64,000 nucleotides of DNA. It comes from Caulobacter sp. BK020. Lineage in GTDB: Bacteria; Pseudomonadota; Alphaproteobacteria; Caulobacterales; Caulobacteraceae. This document shows positions 1-64,000 of this stretch, one piece after another (position 1 is the first letter of the stretch; each line of letters opens with the position of its first letter). The stretch lies in assembly GCF_004342605.1 (NCBI RefSeq), contig NZ_SLZL01000001.1, forward strand, positions 248,001 through 312,000, written 5' to 3'. The notes below the pieces were generated by a model. The model saw only the letters and a list, made by a program, of their open reading frames with translations. It was not told where the DNA came from and ran no database searches. The position numbers and the translations under genes were made by a program.

Positions 1-69
1 GACGGGCGCTAGCTGCATGATCTGAGCCCGAAACTCAAGCGCCGAAGCGTGGACGCCGGCGCGGCGGTC

Positions 70-1059
70 CTACCAGTGCGGCCTCAGGCTGAACGAAAAG
101 GCCACCATCTCGTCCTTCTGGGTGGCCATGCCCATGATCTGGTCCTTGGCCCTGATCTTGCGGTGCACATAGCCGAACGAGGCCTGCATCGGCCCCTTTC
201 GCCAGGCCAGCCCCGCCTGGCCGTCGCCGACCAGCTTGCTGCTGGTGTCGGTGGTGACGCCGGCCCGGCTCCAGTCGCCGTCGCCGCTGCGCAGCATGTT
301 CAGGCCGACGGCCTGGCCGCTGGCGGCGGCGAACATGTACCAGCGACCGCGCTGGCCAAACTGGCGGCCATCCTCGACGCCCAGCGAGTCGACGACCCGG
401 TCGCCCATCTTCTTGCCGAACCGCACCGTCGCCCCGGCCTCGGCCGAGCCGCCGGCCCCGCCGAAGCCCAGGCCGGCGTGCGGCGTGACGTCCAGGGCGT
501 ACTTGCCCGCCCCCACCGACACGGCGGCCGGCCAGCCGCGGGTGACGGTGACGTCGACGTCGCGATCCTCGAAACTGTCCTGCTCGGGCCGCACCAGGGC
601 CAGGGGCCGGGTCTGGCCCTGCGCCGCGACGCTGGCCACCGACACGCGCACCGAGTCGACCGCGTGGGCCCCCTCGCCGACGACGAAGGCGTTGGACCGC
701 CAGGTGACCGGGCCGCGGCCCTCGTAATAGCGGTTGGCGTCCAGCAGGCCGGCGTCGCCATAGGCGCCGGCCGGCGACAGCGCGAAGCTGGGATCGCTGG
801 CGCGCCCGGCCTTGGAGACGGGCGCCGCGGCGAAGCCGACGGCTGCGCCGGCGGGGCGCACGTTGCGCACGCCCAGGTCCATGGCGGCGCCGGGGCGCAG
901 GTCGACGATAAAACTGGGCGAGGCGGTCTTGCGGGCGGCGGCCGACGCCCCATCTGCAGGCCTGGACGTTTTGACGGACTTCGACGGGCGAGCCTCAGCG
1001 GCGGCGACAGCCAGCGCGCTTACCGCCAAGATCGCGACAAATGCCGTGCAAGCACGCAT
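70..1059 (-). CDS. Exported outer-membrane protein, possibly LpxR/DUF2219-like
   Basis: A 329-residue protein with a clear N-terminal signal peptide (hydrophobic stretch, Ala-rich cleavage region near residue 23). The C-terminus is a run of alternating residues ending in an aromatic (...SLRPHW), as expected of an outer-membrane beta-barrel. The last third (WYMFAAASGQAVGLNMLRS, then LVGDGQAGLAW and SFGYVHRK) resembles the C-terminal part of lipid A 3'-O-deacylase LpxR-type (DUF2219) barrels, but the N-terminal half is not recognisable. Barrel location is fairly secure; the enzymatic assignment is a guess. It lies downstream of nrdA, separated by a terminator, so it probably has its own promoter. 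Confidence 0.6.
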   Translation of the reverse strand: MRACTAFVAILAVSALAVAAAEARPSKSVKTSRPADGASAAARKTASPSFIVDLRPGAAMDLGVRNVRPAGAAVGFAAAPVSKAGRASDPSFALSPAGAYGDAGLLDANRYYEGRGPVTWRSNAFVVGEGAHAVDSVRVSVASVAAQGQTRPLALVRPEQDSFEDRDVDVTVTRGWPAAVSVGAGKYALDVTPHAGLGFGGAGGSAEAGATVRFGKKMGDRVVDSLGVEDGRQFGQRGRWYMFAAASGQAVGLNMLRSGDGDWSRAGVTTDTSSKLVGDGQAGLAWRKGPMQASFGYVHRKIRAKDQIMGMATQKDEMVAFSFSLRPHW

Positions 1060-1173
1060 TCAGGTCCCCAGAACCCTTTTCCCCTCTGGAAGCCTACTCG
1101 GAATTCGAATGACGTCCATGGGACAAATCCCCGCGTCATCAACATTTCTTACAAGGTAAAGGTTCCCGACGCG

Positions 1174-1204
1174 AAAACGGCGTCGCGGGAGGCCGCGACG
1201 CCGT
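1174..1204 (-). terminator. Rho-independent terminator of nrdA
   Basis: A perfect 12-bp stem (ACGGCGTCGCGG pairing with CCGCGACGCCGT, 4-base loop) is followed on the minus strand by TTTT. It starts 26 bp past the nrdA stop codon, so nrdA appears to be transcribed alone with no nrdB behind it. Confidence 0.75.
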
Positions 1205-1229
1205 CGATCTCGGGGTTCCAAAGGCCCGC

Positions 1230-3107
1230 CTACTGGCAGGCCAGGCATTCCTCGTAGTCGGTCTTGGCCGGGGCGTCGAAGCCGTTGGCGGGCCCCGCCA
1301 CCGCGACGTCAGAGCCGGCGTAGGACGCCCGCTGCACCGATTTGGAGCGCAGGTAGTACAGCGACTTCACGCCGCGCTCCCAGGCCTGCCAGTGCAGCAT
1401 GTGCAGGTCCCACTTGTCGACGTCGCCGGGCAGGAAGATGTTCACCGACTGGCTCTGGCAGATTTCCGGCGTGCGGTCGGCGGCCAGCTCGACCACCCAG
1501 CGCTGGTCCAGTTCGAAGGCGGTCTTGTAGACGTCCTTGTCGTCCTGGCTCAGGAAGTCCAGGTGCTGGACCGAGCCCTCGTTCTCCAGGATCGAACCCC
1601 AGACCGCGTCGGTGTTCTGGCCCTTCTCTTCGAGCAGCTTCTCCAGATAGGGGTTCTTCACCGCGAACGAGCCCGACAGGGTCTTGTGGGTGTAGATGTT
1701 GGCCGGGATCGGCTCGATGCCGGCCGACGTGCCGCCGCAGATGATCGAGATCGAGGCGGTCGGGGCGATGGCCAGCTTGTGCGAGAAGCGTTCCATCGAG
1801 CCGCGATCGGCGGCGTCGGGGCACGGGCCCTTCTCCTGGCCGATGGCGATCGACGCCTTGTCGGCCTCGCGGCGCAGGTGCTTGAACATCCGCATGTTCC
1901 AGCTCTTGGCCAGGGCGCTCTCGAACGGCACGTTCTGGCTTTGCAGGAAGCTGTGGAAGCCCATCAGGCCCAGGCCCACCGAGCGCTCGCGCATGGCGGC
2001 GTAGGCGGCGGCCTTGGCGGCGTCCGGCGCGCGGTCGATGAAGTCCTGCAGGACGTTGTCGAGGAAGCGCATGATGTCCTCGATGAACATCGGATGGTCG
2101 CGCCACTCCAGGAAGGTCTCGGCGTTGACCGACGACAGGCAGCAGACCGCCGTCCGGTCGTTGCCCAGGTGGTCCAGGCCGGTGTGCAGCATGATCTCGC
2201 TGCACAGGTTCGACTGACGGACCTGCAGGCCCAGCTCGCGCTGGTGCTGCGGCATGGCCCGGTTCACGGTGTCCGAGAAGATCAGGTAGGGCTCGCCGGT
2301 CTGCAGGCGCAGCTCCAGCACCTTCTGCCACAGGGCGCGGGCGTCGACCTCACGCAGGACCTCGCCGGTCTTTGGCGAGCGCAGGCCGAACTTGGCCCCG
2401 TCGCGGACGGCGTGCATGAACTCGTCGGTGATCGAGATGCCGTGGTGCAGGTTCAGGGACTTGCGGTTGAAGTCGCCCGACGCCTTGCGGATCTCCAGGA
2501 ACTCCTCGATTTCCGGGTGGTGGATGTCGAGATAGACGGCCGCCGAGCCGCGGCGCAGGCTGCCTTGGCTGATCGCCAGGGTCAGGCTGTCCATCACGCG
2601 GATGAAGGGGATGATGCCGCTGGTCTGGCCCTGGCCCTTGACCTTCTCGCCGATCGAGCGGACGCCGCCCCAGTAGGTGCCGATGCCGCCGCCGTTGGCC
2701 GCCAGCCAGACGTTCTCGTTCCAGACGCCCAGGATGCCGTCCAGGCTGTCGTCGACCGCGTTCAGGAAGCAGCTGATCGGCAGGCCGCGCTCGGCGCCGC
2801 CGTTGCTGAGCACCGGGGTCGACGGCATGAACCACAGCTGGCTCATATAGTCGTAGACGCGCTGGGCGTGGTCGGCGTCGTCGGCGAAGGCCGTCGACAC
2901 GCGGGCGAACATGTCCTGGTACGACTCGCCCGGCAGAAGGTAGCGGTCTTCCAGCGTGGTCTTGCCGAAATCGGTCAGCAGGGCGTCGCGCGAGCGATCG
3001 ACCTCGACCTTGCGCACCAGGGCCAGCTTGGGGCGTTCGGAGGTTCGCAGGCCTTCGGTGCGGGCCTGGGGGACAGCCGTCGTCGTCTTCGCCGCTTCAC
3101 TGCTCAT
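1230..3107 (-). CDS. nrdA: Ribonucleoside-diphosphate reductase, class I large subunit
   Basis: Reduces ribonucleoside diphosphates to deoxyribonucleotides with a radical-generating NrdB partner. The 625-residue protein shows the class I landmarks: STPVLSNGG, the redox cysteine in NLCSEI, the second cysteine region AVCCLSSVN, SVGLGLMGFHSF, PTASISIICGGTSAGIEPI and a redox-shuttle C-terminus ending CLACQ (two cysteines). The N-terminus goes almost directly into the catalytic barrel, with no recognisable ATP-cone domain. I start at the ATG at 3107; a TTG at 3113 is the alternative and no strong Shine-Dalgarno decides between them. No nrdB is present nearby. Two candidate NrdR boxes lie upstream. 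Confidence 0.93.
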   Translation of the reverse strand: MSSEAAKTTTAVPQARTEGLRTSERPKLALVRKVEVDRSRDALLTDFGKTTLEDRYLLPGESYQDMFARVSTAFADDADHAQRVYDYMSQLWFMPSTPVLSNGGAERGLPISCFLNAVDDSLDGILGVWNENVWLAANGGGIGTYWGGVRSIGEKVKGQGQTSGIIPFIRVMDSLTLAISQGSLRRGSAAVYLDIHHPEIEEFLEIRKASGDFNRKSLNLHHGISITDEFMHAVRDGAKFGLRSPKTGEVLREVDARALWQKVLELRLQTGEPYLIFSDTVNRAMPQHQRELGLQVRQSNLCSEIMLHTGLDHLGNDRTAVCCLSSVNAETFLEWRDHPMFIEDIMRFLDNVLQDFIDRAPDAAKAAAYAAMRERSVGLGLMGFHSFLQSQNVPFESALAKSWNMRMFKHLRREADKASIAIGQEKGPCPDAADRGSMERFSHKLAIAPTASISIICGGTSAGIEPIPANIYTHKTLSGSFAVKNPYLEKLLEEKGQNTDAVWGSILENEGSVQHLDFLSQDDKDVYKTAFELDQRWVVELAADRTPEICQSQSVNIFLPGDVDKWDLHMLHWQAWERGVKSLYYLRSKSVQRASYAGSDVAVAGPANGFDAPAKTDYEECLACQ

Positions 3108-3162
3108 GATCAAAAATCCATAATCAATCAGCGAGTTCCGGAGAAGGGAACGCCCCGTCCAG

Positions 3163-3210
3163 CCGCTATATCTTGTGGCCGAGGAGCCCCCTCAGCCCAC
3201 ATATGGGGCC
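3163..3210 (-). promoter_or_regulatory. Pair of candidate NrdR boxes upstream of nrdA
   Basis: Positions 3163-3178 read CCGCTATATCTTGTGG, with the CTATATCTTG core typical of proteobacterial NrdR boxes. Positions 3195-3210 read GCCCACATATGGGGCC. Their centres are 32 bp apart, about three helical turns, the spacing known for paired NrdR boxes. Both lie 55-105 bp upstream of the nrdA start. The first box is convincing; the second is weaker. Confidence 0.5.
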
Positions 3211-3560
3211 ACAGTGGCTAATGACTCGTCAACGACGAGATGTGCTCCGCGGGCGAGTTTTTTCTTAACAAGCTGTGAACGAACGCCGGTCCCTCGGAAG
3301 ATGCTGGGCGCGATCAAAGGGTTGCATGATCAAGGCGATGGCGGCTGCGACGCCCTGTCGCGGTCAACAAAGAAGTGATCCGGCGGCGGAGCGGATTCCG
3401 CCAAAGGCGCTTGCCAATTCGATGCGCCCGGGCGGTGGGGGTTGTTCGGCGGATGACCTCAGTGCGAGGCATTGCGACTCATACATATCGCGGCGAGTTG
3501 CCGGGATATTGATTGGCCGCAACCGCATCCAAAACGCGTCCCGCGGTTGAACGCGCAAAA
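3211..3560. other. Gene-free stretch between nrdA control region and ompA terminator
   Basis: About 350 bp with only short overlapping reading frames lacking ribosome-binding sites or family resemblance. It includes a T-rich patch (near 3258) and presumably carries nrdA promoter elements. I see no RNA gene or repeat here. Confidence 0.5.
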
Positions 3561-3589
3561 GAAAAGGGCCCGGCCTTTCGGCCGAGCCC
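3557..3589 (-). terminator. Rho-independent terminator of ompA
   Basis: On the minus strand a 10-bp stem (one mismatch) with a GAAA loop, GGGCTCGGCC/GGCCGGGCCC, is followed by TTTTCTTTT. It begins about 25 bp after the ompA stop codon. Confidence 0.85.
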
Positions 3590-3614
3590 TCAACTTCAGC
3601 GCCTGATCTTGATC

Positions 3615-4817
3615 TTAGAAGTTGATCGAGATCGTGGAACGGCGGTTCAGCGGTTCCTTCACACCGTCGCCGGTGGCGACGGCGGGGGCGCTTTCACCCT
3701 TCCAGTCAACGGCCAGGGTGTCGGCGGCGACACCGGCGCCGACCAGGGCGTCAGCCACGGCCTTCGCACGACGCTCCGAGAGCTTGGCGTTGTACTTCGG
3801 CGAACCCGAGGTGTCGGTGTGACCCACGACCACCAGCTTGGTGGCGTGGCCCGAGGTCGCGTAGTTCGCGGCTTCCGAAACCACCGACTGGGCTTCCGGC
3901 GTCAGCACGTACTGATCGAACGGGAAGTAGACGATGAACTCGCGCGCTTCGTACTGCGGCGGCGGCGGAGGCGGCGGCGGCGGCGGAGGCGGCGGGGGAG
4001 GCGGCGGGGGCGGCGGCGGCGGGGGAGGCGGCGGCGGCGGCGGCGGGGCGGCGAAGGAGTACCGCAGACCGACGGTCAGCGATTGGTCCTTGTACTGCCC
4101 TTCGAACGAACCGGGATTGATCGGGCCCGAGCTGGTGGTCTGCCAGGCGTGATCCTGGGTCGCGAACCAGCGATAGGTCACATCGACCTTCAGCTTGTCG
4201 GTCGCCTTGATCGAGGCGCCGGCGATAGCTTGCCAGGCGACCGAGATGTCGTCGTCGTCGGCGGTCAGGTTCTGGATGGCGGGGTTGGCCGCGGTGACCG
4301 GGCCGACGCCGCTGTACTGACCCAGCGCGCTGACGTCGAGGCGGTTGATGCCGACGCCGGCGCCCAGGAACGGGTTGATCCACGAGTCCGGGGCGAAATC
4401 GTACAGGACGTTGACCATCAGCGACCAGGAGTCGATCGAGCCCGACGGGCTGCCGCAGGTCGGGGCGGCCGCGGTGCGGGTCACGCCGGGGGTGCAGAGG
4501 CCGATCGGCTGCTGGCGGACCGGGTTGCCGCGGACGCTGGTCAGGTCGCCAGGACGATAACCGCCCTCGACTTCGGCGCGCCAGTTCGGGTTGAACTGGT
4601 AGCCCAGGCGGACGAAGCCGGCCCAGTCGTCATCGGCCGACCAGGTCCAGTGCGCCGGAGCGCCGTCCCGCAGGTTTACTTCCGATTCGGTGTTGATGCC
4701 CTCGGGCCAGTGATAGCCAAGGTCGACCGCGCCGTACCAGCCGGTCTCTTGGGCCGAAGCGGCGCCAGCGGCGAACACCGCGGCCAGAGCCACTCCCGCC
4801 AGGAGTTGAAGTTTCAT
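3615..4817 (-). CDS. OmpA-family outer-membrane protein with long polyproline linker
   Basis: A 400-residue envelope protein. Residues 1-23 form a signal peptide ending ASAQE. Residues 24 to about 256 form an OmpA-type beta-barrel with aromatic-alternating strands and FLGAGVGINRL. Residues 258-287 are 30 consecutive prolines. From 288 onward comes the OmpA/MotB peptidoglycan-binding domain (FPFDQYVLTPEA, GHTDTSGSPKYNAKLSERRA), which tethers the outer membrane to the wall. OmpA proteins commonly have a Pro/Ala-rich hinge, but one this long and pure is extreme and sits in a near-pure GGC/GGA repeat tract prone to slippage. An AGGGCTCTT Shine-Dalgarno-like stretch precedes the ATG. Confidence 0.9.
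   Translation of the reverse strand: MKLQLLAGVALAAVFAAGAASAQETGWYGAVDLGYHWPEGINTESEVNLRDGAPAHWTWSADDDWAGFVRLGYQFNPNWRAEVEGGYRPGDLTSVRGNPVRQQPIGLCTPGVTRTAAAPTCGSPSGSIDSWSLMVNVLYDFAPDSWINPFLGAGVGINRLDVSALGQYSGVGPVTAANPAIQNLTADDDDISVAWQAIAGASIKATDKLKVDVTYRWFATQDHAWQTTSSGPINPGSFEGQYKDQSLTVGLRYSFAAPPPPPPPPPPPPPPPPPPPPPPPPPPPPPPQYEAREFIVYFPFDQYVLTPEAQSVVSEAANYATSGHATKLVVVGHTDTSGSPKYNAKLSERRAKAVADALVGAGVAADTLAVDWKGESAPAVATGDGVKEPLNRRSTISINF
3957..4046 (-). repeat. Polyproline-coding low-complexity tract
   Basis: Ninety bases of CCG/CCC/CCT codons, all proline, inside ompA. Synonymous third positions vary (CCG mostly, with scattered CCT and CCC), so it is not a perfect trinucleotide repeat. Confidence 0.95.
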
Positions 4818-5144
4818 ATCAAGAGCCCTCTATTGCCCTGCACCGGCCGAGACCGACCGAGCATTGTTATACCAAGGCGCACGATCCGCGAAAGTGTCAG
4901 CAGAGCAACACCCGCCAGGTTTCGGCGCCCTCTGAGAAGACGCCGCGAACACCTGACCCGTCCCTGCAGAATCAACTTCCGAGCGTTTCGGCTGACTGTC
5001 CCGGAAAAAGCGCCAGCGCGGTACCGGTTCGCACGTGAATCCGCGCAGCGCAAGGCCTTGAGCACGTTTTGCCCCTTCGAGGTGCGTAAAAACGTCACGT
5101 CCGGGCACGAACTTCACAGCGGCGCACAAGGGGCGCCGGCTACC
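4818..5144. other. Intergenic region upstream of ompA
   Basis: About 330 bp carrying the ompA promoter region. A TATAAC -10-like hexamer on the minus strand at about 4866-4871 is the best promoter element I can see, without a convincing -35. The short overlapping frames here have no supporting evidence. Confidence 0.35.
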
Positions 5145-6341
5145 TCAGTCGAGCGTCCTACGGTAGCGCGACATGGCGGCGGCGGCGATCGCCACGACAA
5201 ATACCGCCAGGGCGGCAAGACTTGTCCACAGGTCCACAAGCCCCAGTCCTTTAAGTAAAGACCCGCGCATCACCCTCAGGAAGTGGGTCACGGGAATCAC
5301 GCCGCCCAGGGCCTGGGCCCAGGCCGGCATGCCCCGGAACGGGAACATGAAGCCCGAGAGCAGGATCGACGGCAGAATGTAAAAGAATGACATCTGCACG
5401 GCCTGCAGCTGGTTGCGGGCCACGGTCGAGATCAGGAAGCCCAGCGACAGCGACCCGAGGATGAACAGCACCACCCCCAGGGCCAGGGCGTCCCAGCCCC
5501 CCGCCATCGGCACCGAGAACAGCACCCGGGCCAGGACCAGGATCACCACCGTCTGGATCAGGCCGACCACCACATAGGGCGACAGCTTGCCGATCATCAC
5601 CTCGATCGGCTTGGCCGGGGTGGCTAGCAGGCTTTCCATCGTGCCGCGCTCGTATTCCCGGGTCATGCCCAGCGAGGTCATCATCACCAGGGTCATGGAC
5701 AGCACTACGCCCAGCAGGCCGGGCACGATGTTGTAGGCGGTGATGGCCTCCGGATTGTAGCGGCGGTGGATCACCACCTCGAACGGATCCTGGCCGGTCG
5801 CCATGCCGGAAGAGGGGGCGGCCGCGCCGACCAGGTCGCGGGAAAGCGCGGTGCGCGGAAGGTTGGCCAGCGCGGCGATCGCTCCACCGGTGGCGGCCGG
5901 GTCGGAGGCGTCGGCCTCGACCAGGATCTGGGCGCCGTCGCCACGCACCACCCGGCGGGTGAAGTCGGCCGGGATGGTCAGGGCGAACTGCACCTCTCCC
6001 CGGGCGATCGCCCGGTCCAGCTCCTCGGGCGAGGCGGCCTCGCGGACGATCTCGAAATAGCCGTTGTGGGCCAGGGCCGAGAGGGCCGAGCGGGCCATCG
6101 GCCCGTGGTCCTGCACCAGCACGGCGGTGGGCAGGTCGCGCGGGTCGCTGTTGATCGCATAGCCGAACAGCATCAGCTGGACGATCGGCATGACCAGGAT
6201 CATCGCATAGGTCAGCCGGTCGCGGGTCAGCTGGATGAACTCCTTGGTCAGCACCGCCAGAATGCGGTTCAGCGACAGTCCTCGATCTGAAGATTGGCCG
6301 CGATCGGCGAGAGCCCCCGGATCGGAAGACCGGGCGCTCAT
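5145..6341 (-). CDS. ABC transporter permease (ABC-2 type, YhhJ/YbhR-like)
   Basis: A 398-residue inner-membrane subunit of a drug/toxin exporter. An N-terminal membrane helix (about residues 35-55, MILVMPIVQLMLFGYAI) is followed by a large periplasmic domain and then five hydrophobic segments in the C-terminal half. REYERGTMESLLATPAKP is the hallmark of ABC-2 permeases of the YbhS/YhhJ group. The start at 6341 gives an ATGA overlap with the ATPase stop; a longer in-frame extension upstream is only an open shadow of the ATPase gene. Last gene of the four-gene operon. One permease is visible, so it may act as a homodimer or with a paralogue elsewhere. Confidence 0.88.
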   Translation of the reverse strand: MSARSSDPGALADRGQSSDRGLSLNRILAVLTKEFIQLTRDRLTYAMILVMPIVQLMLFGYAINSDPRDLPTAVLVQDHGPMARSALSALAHNGYFEIVREAASPEELDRAIARGEVQFALTIPADFTRRVVRGDGAQILVEADASDPAATGGAIAALANLPRTALSRDLVGAAAPSSGMATGQDPFEVVIHRRYNPEAITAYNIVPGLLGVVLSMTLVMMTSLGMTREYERGTMESLLATPAKPIEVMIGKLSPYVVVGLIQTVVILVLARVLFSVPMAGGWDALALGVVLFILGSLSLGFLISTVARNQLQAVQMSFFYILPSILLSGFMFPFRGMPAWAQALGGVIPVTHFLRVMRGSLLKGLGLVDLWTSLAALAVFVVAIAAAAMSRYRRTLD

Positions 6342-7294
6342 TGGAAATTGTCCTTCGACGCGGCCATCAGCTGGATGAACACGTCCTCCAGGGTGGGCGA
6401 GACCTCGGTCCAGGCCAGCGGCGGCTTGCGATAGGGGGCGATCGCGGCCTCCAGCGCCACGCGGTCCTGGCCGCTGACGTGCAGGGCGGCGCCGAACGGG
6501 GCGGCCATGGCCACGCCGGGCGCCTTGGCCAGGTCGCGGCCCAGGCGATCGGCCCCGGGCCCCTCCGCGCGGAAAGTCGTCAACCCCGACTGGCCGATCA
6601 CCGCGTCCAGGGTCCCGCGCGCCATCAGCCGACCGTAGGCGATATAGGCGATGTCGTGGCAGCGCTCGGCCTCGTCCATGTAGTGGGTCGAGACCATCAC
6701 GGTCAGGCCCTCGGCCGACAGGGCGTGGATCTCGTCCCAGAACTCGCGCCGCGCCTGGGGATCGACGCCGGCGGTGGGCTCGTCCAGCAGCAGCAGGCGC
6801 GGCTCGTGCAGCACGCAGGCGGCCAGGGCCAGGCGCTGTTTCCAGCCGCCCGAAAGGCTGCCGGCCAGCTGCTTCTGACGGTTGACCAAACCCAGGCGAT
6901 CGAGGGCCTCGTCCACCCGCTGGCGCCGACGGTCCAGGCCATAGATCCGGGCCGTGAAGTCCAGGTTCTCGCGGATCGACAGGTCCTCGTAGAGCGAGAA
7001 CTTCTGGGTCATGTAGCCCGTCTGGCGCTTGACCGCCTCGGCCTGTCGCCGGAAGTCCAGGCCCAGCACCGTCCCCTCGCCGCCGTCCGGGGTCAGCAGG
7101 CCGCACAGCATGCGCAGGGTCGTGGTCTTGCCCGAGCCGTTGGGGCCCAGGAAGCCGGTGATCTTGCCCGCCCCCACCTGGATGGTCAGGTCCTGGACCA
7201 CGTGCTTGTCGCCATACGACTTGTCGAGGCCGCGGACATCGACGGCGAGATCGGCGACCGCCAGGTCGGCGGCGGCCGGGGCGGCGGCGCTCAC
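6338..7294 (-). CDS. ABC transporter ATP-binding protein
   Basis: A 318-residue cytoplasmic ATPase driving the exporter. Walker A is GPNGSGKTT (residues 50-58), the signature LSGGWKQR starts at about 147, and Walker B plus catalytic Glu is LLLLDEPTAGVDP (from 167), followed by the switch region VSTHYMDEAERC. This pattern is typical of the YbhF/CcmA-type drug-export ATPases. It starts with GTG at 7294, overlapping the HlyD stop by 4 bases, and ends with a 4-base overlap with the permease, indicating translational coupling. Confidence 0.92.
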   Translation of the reverse strand: MSAAAPAAADLAVADLAVDVRGLDKSYGDKHVVQDLTIQVGAGKITGFLGPNGSGKTTTLRMLCGLLTPDGGEGTVLGLDFRRQAEAVKRQTGYMTQKFSLYEDLSIRENLDFTARIYGLDRRRQRVDEALDRLGLVNRQKQLAGSLSGGWKQRLALAACVLHEPRLLLLDEPTAGVDPQARREFWDEIHALSAEGLTVMVSTHYMDEAERCHDIAYIAYGRLMARGTLDAVIGQSGLTTFRAEGPGADRLGRDLAKAPGVAMAAPFGAALHVSGQDRVALEAAIAPYRKPPLAWTEVSPTLEDVFIQLMAASKDNFQ

Positions 7295-8277
7295 CGCCCC
7301 GCGTCCTTCAGCGGCGTGACGTCGATCGGCAGGCCGGGCGGCAGGCCGGCCGGTTGGTCCGGCAGGGCCTCGACCAGGAACACCAGCCGGTCGCGGGCGT
7401 CGCGGCTGTAGATCACCGGCGGAGTGAACTCGGCCCGCGGGCTGACGAAATTGATCCGGGCGCCGAGCCCCGGCTTGCAGCCGTCGCAGGCGAAGGCGAT
7501 CCGCGTCCCCGGCCTATAGAGCGAGACCTCGGCCTGGGGCACGTAGAAGCGCAGGCGCACCCGGTCGTCGGGCAGCAGGGCCACCACCGGCTGGTTGGCC
7601 GCCACCCACTCGCCGGGCTGGTAGAAGACGTCCTGCACCCGAGCCGCCGCCGGGGCCCTGGGGCTGATCTGGTCCAGGCGGTTCTGGGCGACCGCCAGCT
7701 GGTCGCGGGCGGCGGCGGCCTGGCTTTCGGCGGCCCGGACAGCGTCAGGCCGCGCGCCCAGGGTCCCGACCCGGCGCTGCTGTTCGACCGTCCGGACATT
7801 GGCCTGGGCGGTCTTCAGCGCGGCCCGCGCCTGATCCAGACGGGCCGGCGCGTAGATCCCCTTGGCGACCAGCGGCGCGATCCGATCGTAGTCGGCCTGG
7901 GCCTGCGCCAAGGCGGCGGCGGCGGCGGCGCGCTGGGCGTCGTAGACCGCCAGTTCGTCCGGCCGCTGGCCCTTGGCGGCGTCCAGCGCCTGGGACGCGG
8001 CGGCGGCGGCCTGGGACGCGGCCTGGTCGCGGGCCGCGACCAGCTGGGCGGCGTCCAGGGCGAACAGCGGCTGGCCGGCCGCCACCCGCTGGCCGCGCTG
8101 CACCGACACCGTGCTGACCGGCCCGGCCGTGGACGCCCCGACATACAGCGTCTCGCCCTCGACATAGCCCGACAGCCGCCGGGGATGGGCCGCGCCCGGC
8201 CCCCAGAGCCGCCAGGCCACGAACCCGACCAGCCCGACCGCGACCACGGCCAGGACGATGCGAACCGGCGGCTTCAT
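7291..8277 (-). CDS. HlyD/YbhG-family periplasmic adaptor
   Basis: A 328-residue membrane-fusion protein. It has an N-terminal anchor helix (residues about 7-25), a lipoyl/biotinyl half-motif ([19 protein letters not shown]), a long Ala/Gln-rich coiled-coil hairpin (about 80-190) and a beta-barrel region ([20 protein letters not shown]). It links the ABC exporter to an outer-membrane channel. The ATG at 8277 overlaps the TetR stop by 4 bases; the longer open frame upstream is a shadow of tetR. The trio of YbhG-like adaptor, YbhF-like ATPase and YbhS-like permease is a recognised tripartite efflux arrangement. Confidence 0.9.
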
Positions 8278-8918
8278 GCCCGCGCCTCCCCGGCCTCGAC
8301 CAGCATGCCCCTCAGCACGACCTCGGCGTGCTGGGCCAGCAGGGCCTTCAGGTTGACCGGCTTGACCCCGACCGGCGCGAACACCTCGCGCCACAGCACG
8401 CCCAGCAGCAAGGGGCCCGCCAGGCTGAACACATAGAGCTGGGGATCGCCGGGCCGCACCTCGCCGCGCGCCTGGGCCGCGGCCACCGCCCCGCTCATCG
8501 CGCCCAGCATCAGCGAGACCACGTCCTCGTGCCAGACCTTGGCCAGCTCGGGGAAATTGCGCGACTCGCCGATCACCATCTTGGCCACCGCGCCCAGCCG
8601 CCCCTCGGTCATCACCTCGCCGATGCGGGCGAAGACCAGGCGGATCAGGTCGCCGAACGGCAGCGGGCTCTGGCCGATGAAGCCGGCCATCGCCGCCAGG
8701 CTGGGCGCGATCGTCTCGCGCACCACCGCCCGGAACAGGTCCTGCTTGGTCTCGAAATAGAGATAGAGCGCGCCCTTGGAGACCCCGGCCCGGGCGGCGA
8801 TGTCGTCCAGCCGCGCGGCCGCGAAGCCCTTCTCGGAAAACACCTCCAGCGCCGCGGCGATGATCTCGCCGGGCCGCGCCTCGCTGCGTCGTCGCCACTT
8901 GGGTTGGCCGGGAGGCAT
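8274..8918 (-). CDS. TetR/AcrR-family repressor of the efflux operon
   Basis: A 214-residue regulator with the classic TetR N-terminal [23 protein letters not shown] followed by [20 protein letters not shown] (residues about 18-58), then a helical ligand-binding domain. It is the first gene of the operon and should repress its own transcript from the palindrome 15 bp upstream of its start codon, with release by a substrate of the pump. The ligand is unknown. Confidence 0.92.
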
Positions 8919-8932
8919 GGCGGGGGCTCGCT

Positions 8933-8958
8933 TATATAACTGACGGGTCAGTTATATA
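8933..8958. promoter_or_regulatory. Palindromic TetR operator with overlapping promoter
   Basis: A perfect 26-bp palindrome: half-site TATATAACTGAC, two-base centre GG, then the exact reverse complement. It sits 14 bp before the tetR start codon. The TATATA arms can serve as -10 elements on the minus strand, so binding would block transcription directly. The leader would be only about 10 nt. Confidence 0.8.
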
Positions 8959-9298
8959 TCGGGACGCTGAGTTCCACAACCTGCCCACTGGATACGCCAG
9001 GGAATCGTCTGTCGCTCGCCGACGAGCCGAAGAGAGTGGCGATGTTAGAACAATTGGCGAAAGAGCTGGCGCAGCCCAGACGACCCAAGGCAGCCCCTCC
9101 TGGCGTCACCTAAGGGTGGGAAGCGGACATTGAGTGCGTCCTTCGAGGCCCGCTGCGCGGGCGCCTCAGGATGAGGCGCTTGGTACTGAATTCCTCATCC
9201 TGAGGTGCGCGCTCCTGAGCGCGCCTCGAAGGACGCACAGCGCTTAAAGAGTCCGCTTAGGGTCGAAACCGCTCGTTGGCGCCACTATTCGGAGCCCC
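8959..9298. other. Intergenic region between efflux operon and Kef antiporter
   Basis: About 340 bp between the tetR operator and the 3' end of the antiporter gene. It holds one large inverted repeat (9134-9238) and otherwise nothing I can assign. Confidence 0.5.
9134..9238. repeat. Intergenic inverted repeat (about 50-bp imperfect arms)
   Basis: The outer 15 bases pair perfectly (GTGCGTCCTTCGAGG with CCTCGAAGGACGCAC), and the inner CCTCAGGATGAGG and CCTCATCCTGAGG blocks also pair. The whole would fold as one long hairpin in RNA. It looks like a dispersed REP/MITE-type element; only one copy is seen in this window. Confidence 0.7.
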
Positions 9299-11086
9299 CT
9301 ACCCCCGCCCCGCGTCCCGCAGCCGCTTCCGCTTGCCGCCCAGCGCATCCGGCCGGTTCAGGACCTTGCGGTATTCGTCGCGGCGTTCGTGGATCGAGGC
9401 GATGACCAGGCCCATGGGAACGCCGATGTCGACCAGCACGGCTTCCGACAGCTGCAGGCTGGCCTCGATGGTCTCGGGCACGGCGTCGGTGGCGCCCAGG
9501 TCGTAGAGCCGCGCGGCGTGGCGGGCGTCGCGGGCCCGGGCGACGATGGTCAGGTCGGGGCGATGCCCGCGCGCCACCGCCACCACCGCCTCGGCGGCCT
9601 CCGGCGAGTCCATGGTCACCACCACCGCCCGGGCGTAGTCCAGGCCGCAGCGTTCGAGCAGCTCGACCCGCGAGGCGTCGCCGAAATAGACCTGGTGGCC
9701 GTTGCGGCGCCCCTGCTGGACGAAACCGGGGTCACGGTCGATGGCGATCCAGGGCAGGTCGTGGCGGTCCAGCATGTCGCCGACCAGCCGGCCGACCCGG
9801 CCATAGCCGACCACCAGCACCCGGTCCCGCGGCTCCTCGCCCTGGTGCTCCTCGGCGACCTCGGGCGCCTCGCTGAGCGGGGCCGCCGCGCGCCTGGTCA
9901 GCCGTCCGCCGGTCCCCGACAGCAGCGGGATCAGGAACATGGTCAGGGTCGCGGCCACCAGCACCGCCTGGCCGACCTGTCCCGAGACCACGCCGGCCCC
10001 CATGGCGTTGTCCAGGATCACGAAGGCGAACTCCCCGCCCGCCGCCAGGGTCAGGGCGGCCTCGACCGCCGCCCGGCCCGACAGGCCCAGCAGCCGGCCC
10101 AGCCCGACGACCATCACGCCCTTGACCGCCACCAACCCCAGGGCGACGACCAGCACGAAGACCGGCTTGGCCACCAGCAGCGACAGGTCCAGGCGGATGC
10201 CCAGCGACACGAAGAACAGGCTGAGCAGCAGGCCCTTGAACGGCTCGATCTTGACCTCGACCTCGTGGCGATACTCGGTCTCGGCCAGCAGGATGCCGGC
10301 CACGAAGGCGCCGAGCGCCATCGACAGGCCCGACAGCGACGCCACCAGCCCCGCCCCGATGATCACCAGCAGGCAGGCGGCCATGAACATCTCTTCGCTC
10401 TTGGCTTTCGCCACCGAGCGCATCATCGGCCGCAGGGCCAGGCGGCCGAACAGGACGATCACGCCCAGGCCGACAGCGGCGGGGCCCAGGGCCAGCAGGT
10501 CGCCGAGCGTGAACGTCCCGTCGCCCCGGCCGAGGATCGCCAGGGTGATCAGGATCGGCGCCACCGCCAGGTCCTGGAACAGCAGCACCGAAAAGGTCGC
10601 CCGTCCGCCCTCGGAATGCAGGCGCTTGCGCTCGACCAGCACCGGCACGGCGATGGCGGTGGACGACAGGGTCAGGGCCGCCCCGATCGCCAGGGCCGCC
10701 ACCGGCGGCTGGCCCAGGGCCATGGCGACGCCGCCCAAGGCCAGCGAGCAGCCGACCACCTGCAGGGCGCCCAGGCCGAAGACCAGCTTGCGCATCAGCC
10801 GCAGCCGCTCCCACGACAGCTCCAGCCCGATCATGAACAGCAGGAACACCACCCCAAACTCGGCCAGCTGGGCGATTTCCTGCGGGTTGTCGACGGTGAC
10901 GTAGTCCAGCCAGGGAAAGGCGTGGCTCAGAGCCCCCAGGCCGAACGGCCCCAGGATCACCCCGGCGATCAGGAAGCCGAGGATCGGATTCAGCTTCAGC
11001 CGCTTGAACAGCGGCGCGACGATACCCGCCGTGGCCAGGAACAGCACCAGGTCCTTGTAGTCCGCCGGCGATATCGCGTGGTTCAC
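9299..11086 (-). CDS. Kef-type monovalent cation:proton antiporter (CPA2) with TrkA-N domain
   Basis: A 595-residue inner-membrane transporter. Residues 1 to about 385 hold roughly 12 hydrophobic segments of the CPA2 exchanger fold (LNPILGFLIAGVILGP, LALGAFVAGILLAETEYRHE). After a short linker, about 415-530 is a Rossmann TrkA-N/RCK domain (VLVVGYGRVGRLVGDML, with downstream AIDRD) that gates the channel by nucleotide binding. It probably exchanges K+ or Na+ for H+. It starts with GTG at 11086. A second, only distantly similar antiporter lies at 12.2 kb on the other strand. Confidence 0.9.
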   Translation of the reverse strand: MNHAISPADYKDLVLFLATAGIVAPLFKRLKLNPILGFLIAGVILGPFGLGALSHAFPWLDYVTVDNPQEIAQLAEFGVVFLLFMIGLELSWERLRLMRKLVFGLGALQVVGCSLALGGVAMALGQPPVAALAIGAALTLSSTAIAVPVLVERKRLHSEGGRATFSVLLFQDLAVAPILITLAILGRGDGTFTLGDLLALGPAAVGLGVIVLFGRLALRPMMRSVAKAKSEEMFMAACLLVIIGAGLVASLSGLSMALGAFVAGILLAETEYRHEVEVKIEPFKGLLLSLFFVSLGIRLDLSLLVAKPVFVLVVALGLVAVKGVMVVGLGRLLGLSGRAAVEAALTLAAGGEFAFVILDNAMGAGVVSGQVGQAVLVAATLTMFLIPLLSGTGGRLTRRAAAPLSEAPEVAEEHQGEEPRDRVLVVGYGRVGRLVGDMLDRHDLPWIAIDRDPGFVQQGRRNGHQVYFGDASRVELLERCGLDYARAVVVTMDSPEAAEAVVAVARGHRPDLTIVARARDARHAARLYDLGATDAVPETIEASLQLSEAVLVDIGVPMGLVIASIHERRDEYRKVLNRPDALGGKRKRLRDAGRG

Positions 11087-11124
11087 GTGCCCCTGCCCCC
11101 CTGTTCCTGGACCCCAGCCCGCGC

Positions 11125-11379
11125 TTAGCCGCTCGGCAGCTCGTCGCCCTTCAGGGGCGGATTGTCGCCGCCAGCCTTCTTGAGAAGTTCCATCGCCTTA
11201 GGAATGTCCGCCCGCGCCGCCCGCTCGGCGAAATAGCTCTCGGTCCGCAGCGCCGACAGCTTCTCAGCAACCGCGACATTGATCAGTTGATTGAGCGCAA
11301 CGCCTTCGGCTTCGGCAAGCTTACGCGCCTCGTCCAGCAGAGACGGCTGAAGCCGTAGCGCAAAATTGCTCTTCCTCAT
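11125..11379 (-). CDS. Ribbon-helix-helix antitoxin-like protein
   Basis: An 84-residue protein starting MRKSNFALRLQPSLLDEARK, the pattern of a short beta strand and two helices of Arc/CopG-type DNA-binding antitoxins (LAEAEGVALNQLINVAVAEKL). The C-terminal tail is probably the toxin-neutralising segment. Its ATG overlaps the stop of the PIN gene (ATGA), so the two are co-translated. Here the toxin gene comes first, the reverse of the commonest order. Confidence 0.75.
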   Translation of the reverse strand: MRKSNFALRLQPSLLDEARKLAEAEGVALNQLINVAVAEKLSALRTESYFAERAARADIPKAMELLKKAGGDNPPLKGDELPSG

Positions 11380-11804
11380 CGTTCCGCCTCCAACCTTCGT
11401 ATGGCTTCGCTCGGCAGCCAGAGTTCGACGCCAAACCGGTGCGCCACCGCATCAAAATCACGCTTGTTATAGGTCACGATGGCGTCAGCCCGGCCGTTGG
11501 CGGCGGTTTCCAACACCATGTCGTCATCCGGATCTCGCACCGCTGGTCGCCAGAGAAACGCCAACCGCACCGGCTCAGCCGCCGCGGCGACCGCATCCAG
11601 AATGGTCCCGACGTCGCCGGCCGAAAAGCCGGAAGCCGTCAGATGCTCGCGGCGTGTCATCACCGCCTCGTACTCAATCAACAACGGGGTGGAGACCAAC
11701 AAGATCAACCGCTTAGACAACCCCGCCAGCAGCAGCCGGTTGGATGCGCCCGCATGACTGCGGATCGCCGCCACCATCGTCGCTGTGTCGAGGACCAAGC
11801 GCAT
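11376..11804 (-). CDS. PIN-domain toxin (COG1569-type)
   Basis: A 142-residue putative endoribonuclease. Conserved acidic residues of the PIN fold are visible: D5 in VLDTAT, the Glu in LLIEYEAVM, the acidic cluster DPDDDMVLETA and the closing Asp of IVTYNKRDF. It belongs to the family annotated as putative toxin-antitoxin toxin component, PIN family. It pairs with the RHH protein immediately downstream through a 4-base overlap. The transcript may be nearly leaderless, because a -10-like CATTAT ends only 6 bp before the ATG. Confidence 0.82.
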   Translation of the reverse strand: MRLVLDTATMVAAIRSHAGASNRLLLAGLSKRLILLVSTPLLIEYEAVMTRREHLTASGFSAGDVGTILDAVAAAAEPVRLAFLWRPAVRDPDDDMVLETAANGRADAIVTYNKRDFDAVAHRFGVELWLPSEAIRRLEAER

Positions 11805-11810
11805 GCACCT

Positions 11811-11838
11811 ATAATGGATCTCGCCTGCAATATTGCAA
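11811..11838 (-). promoter_or_regulatory. Promoter and 12-bp palindrome of the PIN/RHH pair
   Basis: On the minus strand TTGCAA (rc of 11833-11838) and CATTAT (rc of 11811-11816) are separated by 16 bp. A perfect palindrome, TGCAATATTGCA, spans 11826-11837 over the -35. This is the expected place for autorepression by the antitoxin. The start codon is at 11804, so initiation about 7 nt past the -10 would give a leaderless mRNA. Confidence 0.5.
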
Positions 11839-11846
11839 GGATGGCC

Positions 11847-12131
11847 TCATCCACCGGACGGCGCGGGTTGGCTGACCAGCTTCAGTCTCACGCCCGCCCC
11901 CGCCTCGGCCCCCTGGTCGTTTCCGGGCGGGATCAGCGCGACGCCGCCGGCCTCCAGCGCGTCGATCAGCAGGCGTTCGGTGCTATGGTGCAGGGCGTGG
12001 CGCTCGGTCTCGAAGTCCTTGACCGTGCTGCGCGACACGCCCGCCCGGTCGGCCAGCTCGCCCTGCGACCAGCTGAGCAGACCGCGCGCGCCCCGGCACT
12101 GGGCCGGCAGGAGAATTTTCGCGTGGGGCAT
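11847..12131 (-). CDS. Small XRE-family DNA-binding protein
   Basis: A 94-residue protein with one Cro/C1-type HTH: residues about 12-60 read ARGLLSWSQGELADRAGVSR followed by STVKDFETERHAL. The C-terminal 30 residues are uninformative. It is divergent from the antiporter at 12.2 kb with about 70 bp between them; that gap contains TTGACCGTCAA (12182-12192), a short perfect inverted repeat that could be its operator. It may regulate the antiporter or itself; no partner toxin is visible. Confidence 0.75.
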   Translation of the reverse strand: MPHAKILLPAQCRGARGLLSWSQGELADRAGVSRSTVKDFETERHALHHSTERLLIDALEAGGVALIPPGNDQGAEAGAGVRLKLVSQPAPSGG

Positions 12132-12201
12132 CTGGCGCTCCGAAGATCCTCACCCATATTGGTTGACTACGCCCGAAAACGTTGACCGTCAAGGAGCGCC
12201 T

Positions 12202-13854
12202 TTGCACCATACCTCGCTGATCGCCACCATCGTCGCCGGCCTGGGCCTGGCCTTCGTGTTCGGGGCCGTCGCCAACCGCCTGAAGCTGCCCGTGCTGGTC
12301 GGCTACCTGGTGGCCGGCGTTGTCGTCGGCCCGTTCACCCCCGGCTACGTCGCCGACCAGGAGCTGGCCCCGCAGCTGGCCGAGATCGGGGTGATCCTGC
12401 TGATGTTCGGGGTGGGACTGCACTTCTCGGTCAAGGACCTGATGGCGGTGCGCAAGATCGCCATTCCCGGCGCCGTCGTGCAGATCCTGGCGGCCACGGC
12501 CCTGGGGATCGGCCTGGCCCGCCTGCTGGGCTGGACCCTGGGGGCGGGGATCGTGTTCGGCCTGGCCCTGTCGGTGGCCTCGACCGTGGTGCTGCTGCGC
12601 GCCCTGCAGGAGCGGCGGCTGATCGAGACCGACCGCGGCCGCATCGCCGTCGGCTGGCTGATCGTCGAGGACCTGGCCATGGTGCTGGCCCTGGTGCTGC
12701 TGCCGGCCGTCTCGGGGATGCTGGGCGGCGAGGCCCCGCCGCCCGGCCCCGGCGGCGTCGCGGGCGCCTTCGCCATCACCATCGGCAAGGTCGCGGCCTT
12801 CGTCGCCCTGATGCTGATCGTCGGCCGCCGGCTGATCCCGTGGATCCTGCACCGCATCGCCCACACCGGCTCGCGCGAGCTGTTCCGCCTGGCGGTGCTG
12901 GCCATCGCGCTCGGGGTGGCGTTCGGCTCGGCGGCGCTGTTCGGCGTGTCGTTCGCCCTGGGAGCCTTCTTCGCCGGCATGATCATGGCCGAGAGCGAGC
13001 TCAGCCAGCAGGCCGCCAACGAGACCCTGCCGCTGCGCGACGCCTTCGCGGTGCTGTTCTTCGTGTCGATCGGCATGCTGTTCAACTGGTCGGTGATCCT
13101 GCGCGAGCCCCTGGCCGTGCTGGCGACCCTGGCGATCATCGTGGTCGGCAAGTCGGTCGCCGCCTATCTGATCGTGCTGGCCTTCAAGCGCCCTACGAGC
13201 GTGGCCCTGACCATCTCGGCCAGCCTGGCCCAGATCGGCGAGTTCTCGTTCATCCTGGCCGGCCTGGGCGTGTCGCTGAAGCTGCTGCCCAAGGACGGCC
13301 AGGACCTGATCCTGGCCGGCGCCATCCTGTCGATCCTGCTCAACCCGCTGCTGTTCGCCCTGCTCGACAAGCTGGCGCCCAGGCTGGCGGGCCGAGCCGG
13401 CGAGCCGGGCGCCCCGGCGGCGGCGAACCGGCCGCACGGCGTGCTGGTCGGCTACGGCCGGGTCGGCAAGGCCGTGGCCGAGGGGCTGAAGGGCCGCATG
13501 CCGCTGGTGGTGATCGAGGACGAGGGCGAGCGGGCCGACGCCCTGCGCGCCGCCGGCTTCGAGGCGGTCCAAGGCAACGCGGTCAGACCCGAAGTGCTGC
13601 TGCGGGCCGGCCTGGCCGAGGCCACCCACCTGTTCGTCGCCGTGCCCAGCCCGTTCGAGGCCGCCCGGATCATCGAACAGGCCCGCGCCGCCAACGCCGG
13701 GGTCAAGATCGTCGCCCGGGCCTATACCGACCACGACGTCGACCTGCTGACGGGCATGGGCGCCGACCACGCCCTGATCGGCGAGCAGGAAATCGCCCGC
13801 GGCATGCTGGCCCTGGCCCCGAAGCGACCGCCGCCGGCGGCGTCGGTGCATTAG
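12202..13854 (+). CDS. Kef/YbaL-type cation:proton antiporter with TrkA-N domain
   Basis: A 550-residue CPA2 antiporter, residues 1 to about 395 membrane-embedded (LKLPVLVGYLVAGVVVGPFT, FALGAFFAGMIMAESELS), then a TrkA-N domain (GVLVGYGRVGKAVAEGLKG, VIEDEGER). The pattern fits the YbaL/KefB group. The open frame extends far upstream, but AAGGAG at 12191-12196 sits 5 nt before a TTG at 12202, giving MHHTSLIATIVAGLGLAFVF, which matches the expected first helix. It is divergent from a small XRE gene. Confidence 0.88.
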   Translation: MHHTSLIATIVAGLGLAFVFGAVANRLKLPVLVGYLVAGVVVGPFTPGYVADQELAPQLAEIGVILLMFGVGLHFSVKDLMAVRKIAIPGAVVQILAATALGIGLARLLGWTLGAGIVFGLALSVASTVVLLRALQERRLIETDRGRIAVGWLIVEDLAMVLALVLLPAVSGMLGGEAPPPGPGGVAGAFAITIGKVAAFVALMLIVGRRLIPWILHRIAHTGSRELFRLAVLAIALGVAFGSAALFGVSFALGAFFAGMIMAESELSQQAANETLPLRDAFAVLFFVSIGMLFNWSVILREPLAVLATLAIIVVGKSVAAYLIVLAFKRPTSVALTISASLAQIGEFSFILAGLGVSLKLLPKDGQDLILAGAILSILLNPLLFALLDKLAPRLAGRAGEPGAPAAANRPHGVLVGYGRVGKAVAEGLKGRMPLVVIEDEGERADALRAAGFEAVQGNAVRPEVLLRAGLAEATHLFVAVPSPFEAARIIEQARAANAGVKIVARAYTDHDVDLLTGMGADHALIGEQEIARGMLALAPKRPPPAASVH

Positions 13855-13911
13855 AGGGACCCTTCACCCTCCATGATTCCTCCACAAGGCCGCTGAGACA
13901 GGGAGACGACG

Positions 13912-14456
13912 ATGGCCAGGCTCGTGTTCGGAATGATGCAATCGCTGGACGGCTATGTCGCCGGGCCGCCGGGCGGGCCGGAGCTGCCGCCCCCCGGTCC
14001 GGCGCTGCATCAGCACTTCAACGACCACGTCCGCGGCCTGGCCGGCTGCCTCTATGGCCGCCGCCTGTACGAGATGATGCGGTACTGGGATGAAGACCGG
14101 CCGGAATGGGATGCGGTCGCCCGCGACTACGCCGAGGCCTGGCGGGCCCGGCCGAAATGGGTGGTGTCGGGCTCGCTGACCTCGGTCGGCCCCAATGCGA
14201 CCCTGGTTTCCCATGACGTCGAAGCCTTCGTCCGCCGGCTGAAGGCCGAGGTCGAGGGCACATCGACGTGGCGGGACCGGAGCTGGCGGGCAGCCTGACC
14301 GACCTTGGCCTGATCGACGAATATCACCTCTATCTGCGTCCGTTCGTGCTGGGCGGCGGCAAGCCCTACTTCGCCGGGGCGCGGCCGCCGCTGCGCCTGG
14401 TCGCCAGCGATCTGGTCCCGGAGGACGCCGTCAGACTGGCCTTCGTCCCGGCCTGA
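13912..14456 (+). pseudogene. Frameshifted dihydrofolate-reductase-like (RibD C-terminal fold) protein
   Basis: Two frames together make one about 181-residue protein of the RibD/DHFR-like deaminase-reductase family. The first (13912 to about 14259) starts MARLVFGMMQSLDGYVAG and includes CLYGRRLYEMM and KWVVSGSLTSVGPNATLV. The second (from about 14262) reads IDVAGPELAGSLTDLGLIDE then LYLRPFVLGGGKPYF. The junction VEG/IDVAG needs one missing base around 14257-14261, where GGC AC ATC would naturally be GGC GAC ATC. It is either a recent loss-of-function deletion or a sequencing error. A good Shine-Dalgarno (AGGGAGA) precedes the start. Confidence 0.8.
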
Positions 14457-14525
14457 GGGCTGGCTGGCCGCGGGATCGACCATGACCGGCTGTGATCGCG
14501 CCGGGATCGGCTATAAGGACACGCC

Positions 14526-15014
14526 ATGACCCGTCTTGCCCTCGCCGCCCTCGCCGCCGCCGTACTCCCGACCTTCGCCGCGCCCGCCCAGGCCGCCGAC
14601 TACCGCGTCGGCGGGGTCGAGATCCGCCATCCCTGGACCCGACCGGCCAAGGCCGGCATGAACGGGGTCGGCTACCTGACCCTGGTCAATGTCGGGGCCA
14701 AGCCGGTCAAGCTGCTGATGGTCCAGAGCCCGGCCGCCCGGTCGGTGACCCTGCACCAGACCAGCCAGGCGGACGGCGTCGCCTCGATGCGGCCCGTCAC
14801 CGACGGCCTGAAGATCGCGCCCGGGGCCAGCGTCGCCTTCGCGCCCGGCGGTTATCACCTGATGCTGATGGGCCTGACCCGCGCCCAGGCGCCGGGCGGC
14901 AAGGTTCCGCTGACCCTGGTGTTCGACGGCGGACGGCGGATCCGCATCGAACTGGCGGTGGAATCTGGCGCCGCGAACGCCGACCCGATGGCGGGCATGC
15001 ACCACGACCACTGA
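14526..15014 (+). CDS. Periplasmic copper chaperone PCu(A)C
   Basis: A 162-residue exported protein with a signal peptide ending PAQAAD (about residue 24). The copper site H(M)X10MX21HXM is present as H77, M88, H111 and M113 (LHQTSQADGVASM and GGYHLMLMGL). Known members carry Cu(I) to the CuA centre of cytochrome c oxidase in the periplasm. The His/Met-rich end (MAGMHHDH) may add metal binding. AAGGAC upstream is a fair Shine-Dalgarno. No oxidase or sco gene is adjacent. Confidence 0.9.
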   Translation: MTRLALAALAAAVLPTFAAPAQAADYRVGGVEIRHPWTRPAKAGMNGVGYLTLVNVGAKPVKLLMVQSPAARSVTLHQTSQADGVASMRPVTDGLKIAPGASVAFAPGGYHLMLMGLTRAQAPGGKVPLTLVFDGGRRIRIELAVESGAANADPMAGMHHDH

Positions 15015-15093
15015 ACATGACAAAAAAGTAAGGGACGAAACGGCCCGGTTGATGGCCAAGTCGCGGTTCGGATTTTCAACGGATCGCGACTTC

Positions 15094-17220
15094 ATGAAAC
15101 GAATCTGGTTCGCCGCCGCCGCCATGGCCGCGCTGTCCCTCTCGGCCTTCGGGGCCAACGCCCGCGAAGACCACGACCACGCCTGCCTCAACGACGCCTG
15201 CACCCTGCAGTCGCTGTTCGTCGCCGCCGACACGCCGGCGGCCGGCCCGGCGACGCTGTCGCTGGAGTCGCCGCGCTACGGCGCCTGGGGCTTCGACCTC
15301 GCCGGCATGGACCGCTCGGCCAGGCCGGGCGACGACTTCTACAAGTTCGCCAACGGAACCTGGGACGCCAACACCGCCATCCCCAGCGACCGCACCCGCT
15401 ACGGCAATTTCGACAAGCTGGCCGAGCTGTCGGAGGCCCGCACCAAGGCGATCATTACCGAGGCCGCCTCGGCCAAGTCGCCCGACGCCGACACGGTCAA
15501 GATCGGCGCCGCCTACAAGGCCTTCATGGACGAGGCCCTGGCCGAAAAGCTGGACGCCAAGCCGATCGCCCCCGAACTGGCCGAGATCCGCAAGGTCGGG
15601 ACCAAGGACGACTTCACCGCCCTGATGGGCAAGAACCCCACCACCGGCTTCTCGGCGATCCTGGGCCTGGGCATCAGCCCCGACGCCAAGAACCCGACGC
15701 GCTACGCCGTCTACGCCGCGACCGGCGGCCTCAGCCTGCCCGACCGCGACTACTATCTCGACGCCAAGTTCGCCGAGAAAAAGACCGCCTACGAGGCCTA
15801 TGTCGCCCGGATACTGACGATGATCGGCTGGGACAAGCCGGCCGAGAACGCCAAGGCGATCGTCGCCTTCGAGACCCAGCTGGCCGAGGCGTCGTGGACC
15901 CGCGCCGAGCGCCGCGATCGCGACAAGACCTACAATCCCATGACCCTGGCCGAGCTGCAGGCCCTGACCCCGGGCTTCGCCTGGAACCGCTACCTGGTGG
16001 GGACCGAGCTGCCGGCGATCGACCGCGTGGTGGTGACCACCAACACCGCCTTCCCCAAGTTCGCCAAGGTCTATGCCGACACCCCGCTGGGCACCCTGAA
16101 GGCCTGGCAGGCGTTCAAGGTGGCCGACGGCGCCGCGCCGCTGCTGTCCAAGCGCTTCGTCGACGCCAGCTTCGAGTTCCGCAACAAGACCCTGGCCGGC
16201 CAGCCCGAGCAGAAGCCGCGCTGGAAGCGCGCCGTCGCCTCGGTCAATGACCAGCTGGGCGAGGCGGTCGGCCGCGTCTATGTGGCCCGCTACTTCCCGC
16301 CGGAGTCCAAGGCCAAAATGATCGACCTGGTCGGCAACATCCGCGGCGTGCTGAAGGCGCGGCTGGAGACGCTGGACTGGATGTCGCCGCAGACCAAGGC
16401 CCAGGCCGAGGACAAGCTGGCCCAGTTCACCGTCAAGATCGGCTATCCCGACAAGTGGCGCGACTATTCCAAGCTGGTGATCAAGCCCGACGACGTCTAC
16501 GGCAACGCCCTGCGCTCCGGCGCCTTCGAATGGCGCCACGACGTCGAGCGCCTGAACCAGCCGGTCGACAAGACCGAGTGGGGCATGACCCCGCAGACGG
16601 TCAACGCCTACTACAACTCGGTCAATAACGAGATCGTCTTCCCGGCCGCCATCCTGCAGGCCCCGTTCTTCCATCCGGACGCCGACCCGGCCGTCAACTA
16701 CGGCGGCATCGGCGGGGTGATCGGCCATGAGATCAGCCACGGCTTCGACGACCAGGGCCGCAAGTCGGACGGCAAGGGCGTGCTGCGCGACTGGTGGACC
16801 GCCGAGGACGCCGCCAAGTTCAAGGCCCAGGCCGACAAGCTGGGCGCCCAGTACGGCGCGTTCGAGCCCCTGCCCGGGTCCAAGGTCAACGGCCAGCTGA
16901 CCATGGGCGAGAACATCGGCGACATGGGCGGCCTGGCCTTCGCGCTTCAGGCCTATCACGCCTCGCTGGGCGGCAAGCCGGCCCCGGTGCTCGACGGCTT
17001 CACCGGCGACCAGCGGGTGTATCTGGGCTGGGCCCAGGTCTGGCGCTCGAAGATCCGCGACGACGCCCTGCGCCAGCAGGTGGTCAGCGACCCCCACTCG
17101 CCGGCCTATTACCGCGTCAACGGCACGATCCGGAACCAGGACGGCTGGTACAGCGCCTTCGACGTCAAGCCGGGCGACAAGCTGTACGTCGCGCCGGAGG
17201 AGCGGGTCAGGATCTGGTGA
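15094..17220 (+). CDS. M13-family zinc metallopeptidase (neprilysin/PepO-like)
   Basis: A 708-residue exported endopeptidase. The signal peptide is MKRIWFAAAAMAALSLSAFG. Domains in order are M13 N-terminal (DDFYKFANGTWDANTAIPSD at about 88) and M13 catalytic, with HEISH at 545-549, the third-ligand motif ENIGDMGG about 60 residues later, and the C-terminal family signature ending RVRIW. It is close to the family's usual 680-720 residues. It starts at 15094; an in-frame ATG at 15049 would add 15 residues ahead of the signal peptide. Confidence 0.92.
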   Translation: MKRIWFAAAAMAALSLSAFGANAREDHDHACLNDACTLQSLFVAADTPAAGPATLSLESPRYGAWGFDLAGMDRSARPGDDFYKFANGTWDANTAIPSDRTRYGNFDKLAELSEARTKAIITEAASAKSPDADTVKIGAAYKAFMDEALAEKLDAKPIAPELAEIRKVGTKDDFTALMGKNPTTGFSAILGLGISPDAKNPTRYAVYAATGGLSLPDRDYYLDAKFAEKKTAYEAYVARILTMIGWDKPAENAKAIVAFETQLAEASWTRAERRDRDKTYNPMTLAELQALTPGFAWNRYLVGTELPAIDRVVVTTNTAFPKFAKVYADTPLGTLKAWQAFKVADGAAPLLSKRFVDASFEFRNKTLAGQPEQKPRWKRAVASVNDQLGEAVGRVYVARYFPPESKAKMIDLVGNIRGVLKARLETLDWMSPQTKAQAEDKLAQFTVKIGYPDKWRDYSKLVIKPDDVYGNALRSGAFEWRHDVERLNQPVDKTEWGMTPQTVNAYYNSVNNEIVFPAAILQAPFFHPDADPAVNYGGIGGVIGHEISHGFDDQGRKSDGKGVLRDWWTAEDAAKFKAQADKLGAQYGAFEPLPGSKVNGQLTMGENIGDMGGLAFALQAYHASLGGKPAPVLDGFTGDQRVYLGWAQVWRSKIRDDALRQQVVSDPHSPAYYRVNGTIRNQDGWYSAFDVKPGDKLYVAPEERVRIW

Positions 17221-17240
17221 CGACAGGAGCGCTTCGGAAA

Positions 17241-17410
17241 ACCCTCTCCCAGCGGGAGAGGGCGGGGCCCGCCGCGTAGCGGTGGGAGGGAGAGGGATTA
17301 CACCCTCGCCGTTTTCTCGCCGCGCCCTGCCGGCACGCCGACCGACGCCCGACGCCCTCACCCTCCCAACGCGTTGCGTTGGGCCCCTCCCTCTCCCCAC
17401 GGGAGAGGGT
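17241..17410. repeat. Large intergenic inverted repeat, CCCTCTCCC type
   Basis: The left arm 17241-17296 and right arm 17355-17410 are about 85% complementary over 56 bp, each beginning or ending with ACCCTCTCCC/GGGAGAGGGT, and each arm also contains its own small hairpin. It resembles dispersed GGGAGAGGG repeats common between proteobacterial genes. Confidence 0.75.
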
Positions 17411-17434
17411 CCTCGCGTTGAAGCTCCGAAACGC

Positions 17435-17470
17435 AAAAACGGCGGCCCGCCTCGCGGAGCCGCCGTTTTT
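17435..17470. terminator. Bidirectional rho-independent terminator
   Basis: AAAAACGGCGG ... CCGCCGTTTTT is an 11-bp perfect inverted repeat including A5 and T5 tracts with a GC-rich loop. It can terminate the M13 peptidase transcript on the plus strand and any residual hisG transcript on the minus strand. Confidence 0.85.
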
Positions 17471-17790
17471 ATCGAAAGTGTCAAAACTTGAGAACTGGAC
17501 CCGAAAAACACTAAACCCGTCGCGGGGGATAATCGCGACGGGTCCAGCTATTTCTCGATCACTCGATCTAGGTGGGCGTTTCCTCCCCGAAACGCCGAAG
17601 GAAGGGAGCTCTCTTTGGGCTCGTTTCTTCCTTGCAAGGGTTAGAAACGGCAAATCCGAGATGGTGTCAACGGCAACGATCGTGAATCCGCAAAGCCCAA
17701 CGATATTTTTGACACAAAACCGTTAGATTGGACCCGCGGGTCAAACTTATCACCGATCTCTCAGCAAATTTTTGACAACTCAGTCAAAAC

Positions 17791-18756
17791 TTACCGAAAC
17801 AGCCTCTGGCGAAGCTTGTCCAGCACTACCGACCGCGACTCGAAAACATAGTCCGGCCGCGACACCGTCACCGGCTCGACCCCGGCCGCGCCCAGGGCGG
17901 CGGCGGCCTCGAACAGGTCGGCGGCGGCCAGCAGGGCGCCATTGGCCCGCCGGGCGCCCTGACCGACGAAGGGGGCCACGGCCGCCTGGCCCGCCGCGTC
18001 CTGCTCGGCCGGCCAGACCAGGGTGGCCAGCTTGCCGGCCCGACCCTTGGCCTCGACCACGGACAGAAGCCGCGCCAGCGAGCCCAACTGGCCCTCCGTC
18101 CACGGCGTGATCAGCGAGGCGGTCAGCTGGGCCTGGCTCCTGAGGATCACCCCGTCGGACAGGATCTTCAGCCCGTTGGCCGCCAGGGTCGCGCCGGTGG
18201 TGGTGATGTCGACCACCAGCTCGGCCGCCCCGGCCGCCGGAGCCCCCTCGGTGGCGCCGCTGCTCTCGACGATCCGGTAGTCGGCCACGCCGTGGCGGGC
18301 GAAGAAGGCCCGGGTCTGGGTGAGGTACTTGGTGGCCACCCGCAGGCGCCGTCCGGTCTTGGCCAGGTGAGCGTGGCCCACCTCGTCGACATCGGCCATG
18401 GTGTCGACGTCCAGCCAGCTCTTCGGGGCGGTGACCACCAGGTCGGCGCGGCCGAAGCCCAGGGCCCGCAGCAGCATGACCCGCGCGTCCATGTCCTCGC
18501 CGCGCTCGCGCAGCAGGTCCTCGCCGGTGACGCCCAGGTGCAGCTCGCCGCTGTCCAGCCCGGCGGCGATGTCGCCGGCCGACAGCAGCCGCACCGAGAC
18601 GCCCGGCAGGCCCGACAGCTCGGCCGAATAGCCGCGCGCGCCGCCTGACATCTCCAGCCGGAAGCCGCACTCGGCCAGCCAGGCCTCGACCTGGTCCTTC
18701 AGCCGGCCCTTGGACGGGATGGCGAAGATCATCGGCGTGTCTTGTGGGGCGCTCAT
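17791..18756 (-). CDS. hisG: ATP phosphoribosyltransferase
   Basis: First step of histidine synthesis: ATP + PRPP to phosphoribosyl-ATP. The 321-residue protein shows AIPSKGRLKDQ, VTGEDLLRERG and the HisG signature region IVESSGATEGAP followed by VVDITTTGATLAANGL. HisG that works with HisZ is usually the short form (about 200-230 residues); here roughly 90 extra residues follow the catalytic core, ending AGVEPVTVSRPDYVFESRS, where long-form HisG carries its regulatory domain. It is coupled to hisZ by an ATGA overlap. Confidence 0.93.
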   Translation of the reverse strand: MSAPQDTPMIFAIPSKGRLKDQVEAWLAECGFRLEMSGGARGYSAELSGLPGVSVRLLSAGDIAAGLDSGELHLGVTGEDLLRERGEDMDARVMLLRALGFGRADLVVTAPKSWLDVDTMADVDEVGHAHLAKTGRRLRVATKYLTQTRAFFARHGVADYRIVESSGATEGAPAAGAAELVVDITTTGATLAANGLKILSDGVILRSQAQLTASLITPWTEGQLGSLARLLSVVEAKGRAGKLATLVWPAEQDAAGQAAVAPFVGQGARRANGALLAAADLFEAAAALGAAGVEPVTVSRPDYVFESRSVVLDKLRQRLFR

Positions 18757-19889
18757 TCGCCGCCTCCCGCATGGGCTCGCGCCGGGCGCACCATGCAGCC
18801 CACGGCGCCGGTTGTCGCCGCCGCGCCCAGGCGGGCGGGCAGGCCGTCATAGCGTCCGCCGGCCGCCACCGGCCGCTCCTCGTCGAGAGCGGCGCTGCGC
18901 ACCTCGAACAGGAAGCCATCGTAATAGCCGAAGGCCCGGCCGAAGGCGGCGGCCAGGACCATGCGGTCCTCGGGGACGCCGCGGGCCACGAGGCCGGCCA
19001 GGCGCCGCCGCCAGCCCTCGAGCGCCGCGTCCAGCGCCTCGCGTCGCGGTCCGCCCAGGGCGGCGATGGCGTCCAAGGCCGCGCCCGGACGGTCGCCGAC
19101 CGCCAGGAAGGCCCGCACCGCGTCGGCCTCGCCGGCCGACAGCGTCCCGGCCCGGGCGGCCTGGGCGCGCTCGACCAGGCGGTGGGCGATCTCGGCCGGA
19201 CGCCGGCCGCCGACCGGCTCGATGCCGGCCAGGGACCACAGCTCCTGCAGCACCGCCGCGGCCTCGGCCTCCGGCAGGCCGGCCAGCAGGGCGGCGATGC
19301 GGCTCTTTTCCGCGCTCGGCGCCTCGGCCCCGCCGCCGCCGTCCAGCTCGATCTTCAGCTGGCGCGGCTTGGCGAAGGCCCGCTTCAGCCGCGCGCCCAG
19401 CGGCGGGGCCAGGCCCAGGCTGTCGATGAAGGCCCCGAACAGGCTGACATCGCCCAGCAGCAGGCTCAGGTCGTCGCGACCGCCCGCCGCCGCGCTCGCC
19501 CAGGCCAGGGCGGCCATCTCGGCGTCGGCGGCCACGGAATCGCCGGTCTCGAAGGCCTCGATCCCGATCTGGCGGAACTCCTCGGCCCGGTCGCTGCCGC
19601 GCGGCGCGACGCGAAACGCCTTGCCGTCATAGAAGTAGCGGCCCGCCACGGCGCCGGCCGCCAGGTGCTGGCGAGCGATGGCGACGGTGAAGTCGGGGCG
19701 CAGGCAGGCCTCCTCGCCCGCGTCGCCGGAGACCACAAACAATCGCGAGCGCATGGCCTCGCCGGCCAGGTCCAGCAGCAGGCCCAGCGGCTGCAGCACC
19801 GGGGCGTCGGTCGGCGTCGCGCCGGCCGCCAGGAACGGGGCGCGGATGGCGTCCAGCGCTTCGGCCGGAATGGAACGTTCCAGTCTCAC
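18753..19889 (-). CDS. hisZ: ATP phosphoribosyltransferase regulatory subunit
   Basis: A 378-residue class II aminoacyl-tRNA-synthetase-like protein that activates HisG and senses histidine. Histidyl-synthetase-like motif remnants are visible: LRPDFTVAIARQHLA (motif 2-like), GRYFYDGKAFR and, near the end, AAGGRYDGL. I start at the GTG at 19889 (VRLERSIPAEALDAIRAPF); a TTG at 19904 would overlap hisS by 11 bases. It lies between hisS and hisG, the arrangement expected when synthetase and regulator share an operon. Confidence 0.88.
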   Translation of the reverse strand: MRLERSIPAEALDAIRAPFLAAGATPTDAPVLQPLGLLLDLAGEAMRSRLFVVSGDAGEEACLRPDFTVAIARQHLAAGAVAGRYFYDGKAFRVAPRGSDRAEEFRQIGIEAFETGDSVAADAEMAALAWASAAAGGRDDLSLLLGDVSLFGAFIDSLGLAPPLGARLKRAFAKPRQLKIELDGGGGAEAPSAEKSRIAALLAGLPEAEAAAVLQELWSLAGIEPVGGRRPAEIAHRLVERAQAARAGTLSAGEADAVRAFLAVGDRPGAALDAIAALGGPRREALDAALEGWRRRLAGLVARGVPEDRMVLAAAFGRAFGYYDGFLFEVRSAALDEERPVAAGGRYDGLPARLGAAATTGAVGCMVRPARAHAGGGE

Positions 19890-19893
19890 GACA

Positions 19894-21414
19894 TCAACCC
19901 CCAAAGTCGCCCGAAGTGATCTTGCGCACCGCCGCGACCAGCTCGCCGCGCGGGATGGTCTGCTGGCCGGGACGCTCGGCCTTCCAGGCGGCGTTGTCGG
20001 CCACCCCGGCCGCCAGCTCGCGACCCAGGTCCAGGTCCTTGATGGTCACCGTGCCGGCCGCGATCTCGTCGCCGCCCAGCATGATCGCCGCCGGCGACAG
20101 CCGCCGGTCGGCGTATTTCATCTGCGGCCGCATGCCCGAGGTCCCCAGATAGACCTCGGCCGGGATGCCCGCCGCGCGCAGCTCGCCGGCCACGGCGAAA
20201 TAGTCGCCCATGTGGGCCTGGTCGAAGGCGATGACCACCACCGGCCCCCGCGCCGCCCCGCCCGGCTCGCGGCCCGCCGCCCGCAGCGCCGCCGCCAGGC
20301 GCGAGACGCCGAACGAGAAGCCGGTGGCCGGCGTCGTCTGGCCGGTGAACCGCGCCACCAGGTCGTCATAGCGCCCGCCGCCGCCGATCGAGCCGAACGA
20401 GACCTTGTTCCCCTTGTCGTCCGTGGTCGACAGCAGGAGCTCGGCCTCGAACACCGCGCCGGTATAGTATTCCAGCCCCCGGACGATCGACGGCTCGAAC
20501 AGCGCCTGGTCGTCGGCCACGCCCAGGCTGCGCAGCGCCGTGTCGATCTTGGCCAGCTCCTCCAGCCCCTCGTCGCCCTCGGCCGAGCCGCCGATCACCT
20601 CGGCGATCTTCGCCAGGGTCGCCGCGCGCCCTCCGGACCCGGCCTGGACGAAGTCCACCACCGAGTCGACCGCCTTGCCCACCAGGCCCGCGCCCTTGGT
20701 GAAGGCGCCGCTCTCGTCGAGGCGCCCCTCGCCCAGCAGCAGGCGCACGCCCTCGACGCCCAGGCGGTCCAGCTTGTCGACGGCCCGCAGCACGGCCAGC
20801 TTCTGGCCGCCGGTCTCGACCCCGGCCGCGGTCAGCAGGCCGTTCAGCAGCTTGCGGTTGTTGATCTTCAGCACCGCCGCGCCGCGCGGCAGGCCGGCCG
20901 CCTCCAGCCCCTCCACCGCCATGGCGATGATCTCGGCGTCGGCCTCCGGACGGGCCGAGCCGACGGTGTCGGCGTCGCACTGGATGAACTCGCGGAACCG
21001 TCCCGGCCCCGGCTTCTCGTTGCGCCACACCGGCCCGAAGGCGTAGCGGCGGAACGGCTTGGGCAGGGTCTCCCAGTTCTGCGCCGCGAACCGCGCCAGG
21101 GGCGCGGTCAGGTCGTAGCGCAGGGCCATCCACTGGCCATTCTTGCCTTCAGAATCTGGGTCGTCCTGCAGCGCGAACACCCCCTCGTTGGGACGGTCGC
21201 TGTCGGGCAGGAACTTGCCCAGGGCGTCGGCATATTCGAACGCGCCGGTGTCCAGCGCCTCGAAGCCGTAGCGCTCATAGACCGCCGACACCGCCTCCAG
21301 GATCGCCCGCTCGGCCCGCAGGTCGCGGGCCCGCTTGTCGGCGAACCCGCGCGGATTGCGGGCCTGCGGGCGGAAGGTCGTGGCTTCCGGGTCGTTGCTG
21401 GTCTGGTCAGTCAT
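19894..21414 (-). CDS. hisS: Histidyl-tRNA synthetase
   Basis: Charges tRNA-His in the cytoplasm. The 506-residue class II synthetase has motif 1 region RNPRGFADKRARDLRAERAI, motif 2 (LRYDLTAPLARF, then FRRYAFGPVWRNEKPGPGRF), the histidine loop GLEYYTGAVFE and motif 3 (GGGGRYDDLVARF, then GFSFGVSRL). A C-terminal anticodon-binding domain follows. The N-terminal 20 residues are non-conserved. First gene of hisS-hisZ-hisG. Confidence 0.95.
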   Translation of the reverse strand: MTDQTSNDPEATTFRPQARNPRGFADKRARDLRAERAILEAVSAVYERYGFEALDTGAFEYADALGKFLPDSDRPNEGVFALQDDPDSEGKNGQWMALRYDLTAPLARFAAQNWETLPKPFRRYAFGPVWRNEKPGPGRFREFIQCDADTVGSARPEADAEIIAMAVEGLEAAGLPRGAAVLKINNRKLLNGLLTAAGVETGGQKLAVLRAVDKLDRLGVEGVRLLLGEGRLDESGAFTKGAGLVGKAVDSVVDFVQAGSGGRAATLAKIAEVIGGSAEGDEGLEELAKIDTALRSLGVADDQALFEPSIVRGLEYYTGAVFEAELLLSTTDDKGNKVSFGSIGGGGRYDDLVARFTGQTTPATGFSFGVSRLAAALRAAGREPGGAARGPVVVIAFDQAHMGDYFAVAGELRAAGIPAEVYLGTSGMRPQMKYADRRLSPAAIMLGGDEIAAGTVTIKDLDLGRELAAGVADNAAWKAERPGQQTIPRGELVAAVRKITSGDFGG

Positions 21415-21709
21415 GCGCGCGTCGGGTCCTGGTCGTAGGTCTCGACGGATGGCGCTTTAGCTCAAAGCCCCATCCGCCTTGGGCGGGGCTCGGGCTGGGC
21501 GGTCGCTTAGAGCGAACGGACCCGGCCGATCCCGCGAGGCGAGGTCGGATGGTGGTGGCGGCCGTGATGGTGCGGCAGGCGGGTCATTGCGGGGCGGTGT
21601 TTAGCGGAAGGCGGGCGTGGGGGGAAGGGGTGAGCGAGTATCTTGAAGCGCCACCTACTCCTTCCAGACACAATCTATGGTGGCGTATATCCGGGCCAGC
21701 AAGCGGTAC
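21415..21709. other. Junction between hisS and the AT-rich island
   Basis: About 295 bp upstream of both the divergent hisS and the island. GC drops noticeably from about 21650 onward. GACACAA at 21667-21673 repeats a half-site of the downstream palindrome. No tRNA or att-like duplication is visible at this edge. Confidence 0.4.
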
Positions 21710-21747
21710 TTGCGCAATCCATCTCGACACAACAATATCGTTGTGTC
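21710..21747 (+). promoter_or_regulatory. Candidate promoter and operator of the three-gene island
   Basis: GACACAAC-AATATC-GTTGTGTC at 21726-21747 is a perfect 8-bp inverted repeat ending at the base before the ATG at 21748. A TTGCGC -35-like hexamer (21710-21715) lies 17 bp before CAATAT (21733-21738) inside the palindrome. If used, the mRNA would be essentially leaderless and repressor binding would block it. The obvious candidate repressor is the XRE domain of the second gene. Confidence 0.5.
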
Positions 21748-22212
21748 ATGATTCCACCATTCGTCGCCGTTCCAGGTGCGCCGCACCTAGTACTGCCGCC
21801 AGGAGTCCACTGGGCAACTCTCGCCGAGGCGGGAGAGCGTTTTGGCGTAGGCGATAGGAGAAATTGGTTGTTTGAAGGCGTGACGGCAGCTGCGGGCGCA
21901 TTGGCGTCGGCCGGTTGTGGGTCTCTATATCTCGACGGTAGCTTTGTGACCTCGAAGATTGAACCAGATGATTTCGATGCTTGCTGGGACCCAAGGGGAG
22001 TAAACGCCCAAGCGCTTGATCCACTGCTGCTGGATTTCACCGCAGGCGGGCGGCGCAGGCAAAAGCGGGTATATCGAGGCGAGCTTTATATCAGCGGCGC
22101 ACCGGTCGGCGGCGGACTGACCTTTCTTGAGTTCTTCATGGTCGAAAAGCACACAGGCGGATCGAAAGGGGTCATCGGCATAGACTTGTCCCGAACGGGG
22201 TCCACACACTGA
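21748..22212 (+). CDS. DUF6932-type nucleotidyltransferase-like protein
   Basis: A 154-residue protein. The N-terminus MIPPFVAVPGAPHLVLPPGV matches the usual opening of DUF6932 proteins, so I start at 21748 and not at the in-frame ATG at 21643, which would place the palindrome inside the gene. The core LYLDGSFVTSKIEPDDFDAC contains a GS-x9-DxD pattern, the catalytic signature of minimal nucleotidyltransferases (GSx10DxD). Such folds act in several toxin-antitoxin and defence systems by adding nucleotides to RNA or protein. Its function here is unknown. The stop overlaps the next start (TGATG). Base composition is markedly more AT-rich than the neighbouring chromosome. Confidence 0.72.
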   Translation: MIPPFVAVPGAPHLVLPPGVHWATLAEAGERFGVGDRRNWLFEGVTAAAGALASAGCGSLYLDGSFVTSKIEPDDFDACWDPRGVNAQALDPLLLDFTAGGRRRQKRVYRGELYISGAPVGGGLTFLEFFMVEKHTGGSKGVIGIDLSRTGSTH

Positions 22213-23507
22213 TGATCACAAATGAACGGCAATATCGGATCACCCGCGCCCAAGCCGAGAAATTCCAAGTCGCATTAGGCGAGAACAACGAACTTGAGCT
22301 GATCCGCTCGGGCGTAGACCCCATCATCGCGGCCGCCCATAAACGCGGCCTCCAAGAGCAACTTCGTGAGTTGGAGAGGCAGCTCTCGGATTACGACAGC
22401 CTTCGCAGCGGCCATCAATCTGAGCTGGTCGCTGATCACCTGTGGCAAATTGGCGAACGGCTGATCCAAGCCCGTGTGGCGTGCGGGCTTACTCAACGTG
22501 AGCTCGCTGATCGGCTCGGCGTGAAGGAGCAGCAGATTCAGCGCTACGAACAAGAGCGCTATCTAACAGCAAATCTGGAGCGCCTCTCTGCAATGGCAGA
22601 GGCACTCTCGCTCTCAATTCATGTAAGACTACAAGTTTCAGTGCAGTCTACTGGTTCACCGCTGCCAGACAATCATCGTGTAGACGCATCACGATTGCCA
22701 GTTCGCGAAATGAAAAAACGGGGCTGGCTTAATGAATTTTCCGACGAAGAAGGCGATGCTCGGAGGTCGGATAGTGATCTGGCCGCACTCTTCATTTCTC
22801 GACATCACGGCCTGAGAGGGCCGGCGGCGCTCCATCGCATGAACGTGCGCACCGGTTCGACTCTCGATAACCACGCCATGGTCGCTTGGAAGGCGCGCAT
22901 CTTGCAGAAAGCTCGCCAATTTCTACAGGGCGCGCCAACTACATTCGAACCTTTGGACGCTAGCTTTGTTCGAGAACTTGTCGGACTTAGTCGTAGTTAC
23001 GATGGTCCGGTTCGCGCGGTTCATGCACTTCGAGAAAGGGGTGTAGTCACTGTATTCGAGCCCCACCTGAAGGGCACCCATTTGGATGGAGCGGCGTTAC
23101 TCCTAGACACCGCGACGCCCGTCATTGGACTGACCTTACGCTTTGACCGATTGGACAATTTTTGGTTCACCCTTCTTCATGAGCTTGGGCACGTTGTGCT
23201 TCATCGTGACAGTGGGCTGAAGGACGGTTTCTTCGACGACAATACCGTTACCTCCGAGTCCGTCGCGGAGGGCGAGGCCGATCATTTCGCTGAGAATGCG
23301 CTAATCCCGGACGAAGCGTGGAGAACCTCCTTCGTCAAATTCACAAAATCGTCCTCGGAGGTGCAACAATTTGCAAAGCGGTATAATGTTGGTGACTGCG
23401 TAGTGGCAGGCAGGATTCGCCGCGAACGTGGATACCACTTGTTCAAGGATTTGATTGGTTCTGGTTGTGTAAGAGAGTTGATTTCGGACGCAGGTTTAAT
23501 GGAGTAA
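22212..23507 (+). CDS. XRE-family regulator fused to ImmA/IrrE metallopeptidase
   Basis: A 431-residue two-domain protein. Residues 1-75 are helical (RGLQEQLRELERQLSDYDSL, an antitoxin-like dimerisation segment). About 79-133 is a Cro/C1 HTH (ARVACGLTQRELADRLGVKE). About 240-400 is an ImmA/IrrE zinc peptidase with HELGH at 323-327 and the third-ligand region EGEADHFAENALIP at about 353-366. In mobile elements such proteins cleave or are repressors, switching genes on after DNA damage or infection. Here the DNA-binding and protease modules are in one chain. It lies between the NTase-like and beta genes, translationally coupled to the first. Confidence 0.85.
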   Translation: MITNERQYRITRAQAEKFQVALGENNELELIRSGVDPIIAAAHKRGLQEQLRELERQLSDYDSLRSGHQSELVADHLWQIGERLIQARVACGLTQRELADRLGVKEQQIQRYEQERYLTANLERLSAMAEALSLSIHVRLQVSVQSTGSPLPDNHRVDASRLPVREMKKRGWLNEFSDEEGDARRSDSDLAALFISRHHGLRGPAALHRMNVRTGSTLDNHAMVAWKARILQKARQFLQGAPTTFEPLDASFVRELVGLSRSYDGPVRAVHALRERGVVTVFEPHLKGTHLDGAALLLDTATPVIGLTLRFDRLDNFWFTLLHELGHVVLHRDSGLKDGFFDDNTVTSESVAEGEADHFAENALIPDEAWRTSFVKFTKSSSEVQQFAKRYNVGDCVVAGRIRRERGYHLFKDLIGSGCVRELISDAGLME

Positions 23508-23515
23508 GGCCGTTG

Positions 23516-24661
23516 ATGTCGCTACTTGGTAGGGTCGGTTATATTCCAATTCTGAAATCCAAGATGGGAGAGTGGCGAGCGCTCGGCAGCATACCTGCTC
23601 AGGACCAGGACTGCATACTTCCGCTAATGGTAGTTCCGCCTGCGGGTGACTTCGATCCGGAAGCCGGCCAAGCGCTTGAACCCGCCGAACATCTAAAGCG
23701 TTTCGGCGGTCGAGCGTTCGACTATTGGGGCCGACGCCCCTTCTTCGTTGACGCCTTCCATGTTGACGACGAAAGGCATGCTGGTGAATCCGGTATTCAC
23801 CCGCTCACCTCCTTGCTCGGGCGCGCTGCCTTGGCGGGAGCTCGGGCTTACCCAGCCACATCGCTACGCCATACACCAGCCTATCAAACAGCCGTCGCGC
23901 AGTTCGTTTCAAAAAATCCGGGTGCACCAATTTGCGTGCGCCTGAACGCCGCCGAGCTCGAAGGTGATCGGTTAGCTGAAAGCCTCGACGACCTTCTAAG
24001 GTCAATTGATTGCACCGTGCAGCAAGCCACGATAGTAGTTGATCTCACCAGCCTCGAACTTACTGCTGATGAACACTTCGTCGATAACTTGCTCACTCGC
24101 CTAAATTATCTGCCCAACCTCCACGATTGGATGCAACTGGCGGTAACGCTAACAAGTTTTCCAGAAATTCCAAGGGTAGTTCCTGGAGAGCGTATTCGGC
24201 GAGATCGCACTGATTGGCAAATTTACCAGATGCTCTTGGCATGTGGAGAACGGCTTTTTCGCCGTCCAATTTTCAGCGACTGCGCACTGGAATTTCCAAA
24301 TTACAAACCAGCCGGCCGGGCAACACCGAGAGCACGATTCAGATATTCTACGACTTCCGAGTATGTGATCGACTCAGGTACCACCACTAAAAAGCCCCAC
24401 GGCTATCAAGCAATCTTCCCAGTCGCTCGAACGCTGGCAAGCTCGCCCGAATTCAGCGGTGAAACGTTTTCTCGAGGAGATGCCTTTATCGCGTCCCTAG
24501 CAGCGGGCAGAGCAGGGCCAGGTCAAGCTTGGCAATGGAGATGGGCCTCAACTGATCACCACCTCCATCTCATCGTAGATCAATTAAGACCCATACTTGG
24601 ACTACCGACGAGGGCCACCCAACACGCCCCTCCCGAACCAGAGCAAGCTCTTCTGTTGTAG
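23516..24661 (+). CDS. Beta-family protein (phage P4 beta-like), function unknown
   Basis: A 381-residue protein. Its opening, VGYIPILKSKMGEWRAL then CILPLMVVPP, matches the family named after the beta protein of satellite phage P4 (YVPILK-x-GE-x-AL ... PL-E). Further on are hydrophobic strands alternating with helices (ATIVVDLTSLELTADEHFVD), suggesting an alpha/beta barrel-like fold, and a C-terminal WRWASTDHHLHLIVDQL. No catalytic motif is obvious. I start at 23516, where TAAGG precedes by 6 nt; the gap to the previous gene is 8 bp, so it is co-transcribed. Probable effector or accessory of the island, but this is inference. Confidence 0.7.
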   Translation: MSLLGRVGYIPILKSKMGEWRALGSIPAQDQDCILPLMVVPPAGDFDPEAGQALEPAEHLKRFGGRAFDYWGRRPFFVDAFHVDDERHAGESGIHPLTSLLGRAALAGARAYPATSLRHTPAYQTAVAQFVSKNPGAPICVRLNAAELEGDRLAESLDDLLRSIDCTVQQATIVVDLTSLELTADEHFVDNLLTRLNYLPNLHDWMQLAVTLTSFPEIPRVVPGERIRRDRTDWQIYQMLLACGERLFRRPIFSDCALEFPNYKPAGRATPRARFRYSTTSEYVIDSGTTTKKPHGYQAIFPVARTLASSPEFSGETFSRGDAFIASLAAGRAGPGQAWQWRWASTDHHLHLIVDQLRPILGLPTRATQHAPPEPEQALLL

Positions 24662-24778
24662 ATTGGACATTCCAACCAACTTCAACGGCCCGGGCCGAGC
24701 GGTGGTCGGCCGGCATTGCCTAAGGTGCCGATTTCCTCTCGCCAACTCGACAACCACACGACCGCGCCGGTCGGGACC

Positions 24779-24930
24779 CAGCCTTACATCTCTCGTAGGC
24801 AGCAGCGTGCCGGGCTGGGCAGGTCAGTCAAGGACCGGCCGTCGGCCGGCCGCGACGCGGCGACGCGGAGCGTCGTCCTTGAGTGACCTGCCCAGCCCGG
24901 CGATCGTCTCCGCCGTGAGATGTAAGGCTG
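24779..24930. repeat. Large inverted repeat at the right edge of the AT-rich island
   Basis: CAGCCTTACATCTC at 24779 pairs with GAGATGTAAGGCTG ending at 24930. Further in, CCGGGCTGGGCAGGTCA pairs with TGACCTGCCCAGCCCGG, and the arms (about 55-60 bp) are interrupted by short mismatched patches. The centre also contains GCCGTCGGCCGGC-type hairpins. It resembles a palindromic dispersed element and not an IS: no transposase frame lies between the arms. Confidence 0.7.
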
Positions 24931-25599
24931 GCTCCCCTTCGTGGGCGAAGGGGGCGAGGTCGGTCCAGCCGGCCGACTCAGCAGGTGTTTAGGGGATAGG
25001 CCGCGCTCCATCCCCGCCAGACGCGCGACGAAGCCCAGCAAACTCAATGCCTTGCAGAAAAATCAGCGTCACCAGCGCCGCCGCGCTCGGACACCGGCCA
25101 TACTGGTCCTCGCCCCACCACCGGGGAGGCCGTCCAGCTGGCGACCTGGCGGGTGGCGGGGGCGGTCGAGCGGGAAGCGTCCGCCGGCCGGCGTCGCAGG
25201 GTCCCGGTGGACCGGTCGGCGGAACGTGGGGGGCCCTGGATGGGGCCTCGGGCGGGCCGGACCGGGCGGCGGGATCAAGCCCTCGGCGCCGAACGGCGAC
25301 ACGCGGCAGGCGCGGGCTGAAATCGCCCGCGCGGTCCGGACGGGGTCGTCGCCCCTCCGCCCGGCCCATTTAAGCAAAGAATGGGGCCTCCATCGGAGCG
25401 GGTTAAAACCCCGCGCCCCGAAGGCTCTCGTCCACCGGCCGCGCGGAGCGCCCGTGACGTGTCGAAACGGTACTCTCCAAAACAACATTCCGGGCATGCC
25501 CCGGGCGCTTCGCCGCCTCCCCATCCCTCAGCGGGTTTCCGCGTGAGCGCGCGGACGCTCGCCCCACCGCAACCTGACCAGCCCTTCAAGGAGACTCCC
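24931..25599. other. Gene-free GC-rich stretch
   Basis: About 670 bp with overlapping open frames on both strands, none with a ribosome-binding site, recognisable motif or plausible composition. It contains hairpins such as GCGGG-TTAAAAC-CCCGC near 25399-25415. It precedes a small gene that has a good Shine-Dalgarno, so part may be a long leader or an RNA gene, but I cannot assign a known RNA. Confidence 0.4.
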
Positions 25600-25812
25600 A
25601 TGAGCAAGTTCAAGCCGCCCAGGCCCGCCAACGACCATCTGTCCGCCTTCGGGGGCGGCGACGACCCCGACCAACTGACGGACGCGGAGATCGACGCCCG
25701 GATCGAGGCCGCCGAGATCGCCCGGCGACGGGCCCTGAAGCTGGGGCTTCTGCGGATGTTGGAAACGCCGCTGCCCAGCGCGGCGCGGGAGACGGGCCCG
25801 GACCGCCGTTGA
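25600..25812 (+). CDS. Small hypothetical protein
   Basis: A 70-residue protein with an excellent Shine-Dalgarno (AAGGAG, 6 nt before ATG). It has a basic, proline-containing N-terminus (MSKFKPPRPANDHLSAFGGG), an acidic segment (DDPDQLTDAEIDARIEAAEI) and an amphipathic helix with ARRRALKLGLLRML. No signal peptide or membrane helix. I do not recognise the family. The open frame extends upstream, but the ribosome-binding site fixes the start. Confidence 0.6.
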   Translation: MSKFKPPRPANDHLSAFGGGDDPDQLTDAEIDARIEAAEIARRRALKLGLLRMLETPLPSAARETGPDRR

Positions 25813-25844
25813 TGGCGCGTCCGCCCGGGCGTCGTGCAGGCTTT

Positions 25845-25870
25845 GGGGACACGCCGCGAGGGCGTGTCCC
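25845..25870. repeat. Short palindromic repeat, GGGGACA family
   Basis: GGGACACGCC-GCGAG-GGCGTGTCCC is a perfect 10-bp stem 33 bp after the small gene. It belongs to the same GGGGACA...TGTCCCC family as the elements at 34336 and 62040. Confidence 0.6.
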
Positions 25871-25900
25871 TGGCGTTGCCCCTGGCGTCGTCCGTTGTCA

Positions 25901-25955
25901 CTTGCCCCCACCTGGCCGCTTCGCGGCCTGTCCGCCCCCATAGGGGGCGGAGCCG
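25901..25955. repeat. CTTGCCCCC-family intergenic repeat, short copy
   Basis: CTTGCCCCCACCTGGCCGCT then TCGCGGCCTGTCCGCCCCCA matches the left half of the longer copies at 28228, 31484 and 58684. This copy lacks the right-hand CTTCCCCC...GGGGGAAG and GGGGGCAAG parts. Confidence 0.7.
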
Positions 25956-26144
25956 TCGCTTCGAGACTTTCGCCGCGCTTCATAAGTCTTACTGGCGCTT
26001 TTACTGATTTATCCACAGCCGCTCACAGTCCACCAACATGAACGCCGTGTAATGTGACGTCGAAGTAACCCACCTTTCCGGCTTGTAACTTGAGATGATC
26101 GTCCGGGGTCGGCAGTTATCGGGGCATCTGAGGGGATGACATCG
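25956..26144. promoter_or_regulatory. Upstream region of the TonB receptor
   Basis: An AT-richer patch of about 190 bp containing AATGTGACGTCGAAGTAACC and CTTGTAACTTGAGATGATCG, presumably the receptor promoter. No operator could be identified with confidence. Confidence 0.3.
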
Positions 26145-28214
26145 ATGACCAAGACCACGCTGCTGGCGACCACCGCCGCCGCCCTGCTGTTCGCCGCCGG
26201 GACCGCCCACGCCGCCGACGCCGCGCCGCAGGCCGCCCAGGTTCCGGTGCCCACGGGCCCGACCAGCCAGGCGCCGCTGGACGACGCGACCCAGAAGGGC
26301 GTGCTGGTCTTCACTCCCGACTTCTTCGCCGCCCAGCGGCCCAACACCGCCCTGGACATGGTCGACCGGGTGCCCGGCTTCACGGCCGACGACGGGGCCG
26401 GGACCCGCGGCTTCGAGGGCGCGGTCGGCAACATCCTGATCAACAACAACCGCCCGGCCTCGAAGAACGACGCCGGGACCGACGTGCTGGAGCGCACCCC
26501 GGCCAGCCAAGTCGACCGCATCGAGCTGATCCGCGGCGGGGCGCCGGGCATCGACATGCAGGGCTATTCGGTCGTCGTGAACGTGATCCTGAAGACCGCC
26601 GCCAGCCGCCAGTCGATCGTCACCTGGAACGCCGGCCTGTTCGACGGCGGCCACGACGTCTGGGGCGGCAGCTACCAGTTCACCGCCAAGAGCGGCGAGC
26701 GCAGCTGGAGCGTGCTGCTCAGCGACGGCACCTCGACCAGCGACTCCAACGGCGTGGGCCGCAACATCCGCCGCGACGCGGCCGGGGCGGTGCTGCGCGA
26801 CGAGGCCTTCATCAACGACAGCTGGGGCGGCGGCGACTCGGCCCGGGTCAACTATTCGGGCCCGCTGGCCGGCGGCAAGGTCGAGGCCACGGCCGAATAC
26901 GGCGTCCACGACTGGCGCGAATGGCAGAAGATCAGTTCGCCGGGCGTGCTGCGCACCAGCGACTACGCCGAGGACACCAAGTCGGGCGAGCTGGGCGTGA
27001 CCTATATCCGCCCCCTGAAGCCGAAGTGGACGCTGGAGGCCCGGGTCATCCACCAGTTCGAAAGCTTCGACGACGTGGCCACCGGCGCCGACAGCCAGGC
27101 GGGCCTGGACCAGCGCTTCACGGCCAAGGGCGACTCCTCGGAATCGATCCTGCGGGCCCTGGTCCGCCACGAGCGCGGCGCCGGCCTGACGATCGAGGCG
27201 GGCGGCGAACTGGCCTACAACATGCTCGACACCCACCAGACCTATGCCGAGAACGGCGCGCCGGTCGACCTGCCCAGCGCCTCGGTCAAGGTGGAGGAGC
27301 TGCGCGGCGAGGCCTTCACCAAGGCCACCTGGCGGGTCAATCCCAAGCTGACCCTGGAGGGCGGGGTGCGGCTGGAGACCTCGACGATCAAGCAGTCGGG
27401 CGACGCCTCCAACAAGGAAAGCTTCTTCTACGCCAAGCCGCGCTTCCAGGCGACCTGGACGCCCAAGGCCAACCACCAGGTGCGCTTCCGCTTCGAGCGC
27501 GAGCTGGGCCAGCTGGACTTCGAGGACTTCGCCGCCTCGTCCGACCTGGACGACGGCAATGTCTATGGCGGCAATGTCGACCTGCGGCCCGAGCAGCGCT
27601 GGATCTCGGAGATCACCTTCGAGCGGCGGTTCTGGGGCGAGGGCATCGTCTCGATCGGCTATCGCCACGACGAGATCATCGACGTGATCGACCGCCTGCC
27701 GCTGGACGGCGGTCTGTCGGCGGTGGGCAACATCGGCAACGGCACGCTGGACCGGCTGTCGGTCAATATCGTGGTCCCGACCGACAAGTGGGGGATCAAG
27801 GGCGGCCGCTTCACCTTCAAGAACGACTGGAACGAGACCCACGTCACCGATCCGACCACCCACAAGGACCGTCCGATCTCGGAGGTCCGCCCAACCCAGG
27901 CCAATATCGGCTTCCAGCAGGACATCGCCTCGTGGAAGACCCAGTGGGGGATCAACTGGCTGCCGAAGCTGGGCCGCGACACCTTCGACCCCGACCAGAC
28001 CGGCGGCTGGCGCGGCGCGGCCTATTTCGAGACCTTCGTCGAGTACAAGCCGACCCCGACCCTGGCCCTGCGGGCCCAGCTGAACATGTGGGACGACTTC
28101 GTCATCCGCCGCACGGTCTATGCCGACCGCGACACCCGGGCGGTGGCGTTCAGCGAAGAGCGCGACATCAACCCGCGGACCTTCTGGACGCTGCGGCTGA
28201 GGAAGACGTTCTGA
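26145..28214 (+). CDS. TonB-dependent outer-membrane receptor
   Basis: A 689-residue receptor for energised uptake of an unknown ligand. The signal peptide ends at about residue 22 (AGTAHAAD). The plug domain (about 45-165) shows ALDMVDRVPGFTADDGAGTR, GNILINNNRP and VDRIELIRGGAPGIDMQG. The rest is a 22-strand-type barrel with many alternating aromatic strands, ending FWTLRLRKTF with a C-terminal Phe as required for barrel assembly. I start at 26145, since GAGGGG lies 9 nt upstream; the ATG at 26136 abuts it. No adjacent TonB, regulator or substrate enzyme indicates the ligand. Confidence 0.9.
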   Translation: MTKTTLLATTAAALLFAAGTAHAADAAPQAAQVPVPTGPTSQAPLDDATQKGVLVFTPDFFAAQRPNTALDMVDRVPGFTADDGAGTRGFEGAVGNILINNNRPASKNDAGTDVLERTPASQVDRIELIRGGAPGIDMQGYSVVVNVILKTAASRQSIVTWNAGLFDGGHDVWGGSYQFTAKSGERSWSVLLSDGTSTSDSNGVGRNIRRDAAGAVLRDEAFINDSWGGGDSARVNYSGPLAGGKVEATAEYGVHDWREWQKISSPGVLRTSDYAEDTKSGELGVTYIRPLKPKWTLEARVIHQFESFDDVATGADSQAGLDQRFTAKGDSSESILRALVRHERGAGLTIEAGGELAYNMLDTHQTYAENGAPVDLPSASVKVEELRGEAFTKATWRVNPKLTLEGGVRLETSTIKQSGDASNKESFFYAKPRFQATWTPKANHQVRFRFERELGQLDFEDFAASSDLDDGNVYGGNVDLRPEQRWISEITFERRFWGEGIVSIGYRHDEIIDVIDRLPLDGGLSAVGNIGNGTLDRLSVNIVVPTDKWGIKGGRFTFKNDWNETHVTDPTTHKDRPISEVRPTQANIGFQQDIASWKTQWGINWLPKLGRDTFDPDQTGGWRGAAYFETFVEYKPTPTLALRAQLNMWDDFVIRRTVYADRDTRAVAFSEERDINPRTFWTLRLRKTF

Positions 28215-28227
28215 GGGGCCGGATCAC

Positions 28228-28348
28228 TTGCCCCCTACGGGCCTTCGGCCGTCTTCCCCCGGAGGGGGAAGAGCGCTGTGGTCGACGCTGTGCGGCTCCG
28301 CCCCCTATGGGGGCGGACAGGCCGCGAAGCGGCCAGGTGGGGGCAAGT
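28228..28348. repeat. CTTGCCCCC-family intergenic repeat, full copy
   Basis: 121 bp bounded by CTTGCCCCC and GGGGGCAAG, with internal CTTCCCCC/GGGGGAAG, GCCTTCGGCC and GCCGCGAAGCGGC blocks. It occupies the convergent space between the TonB receptor and pgi, so it may also serve as terminator. Confidence 0.8.
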
Positions 28349-28357
28349 GGGAAAACC

Positions 28358-29977
28358 CTACTTCTTCAACCGCCCGATCAGCGCCGAGGTCGACGGATCG
28401 TGCGCGCCCGCCACGCCGCTCTCCAGCTCGGGCAGGATGCGGCCGGCCATCACCTTGCCCAGCTCCACGCCCCATTGGTCGAAGCTGTTGATCCCCCAGA
28501 TCACCCCCTCGACGAAGGTCTTGTGCTCGTAGAGGGCGATCAGGGCGCCGAACGCCTGGGGCGTCAGGCGGTCCATCAGCACCAGGGTCGAGGGCCGGTT
28601 GCCGGCGAAGGTACGCTGCGGGGCCAGGGTGGCGATCTCGGCTTCCGAGACGCCCTTGGCCTGGAGCTCGGCGACCACGTCCGCCGTGGTCCGCCCCACC
28701 ATGAAGGCCTCGGCCTGGGCCAGCAGGTTGGACAGCAGCTTCTCGTGCATGCCAACCGGGCCTTCGTCCGACTTGGCGACCCCGATCAGCTCCATCGGCG
28801 TGATGTCGGTCCCCTGGTGCATGCACTGGAAATAGGCGTGCTGGACGTTGGTGCCCTCGTCGCCGAACACCACCGTGGCCGTGCCGCGCTTGACCGGCTG
28901 ACCGTCCGGCCCGACCGACTTGCCGTTGCTCTCCATCTCCAGCTGCTGGAGGAACGAGGCCAGGCGGCGCAGGCGGTGCGAATAGGGCACAACCGAGCGG
29001 GCGCGGCGGTCCAGGCCGTTGCGGTTGAACACCTGGGCCAGGGCGATCAGCACCGGGGCGTTGGCTTCCAGCGGGGCGGTCCGGAAGTGCTGGTCCATCT
29101 CGGCCGCGCCGTCCAGGAAACCCTGGAACACGTCCCAGCCGCAGGCCACGGCCACCGACAGGCTGACCGACGACCACAGCGAATAGCGGCCGCCGACCCA
29201 GTCCCAGAAGCCGAACACCCGGTCGTCGGCCACGCCGAAGGCGGCGGTCTTGTCCAGGGCGGTGGAGATGGCGGCCAGGTGGGCGTTGGCGCCGGTCTCG
29301 CCCAGGGCGGCGGCCAGCCAGGCGCGGGCCGCGCCGGCGTTGGCCAGGGTCTCCTGGGTGGTGAAGGTCTTGGAGACCACGATGACCAGGGTCTGTTCCG
29401 GGTCCATGTCGGCCGTGGTCAGGGCGAACTCGGCGCCGTCCACATTGGCCACGAAGCGCAGGTCGATCGACGGCTTGACCGGCCGCAGGGCGTCCCACAG
29501 CAGGCGGGGACCCAGGTCGCTGCCGCCGATGCCGATGTGCAGGATGGCCTTGAACGGCTTGCCGGTCGCGCCCTTGATCGCGCCCGAGCGGACGGCCTCA
29601 GCAAAGGCTTTCATCCGGGCGCGGACGGCCTCGACCTCGGCCATGACCGGAACGCCGCCGGCCTTGACGTCGACGTCGGCCCTGGCGCGCAGGGCGGTGT
29701 GCAGCACCGCGCGGCCTTCGGAGGAATTGATCGCCTCGCCGCCGAACATCGCCGCCCGGGCGCCTTCGACGTCGGCCGCGTGGGCCAGGTCGAGCGCGGC
29801 CTCGAGGCCGGCCTCGTCCCAGGCCTGCTTGGAAAGGTCGATGTGCAGGCCGGCGACGTCCAGGGTCAGGGTTTCCAGCCGCCGGGGCTCGGCGTCGAAG
29901 AACTCGACGATGCGCTTTTCGCCGGCGGCCTTGGCGGCGGCTTCCAGGCGGGTCCAGGCGGCGTCGAGATCGGCCAT
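28358..29977 (-). CDS. pgi: Glucose-6-phosphate isomerase
   Basis: Interconverts glucose-6-phosphate and fructose-6-phosphate. The 539-residue protein carries GIGGSDLGPRLL (sugar-phosphate loop), VVSKTFTTQETLANA, the family signature around GRYSLWSSVSLSVA, and the C-terminal block NSFDQWGVELGK. It is monocistronic, convergent with the TonB receptor and divergent from a small exported protein gene. Confidence 0.95.
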   Translation of the reverse strand: MADLDAAWTRLEAAAKAAGEKRIVEFFDAEPRRLETLTLDVAGLHIDLSKQAWDEAGLEAALDLAHAADVEGARAAMFGGEAINSSEGRAVLHTALRARADVDVKAGGVPVMAEVEAVRARMKAFAEAVRSGAIKGATGKPFKAILHIGIGGSDLGPRLLWDALRPVKPSIDLRFVANVDGAEFALTTADMDPEQTLVIVVSKTFTTQETLANAGAARAWLAAALGETGANAHLAAISTALDKTAAFGVADDRVFGFWDWVGGRYSLWSSVSLSVAVACGWDVFQGFLDGAAEMDQHFRTAPLEANAPVLIALAQVFNRNGLDRRARSVVPYSHRLRRLASFLQQLEMESNGKSVGPDGQPVKRGTATVVFGDEGTNVQHAYFQCMHQGTDITPMELIGVAKSDEGPVGMHEKLLSNLLAQAEAFMVGRTTADVVAELQAKGVSEAEIATLAPQRTFAGNRPSTLVLMDRLTPQAFGALIALYEHKTFVEGVIWGINSFDQWGVELGKVMAGRILPELESGVAGAHDPSTSALIGRLKK

Positions 29978-30088
29978 GCGGGCGTTCCTTTCGGTGCGGT
30001 TGGTAAATCGGCGTTTACCCGGGCGGGCTTACCAAACCCCTGCCGCCGCGTCATGAAGACCAATGACGTTTTTCGCGGGGAGAGCTCC

Positions 30089-30583
30089 ATGTCCTGTGAC
30101 GCCGTCGCCTTTTCCGCCATGCTCTGGCTGGCTTCGTTCAGTCCTGACGCAGCCCAGGCCGGCCCTGCTCCGGCCGTGGTCCAGCCGGGCCAAGCCCCGC
30201 CTTCGGTGGCGGGCGAGCCGCTGTTCATCGACATCGTTGGCCGGGCCAAAAAGCTGAAGGCCCAGACCGAGGCCTACCGCGCCGCCCTGCCCAAGGACCC
30301 CGCCGGCGTCGCCCAGGCCTTGAAGGGCTGGGACGCCTTCGGCCTCAAGATCGGCGAGCTGTCGGACCTGGACATGAAGGGCCACGTCACCCTGAAGGCG
30401 CGCGGGGCGGTCGACGACCTCAAGTGCATCCTGCGCGGCATCAGCCAGGACCTGCCCGAAAAGCTGAAGGCCGTCTCGGAGGCAAAAACCGTCAAGGACC
30501 AGGACCTGGCCCTGCGGGACATGGTCTATCTGCTGAACGACAATGTCGAGGTGATCACCGCGCCCCCGCAGCCGGCGGCCTGA
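30089..30583 (+). CDS. Hypothetical exported protein
   Basis: A 164-residue protein. The N-terminus MSCDAVAFSAMLWLASFSPD and a DAAQAG cleavage region look like a signal peptide. The mature part is helical (FIDIVGRAKKLKAQTEAYRA, then VKDQDLALRDMVYLLNDNVE) with one cysteine (LKCIL). GGGGAGA lies 6 nt before the ATG at 30089; an in-frame ATG at 30053 has no such site. I do not recognise the family. Confidence 0.65.
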   Translation: MSCDAVAFSAMLWLASFSPDAAQAGPAPAVVQPGQAPPSVAGEPLFIDIVGRAKKLKAQTEAYRAALPKDPAGVAQALKGWDAFGLKIGELSDLDMKGHVTLKARGAVDDLKCILRGISQDLPEKLKAVSEAKTVKDQDLALRDMVYLLNDNVEVITAPPQPAA

Positions 30584-30733
30584 GGCCGCAAGCCCCCTCG
30601 GTCGCGTCGCGACAGCTCCCCGAAGGGGAGATCCACGCGGTAAGGATCGGCGGCCACGACTTCGCCACCGGCGCTTGTTAAGGCGCAGCTTGCCATCCAG
30701 AAGGTCGCCTCCTCCCGAGCCCGCCCGCCGATC

Positions 30734-31471
30734 ATGTCGCCAAAGTTCAAATCCGCCGCCGCCCTCGCCGCCAGCCTGGTCCTGGCCGGCTGCGCGACCG
30801 AGACCAAGACCACGGTCTTCGTGCCGGTGGTCGCCCCGACCCCGCCCAGTTCGCTGACCCCGCAGCCGGTGATGCTGTTCAACCAGACCAAGGACGGCCG
30901 CAAGCTGTTCACCCTGGACGCCGAGTTTCCCTATTGCGACGTCGAGACCGGCAAGCTCATCGTTGTTCCCCGCTGGTACGTCACCGACTTCGCCAGCGTG
31001 CCCTGGTACGGCCAGGGGTTCATCGACCCCCAGGGGCCGACGGCGCGAGCCGCCATCGTCCACGACTGGCTCTACACGATCGGCGAGCCGGGCAAGCGCG
31101 AGGAGGCCGACGCCATCTTCCTGCGGGCCATGCTGAAATACGGCGTGCCGCCGTTCCAGGCCAACATCGCCTACAAGGCCGTGCGGATCGGCGGCGAGAA
31201 GGGCTACGGCCTGCCGACCGACTGGCGGTTCACCGATCCCAAGCGCCAGGACCTTTTCCAGCCGCCGCCGTTCCCCAAGCCCAGGACCGGGGCGGTGCGG
31301 ATCCTGCCGCGCTGCCAGGGCTTCGGGGCGCTGATCCAGTCCGGCTGGCGAGCCTATCCGCTCAAGGCCCCGACCGTGGTCACGCCGCCGCCGGTGGTGG
31401 TGACGCGGACGCCGCTGGACCAGGTGCGCGAGCGGCTGCCTTTCGGGGGCAAGAGCGAGAAAAGGAAGTAG
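30734..31471 (+). CDS. DUF1353-domain lipoprotein
   Basis: A 245-residue protein. The lipobox VLAGC predicts lipidation at Cys20. A DUF1353 domain spans about 60-160 (VTDFASVPWYGQGFIDPQGP, then ARAAIVHDWLYTIG), a fold known from phage and bacterial proteins of unknown role, with a HD-type motif at VHDWLY. The C-terminus is proline-rich (PPPVVV) and basic. No partner genes are apparent. Confidence 0.82.
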   Translation: MSPKFKSAAALAASLVLAGCATETKTTVFVPVVAPTPPSSLTPQPVMLFNQTKDGRKLFTLDAEFPYCDVETGKLIVVPRWYVTDFASVPWYGQGFIDPQGPTARAAIVHDWLYTIGEPGKREEADAIFLRAMLKYGVPPFQANIAYKAVRIGGEKGYGLPTDWRFTDPKRQDLFQPPPFPKPRTGAVRILPRCQGFGALIQSGWRAYPLKAPTVVTPPPVVVTRTPLDQVRERLPFGGKSEKRK

Positions 31472-31483
31472 AGAGGCGGCGCG

Positions 31484-31609
31484 CTTGCCCCCACCTGACC
31501 GCTTCGCGGTCTGTCCGCTCCCATGGGGGGCGGAGCCGCAGGGCGTAGAACCTTGAGGCTCTTCCCCCTCTGGGGGAAGACGATCGCGAAGCGATCCGTA
31601 GGGAGCAAG
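31484..31609. repeat. CTTGCCCCC-family intergenic repeat, full copy
   Basis: 126 bp from CTTGCCCCCACCTGACCGCT to GATCCGTAGGGAGCAAG, with the CTTCCCCC/GGGGGAAG inner stem. It lies between the convergent DUF1353 and dsbD genes. Confidence 0.8.
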
Positions 31610-31622
31610 CGACGGATCGCCG

Positions 31623-33803
31623 CTATCCCTTCGCCGCCTTCTCCACCGCCTCGATCACCAGCCCCTCGGTCAGCAGCTGCGGCAGGATCACCGGGTCGCC
31701 GCCGCCCTTGGGATAGACCAGGTACAGCGGCACGCCGGCGCGGCCGTGCTCGGCCAGGGCAGCGGCGATCGTGGCGTCGCGCTTGGTCCAGTCGGCGCGC
31801 AGCAGCACGGCGTCATTGGCCCTGAACGCGTCGACCAGGCGCTGGCCCTTCAGGGCGGTTCCTTCATTGACCTTGCAGGTGACGCACCAGTCGGCGGTGA
31901 AGTCGACCATCACCACCTTGCCCTGCCCTTGCAGCTCTTTGACCGTCTCCGGGCTCCACGGCTCGGCGCTCAGACCGGGACCAGCGGAGATCTCGGTCGA
32001 AGCGGCGGCGGGAGCCGAGGCGGCGGGCGCGGCCCGGACGCCGGCCGCCACCAGGGCCAGGGCGGCCACCAGAAACAGGGCCGCCAGGACGAAGGGAACG
32101 ACCGCGCCCTTGCCCTCGATGCGGCGGCCCTGCCCCAGGCCGTAGAGCCAGGCGGCGAAGGCGACCAGCACGCTGGCGGCCAGCAGGGCGGCCAGCGGGA
32201 TCGATCCCGTCTGCTGGCTGTAGACCCAGGCCAGCCAGGCGGCCGTGGCGTACATCGGGAAGGCCAGGCCCTTCTTCAGCACGTCCATCCACGGGCCGGG
32301 ACGCGGCAGGCGGGCCAGCAGGCCGGGGATGAAGGCCAGCAGCACGAACGGCGCGGCGAAGCCAATCGCCAGGCCCAGGAACACCAGCAGGGCGGCCAGC
32401 GGCGGCTGGGTCAGGGCGAAGCCCAGGGCCCCGGCCATGAACGGCGCGGTGCAGGGGGCGGCCACGACCACCGCCAGGGCGCCGGTCAGGAACGAGCCGC
32501 CCAGGCCCGAGCCGCCCGCGCCGGCCGCCACGCCCTGCACGGAGGCCCCGACCTCGAACACGCCGGACATGTTCAGGGCCACCAGCAGCATCAGCAAGGC
32601 CAGCCCCGCGACCACCGCCGGCGACTGCAGCTGGAAGCCCCAGCCGACCGCCGCTCCGCCGGCTCGCACGGCGATCAGCAGGCCGGCCAGGACCAGGAAG
32701 GTCGCCACCACCCCGGCCAGGAAGGCCAGGCCCTGGACGCGGGTCCGGCCGGCGTCGTGGGCGTGGGCGGTCAGGCTGGCGGCCTTCATCGACAGAATCG
32801 GGAAGACGCAGGGCATCAGGTTGAGGATCAGCCCGCCGAGGAAGGCGAAGGCCAAGGCCAGAGGCAGGCCCAGGCCCGCGCCCTCGGCGGCGCCATGCGC
32901 CTTGGCCGGCGCGGCCGGCGGCGCGCCCAAGCCGCCGGCCTCGGGGGGAAGCGCCCCCGGCGTGGCGGTAATCTCGTAGGCCGCGCCGTTCAGGGCCAGC
33001 ACCCCGGCCAGCTCGGTCGGCTTGGTCTCGGCCTGAGTGAAATCGTAGCCGGGGGTCAGCGACAGGGTCAGGCCTTCGGGGCCGCGCTCGATCGCCTGCT
33101 CGGGCGGGTGCTCGATGACCTTGCCGGAATAGGGATAGAAGAACGCGCCCGACACGTCGGCGCCCTTCAGCGGCGCGCCGGTCACGGCCAGCTTCAGCAC
33201 CGAACCCTCCAGCTGGAACACCGCCTTCAGCCCGGCCGGCTTGGGGGCCTTGGCCAGGGTCTGCGCGACCTTGGCGCCCCACTTCGGGTCGGCCTGGGGC
33301 GCGCCCGCCACGACCGGCAAGGTCAAGGTGACGACCGCGTCCTCGGGCACGCAGACCTGCTCGCAGACCAGGAAGGCGGCGGCGGCCTTCAGGGTGACGA
33401 CCGACCCGACCTGGGCGCTGGCCGGCACGCTGATCGGCACGGGCAGCAGCACCTCGCCGGTATAGGCGAAGTCCAGCAGCGGCCCGACGCGGCTCTTCTC
33501 CGGCGTCGGCCAGACGATGTCGCCGGCGGTCCAGCCGGCCGGCAGGGTCCAGACGATGCGGGTGGCGTCGCCGGCGTCGCCCGGATTGCGCCAATAGGTG
33601 TGCCAGCCGGGCTGGATCTTCTGGCGCAGGGCGACATAGACCGTCGAGCCCGGCGCGGCGCCGGCTTCCTGCGAGACCAGCTCGACCTCGATGTGGCCGG
33701 TCTGGACCGGATCGGCCTTGGCCGCGCCGCCCAGGCCCGGCACACCGGCGCACAGCAGGATCACCAGGGCCGGCAGGACGGCGAACAATCTGCGGAGCGG
33801 CAT
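31623..33803 (-). CDS. dsbD: Thiol:disulfide interchange protein DsbD
   Basis: Carries reducing power from cytoplasmic thioredoxin to periplasmic thiol proteins. The 726-residue protein has a signal peptide (to about residue 30), an N-terminal periplasmic domain (EVELVSQEAGAAPGS, WRNPGDAG) and an eight-helix membrane domain with its two redox cysteines in ILNLMPCVFPILSMK and VVAAPCTAPFMAG. The C-terminal thioredoxin domain has the active site WCVTC (C640, C643). I start at the ATG at 33803, directly before the signal peptide; the open frame continues upstream without support. Confidence 0.92.
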   Translation of the reverse strand: MPLRRLFAVLPALVILLCAGVPGLGGAAKADPVQTGHIEVELVSQEAGAAPGSTVYVALRQKIQPGWHTYWRNPGDAGDATRIVWTLPAGWTAGDIVWPTPEKSRVGPLLDFAYTGEVLLPVPISVPASAQVGSVVTLKAAAAFLVCEQVCVPEDAVVTLTLPVVAGAPQADPKWGAKVAQTLAKAPKPAGLKAVFQLEGSVLKLAVTGAPLKGADVSGAFFYPYSGKVIEHPPEQAIERGPEGLTLSLTPGYDFTQAETKPTELAGVLALNGAAYEITATPGALPPEAGGLGAPPAAPAKAHGAAEGAGLGLPLALAFAFLGGLILNLMPCVFPILSMKAASLTAHAHDAGRTRVQGLAFLAGVVATFLVLAGLLIAVRAGGAAVGWGFQLQSPAVVAGLALLMLLVALNMSGVFEVGASVQGVAAGAGGSGLGGSFLTGALAVVVAAPCTAPFMAGALGFALTQPPLAALLVFLGLAIGFAAPFVLLAFIPGLLARLPRPGPWMDVLKKGLAFPMYATAAWLAWVYSQQTGSIPLAALLAASVLVAFAAWLYGLGQGRRIEGKGAVVPFVLAALFLVAALALVAAGVRAAPAASAPAAASTEISAGPGLSAEPWSPETVKELQGQGKVVMVDFTADWCVTCKVNEGTALKGQRLVDAFRANDAVLLRADWTKRDATIAAALAEHGRAGVPLYLVYPKGGGDPVILPQLLTEGLVIEAVEKAAKG

Positions 33804-33926
33804 GAACAGGTTCCGAACGCGGCCAGGAAGAACGCCAAGACACATGGCTTGTCCAAGCGCTCTCGACAATGGCCAAGCCGTCGTGATCAGGTCCAGGACC
33901 CGCGTTCGCAACAGAGTCGCCCGTCC

Positions 33927-34319
33927 ATGCCCGCTTCCTTCGACGACATCGAGATCGGCCAGGTGGTCACGCTGGGAACCACGGTCGTCGACGGCAAGGC
34001 GCTGGAGGCCTTCTGCGCGGCCTTCCAGCCCGGCTGGCCGGCGGCCAGCGGCGCGCCCGACACCATGGTCTTCGCCATCTGGTCCAAGCTGGACGCCGAG
34101 GCCAGCGCCGCCTGGCCCCAGACCAAGCGGGTCGGGGTCGACGCCCTGCGCTGGCTGCGCAACCCGCCGGCCGGCGAACTGCTGCGCGGCCGCATGACGG
34201 TGATGGGCAAGGACCCGGTCGGCGACGGCAAGGGCATCGTCATCGCCCAGCACGACCTGCTGGACGAGGCGGGCCGGCTGGTCTTTTCGTGCCTGACGCG
34301 GAGCATCTTCGCGCGGTAG
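33927..34319 (+). CDS. MaoC-like/hotdog-fold protein
   Basis: A 130-residue protein beginning FDDIEIGQVVTLGTTVVDGK, the usual start of MaoC-type dehydratase domains (DxxxGxxxxxxxxxV). GRMTVMGKDPVGDGKGIVIA gives the long central strand region. The catalytic Asp/His pair of active hydratases is not obvious, so activity is uncertain. It is divergent from dsbD. Confidence 0.7.
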   Translation: MPASFDDIEIGQVVTLGTTVVDGKALEAFCAAFQPGWPAASGAPDTMVFAIWSKLDAEASAAWPQTKRVGVDALRWLRNPPAGELLRGRMTVMGKDPVGDGKGIVIAQHDLLDEAGRLVFSCLTRSIFAR

Positions 34320-34335
34320 GACCCCGGCTGAAGCT

Positions 34336-34361
34336 GGGGACAGGCACATGTGCCTGTCCCC
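34336..34361. repeat. Perfect palindrome, GGGGACAGGC family
   Basis: GGGGACAGGCACA followed by its exact reverse complement, 26 bp, 16 bp after the MaoC-like stop codon. The near-identical element at 62040-62065 shares the GGGGACAGGC...GCCTGTCCCC arms. Confidence 0.75.
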
Positions 34362-34373
34362 GACCGCGCAATG

Positions 34374-34406
34374 AAAAAGGCGGCGGGCTCTCTCGAACCC
34401 GCCGCC
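34374..34406 (-). terminator. Rho-independent terminator of sapC
   Basis: On the minus strand GGCGGCGGGT-TCGAGAGA-GCCCGCCGCC, a GC-rich stem, is followed by TTTTT, about 25 bp after the sapC stop codon. Confidence 0.85.
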
Positions 34407-34431
34407 TCTTCGACGCCGTGAAGCATCCAGC

Positions 34432-35226
34432 CTAGTTCAGGGCGCCGTTGGCGACCGATTGCTGCTGGCGCAGGGTGGCCAGGGCGATCAGGCGGTCCCA
34501 GCCGATCAGCGACACCAGGTGCGCATAGATCTGGGCCAGGGCGCCGCTGGCCTGCAGTTCCTTGATCTTGTCGGCCGGCAGGGCGTTCAGCTTCTCTTCC
34601 GAGACGCCGAAATACTCGGCCACGGTCTGGGGCTCGCCGGCCGAGCCGTCGGGATTGACCGGAGTGAAGACGGCCTTCTTCAGCTCGAACAGGTCGTTGT
34701 CCTTCAGCAGCTGCACGAACGAGTCGGTGCGGCGGCGCTCGACTTCGAAGTCGTCGCAGAACTTGATGCAGTTCTGGGTGTATTCGGTCGGCTCGCCCTT
34801 GGCGTCGAACAGCGGGGTCTGGCCGCCTTCGGCCAGCAGGTCCGAGCCGCGGTCGATGCAGACGATCAGGCGGTCCTGGCTCTCGTCATTGGCCAGGACG
34901 AACGGATAGCGGCGGATATAGGCCGGGATGTAGGCGCCCGGCTCGAAGCCGCCGTCGGCCTGGATGAACAGGTTCTCGCCGGTGTTCAGGCCCATCACGG
35001 CCAGCGGCACGCGATCCTCGCCGGCGAAGATCACCGGATAGCTGAGGGCGGCGGGGGCGAATTCGGTGACGGCCAGCGGCACGGCGGTGCCGTTCAGGGC
35101 GAAGCTGTAGGGCTTGTCCTTGTGGACCAGGGCCAGCTTGGCATGCTGCTCGCGGTTCAGCGGCTCCGGCGAGGAATAAAACAGGACGTTGCCGGAGATG
35201 CCGCCGGCGGGTTGGGTCGTTTCCAT
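34432..35226 (-). CDS. SapC-family protein
   Basis: A 264-residue protein with the SapC-family pattern: NREQHAKLALVHKDKPYSFA, then VPLAVTEFAPAALSYPVIFA and LFIQADGGFEPGAYIPAYIR followed by RYPFVLA. The family name comes from an S-layer-associated gene of Campylobacter and the molecular role is unclear. It occurs widely in Caulobacter, often near TonB receptors and carbohydrate genes. No signal peptide is visible. It is monocistronic with its own terminator. Confidence 0.85.
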   Translation of the reverse strand: METTQPAGGISGNVLFYSSPEPLNREQHAKLALVHKDKPYSFALNGTAVPLAVTEFAPAALSYPVIFAGEDRVPLAVMGLNTGENLFIQADGGFEPGAYIPAYIRRYPFVLANDESQDRLIVCIDRGSDLLAEGGQTPLFDAKGEPTEYTQNCIKFCDDFEVERRRTDSFVQLLKDNDLFELKKAVFTPVNPDGSAGEPQTVAEYFGVSEEKLNALPADKIKELQASGALAQIYAHLVSLIGWDRLIALATLRQQQSVANGALN

Positions 35227-35423
35227 GAACAGCTCGACAAAAGGCTAGTGAACGGACGCCTATTGCGCTCAGGCGGCCTTTAAAGGTCTGGCGCTTCTAG
35301 CCGATCCCGAGGGGCCTCGCAATCGACCCCTCCGCCGCGCGGTCCAGCCCCGCTTCCGCCCCGCAAGCTTGACGCCGCCGCTCGCCGCCGCTCTGTGGGG
35401 GGCTGACCGATCGGAGGCCGTCC

Positions 35424-36236
35424 ATGACCCGCACCGCGCTGTTGCCCGCCGTCGTCGCGGGCGTCCTGCTGAGCGGTTGCTCGCCAGCCCAGGGCCTGCT
35501 CTCGCCGCCCAAGGCCGCGCCGTACGCCGTCAGTCCCAGCACCGCCAGCTGGGCCAAGCCGCCGCCCGGCTATCTGACGACCGGCATAAACCTCGACGGA
35601 GCCTTGATCGTCGGCCCGCCGCCGACGCCGGACTCGCCGCGCGGCAAGGCCGACCGGGCGACCTTCGAGACGACGCGCAAGCTGGCGGGCACGCCGGCCT
35701 GGAACACGGCCATCGCCGACGCCGACCTGTCCGGCGTCCATGGCTTCAGGAGCTTCTCCTGCGCGGCCGGGGTGACGATCGGGCCGGACGCCACCCCGAC
35801 CCTGGCCAGGCTGCTGTTGCGGATGACCGACGACGCCGCCACCCTCTACCAACCCGCCAAGGCCGCCTTCCAGCGCCCGCGCCCGCCGGTCGGCAACACC
35901 AGGCCGATCTGCGTGCCGCGCGAAAAATGGATCGAGACCGACGGCTCCTACCCATCCGGTCACGGCCTGATCGGCTGGTCCTGGGCCCTGGTGATCTCCG
36001 AGGTCGCCCCCGAGCACGCCAGCGCCGTCCTGGCCCGCGGCCGCGACTTCGGCGACAGCCGCGTCGTCTGCGGCGTGCATTATCCCAGTGACATCGAGGC
36101 GGGCCGCTATCTGGGTTCGGCTCTGGTCTCGCGCCTGCACCAGGATCCGGCGTTCATGGCCGACCTGGCCAAGGCCAGGGCGGAGGTGGCCGCGTCCCGG
36201 GCCAACGGAGCGCCGACGGGGTGCTCGGCCGCGTAG
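35424..36236 (+). CDS. PAP2-family acid phosphatase (class A-like), lipoprotein
   Basis: A 270-residue protein. The lipobox LLSGC (Cys at about 19) suggests membrane anchoring outside the cytoplasm. The three PAP2 motifs are present: KAAFQRPRP (KX6RP), YPSGHG and SRVVCGVHYPSD (SRX5HX2SD form). Class A bacterial acid phosphatases hydrolyse phosphomonoesters in the periplasm. It is convergent with the DNA ligase gene. Confidence 0.88.
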   Translation: MTRTALLPAVVAGVLLSGCSPAQGLLSPPKAAPYAVSPSTASWAKPPPGYLTTGINLDGALIVGPPPTPDSPRGKADRATFETTRKLAGTPAWNTAIADADLSGVHGFRSFSCAAGVTIGPDATPTLARLLLRMTDDAATLYQPAKAAFQRPRPPVGNTRPICVPREKWIETDGSYPSGHGLIGWSWALVISEVAPEHASAVLARGRDFGDSRVVCGVHYPSDIEAGRYLGSALVSRLHQDPAFMADLAKARAEVAASRANGAPTGCSAA

Positions 36237-36263
36237 GTCGGCTGGGCGGCGTCCGAACGGGTC

Positions 36264-37892
36264 TCAATCCAGCATCCGCTCCAGCGTCGAAAGCGCGTCG
36301 GCCTCGCGGGAGGGCTTGTCCCAGCGAATGCGGTTGATGCGCGGGAACCGCATGGCCACGCCGGACTTGTGGCGCGTCGAGCGTTGCAGGCCCTCGAACG
36401 CCACCTCGAACACCAGGCCGAACTCCAGGTCGGCCCGCACCGAACGCACCGGCCCGAACCGCTCGATCGTATGGTCGCGCACGAACTTGTCGATCTGCTT
36501 GAGCTCCTCGTCGGTGAAGCCGAAATAGGCCTTGCCCACCGGGGTCAGCATACGCTGGCCAAGATCGTCCTCGCGCCAGACGCCGAAGGTATAGTCCGAA
36601 TAGAAGCTGGACCGCTTGCCGTGGCCGCGCTGGGCGTACATCAGCACCGCGTCGATCAGGCGAGGGTCGCGCTTCCACTTGAACCACGGGCCCTTGGGAC
36701 GGCCCGGCTCGTAGACGCTGTCCCAGCGCTTGAGCATCAGCCCCTCGGCGATGGCCGGGTCGCCCTCCGGCGGCTGGGCGCGCAGGGCGGCCAGTTCCTC
36801 CCAGGTTTGGAACGGTTGGATCGGCGACAGGTCGATGCGCGGACCCGCCGCCCCCGCCTTGGGAATTTGCGCCACGAACGCTTCCAGCCGTTTGCGTCGC
36901 TCGCCGAACGGCAGGCCGCGCAGGTCGGTCTCGCCGTCCAGCAGCAGGTCGTAGGCCCGGATCCCGGCCGGGAAAGCCTGTAGCTGCTTGCCATCGACCG
37001 TCTTGCGGTTCAGCCGCTGCTGCAGGTCGCCGAAGCTGGCCACGGCCCCGTCGCGCATCACCAAGAGCTCGCCGTCGATCGCCCCCTCGAAGGTCAGGGC
37101 CTCGACCACGTCGGGGAAGGTCGCCGAGATGTCGTCGCCGGTGCGGGTGTAGAGCCGCTTCTGGCCGCGCTCGCTGACCGCCTGGACGCGGATGCCGTCC
37201 CACTTCCACTCGGCGGCGTAGTCGGCGGGGTCCAGCTTGGCGAAGTCGGCCGCCTCGTCGATCGCCTGAGCCAGCATGACCGGTCGGAACCGTCCAGGCG
37301 CGTCGGGCGAGGGCTGCTCCGAGCGGCCCTCCAGCCAGGCGAACAGGTCGCCATAGGGCGGGGTCATGGCGTGCCAGACCTCCTCGACCTGGCCGATCTC
37401 CACCTGGCCGAAATCGGCGCAGGCCTGCTTGGCCAGCCGCGCCGAGACGCCCACCCGCAGGCCGCCCGTCATCAGCTTCAGCAGCGCCCAACGACCGTCG
37501 GCGTCCAGGGCGTCCAGCCAGCCCTCGATCAGCCGCTGCACCTCCGACCGTGACGCCGTGCGCAGGCTCTCGACCACCTCCGACAGGTCCGGCTCGCGGT
37601 TGGCGCCGGGCTTTTCCGGCCAGACCAGGGCGACGGTCTCGGCCAGGTCGCCGACATAGTCGTAGGACCAGGCGAACAGCTGGGGGTCCATCCGGCTCTC
37701 CACCGCCTTGCGGATGAAGGCCGGCTTGGCGGCGTTGAACGACAGCGCTCCGGTCAAGGCCGCCAGCACCCAGCCGCGCTCGGGATCGGGAGTCTCGCCC
37801 AGGAAATCCTTGATCAGGGTCAGCTTGGCGTTGCGCGAGCTGGTCAGGGACAGCCGGTCGAGAAGATGGGCGAAGGCGCGCATGGTGGCCAT
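36264..37892 (-). CDS. ATP-dependent DNA ligase (Lhr-cluster type)
   Basis: A 542-residue ligase. The N-terminal DNA-binding domain spans about 1-200, the adenylation domain has the lysine motif EWKWDGIR (K230), motif III/IIIa region GAIDGELLVM, motif IV EGLMLKRWDSV and motif V WFKWKRD, and then a C-terminal OB domain. Bacterial ligases of this kind are typically encoded with an MBL exonuclease, the Lhr helicase and a phosphoesterase in a DNA-repair cluster. The exonuclease is 1.7 kb upstream (39576-40583), but the two are separated by two plus-strand genes here. An ATG 9 bases downstream (37883) is an equally possible start. Confidence 0.92.
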   Translation of the reverse strand: MATMRAFAHLLDRLSLTSSRNAKLTLIKDFLGETPDPERGWVLAALTGALSFNAAKPAFIRKAVESRMDPQLFAWSYDYVGDLAETVALVWPEKPGANREPDLSEVVESLRTASRSEVQRLIEGWLDALDADGRWALLKLMTGGLRVGVSARLAKQACADFGQVEIGQVEEVWHAMTPPYGDLFAWLEGRSEQPSPDAPGRFRPVMLAQAIDEAADFAKLDPADYAAEWKWDGIRVQAVSERGQKRLYTRTGDDISATFPDVVEALTFEGAIDGELLVMRDGAVASFGDLQQRLNRKTVDGKQLQAFPAGIRAYDLLLDGETDLRGLPFGERRKRLEAFVAQIPKAGAAGPRIDLSPIQPFQTWEELAALRAQPPEGDPAIAEGLMLKRWDSVYEPGRPKGPWFKWKRDPRLIDAVLMYAQRGHGKRSSFYSDYTFGVWREDDLGQRMLTPVGKAYFGFTDEELKQIDKFVRDHTIERFGPVRSVRADLEFGLVFEVAFEGLQRSTRHKSGVAMRFPRINRIRWDKPSREADALSTLERMLD

Positions 37893-37989
37893 TCAACGCG
37901 CGAGATCGCGTGGGGGCCAAGCTTTTCCCTTATGGTCAAGCTCCCGGCGCCGCGCTAGCCTTGGCTGAGTTGTCTGGGGGAAACACGTC

Positions 37990-38955
37990 TTGCGTCAGTT
38001 CGAAGCCGCCGTCGCGGCCACGGTTCTCTGCATCGCCGCGCCCGCGTTCGCGGCCGATCAGCCGTCCACGCCGCCGCCGGTCACGGCCTCGGCGCCGGAC
38101 CTGTCCTGGCAGGACAGGCTGGAACACCACACCGGGGTCATCGACCTGCCGCAGGCCAAGGCCCGGCTCAATCTCGGGACCGACTACTACTATCTCGACG
38201 CCGCGGCTTCGCGGCGCGTGCTGGTCGAGGGCTGGGGCAATCCGCCGGACGCCGCCGACGGCGTGCTCGGCATGATCTTTCCCGCGCGTTTCAAGCCGCT
38301 GGACGGACCGTCCTGGGGCGCGGTGATCACCTACCAGGATTCCGGCTATGTCGCCGACAAGGACGCGCGCGACACCGACTACGACAAGCTGCTGGACGAC
38401 CTGCGCAAGTCCGAGCCCGACGACAACGCCGAGCGCGAGAAGGCCGGTTACGCCAGCCTGCACCTGGTGGGCTGGGCCGAGCGGCCGACCTATGACGCCG
38501 CCCGGCACGTGGTGATCTGGGCGCGCGAGCTGAAGGCCGGCAACGCCTCGGTCGACACCCTGAACTACGACATCCGCCTGCTGGGCCGCAAAGGCGTGCT
38601 GAGCCTGAACGTCATCTCCAGCATCAACGACCTGCCCGAGGTGCGCGCCGCCGCTGGTCACATCGCCGACCAGGCCGCCTTCGTGCCGGGCCAGACCTAC
38701 GCCGACTTCCGCAAGGGCCAGGACAAGATGGCCGAGTACGGCGTCGCCGGACTGATCGCCGCCGGCGTCGGGGCCGCCGCCGCCAAGAAGCTGGGCCTGC
38801 TGGCGATCCTGGTGGTGTTCCTGAAGAAGGGCGCCGTGCTGCTGGTCGCCGCGTTCGGCGCCGTCGCCGCTTGGTTCCGCCGGACCTTCCTGGGCCAGAA
38901 GGACGTCGCCGCGAAAAGTTCCAAGCCACCGAGCGGGCCGGACCTGATCTCCTAG
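37990..38955 (+). CDS. DUF2167 membrane protein
   Basis: A 321-residue protein with a signal peptide (AAPAFAAD at about 22), a DUF2167 core (TGVIDLPQAKARLNLG, YYLDAAASRRVLVEGWGNPP, GMIFPARF, HLVGWAERPTYDAARHVVIW) and one or two C-terminal membrane helices (GVAGLIAAGVGAAAAKKLGL, VLLVAAFGAVAAWF). It starts with TTG at 37990 after GGGGGAA. The function of the family is unknown. It interrupts the ligase-exonuclease neighbourhood on the opposite strand. Confidence 0.85.
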   Translation: MRQFEAAVAATVLCIAAPAFAADQPSTPPPVTASAPDLSWQDRLEHHTGVIDLPQAKARLNLGTDYYYLDAAASRRVLVEGWGNPPDAADGVLGMIFPARFKPLDGPSWGAVITYQDSGYVADKDARDTDYDKLLDDLRKSEPDDNAEREKAGYASLHLVGWAERPTYDAARHVVIWARELKAGNASVDTLNYDIRLLGRKGVLSLNVISSINDLPEVRAAAGHIADQAAFVPGQTYADFRKGQDKMAEYGVAGLIAAGVGAAAAKKLGLLAILVVFLKKGAVLLVAAFGAVAAWFRRTFLGQKDVAAKSSKPPSGPDLIS

Positions 38956-39056
38956 AGCATCGCGCGGAAAAGTGGACGCCGGTTTTCCGCAAAGCGATGC
39001 GAAAACAAAAATCTAGAGCAGATCGTGCGATTCCTATATCGCGCGATTTGCTCTAG
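38953..39056. repeat. Alphaproteobacterial intergenic palindromic repeat (CTAGAGC type)
   Basis: Two adjacent hairpins: GCATCGCGCGGAAAAGTGGA ... GGTTTTCCGCAAAGCGATGC, then TAGAGCAGATCGTGCGA ... TCGCGCGATTTGCTCTA. The pattern (CTAGAGCA, GGAAAAGTGG ... GGTTTTCCGC) is the very common dispersed repeat of alphaproteobacterial genomes. It directly follows, and overlaps, the DUF2167 stop codon. Confidence 0.85.
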
Positions 39057-39154
39057 TCGAACGGGAAGGAGGACGGTTTCAGTCAGAAGGTCGGCCTTGC
39101 GGTCAATTCGAACATCTGTTTGCATTGACCTGTCCAGCTGGACCGGAGGCGACC

Positions 39155-39565
39155 TTGATCCCGCCCGAACCCTTCGTTCCGCATCCGCGCAAGAGCCCGC
39201 TGACCACGCCGTGGGAGCCGATCTTCGCCGACGTTCGTGAGGATCGCTGGATCCTGGCCGTCGAGGTGCGCGAGCCGCACACCAATTCGCGCGGCGGCCC
39301 GCACGGCGGCCTGATCGCCGCTCTGGCCGACAACGCCATGGGCCTGTCCTGCGGGGTGATGCTGAGCCGGCTGAACATTCCGAGCCAGGGCCTGGTCACC
39401 CTGTCCCTGGGGCTGGACTACATCGCCGCCGCCCAGATCGGCCAATGGCTGGCCTTCGACACCGACTTCATCAAGCCGGGCAAGAGCCTCTGCTACGCCG
39501 AGGCCACGGTGCGGGCCGACGACAAGCCGGTGGCCCGGGCGCGGGCGACGTTCAAGGTGGTGTGA
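39155..39565 (+). CDS. PaaI-type hotdog thioesterase
   Basis: A 136-residue acyl-CoA thioesterase-like protein with the PaaI core HTNSRGGPHGGLIAALADNA (active-site HGG and acidic residue) and TLSLGLDYIAAAQIGQWLAF. I start at the TTG at 39155, which has GGAGG 6 nt before it; an earlier in-frame TTG at 39125 has none. The substrate is unknown. It lies between the DUF2167 gene and the convergent exonuclease. Confidence 0.82.
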   Translation: MIPPEPFVPHPRKSPLTTPWEPIFADVREDRWILAVEVREPHTNSRGGPHGGLIAALADNAMGLSCGVMLSRLNIPSQGLVTLSLGLDYIAAAQIGQWLAFDTDFIKPGKSLCYAEATVRADDKPVARARATFKVV

Positions 39566-39575
39566 GGCCAAGCCT

Positions 39576-40583
39576 CTACTCCCCCTCCTCCTCGTCATAG
39601 CCCACCAGCCGCAAAGCCCGGGCCGGTATGCCCTGCAGCTCGCACCAGCGCTCCAGCGCCTCCTCGCGGCCGTGGGTGATCCACACCTCGCCGGGCCGCA
39701 ATTCGTCGAGGGTGGCGGTCAGTTCGTCCCAGTCGGCATGGTCGGAGATGATCAGCGGCAGCTCCACGCCGCGCTGGCGAGCCCTGGCCCGCACCCGCAT
39801 CCAGCCGCTGGCGAAGCAGTCGACGGGATCGGGGAACCGCCGCGACCAGCGGTCGGCCAGGGCCGAAGGCGGGGCGACGATGATCGCGCCCTCGAAGTCT
39901 TTCTTCGTGCCTGTGGTGGCGGGCGCGAGAAGGCCGAGATCGACGCCGTGGCGGCCGTAGAGCCGGTTCAGACGGTCCATCGCGCCGTGCACATGGACCG
40001 TCTTGTCCCATCCCGCCTCGCGCAGCAGGCGGATCACCCGCTGGGCCTTGCCCAGGGCGTAGGCCCCGACGATGTGCGAACGCTCGGGAAACTGCTCGAC
40101 GGACTTCAGCAGAGCGGCCACCTCGCCCTTGTCGTCGGGATGGCGGAATACCGGCAGGCCGAAGGTCGCCTCAGTCACGAAGACGTCGCAGGGCACGGGC
40201 TCGAAGGCCGGGCAGGTGGGATCGCGGCGGCGCTTGTAGTCGCCGGAGACGACGATGGTCATGCCCTTCCAGCGGATGACCGCCTGGGCCGAGCCCAGCA
40301 CGTGGCCGGCCGGGACCAGCCCGACCTCGACGCCGTTGTGGGTGAAGGTCTGGCCATAGGCCACCGCCTGGCGGCGGCCAGCGAAGTCCTCGCCGTAGCG
40401 CTCGGCCATGATCGCCAGCGTCTCCGGGGTGGCGGCGACCACGCCATGTCCGGCCCGGGCGTGGTCGGCGTGGCCGTGGGTGATCACGGCCCGGTCCACC
40501 GGGCGGACCGGGTCGATATAGAAGTCTCCAGGCGGGCAATAGAGCCCGTCGGGCTTCGGACAGATCAGGTCCTGAGGCTTCAT
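39576..40583 (-). CDS. Ligase-associated metallo-beta-lactamase-fold DNA exonuclease
   Basis: A 335-residue nuclease of the family known from Lhr/DNA-ligase repair clusters. Metal ligands THGHADHA (H36, H38, D40, H41), AGHVLGSAQ, VVSGDYKRRRDPTC and ISDHADWDEL are visible, the beta-CASP-like arrangement shared with mRNA 3'-end processing nucleases. It is on the same strand as the DNA ligase but separated from it by two genes on the other strand. lhr and the phosphoesterase gene are not seen in the window. Confidence 0.9.
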   Translation of the reverse strand: MKPQDLICPKPDGLYCPPGDFYIDPVRPVDRAVITHGHADHARAGHGVVAATPETLAIMAERYGEDFAGRRQAVAYGQTFTHNGVEVGLVPAGHVLGSAQAVIRWKGMTIVVSGDYKRRRDPTCPAFEPVPCDVFVTEATFGLPVFRHPDDKGEVAALLKSVEQFPERSHIVGAYALGKAQRVIRLLREAGWDKTVHVHGAMDRLNRLYGRHGVDLGLLAPATTGTKKDFEGAIIVAPPSALADRWSRRFPDPVDCFASGWMRVRARARQRGVELPLIISDHADWDELTATLDELRPGEVWITHGREEALERWCELQGIPARALRLVGYDEEEGE

Positions 40584-40634
40584 CGGCTGGATATGGGAAC
40601 GCGCGCGGCTATAAACCTATCCCAGGAGCCTTGA

Positions 40635-41135
40635 ATGAACACAGATCCGAGCGCGGGCGAACAGCATCGGCTGATCGCCAACACCATGAACGAGGGCAGC
40701 CCCCAGGCCCGGGCCCTGGGGTTTCAGACCCTGGAAATCGGCGGGGCCGTGGCCATCCTCAAGGTGCCCTATCGGCCCGAGATCGTCGGCGATCCGGAGA
40801 CCGGGGTGATCGCCGGCGGGGTGGTCACCACCCTGCTCGACCACGCCAGCGGCCAGGCGGTGCACGCGGCGATGACCGAATGGACCTCTATCGCCACCCT
40901 GGACCTGCGGATCGACTACATGCGGCCGGCCCAGCCGGGGCGTGACGTCCTGGCCCGCGCCCATTGCTACAAGCTGACGCGCTCGGTGGCCTTCGTGCGG
41001 GCGGTGGCCTACGAGGACGCCCCCGACGACCCGGTGGCCGCCGCCCAGGCCGTCTTCATGCTGGATTCCAGCGCCGGCAAGAAGGCGGGCGCCAACCTCA
41101 AGCCGCCCCGGTCCAGGACGGAGGGCGCGGCATGA
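40635..41135 (+). CDS. PaaI-type hotdog thioesterase (first of a pair)
   Basis: A 166-residue protein. GVIAGGVVTTLLDHASGQAV is the hotdog helix, with Asp instead of the more usual Glu/Asn pattern, followed by LDLRIDYMRPAQPGRDV. It overlaps the next gene by ATGA, so the two are co-translated and could form a heteromeric thioesterase. The C-terminal 20 residues are basic and unstructured-looking. Confidence 0.82.
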   Translation: MNTDPSAGEQHRLIANTMNEGSPQARALGFQTLEIGGAVAILKVPYRPEIVGDPETGVIAGGVVTTLLDHASGQAVHAAMTEWTSIATLDLRIDYMRPAQPGRDVLARAHCYKLTRSVAFVRAVAYEDAPDDPVAAAQAVFMLDSSAGKKAGANLKPPRSRTEGAA

Positions 41136-41551
41136 GCGACGCCGACAGCCGCCTGAGCGCCGTGCTGGGCTCGATCCCGTACGCCCGGTTCATCGGCATG
41201 CGCGCCGAACTGGCCGGCGACGAGATGACCGCCATCCTGCCGTTCTCCGACCGGATCATCGGCAATCCGATGCTGCCGGCCATCCACGGCGGGGTGCTGG
41301 GCGCCTTCATGGAGATGACCGCCCTGGCCCAGCTGTCGGTGGCCGAGCCCCTGAAGCGCCAGCCGCGCACCATCGACATCTCGATCGAGTACCTGCGCTC
41401 GGGCCGTCCGCTGACCACCTTCGCCCGCGCCAGGATCAACAAGGTCGGCCGGCGGATCGCCAATGTCCATGTCGAGGCCTGGCAGGAGCAGCGCGCAGCC
41501 CCGATCGCCGCCCTGCGCGGTCATTTCCTGCTGACCGCGGCGGAGGATTGA
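41132..41551 (+). CDS. PaaI-type hotdog thioesterase (second of a pair)
   Basis: A 139-residue protein with NPMLPAIHGGVLGAFMEMTA (HGG and active-site region) and TIDISIEYLRSGRPL. The start at 41132 overlaps the preceding stop by four bases. The pair appears to be an ancient duplication: both share the IDYxRxGxP strand motif but little else. Confidence 0.82.
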   Translation: MSDADSRLSAVLGSIPYARFIGMRAELAGDEMTAILPFSDRIIGNPMLPAIHGGVLGAFMEMTALAQLSVAEPLKRQPRTIDISIEYLRSGRPLTTFARARINKVGRRIANVHVEAWQEQRAAPIAALRGHFLLTAAED

Positions 41552-41579
41552 CCCTAACCGAAGAACGCCGGTTGGAAAG

Positions 41580-41763
41580 GTGAAAGTTTCCGGAGAAACG
41601 GTTTCAATCAACCACATTACACCTCTGTAATGCCGAATACCGGAGACAACGTTTCTTAAAAACGCTTCATGAAGCAAAGGTAACGGGTATTCACCATCCC
41701 GCGGGCCTATATCCCTGATCACCGGACGCGGACGGCGCGCCGGACCAACAGGGAACCAAGACA
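41580..41763 (+). promoter_or_regulatory. Structured upstream region of a 32-residue membrane peptide gene
   Basis: An AT-richer stretch holding CATTACA-CCTC-TGTAATG (41615-41632, perfect 7-bp inverted repeat), GAAACGGTTTC (41595-41605) and two copies of CCGGAGAMAACGGTTTC-like sequence 50 bp apart (41590-41605 and 41640-41655). Such density suggests transcription-factor sites or RNA structure, but no known motif is matched with certainty. Confidence 0.45.
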
Positions 41764-41862
41764 ATGACCTTCTCGACCAACGCCTTCTCGGGTTTCGCCA
41801 GCATCGTTCTGGCCATGCTGCCCCTCGTCGTGATCGCCGGTTCGCTCGTCACGAGCTTCTAA
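41764..41862 (+). CDS. Small hydrophobic membrane peptide
   Basis: A 32-residue peptide, MTFSTNAFSGFASIVLAMLP followed by LVVIAGSLVTSF. It is one continuous hydrophobic helix with a short polar N-terminus. AGGGAA lies about 9 nt upstream of the ATG, and an unusually structured promoter region precedes it. No family is recognised. Short single-helix peptides of this kind often modulate a larger membrane protein; nothing nearby identifies a partner. Confidence 0.65.
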   Translation: MTFSTNAFSGFASIVLAMLPLVVIAGSLVTSF

Positions 41863-41902
41863 GTGATCGCCGCGTAGCTCCACCGGGTTCGCGCCCCCTT
41901 CT

Positions 41903-42829
41903 TCAGGGATTGGAGGCGCCCAGCGCCTCGCGGGCCGCCCGGTGGAGAAAGGCGTGACGATGCGCCAATCGATCGATGTCGGCGTCGTATCCGCCGCCGA
42001 TCACCCCGGCCACGGGGATCCCCCTTTCCAGACACGAGCCCAGGACGAACGCCTCGCGCCGCGCGAGCCCCTCGTCGCTCAAGTCCAAACGCCCCAGCTT
42101 GTCATCCGCGTGCGGATCGACCCCGGCGTTGAAGAACACCAGGTCCGGCGCCACGCGCGCCAGCAGGTCCGGGAGGACCTCTTCCAGCTTCCGTAGATAG
42201 ACCCCGTCGCCCGCGCCGTCCGGCAGGTCGATGTCCAGGTCGCTGACCGCCTTGCGGGCCGGGAAGTTCTTCTCGGCGTGCATCGAGAAGGTGAAGACGC
42301 TGGGATCGTCGTCGAAGATCCGGGCGGTGCCGTCGCCCTGATGGACGTCCAGGTCGACGACCAGAACCTGACCGATCTTGCCTTCCGCCAGCAGCCGGCG
42401 GGCCGCCACCGCCACGTCGTTGAACACGCAGAAGCCCGCCCCGGTGTCGGCCTGGGCGTGGTGGCTGCCGCCGGCGGTGTTGCAGGCGACCCCGTGCTCC
42501 AGCGCCAGACGCGCCGCCGCCAGGGTGCCGCCCACGGCCGCCTGGGCGCGCCGGGCCACCGACTCGGTGTTGGGCAGCCCGACCCGTCGCGCCACCTCGG
42601 CGGGCAGGGTCAGGTCGATCACTCCGCGCACATAGGCCTCGTCATGGACCAGCAGCAGGCTGTCCAGGTCGATCGGCTCGGGCCGGACGAAGCCGGTCGG
42701 TCCGGCCAGGCCTTCGGCCTGCAGCACGGCGGCCAGTCGCGCGAACTTGTCCATCGGAAAGCGGTGCCCGGCCGGCATCTCGGCGCGGAAGGCGGGGTGG
42801 TGGACGATCGGCGGAAACGGCGTGGCCAT
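41903..42829 (-). CDS. Histone-deacetylase-family zinc amidohydrolase
   Basis: A 308-residue member of the arginase/deacetylase superfamily (AcuC / acetylpolyamine amidohydrolase-like). Catalytic landmarks: GGSHHAQADTGAGFCVFND (His pair), VVDLDVHQGDGT (zinc Asp and His), NAGVDPHADDKLG (second zinc Asp) and VIGGGYD. It likely removes acetyl groups from lysine or polyamines; the substrate cannot be read from context. Confidence 0.9.
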   Translation of the reverse strand: MATPFPPIVHHPAFRAEMPAGHRFPMDKFARLAAVLQAEGLAGPTGFVRPEPIDLDSLLLVHDEAYVRGVIDLTLPAEVARRVGLPNTESVARRAQAAVGGTLAAARLALEHGVACNTAGGSHHAQADTGAGFCVFNDVAVAARRLLAEGKIGQVLVVDLDVHQGDGTARIFDDDPSVFTFSMHAEKNFPARKAVSDLDIDLPDGAGDGVYLRKLEEVLPDLLARVAPDLVFFNAGVDPHADDKLGRLDLSDEGLARREAFVLGSCLERGIPVAGVIGGGYDADIDRLAHRHAFLHRAAREALGASNP

Positions 42830-42908
42830 GACGCAACGATGGGAAAGGCGCAGCCCTGACGCAAGGTCACGTCTTGCCCCGCTCGCCCGGCGCGCCTAAC
42901 CAACCGCC

Positions 42909-43763
42909 ATGCGCACGCCCGAAAACCTCGCCGAAATCCTGACCCTCGAAGCCATCGAGGTGAACCTGTTCCGGGGTGTCAGCCGCAATGACGGCTTTCC
43001 CCGCATCTTCGGCGGCCTGGTCATCGCCCAGGCCCTGACCGCGGCCTACAAGACGGTGCCCGACCGCATCTGCCACTCGCTGCACGCCTACTTCATCCGG
43101 CCTGGCGACGTGAACGCCCCGGTGCTCTATGAGGTCGAGCGGGCCCGCGACGGCGGCACCTTCACCACCCGGCGGGTGGCGGCCATCCAGCACGGCGAAC
43201 AGATCTTCAACCTGGCTTGCTCGTTCCAGACGCCCGAAGCGGGGCTGGAGCATCAGAGCGACATGCCCGAAGCGCCCGATCCGGAGAGCCTGCCGACCGA
43301 CGCCGAATATCTGCGCTCGCTGGGCGACGAGGTGCACCCCCGTTTCGTGAAGATGGCGGAACATCACCGGCCGGTGGACCTGCGCTGGGTCGATCCGCAG
43401 CATCCGACCAGGCCGACGCCCAAGCCGTCGACCAAGCAGGTGTGGATGCGGGCCCGCGCGCCGATCGGCGACGACATCCGCTTGCAGCAGTGCGCCCTGG
43501 CCTACGCTTCGGACATGGCCTTCATGGAAAGCGCCCTGCGTCCCCACGGGCTGATCTGGACCAGTCCCGGCCTGCAGGCCGCCAGCCTGGACCACGCCAT
43601 GTGGTTCCACCATCCATTCGACTTCAACGACTGGATCCTGTTCGCGCAGGACAGCCCGTCGGCCTCGCAGGGCCGCGGCCTGGTGCGCGGGCAGATGTTC
43701 AGCCGCGACGGCAAGCTGGTCGCCTCGGTGGCCCAGGAATGCCTGATGCGGGTGCGGAAGTAG
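42909..43763 (+). CDS. tesB: Acyl-CoA thioesterase II
   Basis: A 284-residue double-hotdog thioesterase: RIFGGLVIAQALTAAYKTVP and LHAYFIRPGDVNAPVLYEVE in the first fold, ALAYASDMAFMESALRPHG and DHAMWFHHPFDFNDWILFAQ in the second (catalytic Asp region). This matches TesB in length and motif order. It hydrolyses medium- and long-chain acyl-CoAs. It is divergent from the deacetylase gene with about 80 bp between. Confidence 0.92.
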   Translation: MRTPENLAEILTLEAIEVNLFRGVSRNDGFPRIFGGLVIAQALTAAYKTVPDRICHSLHAYFIRPGDVNAPVLYEVERARDGGTFTTRRVAAIQHGEQIFNLACSFQTPEAGLEHQSDMPEAPDPESLPTDAEYLRSLGDEVHPRFVKMAEHHRPVDLRWVDPQHPTRPTPKPSTKQVWMRARAPIGDDIRLQQCALAYASDMAFMESALRPHGLIWTSPGLQAASLDHAMWFHHPFDFNDWILFAQDSPSASQGRGLVRGQMFSRDGKLVASVAQECLMRVRK

Positions 43764-43862
43764 GCTAGGCGGGCATTTCCAAGATGTCGCATCCTGCGAC
43801 ATCAAGCGTGCGACCTTGGCGGCGAAACTCCTTTTCCTCTCTTGTCGAAGGGAGGGCGCCGA

Positions 43863-44441
43863 TCAGTCGTAATGGCGCTCGGCGTCGCCTTCGTCGCCGG
43901 TCGGCTCGGGTCCTTCCGGCTCCCCCACCATGGCGGGCGGATCGGCCAGGACCAGGCCCTCGGCGATCTTCAGCTCGGGCACGGCTGCGCGGGTGAAGGG
44001 CAGATACCAGGTCTGGCCGCCCAGGGCCGGAGTGATCTCCAGCAGGTCGTCGGCGCCGAAGTTCTGGACGCTCTTGATCCTGCCGAGCAGGTCGTTGGTC
44101 GCCACGTGGCGCACGGTCAGGCCGATCAGGTCGGCTAGGTAGAACTCGTCTTCCTCGGGCTCCGGCAGGGCGGAGCGCGGCACGTAGAGGCGCAGGCCGC
44201 GCAGGGCGTCAGCCGCCTCTTTGCTGTCGATCCCGGTGCAGCGGGCGACGACGCCGTCCTTGGCCACGCGGGCGGTGGTCAGCGTCAGGGCGGGCGAGCC
44301 GTCCTGGCGCGTCAGCACCTTGAACTTGGTCAGGGTCAGCGGATCTTCGGTATAGGTCGTGATCCGCACCTCGCCGCGCACGCCGAAGCCGCCGGCGACG
44401 CGGCCGACCAGGATCAGGGTCTGTGCGGGGGACGAGGTCAT
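43863..44441 (-). CDS. rimM: Ribosome maturation factor RimM
   Basis: Needed for 30S maturation; binds S19. The 192-residue protein has the RimM N-terminal domain (LILVGRVAGGFGVRGEVRIT) and the PRC-barrel (EFYLADLIGLTVRH, LLEITPALGGQTWYLPFT). The ATG at 44441 is chosen over an upstream TTG at 44456. The C-terminal acidic tail is longer than in E. coli. It follows rpsP, but trmD and rplS, which usually come next in this operon, are absent. Confidence 0.93.
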   Translation of the reverse strand: MTSSPAQTLILVGRVAGGFGVRGEVRITTYTEDPLTLTKFKVLTRQDGSPALTLTTARVAKDGVVARCTGIDSKEAADALRGLRLYVPRSALPEPEEDEFYLADLIGLTVRHVATNDLLGRIKSVQNFGADDLLEITPALGGQTWYLPFTRAAVPELKIAEGLVLADPPAMVGEPEGPEPTGDEGDAERHYD

Positions 44442-44454
44442 GCGGGGCGCGCGC

Positions 44455-44495
44455 AAAAGAAAACGCCGCCGCCGAACGGATGTCCGGCGGCGGCG
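44455..44495 (-). terminator. Terminator or attenuator between rpsP and rimM
   Basis: On the minus strand CGCCGCCGCCGG-ACATCCGTT-CGGCGGCGGCG is followed by TTTTCTTTT, immediately upstream of the rimM start. It would let rpsP and ffh be expressed above rimM. Confidence 0.75.
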
Positions 44496-44507
44496 CTTCC
44501 GAGGGCC

Positions 44508-45014
44508 TTAGCCTTCGGTGGTTTCTTCCGAAGCCGGGGCTTCTTCAGCGGCCGGAGCCTCTTCGGCGACGACTTCCGGCTCCGGAGCCGGAGCGGCGGC
44601 GGCTTCGGCGGCCGCGGCGGCGGCGGCTTCAGCGGCGGCCTTGGCGTCTTCCTTGGCCTGGGCTTCGGCGGCGGCGCGCTCTTCGTCGCGCTGGGCGCGT
44701 TCGGCCAGGCGCTCTTGAGCCTTCTTGCCCGGGGCGCCCTTCTGCGGGTTGTTGCCGTGGGCCCAGGCGGTCAGGCCTTGGGCGGCCAGGAAGCGGGCGA
44801 CGCGGTCGGTCGGCTGGGCGCCCTTCTTGAGCCACTCCTGGATGGACTCGACCTTCAGGGTCACGCGCGCGGCGTCGTCCTTCTTGAGCAGCGGGTTGTA
44901 GGTGCCGACCTTCTCGATGAAGCGGCCGTCGCGGGGCGAGTGGCTGTCGGCGACGACGATCGAGTAGTAGGGGCGCTTCTTGGCGCCGCCACGGGCGAGA
45001 CGGATCTTCAGCAT
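44508..45014 (-). CDS. rpsP: 30S ribosomal protein S16 with long C-terminal extension
   Basis: Residues 1 to about 85 are a standard S16 ([52 protein letters not shown]). S16 is normally 80-90 residues; here a further 80 follow: a charged helix ([20 protein letters not shown]), a polyalanine-rich segment and an acidic Pro/Glu tail ([20 protein letters not shown]). Extended S16 proteins are known in alphaproteobacteria, but their tails are poorly understood. It lies 24 bp downstream of ffh. Confidence 0.95.
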
Positions 45015-45038
45015 TGTCGTAGTCCTTGGTCTAAAGTT

Positions 45039-46574
45039 CTATTTCTTGAACGGGTTGAAGCCGGGGGGCAGGCCGCCCAGTCCGGACAGGAGGTTGGGCT
45101 TGGCGTCGCCGCCGCCCCCGGATCCCGGAAGACCGGGGAGCCCCGGAAGGCCGCCAAGGCCCCCCGCGGAATTCGGATCGGGCGCGGCCATCTTGCCGCC
45201 GCCCATGGCCTTGAGCCGGGACATGTCGCCGCCGCCCATCATGGCGGCCATGCGGGCCATGCCCTTGCCGCCGTCCTTGCTCATGGCCTTGAACATGTCG
45301 GCCATCTGGCGGTGCTGCTTGAGCAGGCGGTTGACCTCGGCCACGTCGACCCCGGCGCCCGCCGCGATGCGGCGCTTGCGCGAGGCCGCCAGGATGTCGG
45401 GCTTCTTGCGCTCCAGCTTGGTCATCGAGCTGATGATCGCCTGCTGGCGACGGAAGATGCTGTCGTCGATGCCGCTTTCGGCGATCTGCTTCTTGACCTT
45501 CTGGACGCCCGGCAGCAGGCCCATGATGCCCTGCATGCCGCCCATCTTCTGCATCTGCGAGAGCTGGGCCGACAGGTCGTTGAGGTCGAACTGGCCCTTG
45601 GCCAGCTTCTTGGCCATGCGCTCGGCTTCGGCCACGTCCAGGTCCTGGGCGGCCTTCTCGACCAGGGCGACCACGTCGCCTTGCCCGAGGATCCGGCCGG
45701 CCACGCGGCGGGCGTCGAACACGTCCAGGGCGTCGATCTTCTCGCCGGCCCCGAGGAACTTGATCGGCAGGCCGGTGACGTGGCGCATCGACAGCGCCGC
45801 GCCGCCGCGGCCGTCGCCGTCGGCGCGGGTCAGGATCAGGCCGGTCAGCGGCAGGCGCTCGTGGAAGGCTTTCGCCGTGCGCACGGCGTCCTGGCCGGTC
45901 AGGCTGTCGGCGACCAGGATGGTCTCGGACGGCGTGGCGATGCGGGCGATTTCCGCCGCCTCGCTCATCATCGCCTCGTCCAGGGTGGTGCGGCCGGCGG
46001 TGTCGAGGATCAGGACGTCGTAGCCGCCCAGCTTGGCGGCGGTCAGGGCGCGCTTGGCGATGTCGGCGGCGCTCTGGCCGGCGACGATCGGCAGGCTCTC
46101 GACCTCGACCTGCTTGGCCAGCATGGCCAGCTGTTCCATGGCGGCCGGACGGCGGGTGTCGAGCGAGGCGACCAGCACCTTCTTGCGCTCGACCTTGTTC
46201 AGCCGCAGGGCCAGCTTGCCGGTGGTGGTGGTCTTGCCCGAGCCCTGCAGGCCGGCCATCAGGATGACCGACGGCGGGTTCAGGGCCAGGTTCAGGCCGG
46301 TGGGAACTTCGCCGCCCAGCATGTCGACCAGGCCGTCATAGACAATCTTGACCACCTGGTCGGCCGGCTTGACCGAACGGATGACCGCCTCGCCGGACGC
46401 GCTTTCCTTGGCCTTGCTGATGAAGTCCTTGACCACCGGCAAGGCGACGTCGGCTTCCAGCAGGGCGACGCGGACCTCGCGCAGCGCCTCGTCGATGTCC
46501 TTCTCGGACAGCACGCCGCGACCGCCGAGGCGGTCGAAGACCCCTGAAAGTCGCTCTGTAAGGCCGTCGAACAT
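45039..46574 (-). CDS. ffh: Signal recognition particle protein Ffh
   Basis: Targets nascent membrane proteins with 4.5S RNA to FtsY. The 511-residue GTPase has an N domain (1-90), G domain motifs GLQGSGKTTTTGKLA, DTRRPAAMEQL, ILDTAGRTTLDE and RADGDGRGGAALS, and a methionine-rich M domain (about 300-440, MQKMGGMQGIMGLLPG). The C-terminal Gly/Pro/Leu repeat (LGGLPGLPGLPGSGGGG) is longer than in E. coli. First gene of ffh-rpsP-rimM. Confidence 0.96.
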   Translation of the reverse strand: MFDGLTERLSGVFDRLGGRGVLSEKDIDEALREVRVALLEADVALPVVKDFISKAKESASGEAVIRSVKPADQVVKIVYDGLVDMLGGEVPTGLNLALNPPSVILMAGLQGSGKTTTTGKLALRLNKVERKKVLVASLDTRRPAAMEQLAMLAKQVEVESLPIVAGQSAADIAKRALTAAKLGGYDVLILDTAGRTTLDEAMMSEAAEIARIATPSETILVADSLTGQDAVRTAKAFHERLPLTGLILTRADGDGRGGAALSMRHVTGLPIKFLGAGEKIDALDVFDARRVAGRILGQGDVVALVEKAAQDLDVAEAERMAKKLAKGQFDLNDLSAQLSQMQKMGGMQGIMGLLPGVQKVKKQIAESGIDDSIFRRQQAIISSMTKLERKKPDILAASRKRRIAAGAGVDVAEVNRLLKQHRQMADMFKAMSKDGGKGMARMAAMMGGGDMSRLKAMGGGKMAAPDPNSAGGLGGLPGLPGLPGSGGGGDAKPNLLSGLGGLPPGFNPFKK

Positions 46575-46764
46575 GCGAAACCCACGTCAAAACAATGACC
46601 AAACGCGATCAGCCCCCGTGGACGATCACGTCGACGGGGGTCCTCGCCGTCCTCGTCCGGATGGATCCTGGGCTACCAGGCCGGGGTCGTGACGGTGGAG
46701 GCGCTGCTGATGAAGCGCCGGAAGCGCGCGCTTATGCACGAAAGGGAGCAGGGAGTCAAAACGA

Positions 46765-47157
46765 TCAGCCCCGCAGCTCCAGCCCGTTGCCCTCGGGATC
46801 CGACAGGTAGAGCGACACCGCCTCGCCGGTCGAGCCATAGCGTTCGCCGATGTCGCCGATCGCCACCCCGTTAGCTTCCAGGTGGGCGCGCACCGTGTCG
46901 ACGTCGAAATCGGCCACCCGCAGGCACAGGTGATCCATGTTGCGGCCCTCGGGGCCCGGCGCGGCGCCGCCCATCCGGCCCAGGCGGCCGGCGACGTCGA
47001 TCAGGTCGATCAGCTGGGCGCCGGCCCGCAGCTGCACCAGGCCGATGGCGTCCTGCCGCCGTTCGACCGCGCAGCCCAGCACCTCGACATAGAACCTTTC
47101 CATCGCCGCGGGGTCGCGGGCGCGGATCACCACGTGGTCGATGCCGAGCAGGCGCAT
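46765..47157 (-). CDS. VOC-family (glyoxalase/bleomycin-resistance-like) protein
   Basis: A 130-residue protein with one VOC domain made of two beta-alpha-beta-beta-beta units: LLGIDHVVIRARDPAAMERF (metal-ligand His), then MDHLCLRVADFD and the closing strand VSLYLSDPEGNGLELRG (metal-ligand Glu). The substrate is unknown. Monocistronic. Confidence 0.87.
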   Translation of the reverse strand: MRLLGIDHVVIRARDPAAMERFYVEVLGCAVERRQDAIGLVQLRAGAQLIDLIDVAGRLGRMGGAAPGPEGRNMDHLCLRVADFDVDTVRAHLEANGVAIGDIGERYGSTGEAVSLYLSDPEGNGLELRG

Positions 47158-47211
47158 GACGAGGTCCTCGGGCGGAAAGGCGTCGCTGAGCTATTCATCG
47201 GCAGTCCCGTC

Positions 47212-47250
47212 GGCAAGGCCGGCCGTCACGGAGGGACGGCCGGCCTTGCC
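47212..47250. terminator. Strong hairpin at the 3' end of the serralysin gene
   Basis: GGCAAGGCCGGCCGTC pairs perfectly over 16 bp with GACGGCCGGCCTTGCC, with a 7-base loop. It starts 2 bp after the protease stop codon. There is no U-run, so it may act as an mRNA-stabilising or rho-assisted terminator. Confidence 0.6.
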
Positions 47251-47252
47251 GC

Positions 47253-49388
47253 TCAGAGCAGCCAGCCGTCGGTCGACAGGCTGGCGCCCGAGACCAGCAC
47301 GGCGAAGTCGGAATGGGCGTCGCCGTCCAGGTCGCCCCAGATGACCGAGGCCCGGCCGAACAGGCCCGCCAGGGCGTAGGCCCCCAGGTCGACCCCGCCC
47401 AGGGCGGCGACCGCGCCCAGCAGGCTGGAATAGGCGCTGACCATCAGCTGGCCGACCCCGCCGGCGGTCCAGCTGGACACCAGCGAGAAGGCCTGGTCGC
47501 CGTCCAGGGCGGCGTTGGCGTCCAGGGCGCTGAAGTCGAACAGGTCGCCGCGGCTGTAGTCGGCGACATAGTCGATCGACAGCTTGTCGCCACCGAACGC
47601 GGCGGCGTCGAAGGCGAAGACGTCGGCGCCGCTGCCGCCCAGCAGGATGTCGAGGCCCGCCCCGCCGTTCAGCCGGTCCGCGCCCGAACCGCCCAGCAGG
47701 ACGTCGTTTCCGCCGGCCCCGAACAGGCGGTCGGCCCCGCCCTCGCCGCTCAGCAGGTTGAAGGCGTCGTTGCCCTCGATCAGGTTGGCCGAGCCGTTGC
47801 CCGTGCCCAGGGTCGCGTCGCCGGTCAGCTTGAGGTTCTCCAGGTTGACGGACAGGCTGTAGTTGATCGCGCTCCAGACGGTGTCGACGCCGGCGGCGGC
47901 GAGTTCGGTCACGGTGTCGCGCCAGCTGTCGACGACATAGCGGTCGTCGCCGGCCCCGCCGGTCATCCGGTCGGCGCCCGCACCACCGTCCAGCACGTCA
48001 TTTCCCAGGCCGCCGATCAGGACATCGGCCCCGTCGCGGCCCTCCAGCGTGTCATTGCCGGCGTTGCCGGTCAGGGTGTTGGCGGCGGTGTTGCCGATCA
48101 GCCGGTCCGAGCCGGAGCCGCCGACGCCGTTCTCGATCGTGACGCCATAGGCGATGCCGACATTGTCGGTCAGCCGGCCGACCACCGGGTTGGCGGCCAG
48201 CAGGGCCATGTTGGACGTGTAGGTCGCCAGGGACACTGGAGCGTAGCCCGCCGCCGCCCGGTTGGCGTTGACCTGCTCGAACGACGGGGCGGTGTCGTAG
48301 GTCACCCCGCCGATGCTGCTGAGCGAGCCGGGGGTCAGGTCGATCAACTGATCAGTCGCGTAGCCCGAGGCGTCCAGGGTGTCGATCCCGCCGGCGTCCC
48401 AGATGGCCATGACCGGGGCGGGCGTCTTGGTGAAGTCGTAGGAGTCGCGGCCGGCGTTGCTGTTGAAGCCGTAGGTCGTGTCGCCCGTGCGGGTGGTCAT
48501 GTCGGCGCCGTAGATCGCCTGGATGGCGGCGATGTCGTGCACCAGCGGGGTCGAGGCGTAGACGGTGGTCGAGAGGTTGAAGTCGAAGTGCCGCGCCCCG
48601 GTCTCCGAGGCGGCGAAGTAGGACATGATGCTGTAGGCGCGGCTATCCTGGTAGTATTCGGCGTTGGCCGTGTAGGTGATGCTCACCCCGGGGGCGGCGT
48701 TATAGTCGCCAGGATGCTCCAATCCCAGGGCGTGGCCGCTTTCGTGGGTCAGGGTGTGGATGCCGTAGAGCCCCTCGTCCAGCTGGAAGTTGCTGGGCTG
48801 GTTGGCGCTGACCCAGACGTCGCCGGCGATCAGGTCGGCGTTGTCGGGCGTGTAGTCATAGGGCAGGTAGGCGTAGGCCTGGGTGCCCGGCCGGTTGGTG
48901 TAGTTGGCGAAGGTGATGTCGGCCTGTTCGGGCGCGGTCTCCACCAGGGTGGGGGCGATCAGGTCGTCCCAGCTGGCCATGGCCTCGCGGGCGGCCGCCT
49001 TCTGGTCCTCGGTGAATGGAGCGAAGCCGAAATATTCGGGCCGGCCATAGAGCTGGCCGCCCTCTTCATAGACGTAGGGCTCGGCGAACATGCTTTCGGC
49101 GGTGTGGAAGCCGAAGTTCAGCACGCTGACGTCGCCGTCGCGGGGTACGGCGTGCTCGACATGGCCCGGCGTCCAGCCGGCGCCGCCGCGATTGAGCTGC
49201 TCGATCACCTGCTCGATCGTGAACACCGGCTTGTCGCGGATCGTGCCGCCCTGGCCGTCCACCGAGGCGTTGACCGGCTCGACCGAGACGTCCAGCGCCG
49301 GCGCGACCGCGTCGGTCGGCCCCTGGAACACCGGGAAATCGATGTCCCGGTGGAGGTCCTGGTCCAGGCTTTCGTCGTGGAGGCGCAT
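47253..49388 (-). CDS. Serralysin-type RTX zinc protease (M10B), type I secreted
   Basis: A 711-residue extracellular protease without a signal peptide. The catalytic domain has the metzincin motif HESGHALGLEH (H215, H219, H225) and the Met-turn SIMSYF (M255). Glycine-rich RTX calcium repeats follow from about 430 (GNAGNDTLEGRDGADVLIGG, GGAGADRMTGGAGDDRYVVD, then a second block), then an M10 C-terminal serralysin domain carrying the type I secretion signal. An N-terminal pro-region of about 60 residues is present. No ABC/HlyD/TolC secretion genes of the RTX type are adjacent. Confidence 0.93.
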   Translation of the reverse strand: MRLHDESLDQDLHRDIDFPVFQGPTDAVAPALDVSVEPVNASVDGQGGTIRDKPVFTIEQVIEQLNRGGAGWTPGHVEHAVPRDGDVSVLNFGFHTAESMFAEPYVYEEGGQLYGRPEYFGFAPFTEDQKAAAREAMASWDDLIAPTLVETAPEQADITFANYTNRPGTQAYAYLPYDYTPDNADLIAGDVWVSANQPSNFQLDEGLYGIHTLTHESGHALGLEHPGDYNAAPGVSITYTANAEYYQDSRAYSIMSYFAASETGARHFDFNLSTTVYASTPLVHDIAAIQAIYGADMTTRTGDTTYGFNSNAGRDSYDFTKTPAPVMAIWDAGGIDTLDASGYATDQLIDLTPGSLSSIGGVTYDTAPSFEQVNANRAAAGYAPVSLATYTSNMALLAANPVVGRLTDNVGIAYGVTIENGVGGSGSDRLIGNTAANTLTGNAGNDTLEGRDGADVLIGGLGNDVLDGGAGADRMTGGAGDDRYVVDSWRDTVTELAAAGVDTVWSAINYSLSVNLENLKLTGDATLGTGNGSANLIEGNDAFNLLSGEGGADRLFGAGGNDVLLGGSGADRLNGGAGLDILLGGSGADVFAFDAAAFGGDKLSIDYVADYSRGDLFDFSALDANAALDGDQAFSLVSSWTAGGVGQLMVSAYSSLLGAVAALGGVDLGAYALAGLFGRASVIWGDLDGDAHSDFAVLVSGASLSTDGWLL

Positions 49389-49443
49389 CGGTCTTTCCGT
49401 TGGCTGGTGTGGATGTCGTTTCGCGGCGGTCAGGCCGCGCGGG

Positions 49444-49971
49444 CTAGGGCGCTGGCCGTGATCGCCACGGCAGGGTTTCGGCGAGCGCGGCGTTCACGGC
49501 GGCGTCGAGTTGGGGGCTGGGACTGGCGCCGCCGGCGGGCAGCGCCGTCGCGCGGGGGGCCGCGCCGAACAGCTCGGACGGGGCGGCCGTGGCCCGGAAG
49601 ACGCGGAGACTGAAGACCAGCAGCGATCCGCCTCGGGCTGCCGAGGACCGGGCCTCATCCGGCTGGACGTTGGCGTGGAACAGCAGGACGGCGGTGTCGG
49701 CGGCGATCAGGCCGGGATCGCCCGGCGCCAGCAGCACGACCGGGATCGGCGCTCCGTCGGCGGCCAGGGCCCGGACCCGCTCGCAAAGCGCCGCCTGCAG
49801 CCGGCGACGGTCCGGCGTCCGGTCGGGGTCGACCAGGCACTGAACGCCCAGGCGTCGGGCTCCGTCCCAGGCGAGGGTCGGGGTCGAAGCTGTGGCGACG
49901 TCGCCGCAAATCATGGTCCCGATCGGGGACAGGGCGCAGGCCCATGCCATGAATTGTCGAATTGGCGACAT
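49444..49971 (-). CDS. Hypothetical exported protein upstream of the RTX protease
   Basis: A 175-residue protein with a probable signal peptide (MAWACALSPIGTMICGDVAT). The mature part contains LGVQCLVDPDRTPDRRRLQA, PIPVVLLAPGDPGLIAADTA and VLLFHANVQPDE. I do not recognise it. It lies 55 bp before the serralysin gene on the same strand and is probably co-transcribed. Serralysin loci often carry a small periplasmic inhibitor, but the motifs of known inhibitors are not visible here. Confidence 0.6.
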   Translation of the reverse strand: MSPIRQFMAWACALSPIGTMICGDVATASTPTLAWDGARRLGVQCLVDPDRTPDRRRLQAALCERVRALAADGAPIPVVLLAPGDPGLIAADTAVLLFHANVQPDEARSSAARGGSLLVFSLRVFRATAAPSELFGAAPRATALPAGGASPSPQLDAAVNAALAETLPWRSRPAP

Positions 49972-50107
49972 AGAATTCCCGCAGCCGATCCGTCTTGGGC
50001 GTCTTCGGCCTTCTGACCTTCGCGGGGAAATCGGCCCTATGCAAGCATAAGGTGTATGGTGAAGCTTACATATTTCAAGGTGCGCTCAAGCTTGCGACGA
50101 CGCGCCT

Positions 50108-51112
50108 TCAATCGGCCGGCGAGGTGATGGTCGCACCAGCGGCCTTCAGGCGGTCAAGAACGCCGTTGGCCGGCAGCAGAAAGGCCAGGTCGACGACGGC
50201 GATGGTCACGCCAGGCCGGTTCAGCGCCTCGTTCAGGGCGTCCGCAGACTGGCCGATTTGCTGCGCCAGCAAGGCCGGACCGCCGGGCGCGCGCATCACG
50301 CAGCGCTGGGCCGCCGAGGTGGAATAGCGGGCCCGCACGCTGGCCAGGTCGCCATTGGCCCAGTCGGTTCCGATGTCGGTCGGGTGGGCGCCGTCATATT
50401 CCAGTTCCGTCAGGGCGTCGCGCAGGCAGGCCAGGTTGGCCTCGTCAGACAGCTTGCCGGCGCTGGCGAGGATCGGGCCCAGGCGGTACTGGCTCATCGC
50501 CTTGACCTTGACGCCCTTGGCCTTGGCCATGCGCTCTATCGTGCTGACCGGCTTGGCCTCGGACAGGCCCGCCGCCTGGCGGAAGTCGGACAGCAGGATG
50601 AAGCCGGCCACGGCCGGTTTCCAGTCCTTGTACGGCACGCCCGTTCGGCCGGCCCGTTCGCGGGCGCTGACAAACCGCGCCTTCAGGTCAGCCGGGAGGC
50701 GATCCTCCAGGTTCTTGCTGAAGGGGCCGTAACGCACGCCCCCGCCGCCGGTCAGGAAGAATTTGGTGACCTGCAGCGGGCCGACCGAGGCCTCGGGCGG
50801 AACCAGGACCAGGCTGGCCTGGTCCATGGCCCGGTTCAGGCGCGGACTGTCCCACTTCAGCTGATGCGGCAGGGGCGGAGCCGAGCCGACGACATAAAGC
50901 TTGGCGGCGCCCTTCTCGACCAGCCACAGGGCCGGACCCGGCGGCCGGGCGACCACCTGCAGTTCCTCGACCACGGCGCTGCCGGAATCCTGGGGAAACA
51001 GTTCGACCGTTTGACCGGAAGGCGCGGGCGGGGCCTGGGCCGACGCCGGAAGGGCCAGGGCCGCGAAGCCGAGGGCGGCGCCGCCGATCAGCGCGGGAAT
51101 GCGTCGAACCAT
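50108..51112 (-). CDS. TraB/GumN-family protein
   Basis: A 334-residue exported protein: signal peptide to about residue 25 (LALPASAQA), then the TraB/GumN core (GPALWLVEKGAAKLYVVGSA, LNRAMDQASLVLVPPEA, LLAQQIGQSADALNEAL, VAVVDLAFLLPANGVLDRLK-like end). The usual GxxH of the first motif appears as GSAP, so a conserved histidine of the family is missing. The family includes a eukaryotic mitochondrial metalloprotease-like protein; the bacterial role is unclear. Confidence 0.82.
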   Translation of the reverse strand: MVRRIPALIGGAALGFAALALPASAQAPPAPSGQTVELFPQDSGSAVVEELQVVARPPGPALWLVEKGAAKLYVVGSAPPLPHQLKWDSPRLNRAMDQASLVLVPPEASVGPLQVTKFFLTGGGGVRYGPFSKNLEDRLPADLKARFVSARERAGRTGVPYKDWKPAVAGFILLSDFRQAAGLSEAKPVSTIERMAKAKGVKVKAMSQYRLGPILASAGKLSDEANLACLRDALTELEYDGAHPTDIGTDWANGDLASVRARYSTSAAQRCVMRAPGGPALLAQQIGQSADALNEALNRPGVTIAVVDLAFLLPANGVLDRLKAAGATITSPAD

Positions 51113-51157
51113 GGGCGTCCTCGTCTGGCGGCGGCGTTACGAACGCAGATAGGTATC

Positions 51158-52087
51158 CTAGTGCCGTGGCGAAAGCGCGGCGGGCGGCAGGTCGCGCAGG
51201 GTCTGGGCCAGCAGCCGCCCCTCGGCGCCGCGGCTGGAACCGGCCCGCCAGGCGACGACGATCTCACGGCTGGACTGTTCTGAGTCCAGCGGCCGGATGG
51301 TGACCGGCGCGTTGTGGGCCAGGCCGGCCGCCACCGCCATCGACGGCAGGAACGACACGCCCAGGCCCGAGCCGATCATCTGCACCAAGGTGGGCAGGGA
51401 GGTGGCCGCGAAGCTTTCCTCGTCGCCAAAACCGGCGCCGCGCGGCGGCTCCAGCCCGCAGGCGGCCAGGGCGTGATCACGCAGGCAGTGGCCGTCCTCG
51501 AGCAGGATCATGTCGTCGCCGCGCAGGGTTTCGGGATCGACCCGGTCGAAGGCAGCCATGCGGTGGTTGGCCGGAGCGGCGGCCAGCAGCTCGTCGTCCT
51601 CGACATGGGCCCAGTCCAGGCCGGTCATGTCGTACGGCAAGGCGATCAGGGCCGCGTCCAGTCCGCCGGACTTCAGGGAAGCGATCAGCCGATGGGTCAG
51701 GTCCTCGCGCAGGTACAGCTTCAGCTTGGGGAACTGGTCGCGCAGGGCCGGCAGGGCGCGGGGCAAAAGATACGGGGCGACGGTGGGGATCACGCCCAGG
51801 CGGAACCGGCCGGCGAGGGGCTGGCCGGCCCCGCGCGCGGCCTGCACCAAGTCCTCGGCCTGGGCCAGGATCGCCTCGGCCCGGCGCACGGCCTCCTGGC
51901 CGGCCGCGGTCAGGATCACGCCGGACCGCGCGCGGTCGACCACCGGGGTGCCGAGAATCTTCTCCAGTTCCTGGATGCCCGCGGACAGGGTCGGCTGGGT
52001 GACGTGGCAGGCGTCAGCGGCCCGGCTGAACGAGCCGTGCTCGGAAAGAAGCTTCAGATACTGGAGTTGGCGCAGGGTGGGAAGCAT
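51158..52087 (-). CDS. oxyR: Hydrogen-peroxide-sensing LysR regulator OxyR
   Basis: A 309-residue LysR-type activator. The N-terminal HTH is QLQYLKLLSEHGSFSRAADA then CHVTQPTLSAGIQELEK. The effector domain has the redox pair C201 and C210 (HCLRDHALAAC, spacing as in E. coli C199/C208) that forms a disulfide on peroxide exposure. It is divergent from ahpC; an OxyR-type palindrome lies 9 bp upstream of its own start, consistent with autoregulation. Confidence 0.92.
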   Translation of the reverse strand: MLPTLRQLQYLKLLSEHGSFSRAADACHVTQPTLSAGIQELEKILGTPVVDRARSGVILTAAGQEAVRRAEAILAQAEDLVQAARGAGQPLAGRFRLGVIPTVAPYLLPRALPALRDQFPKLKLYLREDLTHRLIASLKSGGLDAALIALPYDMTGLDWAHVEDDELLAAAPANHRMAAFDRVDPETLRGDDMILLEDGHCLRDHALAACGLEPPRGAGFGDEESFAATSLPTLVQMIGSGLGVSFLPSMAVAAGLAHNAPVTIRPLDSEQSSREIVVAWRAGSSRGAEGRLLAQTLRDLPPAALSPRH

Positions 52088-52095
52088 GGCCCTTA

Positions 52096-52112
52096 GATAG
52101 GCAGGATCTATC
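52096..52112. promoter_or_regulatory. OxyR-type operator near the oxyR start
   Basis: GATAG-GCAGGAT-CTATC is a perfect inverted repeat with the ATAG-N7-CTAT spacing of OxyR sites. Being adjacent to the oxyR start codon, it probably mediates autorepression. Confidence 0.7.
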
Positions 52113-52173
52113 GGAAATCACAGGACAATCGACGACGCCTCTGCCGCACTTGCGAGAATGCGGCGCAACAATC

Positions 52174-52210
52174 ATAGATTAAACCTATCGTCAGGAACGA
52201 AACAATCGAT
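52174..52210 (+). promoter_or_regulatory. OxyR-type operator for ahpC
   Basis: ATAG-N7-CTAT at 52174-52188 is followed after 7 bp by AACG-N7-CGAT, giving the full four-element, 37-bp OxyR layout with weaker distal elements. It lies 60-96 bp upstream of the ahpC start, where an activator would contact RNA polymerase. Confidence 0.65.
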
Positions 52211-52269
52211 TGGCCCTATCAGAATCCCTTGCGTAGAAGGGCCTTCGCAATTCCTTGCAGGAGAACTTC

Positions 52270-52833
52270 ATGTCCTTGATCAACACCCAGATCAAACCCT
52301 TCACCGCCCAGGCCTACAAGGGCGGCAAGTTCGTCGAGGTCAGCGACGCCGACCTGAAGGGCAAGTGGTCCGTCGTGTTCTTCTACCCGGCCGACTTCAC
52401 CTTCGTCTGCCCGACGGAGCTGGAAGACCTGGCCGACAACTATGCCACCTTCCAGCGCCTGGGCGTGGAGATCTACGCCGTGTCGACCGACACCCACTTC
52501 TCGCACAAGGCCTGGCACGACACCTCGCCGGCCATCGGCAAGATCCAGTACACCATGGTCGGCGACCCGTCGGGCCAGATCACCAACAACTTCGGCGTCA
52601 TGCGCGAAGGTGTCGGCCTGGCCGATCGCGGCACCTTCCTGATCGACCCGGAAGGCGTGATCCAATTCGTGGAAGTCACCGCCGAAGGCATCGGCCGCAA
52701 CGCCATCGAACTGCTGCGCAAGATCAAGGCCGCCCAGTACGTCGCGTCGCACCCGGGCGAGGTCTGTCCGGCCAAGTGGGAGGAGGGTGAAAAGACCCTC
52801 GCCCCGTCGCTCGACCTGGTCGGCAAGATCTAA
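52270..52833 (+). CDS. ahpC: Alkyl hydroperoxide reductase peroxidatic subunit (peroxiredoxin)
   Basis: A 187-residue 2-Cys peroxiredoxin, the same length as E. coli AhpC. The peroxidatic cysteine is in [12 protein letters not shown] and the resolving cysteine in [10 protein letters not shown]; a C-terminal lysine-rich end follows. It reduces H2O2 and organic peroxides using AhpF. AGGAGAA lies 5 nt before the ATG at 52270. Expression is expected to be OxyR-activated. Confidence 0.97.
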
Positions 52834-52877
52834 GCCCGCCTACGACCTGTCGCGGCCTTCGGGCCGCGATGGGCGCT

Positions 52878-52914
52878 CCGCCGGTTCCGTCAGCCCGCGG
52901 AACCGGCGGCTTTG
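52878..52914 (+). terminator. Partial terminator between ahpC and ahpF
   Basis: CCGCCGGTTCC pairs perfectly with GGAACCGGCGG (10-base loop) and is followed by CTTTG. An additional hairpin (TCGCGGCC-TTCG-GGCCGCGA) precedes it. The weak U-run suggests partial termination, giving more ahpC than ahpF. Confidence 0.5.
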
Positions 52915-52985
52915 CCCGCCATTCCTGAATTCGCCAATTCCCGGCCCGCGTCTCCCCGCGCGTCGCCTCGTCGTCGGAGCCTGCC

Positions 52986-54572
52986 ATGTTGGACGATGGT
53001 CTGAAGACCCAGCTGAAAGCCTATCTGCAGAACCTGCGCCAGCCGATCACGCTGGTCGCCTCGCTGGGCGAAGGCGCGGGATCCAACGACATGCGCGCCC
53101 TGCTCGAGGACGTGGCCGGAACCTCCGACAAGGTCAGCCTGAACCTGGCCGGCGACGACGCCCGCAAGCCGTCCTTCGCCATCACCCGCGCCGACGATAG
53201 CGCCGATGTCCGCTTCGCCGGCCTGCCGCTGGGCCACGAGTTCACCTCGCTGGTGCTGGCTCTGCTGCATGTCGGCGGTCATCCGCCGAAGTTCGACGCC
53301 GAGGTGCTGGACCAGGTCCGCGCCCTGGAAGGTGAATTCCGCTTCGAGACCTATTTCTCGCAGAGCTGCCAGAACTGCCCGGACGTGGTCCAGGCGCTGA
53401 ACACCATGGCGGCCCTGAACCCCAACATCAGCCATGTCGCCATCGATGGCGCGCTGTTCCAGGCGGAAGTCGAGGCGCGCCAGGTCATGGCCGTGCCGAC
53501 CATCCTGCTGAACGGCCAGCCGTTCGGCCAGGGCCGCATGAGCCTGGAACAGATCCTGGCCAAGCTGGACACCGGCGCCGTGGCCCGCGAGGCCGAGAAG
53601 ATCAAGACCAAGGACGCCTTCGACGTCCTGGTCGTCGGCGGCGGCCCCGCTGGGGCCGCGGCGGCGATCTACGCCGCCCGCAAGGGCATCCGCACCGGCG
53701 TGGCGGCCGAGCGCTTCGGCGGCCAGGTGCTGGACACCATGGCCATCGAGAACTTCATCTCGGTGTCGCACACCGAAGGCCCCAAATTGGCCTCGGCGCT
53801 GGAGCAGCACGTCAAGGACTATGACGTCGACATCATGAACCTGCAGAAGGCCGTCGGCCTGGTTCCCGCCAAGACCCCCGGCGGCCTGATCGAGGTCAAG
53901 CTCGAGAACGGCGCCAGCCTGAAGTCGCGCAGCGTGATCCTGGCCACCGGGGCCCGCTGGCGGAACATCAACGTGCCCGGCGAGGCCGAGTACAAGAACA
54001 AGGGCGTGGCCTATTGCCCGCACTGCGACGGCCCGCTGTTCAAGGGCAAGCGCGTGGCGGTGATCGGCGGCGGCAACAGCGGCGTCGAGGCGGCCATCGA
54101 TCTGGCCGGCATCGTCGCCCACGTGACCCTGATCGAGTTCGACAGCCAGCTGCGCGCCGACGCCGTCCTGCAACGCAAGCTGGCCAGCCTGCCGAACGTG
54201 CGCATCGTCACCTCGGCCCTGACCACCGAAGTGCTGGGCGACGGCGCCAAGGTCACAGGCCTGACCTACAAGGACCGCAACCACGACCAGGTCCACACCG
54301 TCGACCTGGAAGGGGTGTTCGTGCAGATCGGCCTGGCGCCCAACACCGAGTGGCTGAAGGACAGCGTGGCCCTGACCCAGCGCGGCGAGATCGAGGTCGA
54401 CCACCGTGGCGAGACCTCGCTGCCCGGCGTGTTCGCCGCCGGCGACGCGACGACCACGCCCTACAAGCAGATCATCATCGCCATGGGCGAGGGTTCGAAG
54501 GCGGCCCTGTCGGCCTTCGACTACATGATCCGCCTGGAGCCGGCGGTTCCCGCCGAGCAAGAGGCCGCCTGA
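52986..54572 (+). CDS. ahpF: Alkyl hydroperoxide reductase flavoprotein subunit
   Basis: A 528-residue NADH:AhpC oxidoreductase. Two thioredoxin-fold repeats occupy residues 1 to about 200, with the N-terminal redox pair SCQNC (C128, C131). A thioredoxin-reductase-like part follows: FAD motif [19 protein letters not shown], redox centre [11 protein letters not shown] motif [18 protein letters not shown] and the C-terminal [15 protein letters not shown]. It is downstream of ahpC in the same operon. Confidence 0.96.
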
Positions 54573-54839
54573 CGCGTCTCCCGACCGGGTGAACGTCTCG
54601 ATTGGGTCTCCACGAAGCCGCCGTGACCGCCCTTGGGGCTGTCGCAGCGGCTTTCTTGCGCCGGCTCGGCGTATTGGGAGATGCGGCGATGCGCCTCTCG
54701 CCGAACGCGCGATCTTCACCTCGACAGCAATCTTGAGCGCGCGCTATCCTGTTAACGAATGGGCAAATGATTCTGCGCGGCTGAGGGGCCGAATCGGCGC
54801 GATGGGCGTCGAGCCGCGGATCGTTAGAGGGTGGGCAAG
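54573..54839 (+). promoter_or_regulatory. Upstream region of creS with candidate promoter
   Basis: 267 bp separate ahpF and creS. At 54721-54749 TCGACAG, then 15 bp, then GCTATCC approximates the Caulobacter housekeeping promoter (TTGaCgS, 10-14 bp, GCtANAWC), with the spacer one base too long. GTTAAC follows at 54751-54756. The AGAGGG at about 54826 is a fair ribosome-binding site. Confidence 0.35.
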
Positions 54840-56228
54840 ATGAGGCTGCTGTCGAAGGGCGAGCGGAACACCAAGGGCGGCGTCAAGCCCGTGATGCTGG
54901 CCGCCGAGAACGATCGTCCCGAAACCGACGGCGGCGCCGACCGTCTGGTCGAGGCCACCCAGGCCATCGGCGTCCGCTACGAGACCATCCACGGCGGGCT
55001 GGACAGCATCAGCCGCGTGGTCGAGCACCTGCGGGCCATCGAGCCGCTGCTCTCCGAGATCCGCGGCCCGGTCGCCGAGGAGTTCGAAGCCCGCCGGGCC
55101 GAGCACGCCGAGTTGATCGCCCTGCGCGCGGCCCACGATCAGGCCGCCCGCCAGTTGGCCGTCGCCCAGGCCGAGGAGCGCGAGCTTTCGGCTCGCCTGG
55201 CGACCGCCGACGCCGCCCTGACCGAATCTGAAGCCCGACGCCAATCCCTGGACGTCGCCCTTGAGGACGGCGCGCTGGAGATTGACCGGCTGCGCAACGG
55301 TCTGCAGCAGTCCGAACTCAAGGTCGGCGGCCTGGAAGCGGCCCTGCGCGACGCCACCGCCCGCGCCGAACACCTGGCCCAGGACGTCGAGACCCTGCGG
55401 ATCCAGACCCAGGACATCGACGCCCGCCGCGGCGAGTCCGAGGCCGCCCTGGCCGCCGCCAAGCAGCAGTCGGCCCTGCAGGCCGAAGAGCTGGGCACGG
55501 TGAAGAAGCGCCTGGACCAGGCCGGCGCCGACGTCGCCCGCCTGTCGCGCATCGAGACCGAGCTGGAGGCCCAGGTGGCCGCCGAGCGCGCCCGCGTGCT
55601 GGCGACCGAGAACGCCCTGACCACCATCCAGGCCGACAGCGCCCGCACGATCCGCGGCCTGGAAGCCCAGGTGGAAGCCGGCCGCGCCGAAGCCCTGGCC
55701 CTGCAGACGCGGCTGGAGACCGCCACGGGTCGCGCCGACAAGCTGGAAGAGATGAACGGCCAGATTTCGGCTCGTCTCAACGAAAGCAGCGCCCAGCAGC
55801 AGGCCGTCGAGCGCCGGGCCGGCGACCTCAACGTCGCCCTGGAGCGCGCCCTGGAACGGGTCCGCAATCTTGAGGACGAGGTCGAGGACCTGCGTGGCCG
55901 CCACGCCGGCGTCGACACCGCTCGCGCCGCTGCGATCGAACGCGCCGATCAGCTGGCCAAGACCGTGGTGGCCCACGAAAAGGCCCTCAAGCGCGCCGAG
56001 GAACGCGCCGCCCAGCTGCGCACCCGCTTCGAGGCGCTCCAGGCTTCGGAAGACGAGACCCGCCGCGCCCACGACGACAAGATCGCCGAGATGCAGGCCG
56101 AGATCGAGCGTATCCGCTCGGAGGCCGCCCTGGCCGAGGGCGCCCTGGAATCGGCCCGCCGCGACCGTTCACGCCTGCAGATGGCCCTGCTGGGCGCGAC
56201 CAGCGACGACATGCAGGCCGTCGGCTGA
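54840..56228 (+). CDS. creS: Crescentin, intermediate-filament-like cell-curvature protein
   Basis: A 462-residue coiled-coil protein. The basic N-terminus MRLLSKGERNTKGGVKPVML followed by DRPETDGGADRL, and YETIHGGLDSISRVVEHLRA then FEARRAEHAELIALR, match crescentin as I remember it. From about residue 80 to 450 it is an almost unbroken heptad-pattern coiled coil rich in Ala, Glu, Arg and Leu (ATGRADKLEEMNGQISARLN, AIERADQLAKTVVAHEKALK), ending ARRDRSRLQMALLGA. Crescentin lines the inner cell curvature in Caulobacter, attached through its basic N-terminus. The ATG at 54840 is preferred to the GTG at 54831. Confidence 0.88.
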   Translation: MRLLSKGERNTKGGVKPVMLAAENDRPETDGGADRLVEATQAIGVRYETIHGGLDSISRVVEHLRAIEPLLSEIRGPVAEEFEARRAEHAELIALRAAHDQAARQLAVAQAEERELSARLATADAALTESEARRQSLDVALEDGALEIDRLRNGLQQSELKVGGLEAALRDATARAEHLAQDVETLRIQTQDIDARRGESEAALAAAKQQSALQAEELGTVKKRLDQAGADVARLSRIETELEAQVAAERARVLATENALTTIQADSARTIRGLEAQVEAGRAEALALQTRLETATGRADKLEEMNGQISARLNESSAQQQAVERRAGDLNVALERALERVRNLEDEVEDLRGRHAGVDTARAAAIERADQLAKTVVAHEKALKRAEERAAQLRTRFEALQASEDETRRAHDDKIAEMQAEIERIRSEAALAEGALESARRDRSRLQMALLGATSDDMQAVG

Positions 56229-56258
56229 TCTTTCGAGCCTCCTGAACAAGTCGCATGG

Positions 56259-56287
56259 ACCCCGGGCCTCCGCCCGGGGTTTTTGTT
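56259..56287 (+). terminator. Rho-independent terminator of creS
   Basis: ACCCCGGGC-CTCC-GCCCGGGGT followed by TTTTGTTT, 30 bp after the creS stop codon. Confidence 0.9.
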
Positions 56288-56427
56288 TGGGCCGTCCTCG
56301 CCGCAGCCTATTGCTACTATAACGATATATTATTGACGACTCCTCCTAAGAGTGATCACCCTGTGCTGGGCTTGGTCGATCGACGCGGGGGCTGACCCGC
56401 GCGATGTCCGACGTGGCGGAGGGCGCG

Positions 56428-58092
56428 ATGAAGAACTCGAAACCGGAACGGAAGATCGGCTGGCGGACGCTGGCCGCGACCCTGGTGTGTCTGGCGGGCG
56501 GGGGCGGACTGTTCACCGCCCAGGCGATCGACGCCGCCGCGCCCGCCAAGCCGGCCTATCTGGCGGCCTTCCCGAACTTCGCGCCCAAACTGACGCCGCA
56601 GATGCCGGGCGACGTCGATATCGCGCTGAAAACCCAGCTGGAGCACGCCAAGAAATTCTCCGAGGTGCAGCGCGAGTTCGACCTCTATTCCTGGCAGATG
56701 TTCCTGGCGCTGAACTGGCCCACCAACAGCCAGGGCGTAGCCGCGCCCAAGCTGACCGACACCCGGTTCGGCCAACCGCACTGGACGCTATGGCACAATT
56801 CCAGCGCCATCTTCCAGACCGACGGCGCGCGGCCCGCCGCCTGCGGCGTCTCGCCCAAGGCCCGCACCCTGGTGCTGTTCCGCGGCGACCTGGCCAAGCC
56901 GGTCAGCAAGGGGCTGGCGCCGTTCTCGGCCCAGGCGACGGCCAACGCCGACCCCCGGGCCACCCGCTTCCTGGGCGTGCTGTCGGCGGTTGGCGAGCTG
57001 AACGCCGCCAATCTGGGCGACGACATCGACCAGGCCTTCTCGGGTCCGATGATCGATCAGAACGGCGAGTTCGTCTATTACGAGATCATGATCGACCCCA
57101 ACGAGGTCGGCTATCTCTGCGACAACAGCCTGTACAACATCAACGGCCAGGTCGCCTTCACCAAGGCTGGCGGCAAGGTCTCCATGCCGGTCGGCACGCC
57201 CGACCAGGACTGGAGCGGGTCATTCGAACTGAAGTTCGCCTGGCGGATCCTCAAGCCGGGCAAGGACGACTTCACCCGCTTCTACACCAGCCCGGCCCTG
57301 GTCATGGACCCGGGGCCGGACGGCAGGCCGCTGGAGCGCAAGGTGACCGTCGGCCTGGTGGGCATGCACATCGGCCACAAGACCAAGACCTCGCCGCAGT
57401 GGATCTGGTCCACCTTCGAGCAGGTCGACAACCTGGATGTCGACGCGGTGGCCCACCCCAGGCTGAGCCCGTCGTTCGTCGATCCGAACTGCCCGATGTG
57501 CGCGGTCAACCAGCTGCCGCAGAAGGTCAAGGGCGTCTATCCGCGCATCCCGACCCAGGCCTGGCGCGGCATACCGATTCCCGGCGACAAGGTGGCGCTG
57601 AACCGCCAGGCCCAGGCCGCGCTGAAGGCCCAGGATTCGGTCTGGCAGTACTACCAGCTGATCGACACCCAGTGGCCGACCGATCCCTCGGCGCCGCCGG
57701 CGCCCTGGAACGGCGGCCTGCCCAACGCCATCGGCAACAAGCCGGGCGGAAATCCGACGCCGGTGTTCCTGACCAACATCACCATGGAAACCTACTTCCA
57801 GAAGGGCAACCAGGTCGCCTGCAACGGCGAGGAGCTGCCGGACGGCCAGGACTGCCCAGCCTCCGGACCCGCCCAGCCGCCGGTCTGGAACTCGGTGCTC
57901 AACAACCAGGGCAAGCCGGTGACCCCGGGGATCAACACCCTGACCTTCCAGACCGAAAGCTGCATGGGCTGTCACTCGTCGGCGGGGGTCTGGACCGCCT
58001 ACGACCCCAAGAGCGGCAAGGGCAAGCAGTCGGGACAGCTGACGGCCGACTTCTCCTGGCTGCTCAGCCAGAAGGCCAGCTACGAGAAGTAG
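56428..58092 (+). CDS. Exported cytochrome c family protein
   Basis: A 554-residue protein with an N-terminal export signal (MKNSKPERKIGWRTLAATLV, cleavage near FTAQA). A single c-type haem motif CMGCH (512-516) lies near the C-terminus; an additional CPMC pair occurs mid-protein (VDPNCPMCAVNQLP). The central region (FDLYSWQMFLALNWP, FVYYEIMIDPNEVGYLC, GLVGMHIGHKTKTSPQWIWS then TFEQVDN) is typical of a large, uncharacterised proteobacterial cytochrome family. GGAGGG 6 nt before 56428 favours this ATG over 56404. Upstream (56310-56345) is an AT-rich patch probably holding the promoter. Confidence 0.75.
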   Translation: MKNSKPERKIGWRTLAATLVCLAGGGGLFTAQAIDAAAPAKPAYLAAFPNFAPKLTPQMPGDVDIALKTQLEHAKKFSEVQREFDLYSWQMFLALNWPTNSQGVAAPKLTDTRFGQPHWTLWHNSSAIFQTDGARPAACGVSPKARTLVLFRGDLAKPVSKGLAPFSAQATANADPRATRFLGVLSAVGELNAANLGDDIDQAFSGPMIDQNGEFVYYEIMIDPNEVGYLCDNSLYNINGQVAFTKAGGKVSMPVGTPDQDWSGSFELKFAWRILKPGKDDFTRFYTSPALVMDPGPDGRPLERKVTVGLVGMHIGHKTKTSPQWIWSTFEQVDNLDVDAVAHPRLSPSFVDPNCPMCAVNQLPQKVKGVYPRIPTQAWRGIPIPGDKVALNRQAQAALKAQDSVWQYYQLIDTQWPTDPSAPPAPWNGGLPNAIGNKPGGNPTPVFLTNITMETYFQKGNQVACNGEELPDGQDCPASGPAQPPVWNSVLNNQGKPVTPGINTLTFQTESCMGCHSSAGVWTAYDPKSGKGKQSGQLTADFSWLLSQKASYEK

Positions 58093-58097
58093 AGCGG

Positions 58098-58625
58098 CTA
58101 CGGCGCCTTGCCGCTCTCGACATAGACCTTCAGCCGGTCGAACTGCTCGCCCAGCACCTGGTCGACGACCGGGGCGATCTTGTCGAGGCCGCCCTTCATG
58201 TAGCCGCCGGCGTCATAGGTCTGGGTCAGGGTGGTCTTGCCGTCCTTCTCCGCCAGGGTCCAGCCGAGGTGGCCCGTCGGGCCGGACATCTGCAGCGGCC
58301 CCAGGCCTCCGAACAGCCTCAGGCCCTGGCCCGGCTGGGCGTAGACGACGGTCATGTGCAGGACCGAACCGCCGTTCGGCAGCTTCTCGCAGAAGCAGCC
58401 GCCGGCCATGGGGGCCAGGGACAGATTGGCGGCCGAGCCCGACCAGGTGTGGTCCTTGTTCCACCACTGCGAAGGCTGGGAGAGCGCCGCGTAGACCTTG
58501 TCGGCCGGGGCGTTCAGCAGGGCGGTACGCTTGACCTCGAAGCCGTTAGGCTGGGCGTCGATGACCTCGCCCTGGGCGGCGGTTGCGGCGAGGGCGAGCG
58601 CGGCGGCGAGCAGCAGATGTTTCAT
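58098..58625 (-). CDS. Exported SRPBCC-family protein
   Basis: A 175-residue protein with a signal peptide (LALAATAAQGEV) and a START/Bet v1-like (SRPBCC) fold: VKRTALLNAPADKVYAALSQ then PSQWWNKDHTWSG, ending with TLTQTYDAGGYM and LGEQFDRLKVYVESG. Such proteins bind hydrophobic ligands. Its export is somewhat unusual for the family. It is convergent with the cytochrome gene, 5 bp away. Confidence 0.82.
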   Translation of the reverse strand: MKHLLLAAALALAATAAQGEVIDAQPNGFEVKRTALLNAPADKVYAALSQPSQWWNKDHTWSGSAANLSLAPMAGGCFCEKLPNGGSVLHMTVVYAQPGQGLRLFGGLGPLQMSGPTGHLGWTLAEKDGKTTLTQTYDAGGYMKGGLDKIAPVVDQVLGEQFDRLKVYVESGKAP

Positions 58626-58683
58626 GGGGAGCCCCTCCTGTTTAGGAGAAGGGTGGCGTGCCCGAGCGCCCCGTCAAGTCGGA

Positions 58684-58778
58684 CTTGCCCCCACCTGACC
58701 GCTGCGCGGTCTGTCCAAGGCGCGAGGCTCTTCCCCCTCTGGGGGAAGACGACCGCGAAGCGGTCCGTAGGGGGCAAG
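58684..58778. repeat. CTTGCCCCC-family intergenic repeat, full copy
   Basis: 95 bp from CTTGCCCCCACCTGACCGCT to GGTCCGTAGGGGGCAAG, with the CTTCCCCC/GGGGGAAG inner stem. It lies between the SRPBCC gene start and the 3' end of murI. Confidence 0.8.
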
Positions 58779-58798
58779 CGGTCTGGCTCGAACCGCCC

Positions 58799-59650
58799 CT
58801 AAGCCGCCTCGAACCGCAGCGGGCCGCCCCAGAAGCTCTCGACCAGGGCGTTCTGCGGACCCGGCTTGCCGGTGGTCAGGAAGCGGCGCGAACCGTCCCT
58901 CCCCGGGTCGAATTCCGGATGGCGCCGCAGATACAGCTCCAGCGCGTCGGCGGTCGAGGCCGGCTGGTGGATGACCGGGGTGCCGGCCGGCAGGGCGGCG
59001 CGGAAGATGTCGGCGATGATCTCGTAATGGGTGCAGCCCAGCACCGCCCGGTCGGGATAGCGGCCGATGCGGGTCTTCAGCGCCTGGACATAGCCCTCGA
59101 CCGCCTTGGCCAGATCCACGGCCCCGGCGTCGGCCTCGATCATCGGCACGAGGTCGGGGCAGGCTTGCGAGAACACCGCAATGTCCTGCTTGCGCTTGTC
59201 GATCTCGATTTCGTAGACGCGCGAATTCGCCGTGCCCTGGGTCGAGAACACGCCCAGCACGTCCAGCTGTTCGACCTTGTCGCCGCGCCGTTCGGCCTCG
59301 TGCTCCCAGGGCAGGCCGGTGGCCGCCTCGATGGTCGGGACGATGATGCCCAGCACGTTGATCGGCCGGCCCAGCGCCTTGCGATAGCCGGGCAGCCAGG
59401 TCTGCTGCAGGCGGCGCAGGGCGATGGCCGAGGCGGTGTTGCAGGCCAGGACCACCAGGCTGGCGCCGGTGTCGAACAGGCGCTGGCAGCCGGCCCGCGT
59501 CAGGTCGACGATCTCTTCGCCCGCCCGGCCGCCATAGGGGGCGTTGGCCTGGTCGGCGAGATAGACGAAGTCCGCCTGGGGCAGACGGTTCACGAGGGCG
59601 CGGTGGACCGTGAGGCCGCCCACGCCGGAGTCGAAGACGCCGATGGACAT
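58799..59650 (-). CDS. murI: Glutamate racemase
   Basis: Makes D-glutamate for peptidoglycan. The 283-residue protein has the N-terminal IGVFDSGVGGLTV, the first catalytic cysteine in LACNTAS (C70) and the second in VLGCTHYE, plus ADQANAPYG. The region between holds a slightly longer insertion than in E. coli (EHEAERRGDKVEQLDVLGVF). Monocistronic. Confidence 0.94.
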   Translation of the reverse strand: MSIGVFDSGVGGLTVHRALVNRLPQADFVYLADQANAPYGGRAGEEIVDLTRAGCQRLFDTGASLVVLACNTASAIALRRLQQTWLPGYRKALGRPINVLGIIVPTIEAATGLPWEHEAERRGDKVEQLDVLGVFSTQGTANSRVYEIEIDKRKQDIAVFSQACPDLVPMIEADAGAVDLAKAVEGYVQALKTRIGRYPDRAVLGCTHYEIIADIFRAALPAGTPVIHQPASTADALELYLRRHPEFDPGRDGSRRFLTTGKPGPQNALVESFWGGPLRFEAA

Positions 59651-59883
59651 GAATCTGGCTTACCCCGCCGTTGCCGAACCGTCCACGCGCGGCGTCTGAG
59701 ATTCTCGCGCAGATCTGGTGCAGATGCTGCTCTCCTCGCACGAACCGGTCCCGGCGGACCGGAGCTCACGGGAATTCTGTCGCAAAATTCACGTTTGGCG
59801 GGACGAATTCGGCTCGAAAGCGCTTACTTCCCAGCCATCCGGCGCTTTAGGGTCGCGGCTCGTTCCTTCGGAGACCCGCCGCC

Positions 59884-62025
59884 GTGAAGCGCCGTTCCTT
59901 CCTCGCCGCCGCCAGCGCGACCGCCCTGACGCCCATGATCGCCAAAGCCGCCACGCCCGCCGCCTCTCCGGCCTCGTCCAACCCGCTGCTGGCCCCGTGG
60001 ACCGGCCCGCACGGCGGCCTGCCGCCGCTGGACAAGGTCAGGCCCGACCTGTTCGCCGCGGCCTTCGAGGCGGCAATGGCCGAGCAGCGGCGGGAGATCT
60101 TCGCCCTGACCGCCAAGCGCTCGGCGCCGACCTTCGAGGGAATCCTGGCGGCCTATCAGGACTCCGGCCGGACCCTGAACCGGGTCAGCGCGCTGTTCGG
60201 GGTGTTCACCTCGACGATGAACGACGCGGCCATGCAGAAGGTCGAGGCCGAGACCACGCCCAAACTGGCGGCGTTCGGCGACGAGATCGTCCAGAACGAG
60301 CAGCTGTTCGCCCGCATCAAGGCCGTCTACGACGCCCGCGAGACCTCGAACCTGACGCCCGAGCAGAAGCGCCTGACCTGGGTGATCTACAACTATTTCG
60401 CCCGCCAGGGCGCGGCGCTGGACGCCACGAAGAAGGCCCAGCTGGGCCAAATCAACCAGGCCCTGGCCAGCCTCTACACCAGGTTCAGCCAGAACGAACT
60501 GGCCGACGAGGAGGGCTACACCCTGGAGCTCTCCGAGGGCGACCTGGCCGGCCTGCCGGAGTCGGTCAAGGCCGGGGCGGCGGCCGCCGCCGAGGAAAAG
60601 GGCCTCAAGGGCAAGTGGCTGATCACCAACACCCGCTCGTCCATGGAGCCGTTCCTGGTCTATTCCGACCGCCGCGATCTGCGCGAGAAGGGCTGGCGGA
60701 TGTGGGTGTCGCGTGGCGACAACAACGACGCTCACGACAACAAGGCGGTGATCACCGAGATCCTCAAGCTGCGGGCCGAGAAGGCCCAGCTGCTGGGCTT
60801 CCCGACCTACGCCCACTGGATCACCGACGACCAGATGGCCAAGACGCCCGAAGCGGCCATGGACCTGATGATGCAGGTCTGGAAGCCCGCCGTGGCTCGC
60901 GTCCACGAGGAGGTGGCCGACATGCAGAAGGTCGCCGACGCGGAAGGCGCGACCTTCAAGATCGCGCCCTGGGACTATCGCCACTACGCCGAGAAGGTGC
61001 GCAAGGCGCGTTACGACCTCGACCAGAACGCGGTCAAGCCGTACCTGCAGCTGGAGAAGCTGCGCGAGGCGATCCACTGGGCGGCGGGTCAGCTGTACGG
61101 CTTCACCTTCACCCAGGTCACCGACGTGCCGGTCTGCCATCCTGACGTGCGGGTGTGGGAGGTGACCAAGGGCGGCCAGCGCGTGGGCCTGTGGTACTTC
61201 GATCCCTACGCTCGGTCCGGCAAGCAGTCGGGCGCCTGGATGAGCGAATACCGGACCCAGGAAAAGTTCAGGGGCGTGGTCACACCGATCGTCTCCAACA
61301 ACTGCAACTTCGTGAAGGGCAAGCCCGGCGAGCCGGTGCTGATCTCCTGGGACGACGCCACGACCATGTTCCACGAGTTTGGCCACGCCCTGCATGGCCT
61401 GAACTCGGACGTGAACTATCCGGCCTTGGCCGGCACCAACGTGGCCCGAGACTTCGTCGAGTTCCCCAGCCAGCTGAACGAGCACTGGCTGCCGACCAAA
61501 CCGGTGCTCAGCCAGTTCGCCGTGCACTACCAGACCGGCCAGCCGATCCCCGACGCCTTGGTGGCCAAGATCGAGAAGGCAAAGACCTTCAACCAGGGCT
61601 TCTCGACGGTCGAGTACCTGGCCTCGGCGATCTACGACATGAAGATCCACCTGGCCGCCAAAGGTCAGGCTATCGACCCGGCCGCCTTCGAAAAGTCGGC
61701 CATGGACGAGATTGGCCTGCCGCCGCAAATCGTCATGCGTCACCGGCCCACCCAGTTCGGGCACATCTTCGCCGGCGAGGGCTATTCGGCCGGCTACTAC
61801 GACTATATCTGGGCCGACACCCTGACCGCCGACGCCGCCGAGGCCTTCGAGGAAGCGCCCGGCGGCTTCTACGACAAGGCGGTGGCCAAGCGCCTGCACG
61901 ACGACATCATGAGCGTGGGCAACACCGTCGACGCGGGCGAGGCCTTCCGCCGGTTCCGCGGTCGCGACGTGAAGATCGGCGCCCTGATGCGCAACCGCGG
62001 CTTCCCGGTCCCGCCGGGAACGTAG
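59884..62025 (+). CDS. M3-family peptidyl-dipeptidase (Dcp-like) with Tat signal
   Basis: A 713-residue zinc peptidase. The N-terminus MKRRSFLAAASATALTPMIA is a twin-arginine signal (RRSFLA), implying export of a folded, metal-loaded enzyme. The active site is HEFGH (497-501) within DDATTMFHEFGHALHGL, and the third ligand lies in the FVEFPSQLNEHW region. This matches peptidyl-dipeptidase Dcp in length and motif order. GTG start at 59884. Confidence 0.92.
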   Translation: MKRRSFLAAASATALTPMIAKAATPAASPASSNPLLAPWTGPHGGLPPLDKVRPDLFAAAFEAAMAEQRREIFALTAKRSAPTFEGILAAYQDSGRTLNRVSALFGVFTSTMNDAAMQKVEAETTPKLAAFGDEIVQNEQLFARIKAVYDARETSNLTPEQKRLTWVIYNYFARQGAALDATKKAQLGQINQALASLYTRFSQNELADEEGYTLELSEGDLAGLPESVKAGAAAAAEEKGLKGKWLITNTRSSMEPFLVYSDRRDLREKGWRMWVSRGDNNDAHDNKAVITEILKLRAEKAQLLGFPTYAHWITDDQMAKTPEAAMDLMMQVWKPAVARVHEEVADMQKVADAEGATFKIAPWDYRHYAEKVRKARYDLDQNAVKPYLQLEKLREAIHWAAGQLYGFTFTQVTDVPVCHPDVRVWEVTKGGQRVGLWYFDPYARSGKQSGAWMSEYRTQEKFRGVVTPIVSNNCNFVKGKPGEPVLISWDDATTMFHEFGHALHGLNSDVNYPALAGTNVARDFVEFPSQLNEHWLPTKPVLSQFAVHYQTGQPIPDALVAKIEKAKTFNQGFSTVEYLASAIYDMKIHLAAKGQAIDPAAFEKSAMDEIGLPPQIVMRHRPTQFGHIFAGEGYSAGYYDYIWADTLTADAAEAFEEAPGGFYDKAVAKRLHDDIMSVGNTVDAGEAFRRFRGRDVKIGALMRNRGFPVPPGT

Positions 62026-62039
62026 GCTGAGCGGAGCTT

Positions 62040-62065
62040 GGGGACAGGCGCAAGCGCCTGTCCCC
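62040..62065. repeat. Palindrome, GGGGACAGGC family
   Basis: GGGGACAGGCGC-AA-GCGCCTGTCCCC, a perfect 12-bp stem 14 bp after the M3 peptidase stop codon; same family as the element at 34336. Confidence 0.75.
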
Positions 62066-62090
62066 GGCCGCATCTCGTTTCGATCGTTTC

Positions 62091-62158
62091 AGATATATCT
62101 AAAAACACTCTTGACCTTGGCGTAATCCGATATATCTATCGTTTCGATATAACGAAAC
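62091..62158 (+). promoter_or_regulatory. Promoter and repeated operators upstream of the PadR gene
   Basis: GTTTCGATATAACGAAAC (62141-62158) is a perfect inverted repeat with a 6-bp centre. AGATATATCT (62091-62100) is a perfect palindrome and CGATATATCT (62128-62137) resembles it. The words TCGTTTC and GATATA recur in both places. TTGACC at 62111-62116 with an AT-rich -10 about 17 bp downstream forms a promoter embedded between the sites. Autoregulation by the PadR protein is the likely use. Confidence 0.65.
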
Positions 62159-62174
62159 AGGATCTGAATCCCAC

Positions 62175-62753
62175 ATGTTTGGACGTCATTTCCACCATCA
62201 CCCCGGCCGCCACGGCGGTCATCACGGCGCCCCCTTCGGTCGCCATCCGTTCGGCTTCCACGGCCACGAGGGCCACCATCGTCGTGGCGGCCGCATGGGC
62301 CGGTTCTTCGACCACGGCGACTTGCGCCTGGTGGTCCTGAAGCTGATCGCCGACAAGCCCAGCCACGGCTACGAGCTGATCAAGGCCGTCGAGACCGCCG
62401 CTGGCGGCGCCTACACTCCCAGCCCTGGCGTGATCTATCCGACCCTGACCCTGCTGGAGGAGTTGGGCTACGTCACCGCGGCCGACGCCGGCGGCGGCAA
62501 GAAGCTCTACACGATCACCGACGAGGGCCGGGCCTTCCTGGAAAGCAACAGCCAGCCGGTCCACGGCCTGTTCGCCCGCATGGCCGAGGCCGCCGCCCAG
62601 AGCGCCGCCTTCTCGCCGCAGATCATGCGGGCCCGCGAGAACCTCAAGACCGCCCTGCGCCTGAAGCTGACCTCCGGCTCGCTGACCCCCGAACAGGTCG
62701 CGGCGATCGCCAAGGTCATGGACGACGCGGCCGCCGCCATCGAAGGGGTCTAG
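62175..62753 (+). CDS. PadR-family regulator with histidine-rich N-terminus (YqjI-like)
   Basis: A 192-residue regulator. Residues 1-40 contain about a dozen histidines (HFHHHPGRHGGHHG, FHGHEGHHRRGG). Then comes a PadR winged helix (LRLVVLKLIADKPSHGYELI, GAYTPSPGVIYPTLTLLEEL, LYTITDEGRAFL) and a C-terminal dimerisation helix. E. coli YqjI has the same architecture and is a nickel-inactivated repressor of the ferric reductase gene yqjH. The histidine-rich tail suggests metal sensing here too. Confidence 0.9.
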   Translation: MFGRHFHHHPGRHGGHHGAPFGRHPFGFHGHEGHHRRGGRMGRFFDHGDLRLVVLKLIADKPSHGYELIKAVETAAGGAYTPSPGVIYPTLTLLEELGYVTAADAGGGKKLYTITDEGRAFLESNSQPVHGLFARMAEAAAQSAAFSPQIMRARENLKTALRLKLTSGSLTPEQVAAIAKVMDDAAAAIEGV

Positions 62754-62758
62754 CCGCC

Positions 62759-63100
62759 ATGCAGAGCCATGCCCGCCTGAACACCGACCGCGGCGCGCGC
62801 TACATGATTCAGCTGGCCAAGCACTGGGGTCACCGGTTCGAGGCGACCTATGACGACGTCTCGGCCCTGATCCCGCTGCCGCTGGGCACTTGCAGCATGC
62901 TGGCCGATCCCGAAGGCCTGGACGTGACGATCGAGGCCGTCGACCTGGAAGCCTTGGCGCGGCTGGAGGACATCGTCGCCGAGCACCTGCTGCGCTTCGC
63001 GTTCCGCGAGCCGGTCAAGCGGCTGGGCTGGACGCGGGCCTGGGAGGCGGGCTGCATCGATCCGCCGACCCTGCGGGTCAACCGCGTCTCGTCCTCTTAA
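62759..63100 (+). CDS. DUF2218-domain protein
   Basis: A 113-residue protein with the DUF2218 pattern: ARYMIQLAKHWGHRFEATYD, PLGTCSMLADPEGLDVTIEA and AEHLLRFAFREPVKRLGWTR. DUF2218 proteins commonly accompany or are fused to siderophore-interacting (YqjH-type) ferric reductases. It lies 5 bp after the PadR stop codon, clearly the same operon, but no reductase gene follows. Confidence 0.87.
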   Translation: MQSHARLNTDRGARYMIQLAKHWGHRFEATYDDVSALIPLPLGTCSMLADPEGLDVTIEAVDLEALARLEDIVAEHLLRFAFREPVKRLGWTRAWEAGCIDPPTLRVNRVSSS

Positions 63101-63278
63101 GGGTGGAGGCTGTGAAAAAACGCCATCGCTGAAGAAATCGCGGGTGTTTTCTGTCGAACTGGGCGCGATTTGCAGTTCATGTTGGAATTTCTCGCGACAT
63201 CTGCTCGTGTATTGGGAAAATTTTCCAACGAAAAGCCCGCCGCCGAGTTTTTACACAACCTTGGCGGGTTGCGGACGT
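63101..63278. other. AT-rich convergent intergenic region
   Basis: About 180 bp containing the perfect palindrome GGAAAATTTTCC (63215-63226) and the inverted repeat CCCGCC...GGCGGG (63236-63268) near a T-run, which may act as a terminator. No gene is supported. Confidence 0.4.
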
Positions 63279-63740
63279 TCAATCGCCACTCGGCCCGCAG
63301 GCCCAACCGATCAGCCTTCGGGTCCCCATATCGTAAGTGCCTGTAACGAACCTATCGTTGGAGTCATCAATCAGCAGCTCCTCCTGGTCGGCCCGCAGGA
63401 GGTGCGTGCCCGGCGCGTAGATCGGTGTCGAAGCTCTTTCGTGGAAATGAACGGTCACCTTCGACGTGTCCGAGCCAAGCCATGGGCCGCTCAGACGCCA
63501 AAACACCATGTGCCAGCCGGAGCGCTTGGACCACGAAGGCCTTTCCCAGATATAGTAGCGTGAGGGCCACTGATCGGCCGAGCGAACGCACGGGTGTCGC
63601 TCAAGCAATCGATCAATCTCGTCAGCAATGGCTGGGCTTGGGGGCGACGTGATCGTAAGCGCAAGGAACAGAAGGCCAGCAAGGATTACGCCGCACGCTA
63701 GAAGTACGGAACGTTTCCCTGTTCGCGGATTCCTTCGCAT
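63279..63740 (-). CDS. Hypothetical membrane-anchored protein
   Basis: A 153-residue protein with a basic N-terminus and one membrane helix (SVLLACGVILAGLLFLALTI), then a soluble domain with several tryptophans (YYIWERPSWSKRSGWHMVFW) and a C-terminal GWACGPSGD. Composition is slightly more AT-rich than its neighbours. No family is recognised. It lies between convergent DUF2218 and divergent gshB, with nothing suggesting a partner. Confidence 0.6.
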   Translation of the reverse strand: MRRNPRTGKRSVLLACGVILAGLLFLALTITSPPSPAIADEIDRLLERHPCVRSADQWPSRYYIWERPSWSKRSGWHMVFWRLSGPWLGSDTSKVTVHFHERASTPIYAPGTHLLRADQEELLIDDSNDRFVTGTYDMGTRRLIGWACGPSGD

Positions 63741-63961
63741 AGCTCGACCATAGACACGGACGAAATGTGCGCAACGGGTCGCAATCAGACGAAAGCGCGG
63801 TGCGGGAAGCCGGACGCCGGAGTCCGCCTCGGCAAGGTCGCGGTCCTGGTCCGCGTCGACGTCGCCCCCCGCCGAGCACTCGCCCCTCGCATTCGCGCCC
63901 TCGCCGTCCTACCTAGGCAGTCGCCGCGCGGGATCCCCGCCCAAGCCGATCCGGAGTCCCC
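63741..63961. other. Upstream region of gshB
   Basis: 221 bp between two divergent genes. It contains no clear promoter hexamers or operators that I can identify; GGAG about 8 nt before the gshB ATG is a fair ribosome-binding site. Confidence 0.35.
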
Positions 63962-64000
63962 ATGTCGCTGAGAGTCGCCGTCCAGATGGATCCCGTGCTG
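63962..64000 (+). CDS. gshB: Glutathione synthetase, first 13 codons (cut by window end)
   Basis: The window ends after ATG and codons for MSLRVAVQMDPVL, the characteristic opening of proteobacterial GshB (LxVAxQMDPxxxI). Only the N-terminal beta strand is visible, so the call rests on this short match. Confidence 0.65.
   Translation, partial: MSLRVAVQMDPVL

Follow-up and report, generated by a model that had tools for sequence, protein, structure and literature searches.

In the genome of Caulobacter sp. BK020, an island of three genes with a GC content of ~50-60%, set in a region of ~67-74%, opens with a palindrome that ends on the base before its first start codon, and the question that this arrangement raises is what the palindrome controls and which protein reads it. 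The window analyzed here is the whole stretch of 64,000 nucleotides in which the island lies, and the following features are needed at the outset.

21726 to 21747, no strand assigned: predicted operator, a perfect palindrome GACACAAC-AATATC-GTTGTGTC, conserved in relatives.
21727-21746, within the predicted operator: conserved 20-mer core of the palindrome.
21748 to 22212, + strand: gene A, DUF6932 (PF22014), 154 aa, nucleotidyltransferase-like, with an invariant GS-x9-DxD.
22212 to 23507, + strand: gene B, 431 aa, with an N-terminal helical domain, an Xre HTH and a C-terminal ImmA/IrrE peptidase (HELGH); PADLOC PD-Lambda-2_B.
23516 to 24661, + strand: gene C, Beta_protein (PF14350); PADLOC PD-Lambda-2_C.

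The start of gene B overlaps the stop codon of gene A by one base, the last. Protein B has the domains HTH_3 and Peptidase_M78 and matches PADLOC profile PDLC03982 with E 1.5e-79 (residues 92-426), and protein C matches PF14350 with E 6.2e-51 and PDLC03984 with E 2.3e-29; the PD-Lambda-2_A profile gave no match to gene A up to E 0.1 in PADLOC. Gene A, the one DUF6932 gene in the genome, encodes a protein whose G64, S65, D75 and D77 (the GS-x9-DxD motif) are invariant in 43 sequences. Its model (pLDDT 95) yielded no Foldseek match at E<=0.001 and a weak best structural match to 2rff (VIA Z 5.5, rmsd 5.0 over 92 residues) in a list dominated by nucleotidyltransferases, and the model thus suggests a protein that is nucleotidyltransferase-like, and nothing beyond that. 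No paper was found in the literature under the name DUF6932. Downstream (3') of gene C, at 24773-24936, lie two nested long inverted repeats with arms of 27 nt (96% complementary) and 23 nt (91%), possibly a terminator or a mobile-element remnant at the end of the island. Judged by its gene sequences, the cassette is PD-Lambda-2-like, with DUF6932 in place of the HigB-like first gene: as described for PD-Lambda-2, it has three genes in the same order, with B as an Xre-peptidase fusion and C as a P4 beta-like protein (Vassallo et al., 2022; PMC9519451). PD-Lambda-2 of E. coli is reported as an abortive-infection defence whose toxic B protein is neutralised by A; the passages on the system do not discuss an operator, and the string "autoregul" occurs 0 times in the main text (PMC9519451).

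A perfect GACACAAC-N6-GTTGTGTC abutting ATG 21748 had been described in the original prediction, and correctly so: two perfect arms of 8 bp enclose a spacer of 6 nt, and the start codon is the next base. In the 64-kb window this is the sole place within 3 mismatches of the pattern, while dinucleotide shuffles of the window contained at least one such place in 18 of 100 cases (mean 0.20); across the 5,132,395-base genome (5.13 Mb), the 20-mer core has one exact copy and one other place with 2 mismatches. A bare inverted repeat in 250 nt reaches, by local shuffling, a P of only ~0.03-0.08, which makes the palindrome by itself weak evidence and is the one point that speaks for a chance repeat or a site of some unrelated host regulator. 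The argument for a putative operator is carried by conservation, the palindrome alone being only marginally above chance. One further element had been drawn into the proposed switch.

21667 to 21673, + strand: lone half-site GACACAA, at chance level and not conserved.

This half-site, 59 bp upstream, does exist, but the role assigned to it is rejected: GACACAA-type 7-mers number 4 in the window against 3.23 expected, which is chance, and an extra half-site accompanies 8 of the 81 loci with the site, vs 3.2 by shuffling, tandem sites explaining part of these.

Relatives were collected with a protein B query, which found 63 loci in genome contigs, and with other searches that raised the number to 99. 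Genes A, B and C were located in these by profile, giving 59 rows with gene A and enough upstream DNA; the rows are DUF6932 operons that homology searches with protein A or B turned up, and they count the window's own operon twice. Scored against ACACAAC-N6-GTTGTGT, the best place near the start of gene A has at most 1 mismatch in 49 of the 59 and at most 3 in 57, mostly 1-2 nt ahead of the start codon; the two misses are L048, whose perfect site is displaced upstream by another 94 nt, and L069, where no site was found. Looking for the palindrome upstream of homologous operons had been proposed as a check, and the palindrome proves to keep both its place and its sequence in many phyla: among the organisms listed or placed in the tree are Pseudomonadota, Acidobacteriota, Chloroflexota, Planctomycetota, Verrucomicrobiota, Actinomycetota, Spirochaetota, Rhodothermota and several candidate phyla, with the reservation that many relatives are metagenome bins and single phylum labels may therefore be wrong. 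Cyanobacterial plasmids are also among the organisms in the set. In three of these (L238, L242, L244) the sites have A-rich centres, and L238 and L244 carry two tandem palindromes spaced by ~30 bp, of which the second touches the start codon, so that their promoter layout differs.

Samples drawn by other routes agree with this picture. Among 385 genomes of the host's class, a motif-first search found 5 exact sites, 3 of them at DUF6932 starts (G000, G205, G511) and 2 elsewhere (G178, G207), and the reversed control pattern had 0 matches. This distribution, like the single exact genome copy and the conservation across phyla, stands against an unrelated host regulator or chance, an account so improbable that, with the covariation described below, we judge it refuted. 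Searching the same class genomes for DUF6932 first, the family occurred in 11 of 385, 7 of which had B in the DNA examined; six of the seven match the site with at most 3 mismatches, and in the remaining one the helix of B is a different one. DUF6932 genes with no detected B had the site in 0 of 4 cases, so the idea that the site is a property of DUF6932 itself was rejected. A plasmid sample found by protein A alone comprised 28 records, of which 18 were taken and 10 left out as near copies or partial by listing; 11 of the 18 have a site, 5 of the ACACAAC type and 6 of a second type, TTACAACATTATTGTTGTAA, and the 7 with no site at the start all lack the helix QQ[IV]Q[RK][YW]E. In four other phyla, represented by 251, 146, 139 and 135 genomes, B relatives occurred in 9, 12, 6 and 1 genomes, respectively; the cyanobacterial and planctomycete ones mostly have other helices and no such site, except L277, L279, L292 and L293. 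Protein A had no match in 50,697 phage records, and among viral contigs protein B had a single relative, L255, which carries the helix and has no recognisable site. Viral contigs scanned for TTGAC plus an AGAC- or ACAC-type palindrome yielded 8 and 7 loci, and in no case did a B-like protein follow within 1200 nt; bare-palindrome matches in viral contigs were excluded from all counts. In a literature search with the two arm sequences, none of the 8 papers listed, out of 1,088 matching two of three terms, has a title on this cassette.

The protein that reads the site is indicated by the predicted recognition helix of B, in which one residue deserves its own entry.

22527 to 22529, + strand: codon of Glu106 of protein B, the covarying first residue of the predicted recognition helix, placed by covariation and model.

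The helix was compared with the site in the 107 of 110 loci with 600 nt or more of DNA ahead of B (the other 3 were excluded), with at most 3 mismatches to either type counted as a site. Loci whose B protein has the QQ[IV]Q[RK][YW]E helix carry the site in 73 of 75 cases, those with other helices in 2 of 32 (Fisher 7e-22, without correction for ancestry). The two helix-positive loci with no site are L055 and L069; of the two other-helix loci with one, L097 is one residue off the pattern and L248 is a weak match. Several cyanobacterial relatives have a QQVQRDE helix and no site within the 135 nt examined. The Xre helix of the present cassette differs from that of other B relatives lacking DUF6932, L012 excepted. 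On an Acinetobacter plasmid (L245), a DUF6932-B pair lies just after tnsE, with a different helix and no such site, and gene C there is cut short before an IS30 element and NDM-1.

The first helix residue varies together with the second base pair of the half-site. For this comparison, sites were found by their inner core (positions 3-7) only and base 2 was read afterwards; a good core was present in 80 of 88 loci, and those lacking one (L051, L053, L055, L069, L070, L255, L264 and L276) were left out of the table. Glu goes with C/C in 61 of 63 loci, Lys with G/G in 3 of 3, and Ala with T/T in 5 of 5, four of the last being near-identical rhizobial plasmids, and the code is looser for Pro (T/T in two, C/C in three), Gln (T/T, C/C and C/T, one each) and Thr (C/A, one). 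In a tree built with the covarying residue masked, the Lys-G loci stand at two separate points, and a single clade holds all the T/T loci. One Lys-G case, L267, comes from the 251-genome set and was not used in forming the covariation idea, and a further Lys-G pairing, read by eye, occurs in L292 (Lys with AGACAA/TTGTCT), which lies outside the search pattern because its helix reads KQCIQQYE. The third half-site base changes symmetrically in L062 (ACCCAAC), with no change in the helix region shown. On one contig of genome G602, the paralogous cassettes L267 and L274 lie ~57 kb apart and pair Lys with AGACAAC and Glu with CCCCAAC-CCACAAC, respectively.

In a model of residues 1-147 of B, the recognition helix spans 106-114 and starts at the covarying residue; in the alignment with 434 Cro, the closest relative in the PDB (1zug, E 1e-5), that residue falls at the start of the Cro helix. 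The model had no Foldseek match at E<=0.001, and its fold list is made up of Xre-type repressors and antitoxins, HipB among them. The phage 434 proteins Cro and repressor offer the closest solved HTH by sequence, with a Gln-rich start of the recognition helix, whereas the half-site spacing is longer here than in 434, and B adds a helical domain at its N-terminus and, frequently, an ImmA peptidase. The 434 half-site is ACAA, and Gln28 reads its base pair 1. In work of Wharton and Ptashne from 1987, a Gln28Ala mutant of 434 repressor reportedly prefers T at that base pair, a preference that would be in line with the Ala-T pairing by analogy. Likewise, in a published model of the 933W repressor, a lysine adjacent to the first residue of the helix makes contact with the guanine of operator position 2, which by the same kind of analogy would be in line with the Lys-G pairing.

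Where the site lies relative to the promoter bears on how it might act.

21736 to 21741, + strand: TATCGT, a predicted -10 element lying within the palindrome where the logo of 53 relatives has the conserved TATTGT; an inference for the window.
21710 to 21715, + strand: TTGCGC, a weak candidate -35 that matches at 3/6 positions and stands 3 nt beyond the place of TTGAC in the family.

The logo was built from the 59 rows minus L003, L011, L077 and L086 (copies or near copies), L048 (its site being 94 nt further upstream) and L069 (no site). Its arm positions hold 1.2-2.0 bits of information content, TTGAC stands at -14 to -10 (T91 T70 G74 A72 C66 percent), and T-A-T-(T)-G-T occupies positions 9 to 14 after a 17-nt spacer, a layout that sets +1 at the start codon or one base ahead of it. 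Columns further upstream are at ~0 bits, which points to selection on the site and not to recent copying. A -35 at -14 with at least 4/6 matches occurs in 57 of the 81 loci, and several others have TTGAC one base further out. In the window, a -10 at 21736-21741 is predicted to set +1 at 21748. The -35/-10-like pair that the original prediction had described is weak: TTGCGC can be joined to CAATAT at 21733-21738 (17 nt) or to TATCGT at 21736-21741 (20 nt), and a consensus promoter scan of the window reported TCGACA/CATGAT and neither of these. With the -35 of the window degenerate and misplaced, the basal promoter may be weak, or the true start may be off by a few bases.

The statement that there is no room for a ribosome-binding site holds, because the 22 nt ahead of the ATG are the palindrome itself, and an SD-like core was found in the tested stretch of 0 of 53 relatives. 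The start codon follows the 20-mer by 1 nt in 28 of these, by 2 nt in 17 and by another short distance in 5, none being found there in 3, a geometry compatible with a leaderless transcript in the 45 of 53 with a distance of 1-2 nt. An upstream start of gene A at TTG 21643 is disfavoured, the conserved N-terminus beginning at the codon equivalent to ATG 21748, and an in-frame start beyond the palindrome is absent in 29 of 53 relatives; by these alignments ATG 21748, not TTG 21643, is likely the start of gene A. Leaderless mRNAs are reported as common in Caulobacter, with 375 mapped (PMC4117421), and leaderless transcription combined with autorepression would fit the geometry.

The same palindrome could also act as RNA, if transcription started upstream and the arms formed an mRNA stem-loop beside the start codon that controls translation. 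The strand folds with a z of -3.35 and an 8-bp stem in the minimum-energy structure, and the symmetric arm changes in L002, L010, L051, L062 and L091 would keep such a stem too. A hairpin, however, leaves two things unexplained: the loop bases are kept as those of a -10 element 17 nt downstream of TTGAC, which is the layout of a DNA promoter, and the arms change together with a single helix residue of B and disappear in loci with a different helix. The hairpin is accordingly considered very unlikely.

Taken together, the palindrome is very probably the autoregulatory operator of its own cassette, bound by a dimer of B and governing a leaderless A-B-C message, because the site is conserved, tracks the recognition helix of B and covaries with one residue of that helix. 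The switch by the XRE protein of the same operon that had originally been proposed is thereby supported at the level of sequence comparison, through conservation, the 73/75 vs 2/32 association and the residue-base pairing; likewise, an operator for the operon's own HTH protein overlapping the promoter, as in type II toxin-antitoxin autoregulation, is what comparison, and comparison only, reveals. In the mechanism envisaged, a dimer of B (Xre HTH plus ImmA/IrrE peptidase) would bind the two ACACAAC half-sites through its EQQIQRYE helix and, because the site covers the -10 element and the start point, would block RNA polymerase; with the site free, transcription from or beside the A of ATG 21748 would yield a leaderless mRNA of A, B and C. 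Repression may end when B is lost or is cleaved through its ImmA domain, or when A binds. ImmA is described as needed for the proteolytic inactivation of the Xre repressor ImmR (PMC2701414), a precedent that makes peptidase-driven release plausible here by analogy, although it would not be the sole route, because short-B cassettes use the same site and lack the peptidase. Counted against the operator are the poor -35 of the window, the loose Pro/Gln/Thr code, the symmetric third-base change of L062, the helix-positive loci with no site (L055, L069, L255) and the siteless cyanobacterial relatives with QQVQRDE.

A variant that accepts the operator and changes its regulator is less probable, though it deserves weight: the site may be bound by an A-B complex with conditional cooperativity, or B may also activate, as C proteins do. 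A and B are adjacent and coupled, the ATG of one overlapping the stop of the other, the site occurs mainly where both are present, and in published PD-Lambda-2 it is A that neutralises the toxic B (PMC9519451). Yet the site is also present where A is undetected or partial (L012, L073, L079, L096, L097), and the 0 of 4 sites at DUF6932 genes with no detected B indicates that A alone does not carry the specificity; for an activator, the site would be expected upstream of the -35.

Autoregulation by B can be set beside two further families. The controller (C) proteins of restriction-modification systems are likewise described as small Xre regulators with a palindromic C-box in their own promoter, with leaderless transcripts in C-protein operons and with regulator families grouped by operator sequence, but their C-boxes are paired repeats (PMC4824078), whereas here a single palindrome covers the -10 and reaches the start codon, and no restriction or modification gene is among the three genes. 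RptR, the repressor of a defence island, is reported to repress its own operon from palindromes that overlap the -10, with regulator and site co-conserved and defence genes downstream; its site, however, is a palindrome of 6 bp, repeated in tandem 31-58 bp ahead of the start codon and conserved across Gammaproteobacteria (PMC12255303), as against a site of 20-22 bp at the start codon, found in many phyla and with helix-site covariation.

What follows the operator differs among relatives. Of the 81 loci with the site, A and an HExxH-bearing B occur together with C in 24 and with C undetected in 21; 23 have A and a short B; and 13 are others or cut. With the remainder thus variable, the conserved unit is the site together with DUF6932 and the HTH-bearing N-terminal portion of B. 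In L012, B and C occur with no A, and a 2-mismatch site lies just ahead of B. Several plasmids with no C have a DUF4186 protein and then further genes: L238, L242, L246 and L251, which lack the beta protein, carry a DUF4186 gene followed by another gene (radical SAM in L251), possibly a different payload. In five rhizobial plasmids (L239, L240, L243, L254, L241), an opposite-strand gene of the sce7726 family follows C, 5/5. At L073:3001-6501, a B-type HTH begins an open frame of 1167 aa that extends as far as the locus does; in it, Pfam finds HTH families only, and HExxH is present. A tentative extension, which we rate a little below an even chance, is that a portable unit of -35, operator over the -10 and start codon at +1 crosses phyla with the DUF6932-Xre pair and becomes joined to different payloads, and that a one-residue code at helix position 1 (Glu-C, Lys-G, Ala-T) insulates co-resident copies, as in G602.

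Regulatory DNA usually diverges fast; here, ~30 bp are kept across phyla whose proteins share only ~40-50% identity, so control of the cassette is predictable from sequence. The depth of this conservation and the helix-base covariation give the operator its added interest, the latter amounting to a natural experiment on HTH specificity and on the avoidance of cross-talk between copies of a defence-like cassette, and DUF6932 is pointed to as a component of a PD-Lambda-2-like system.
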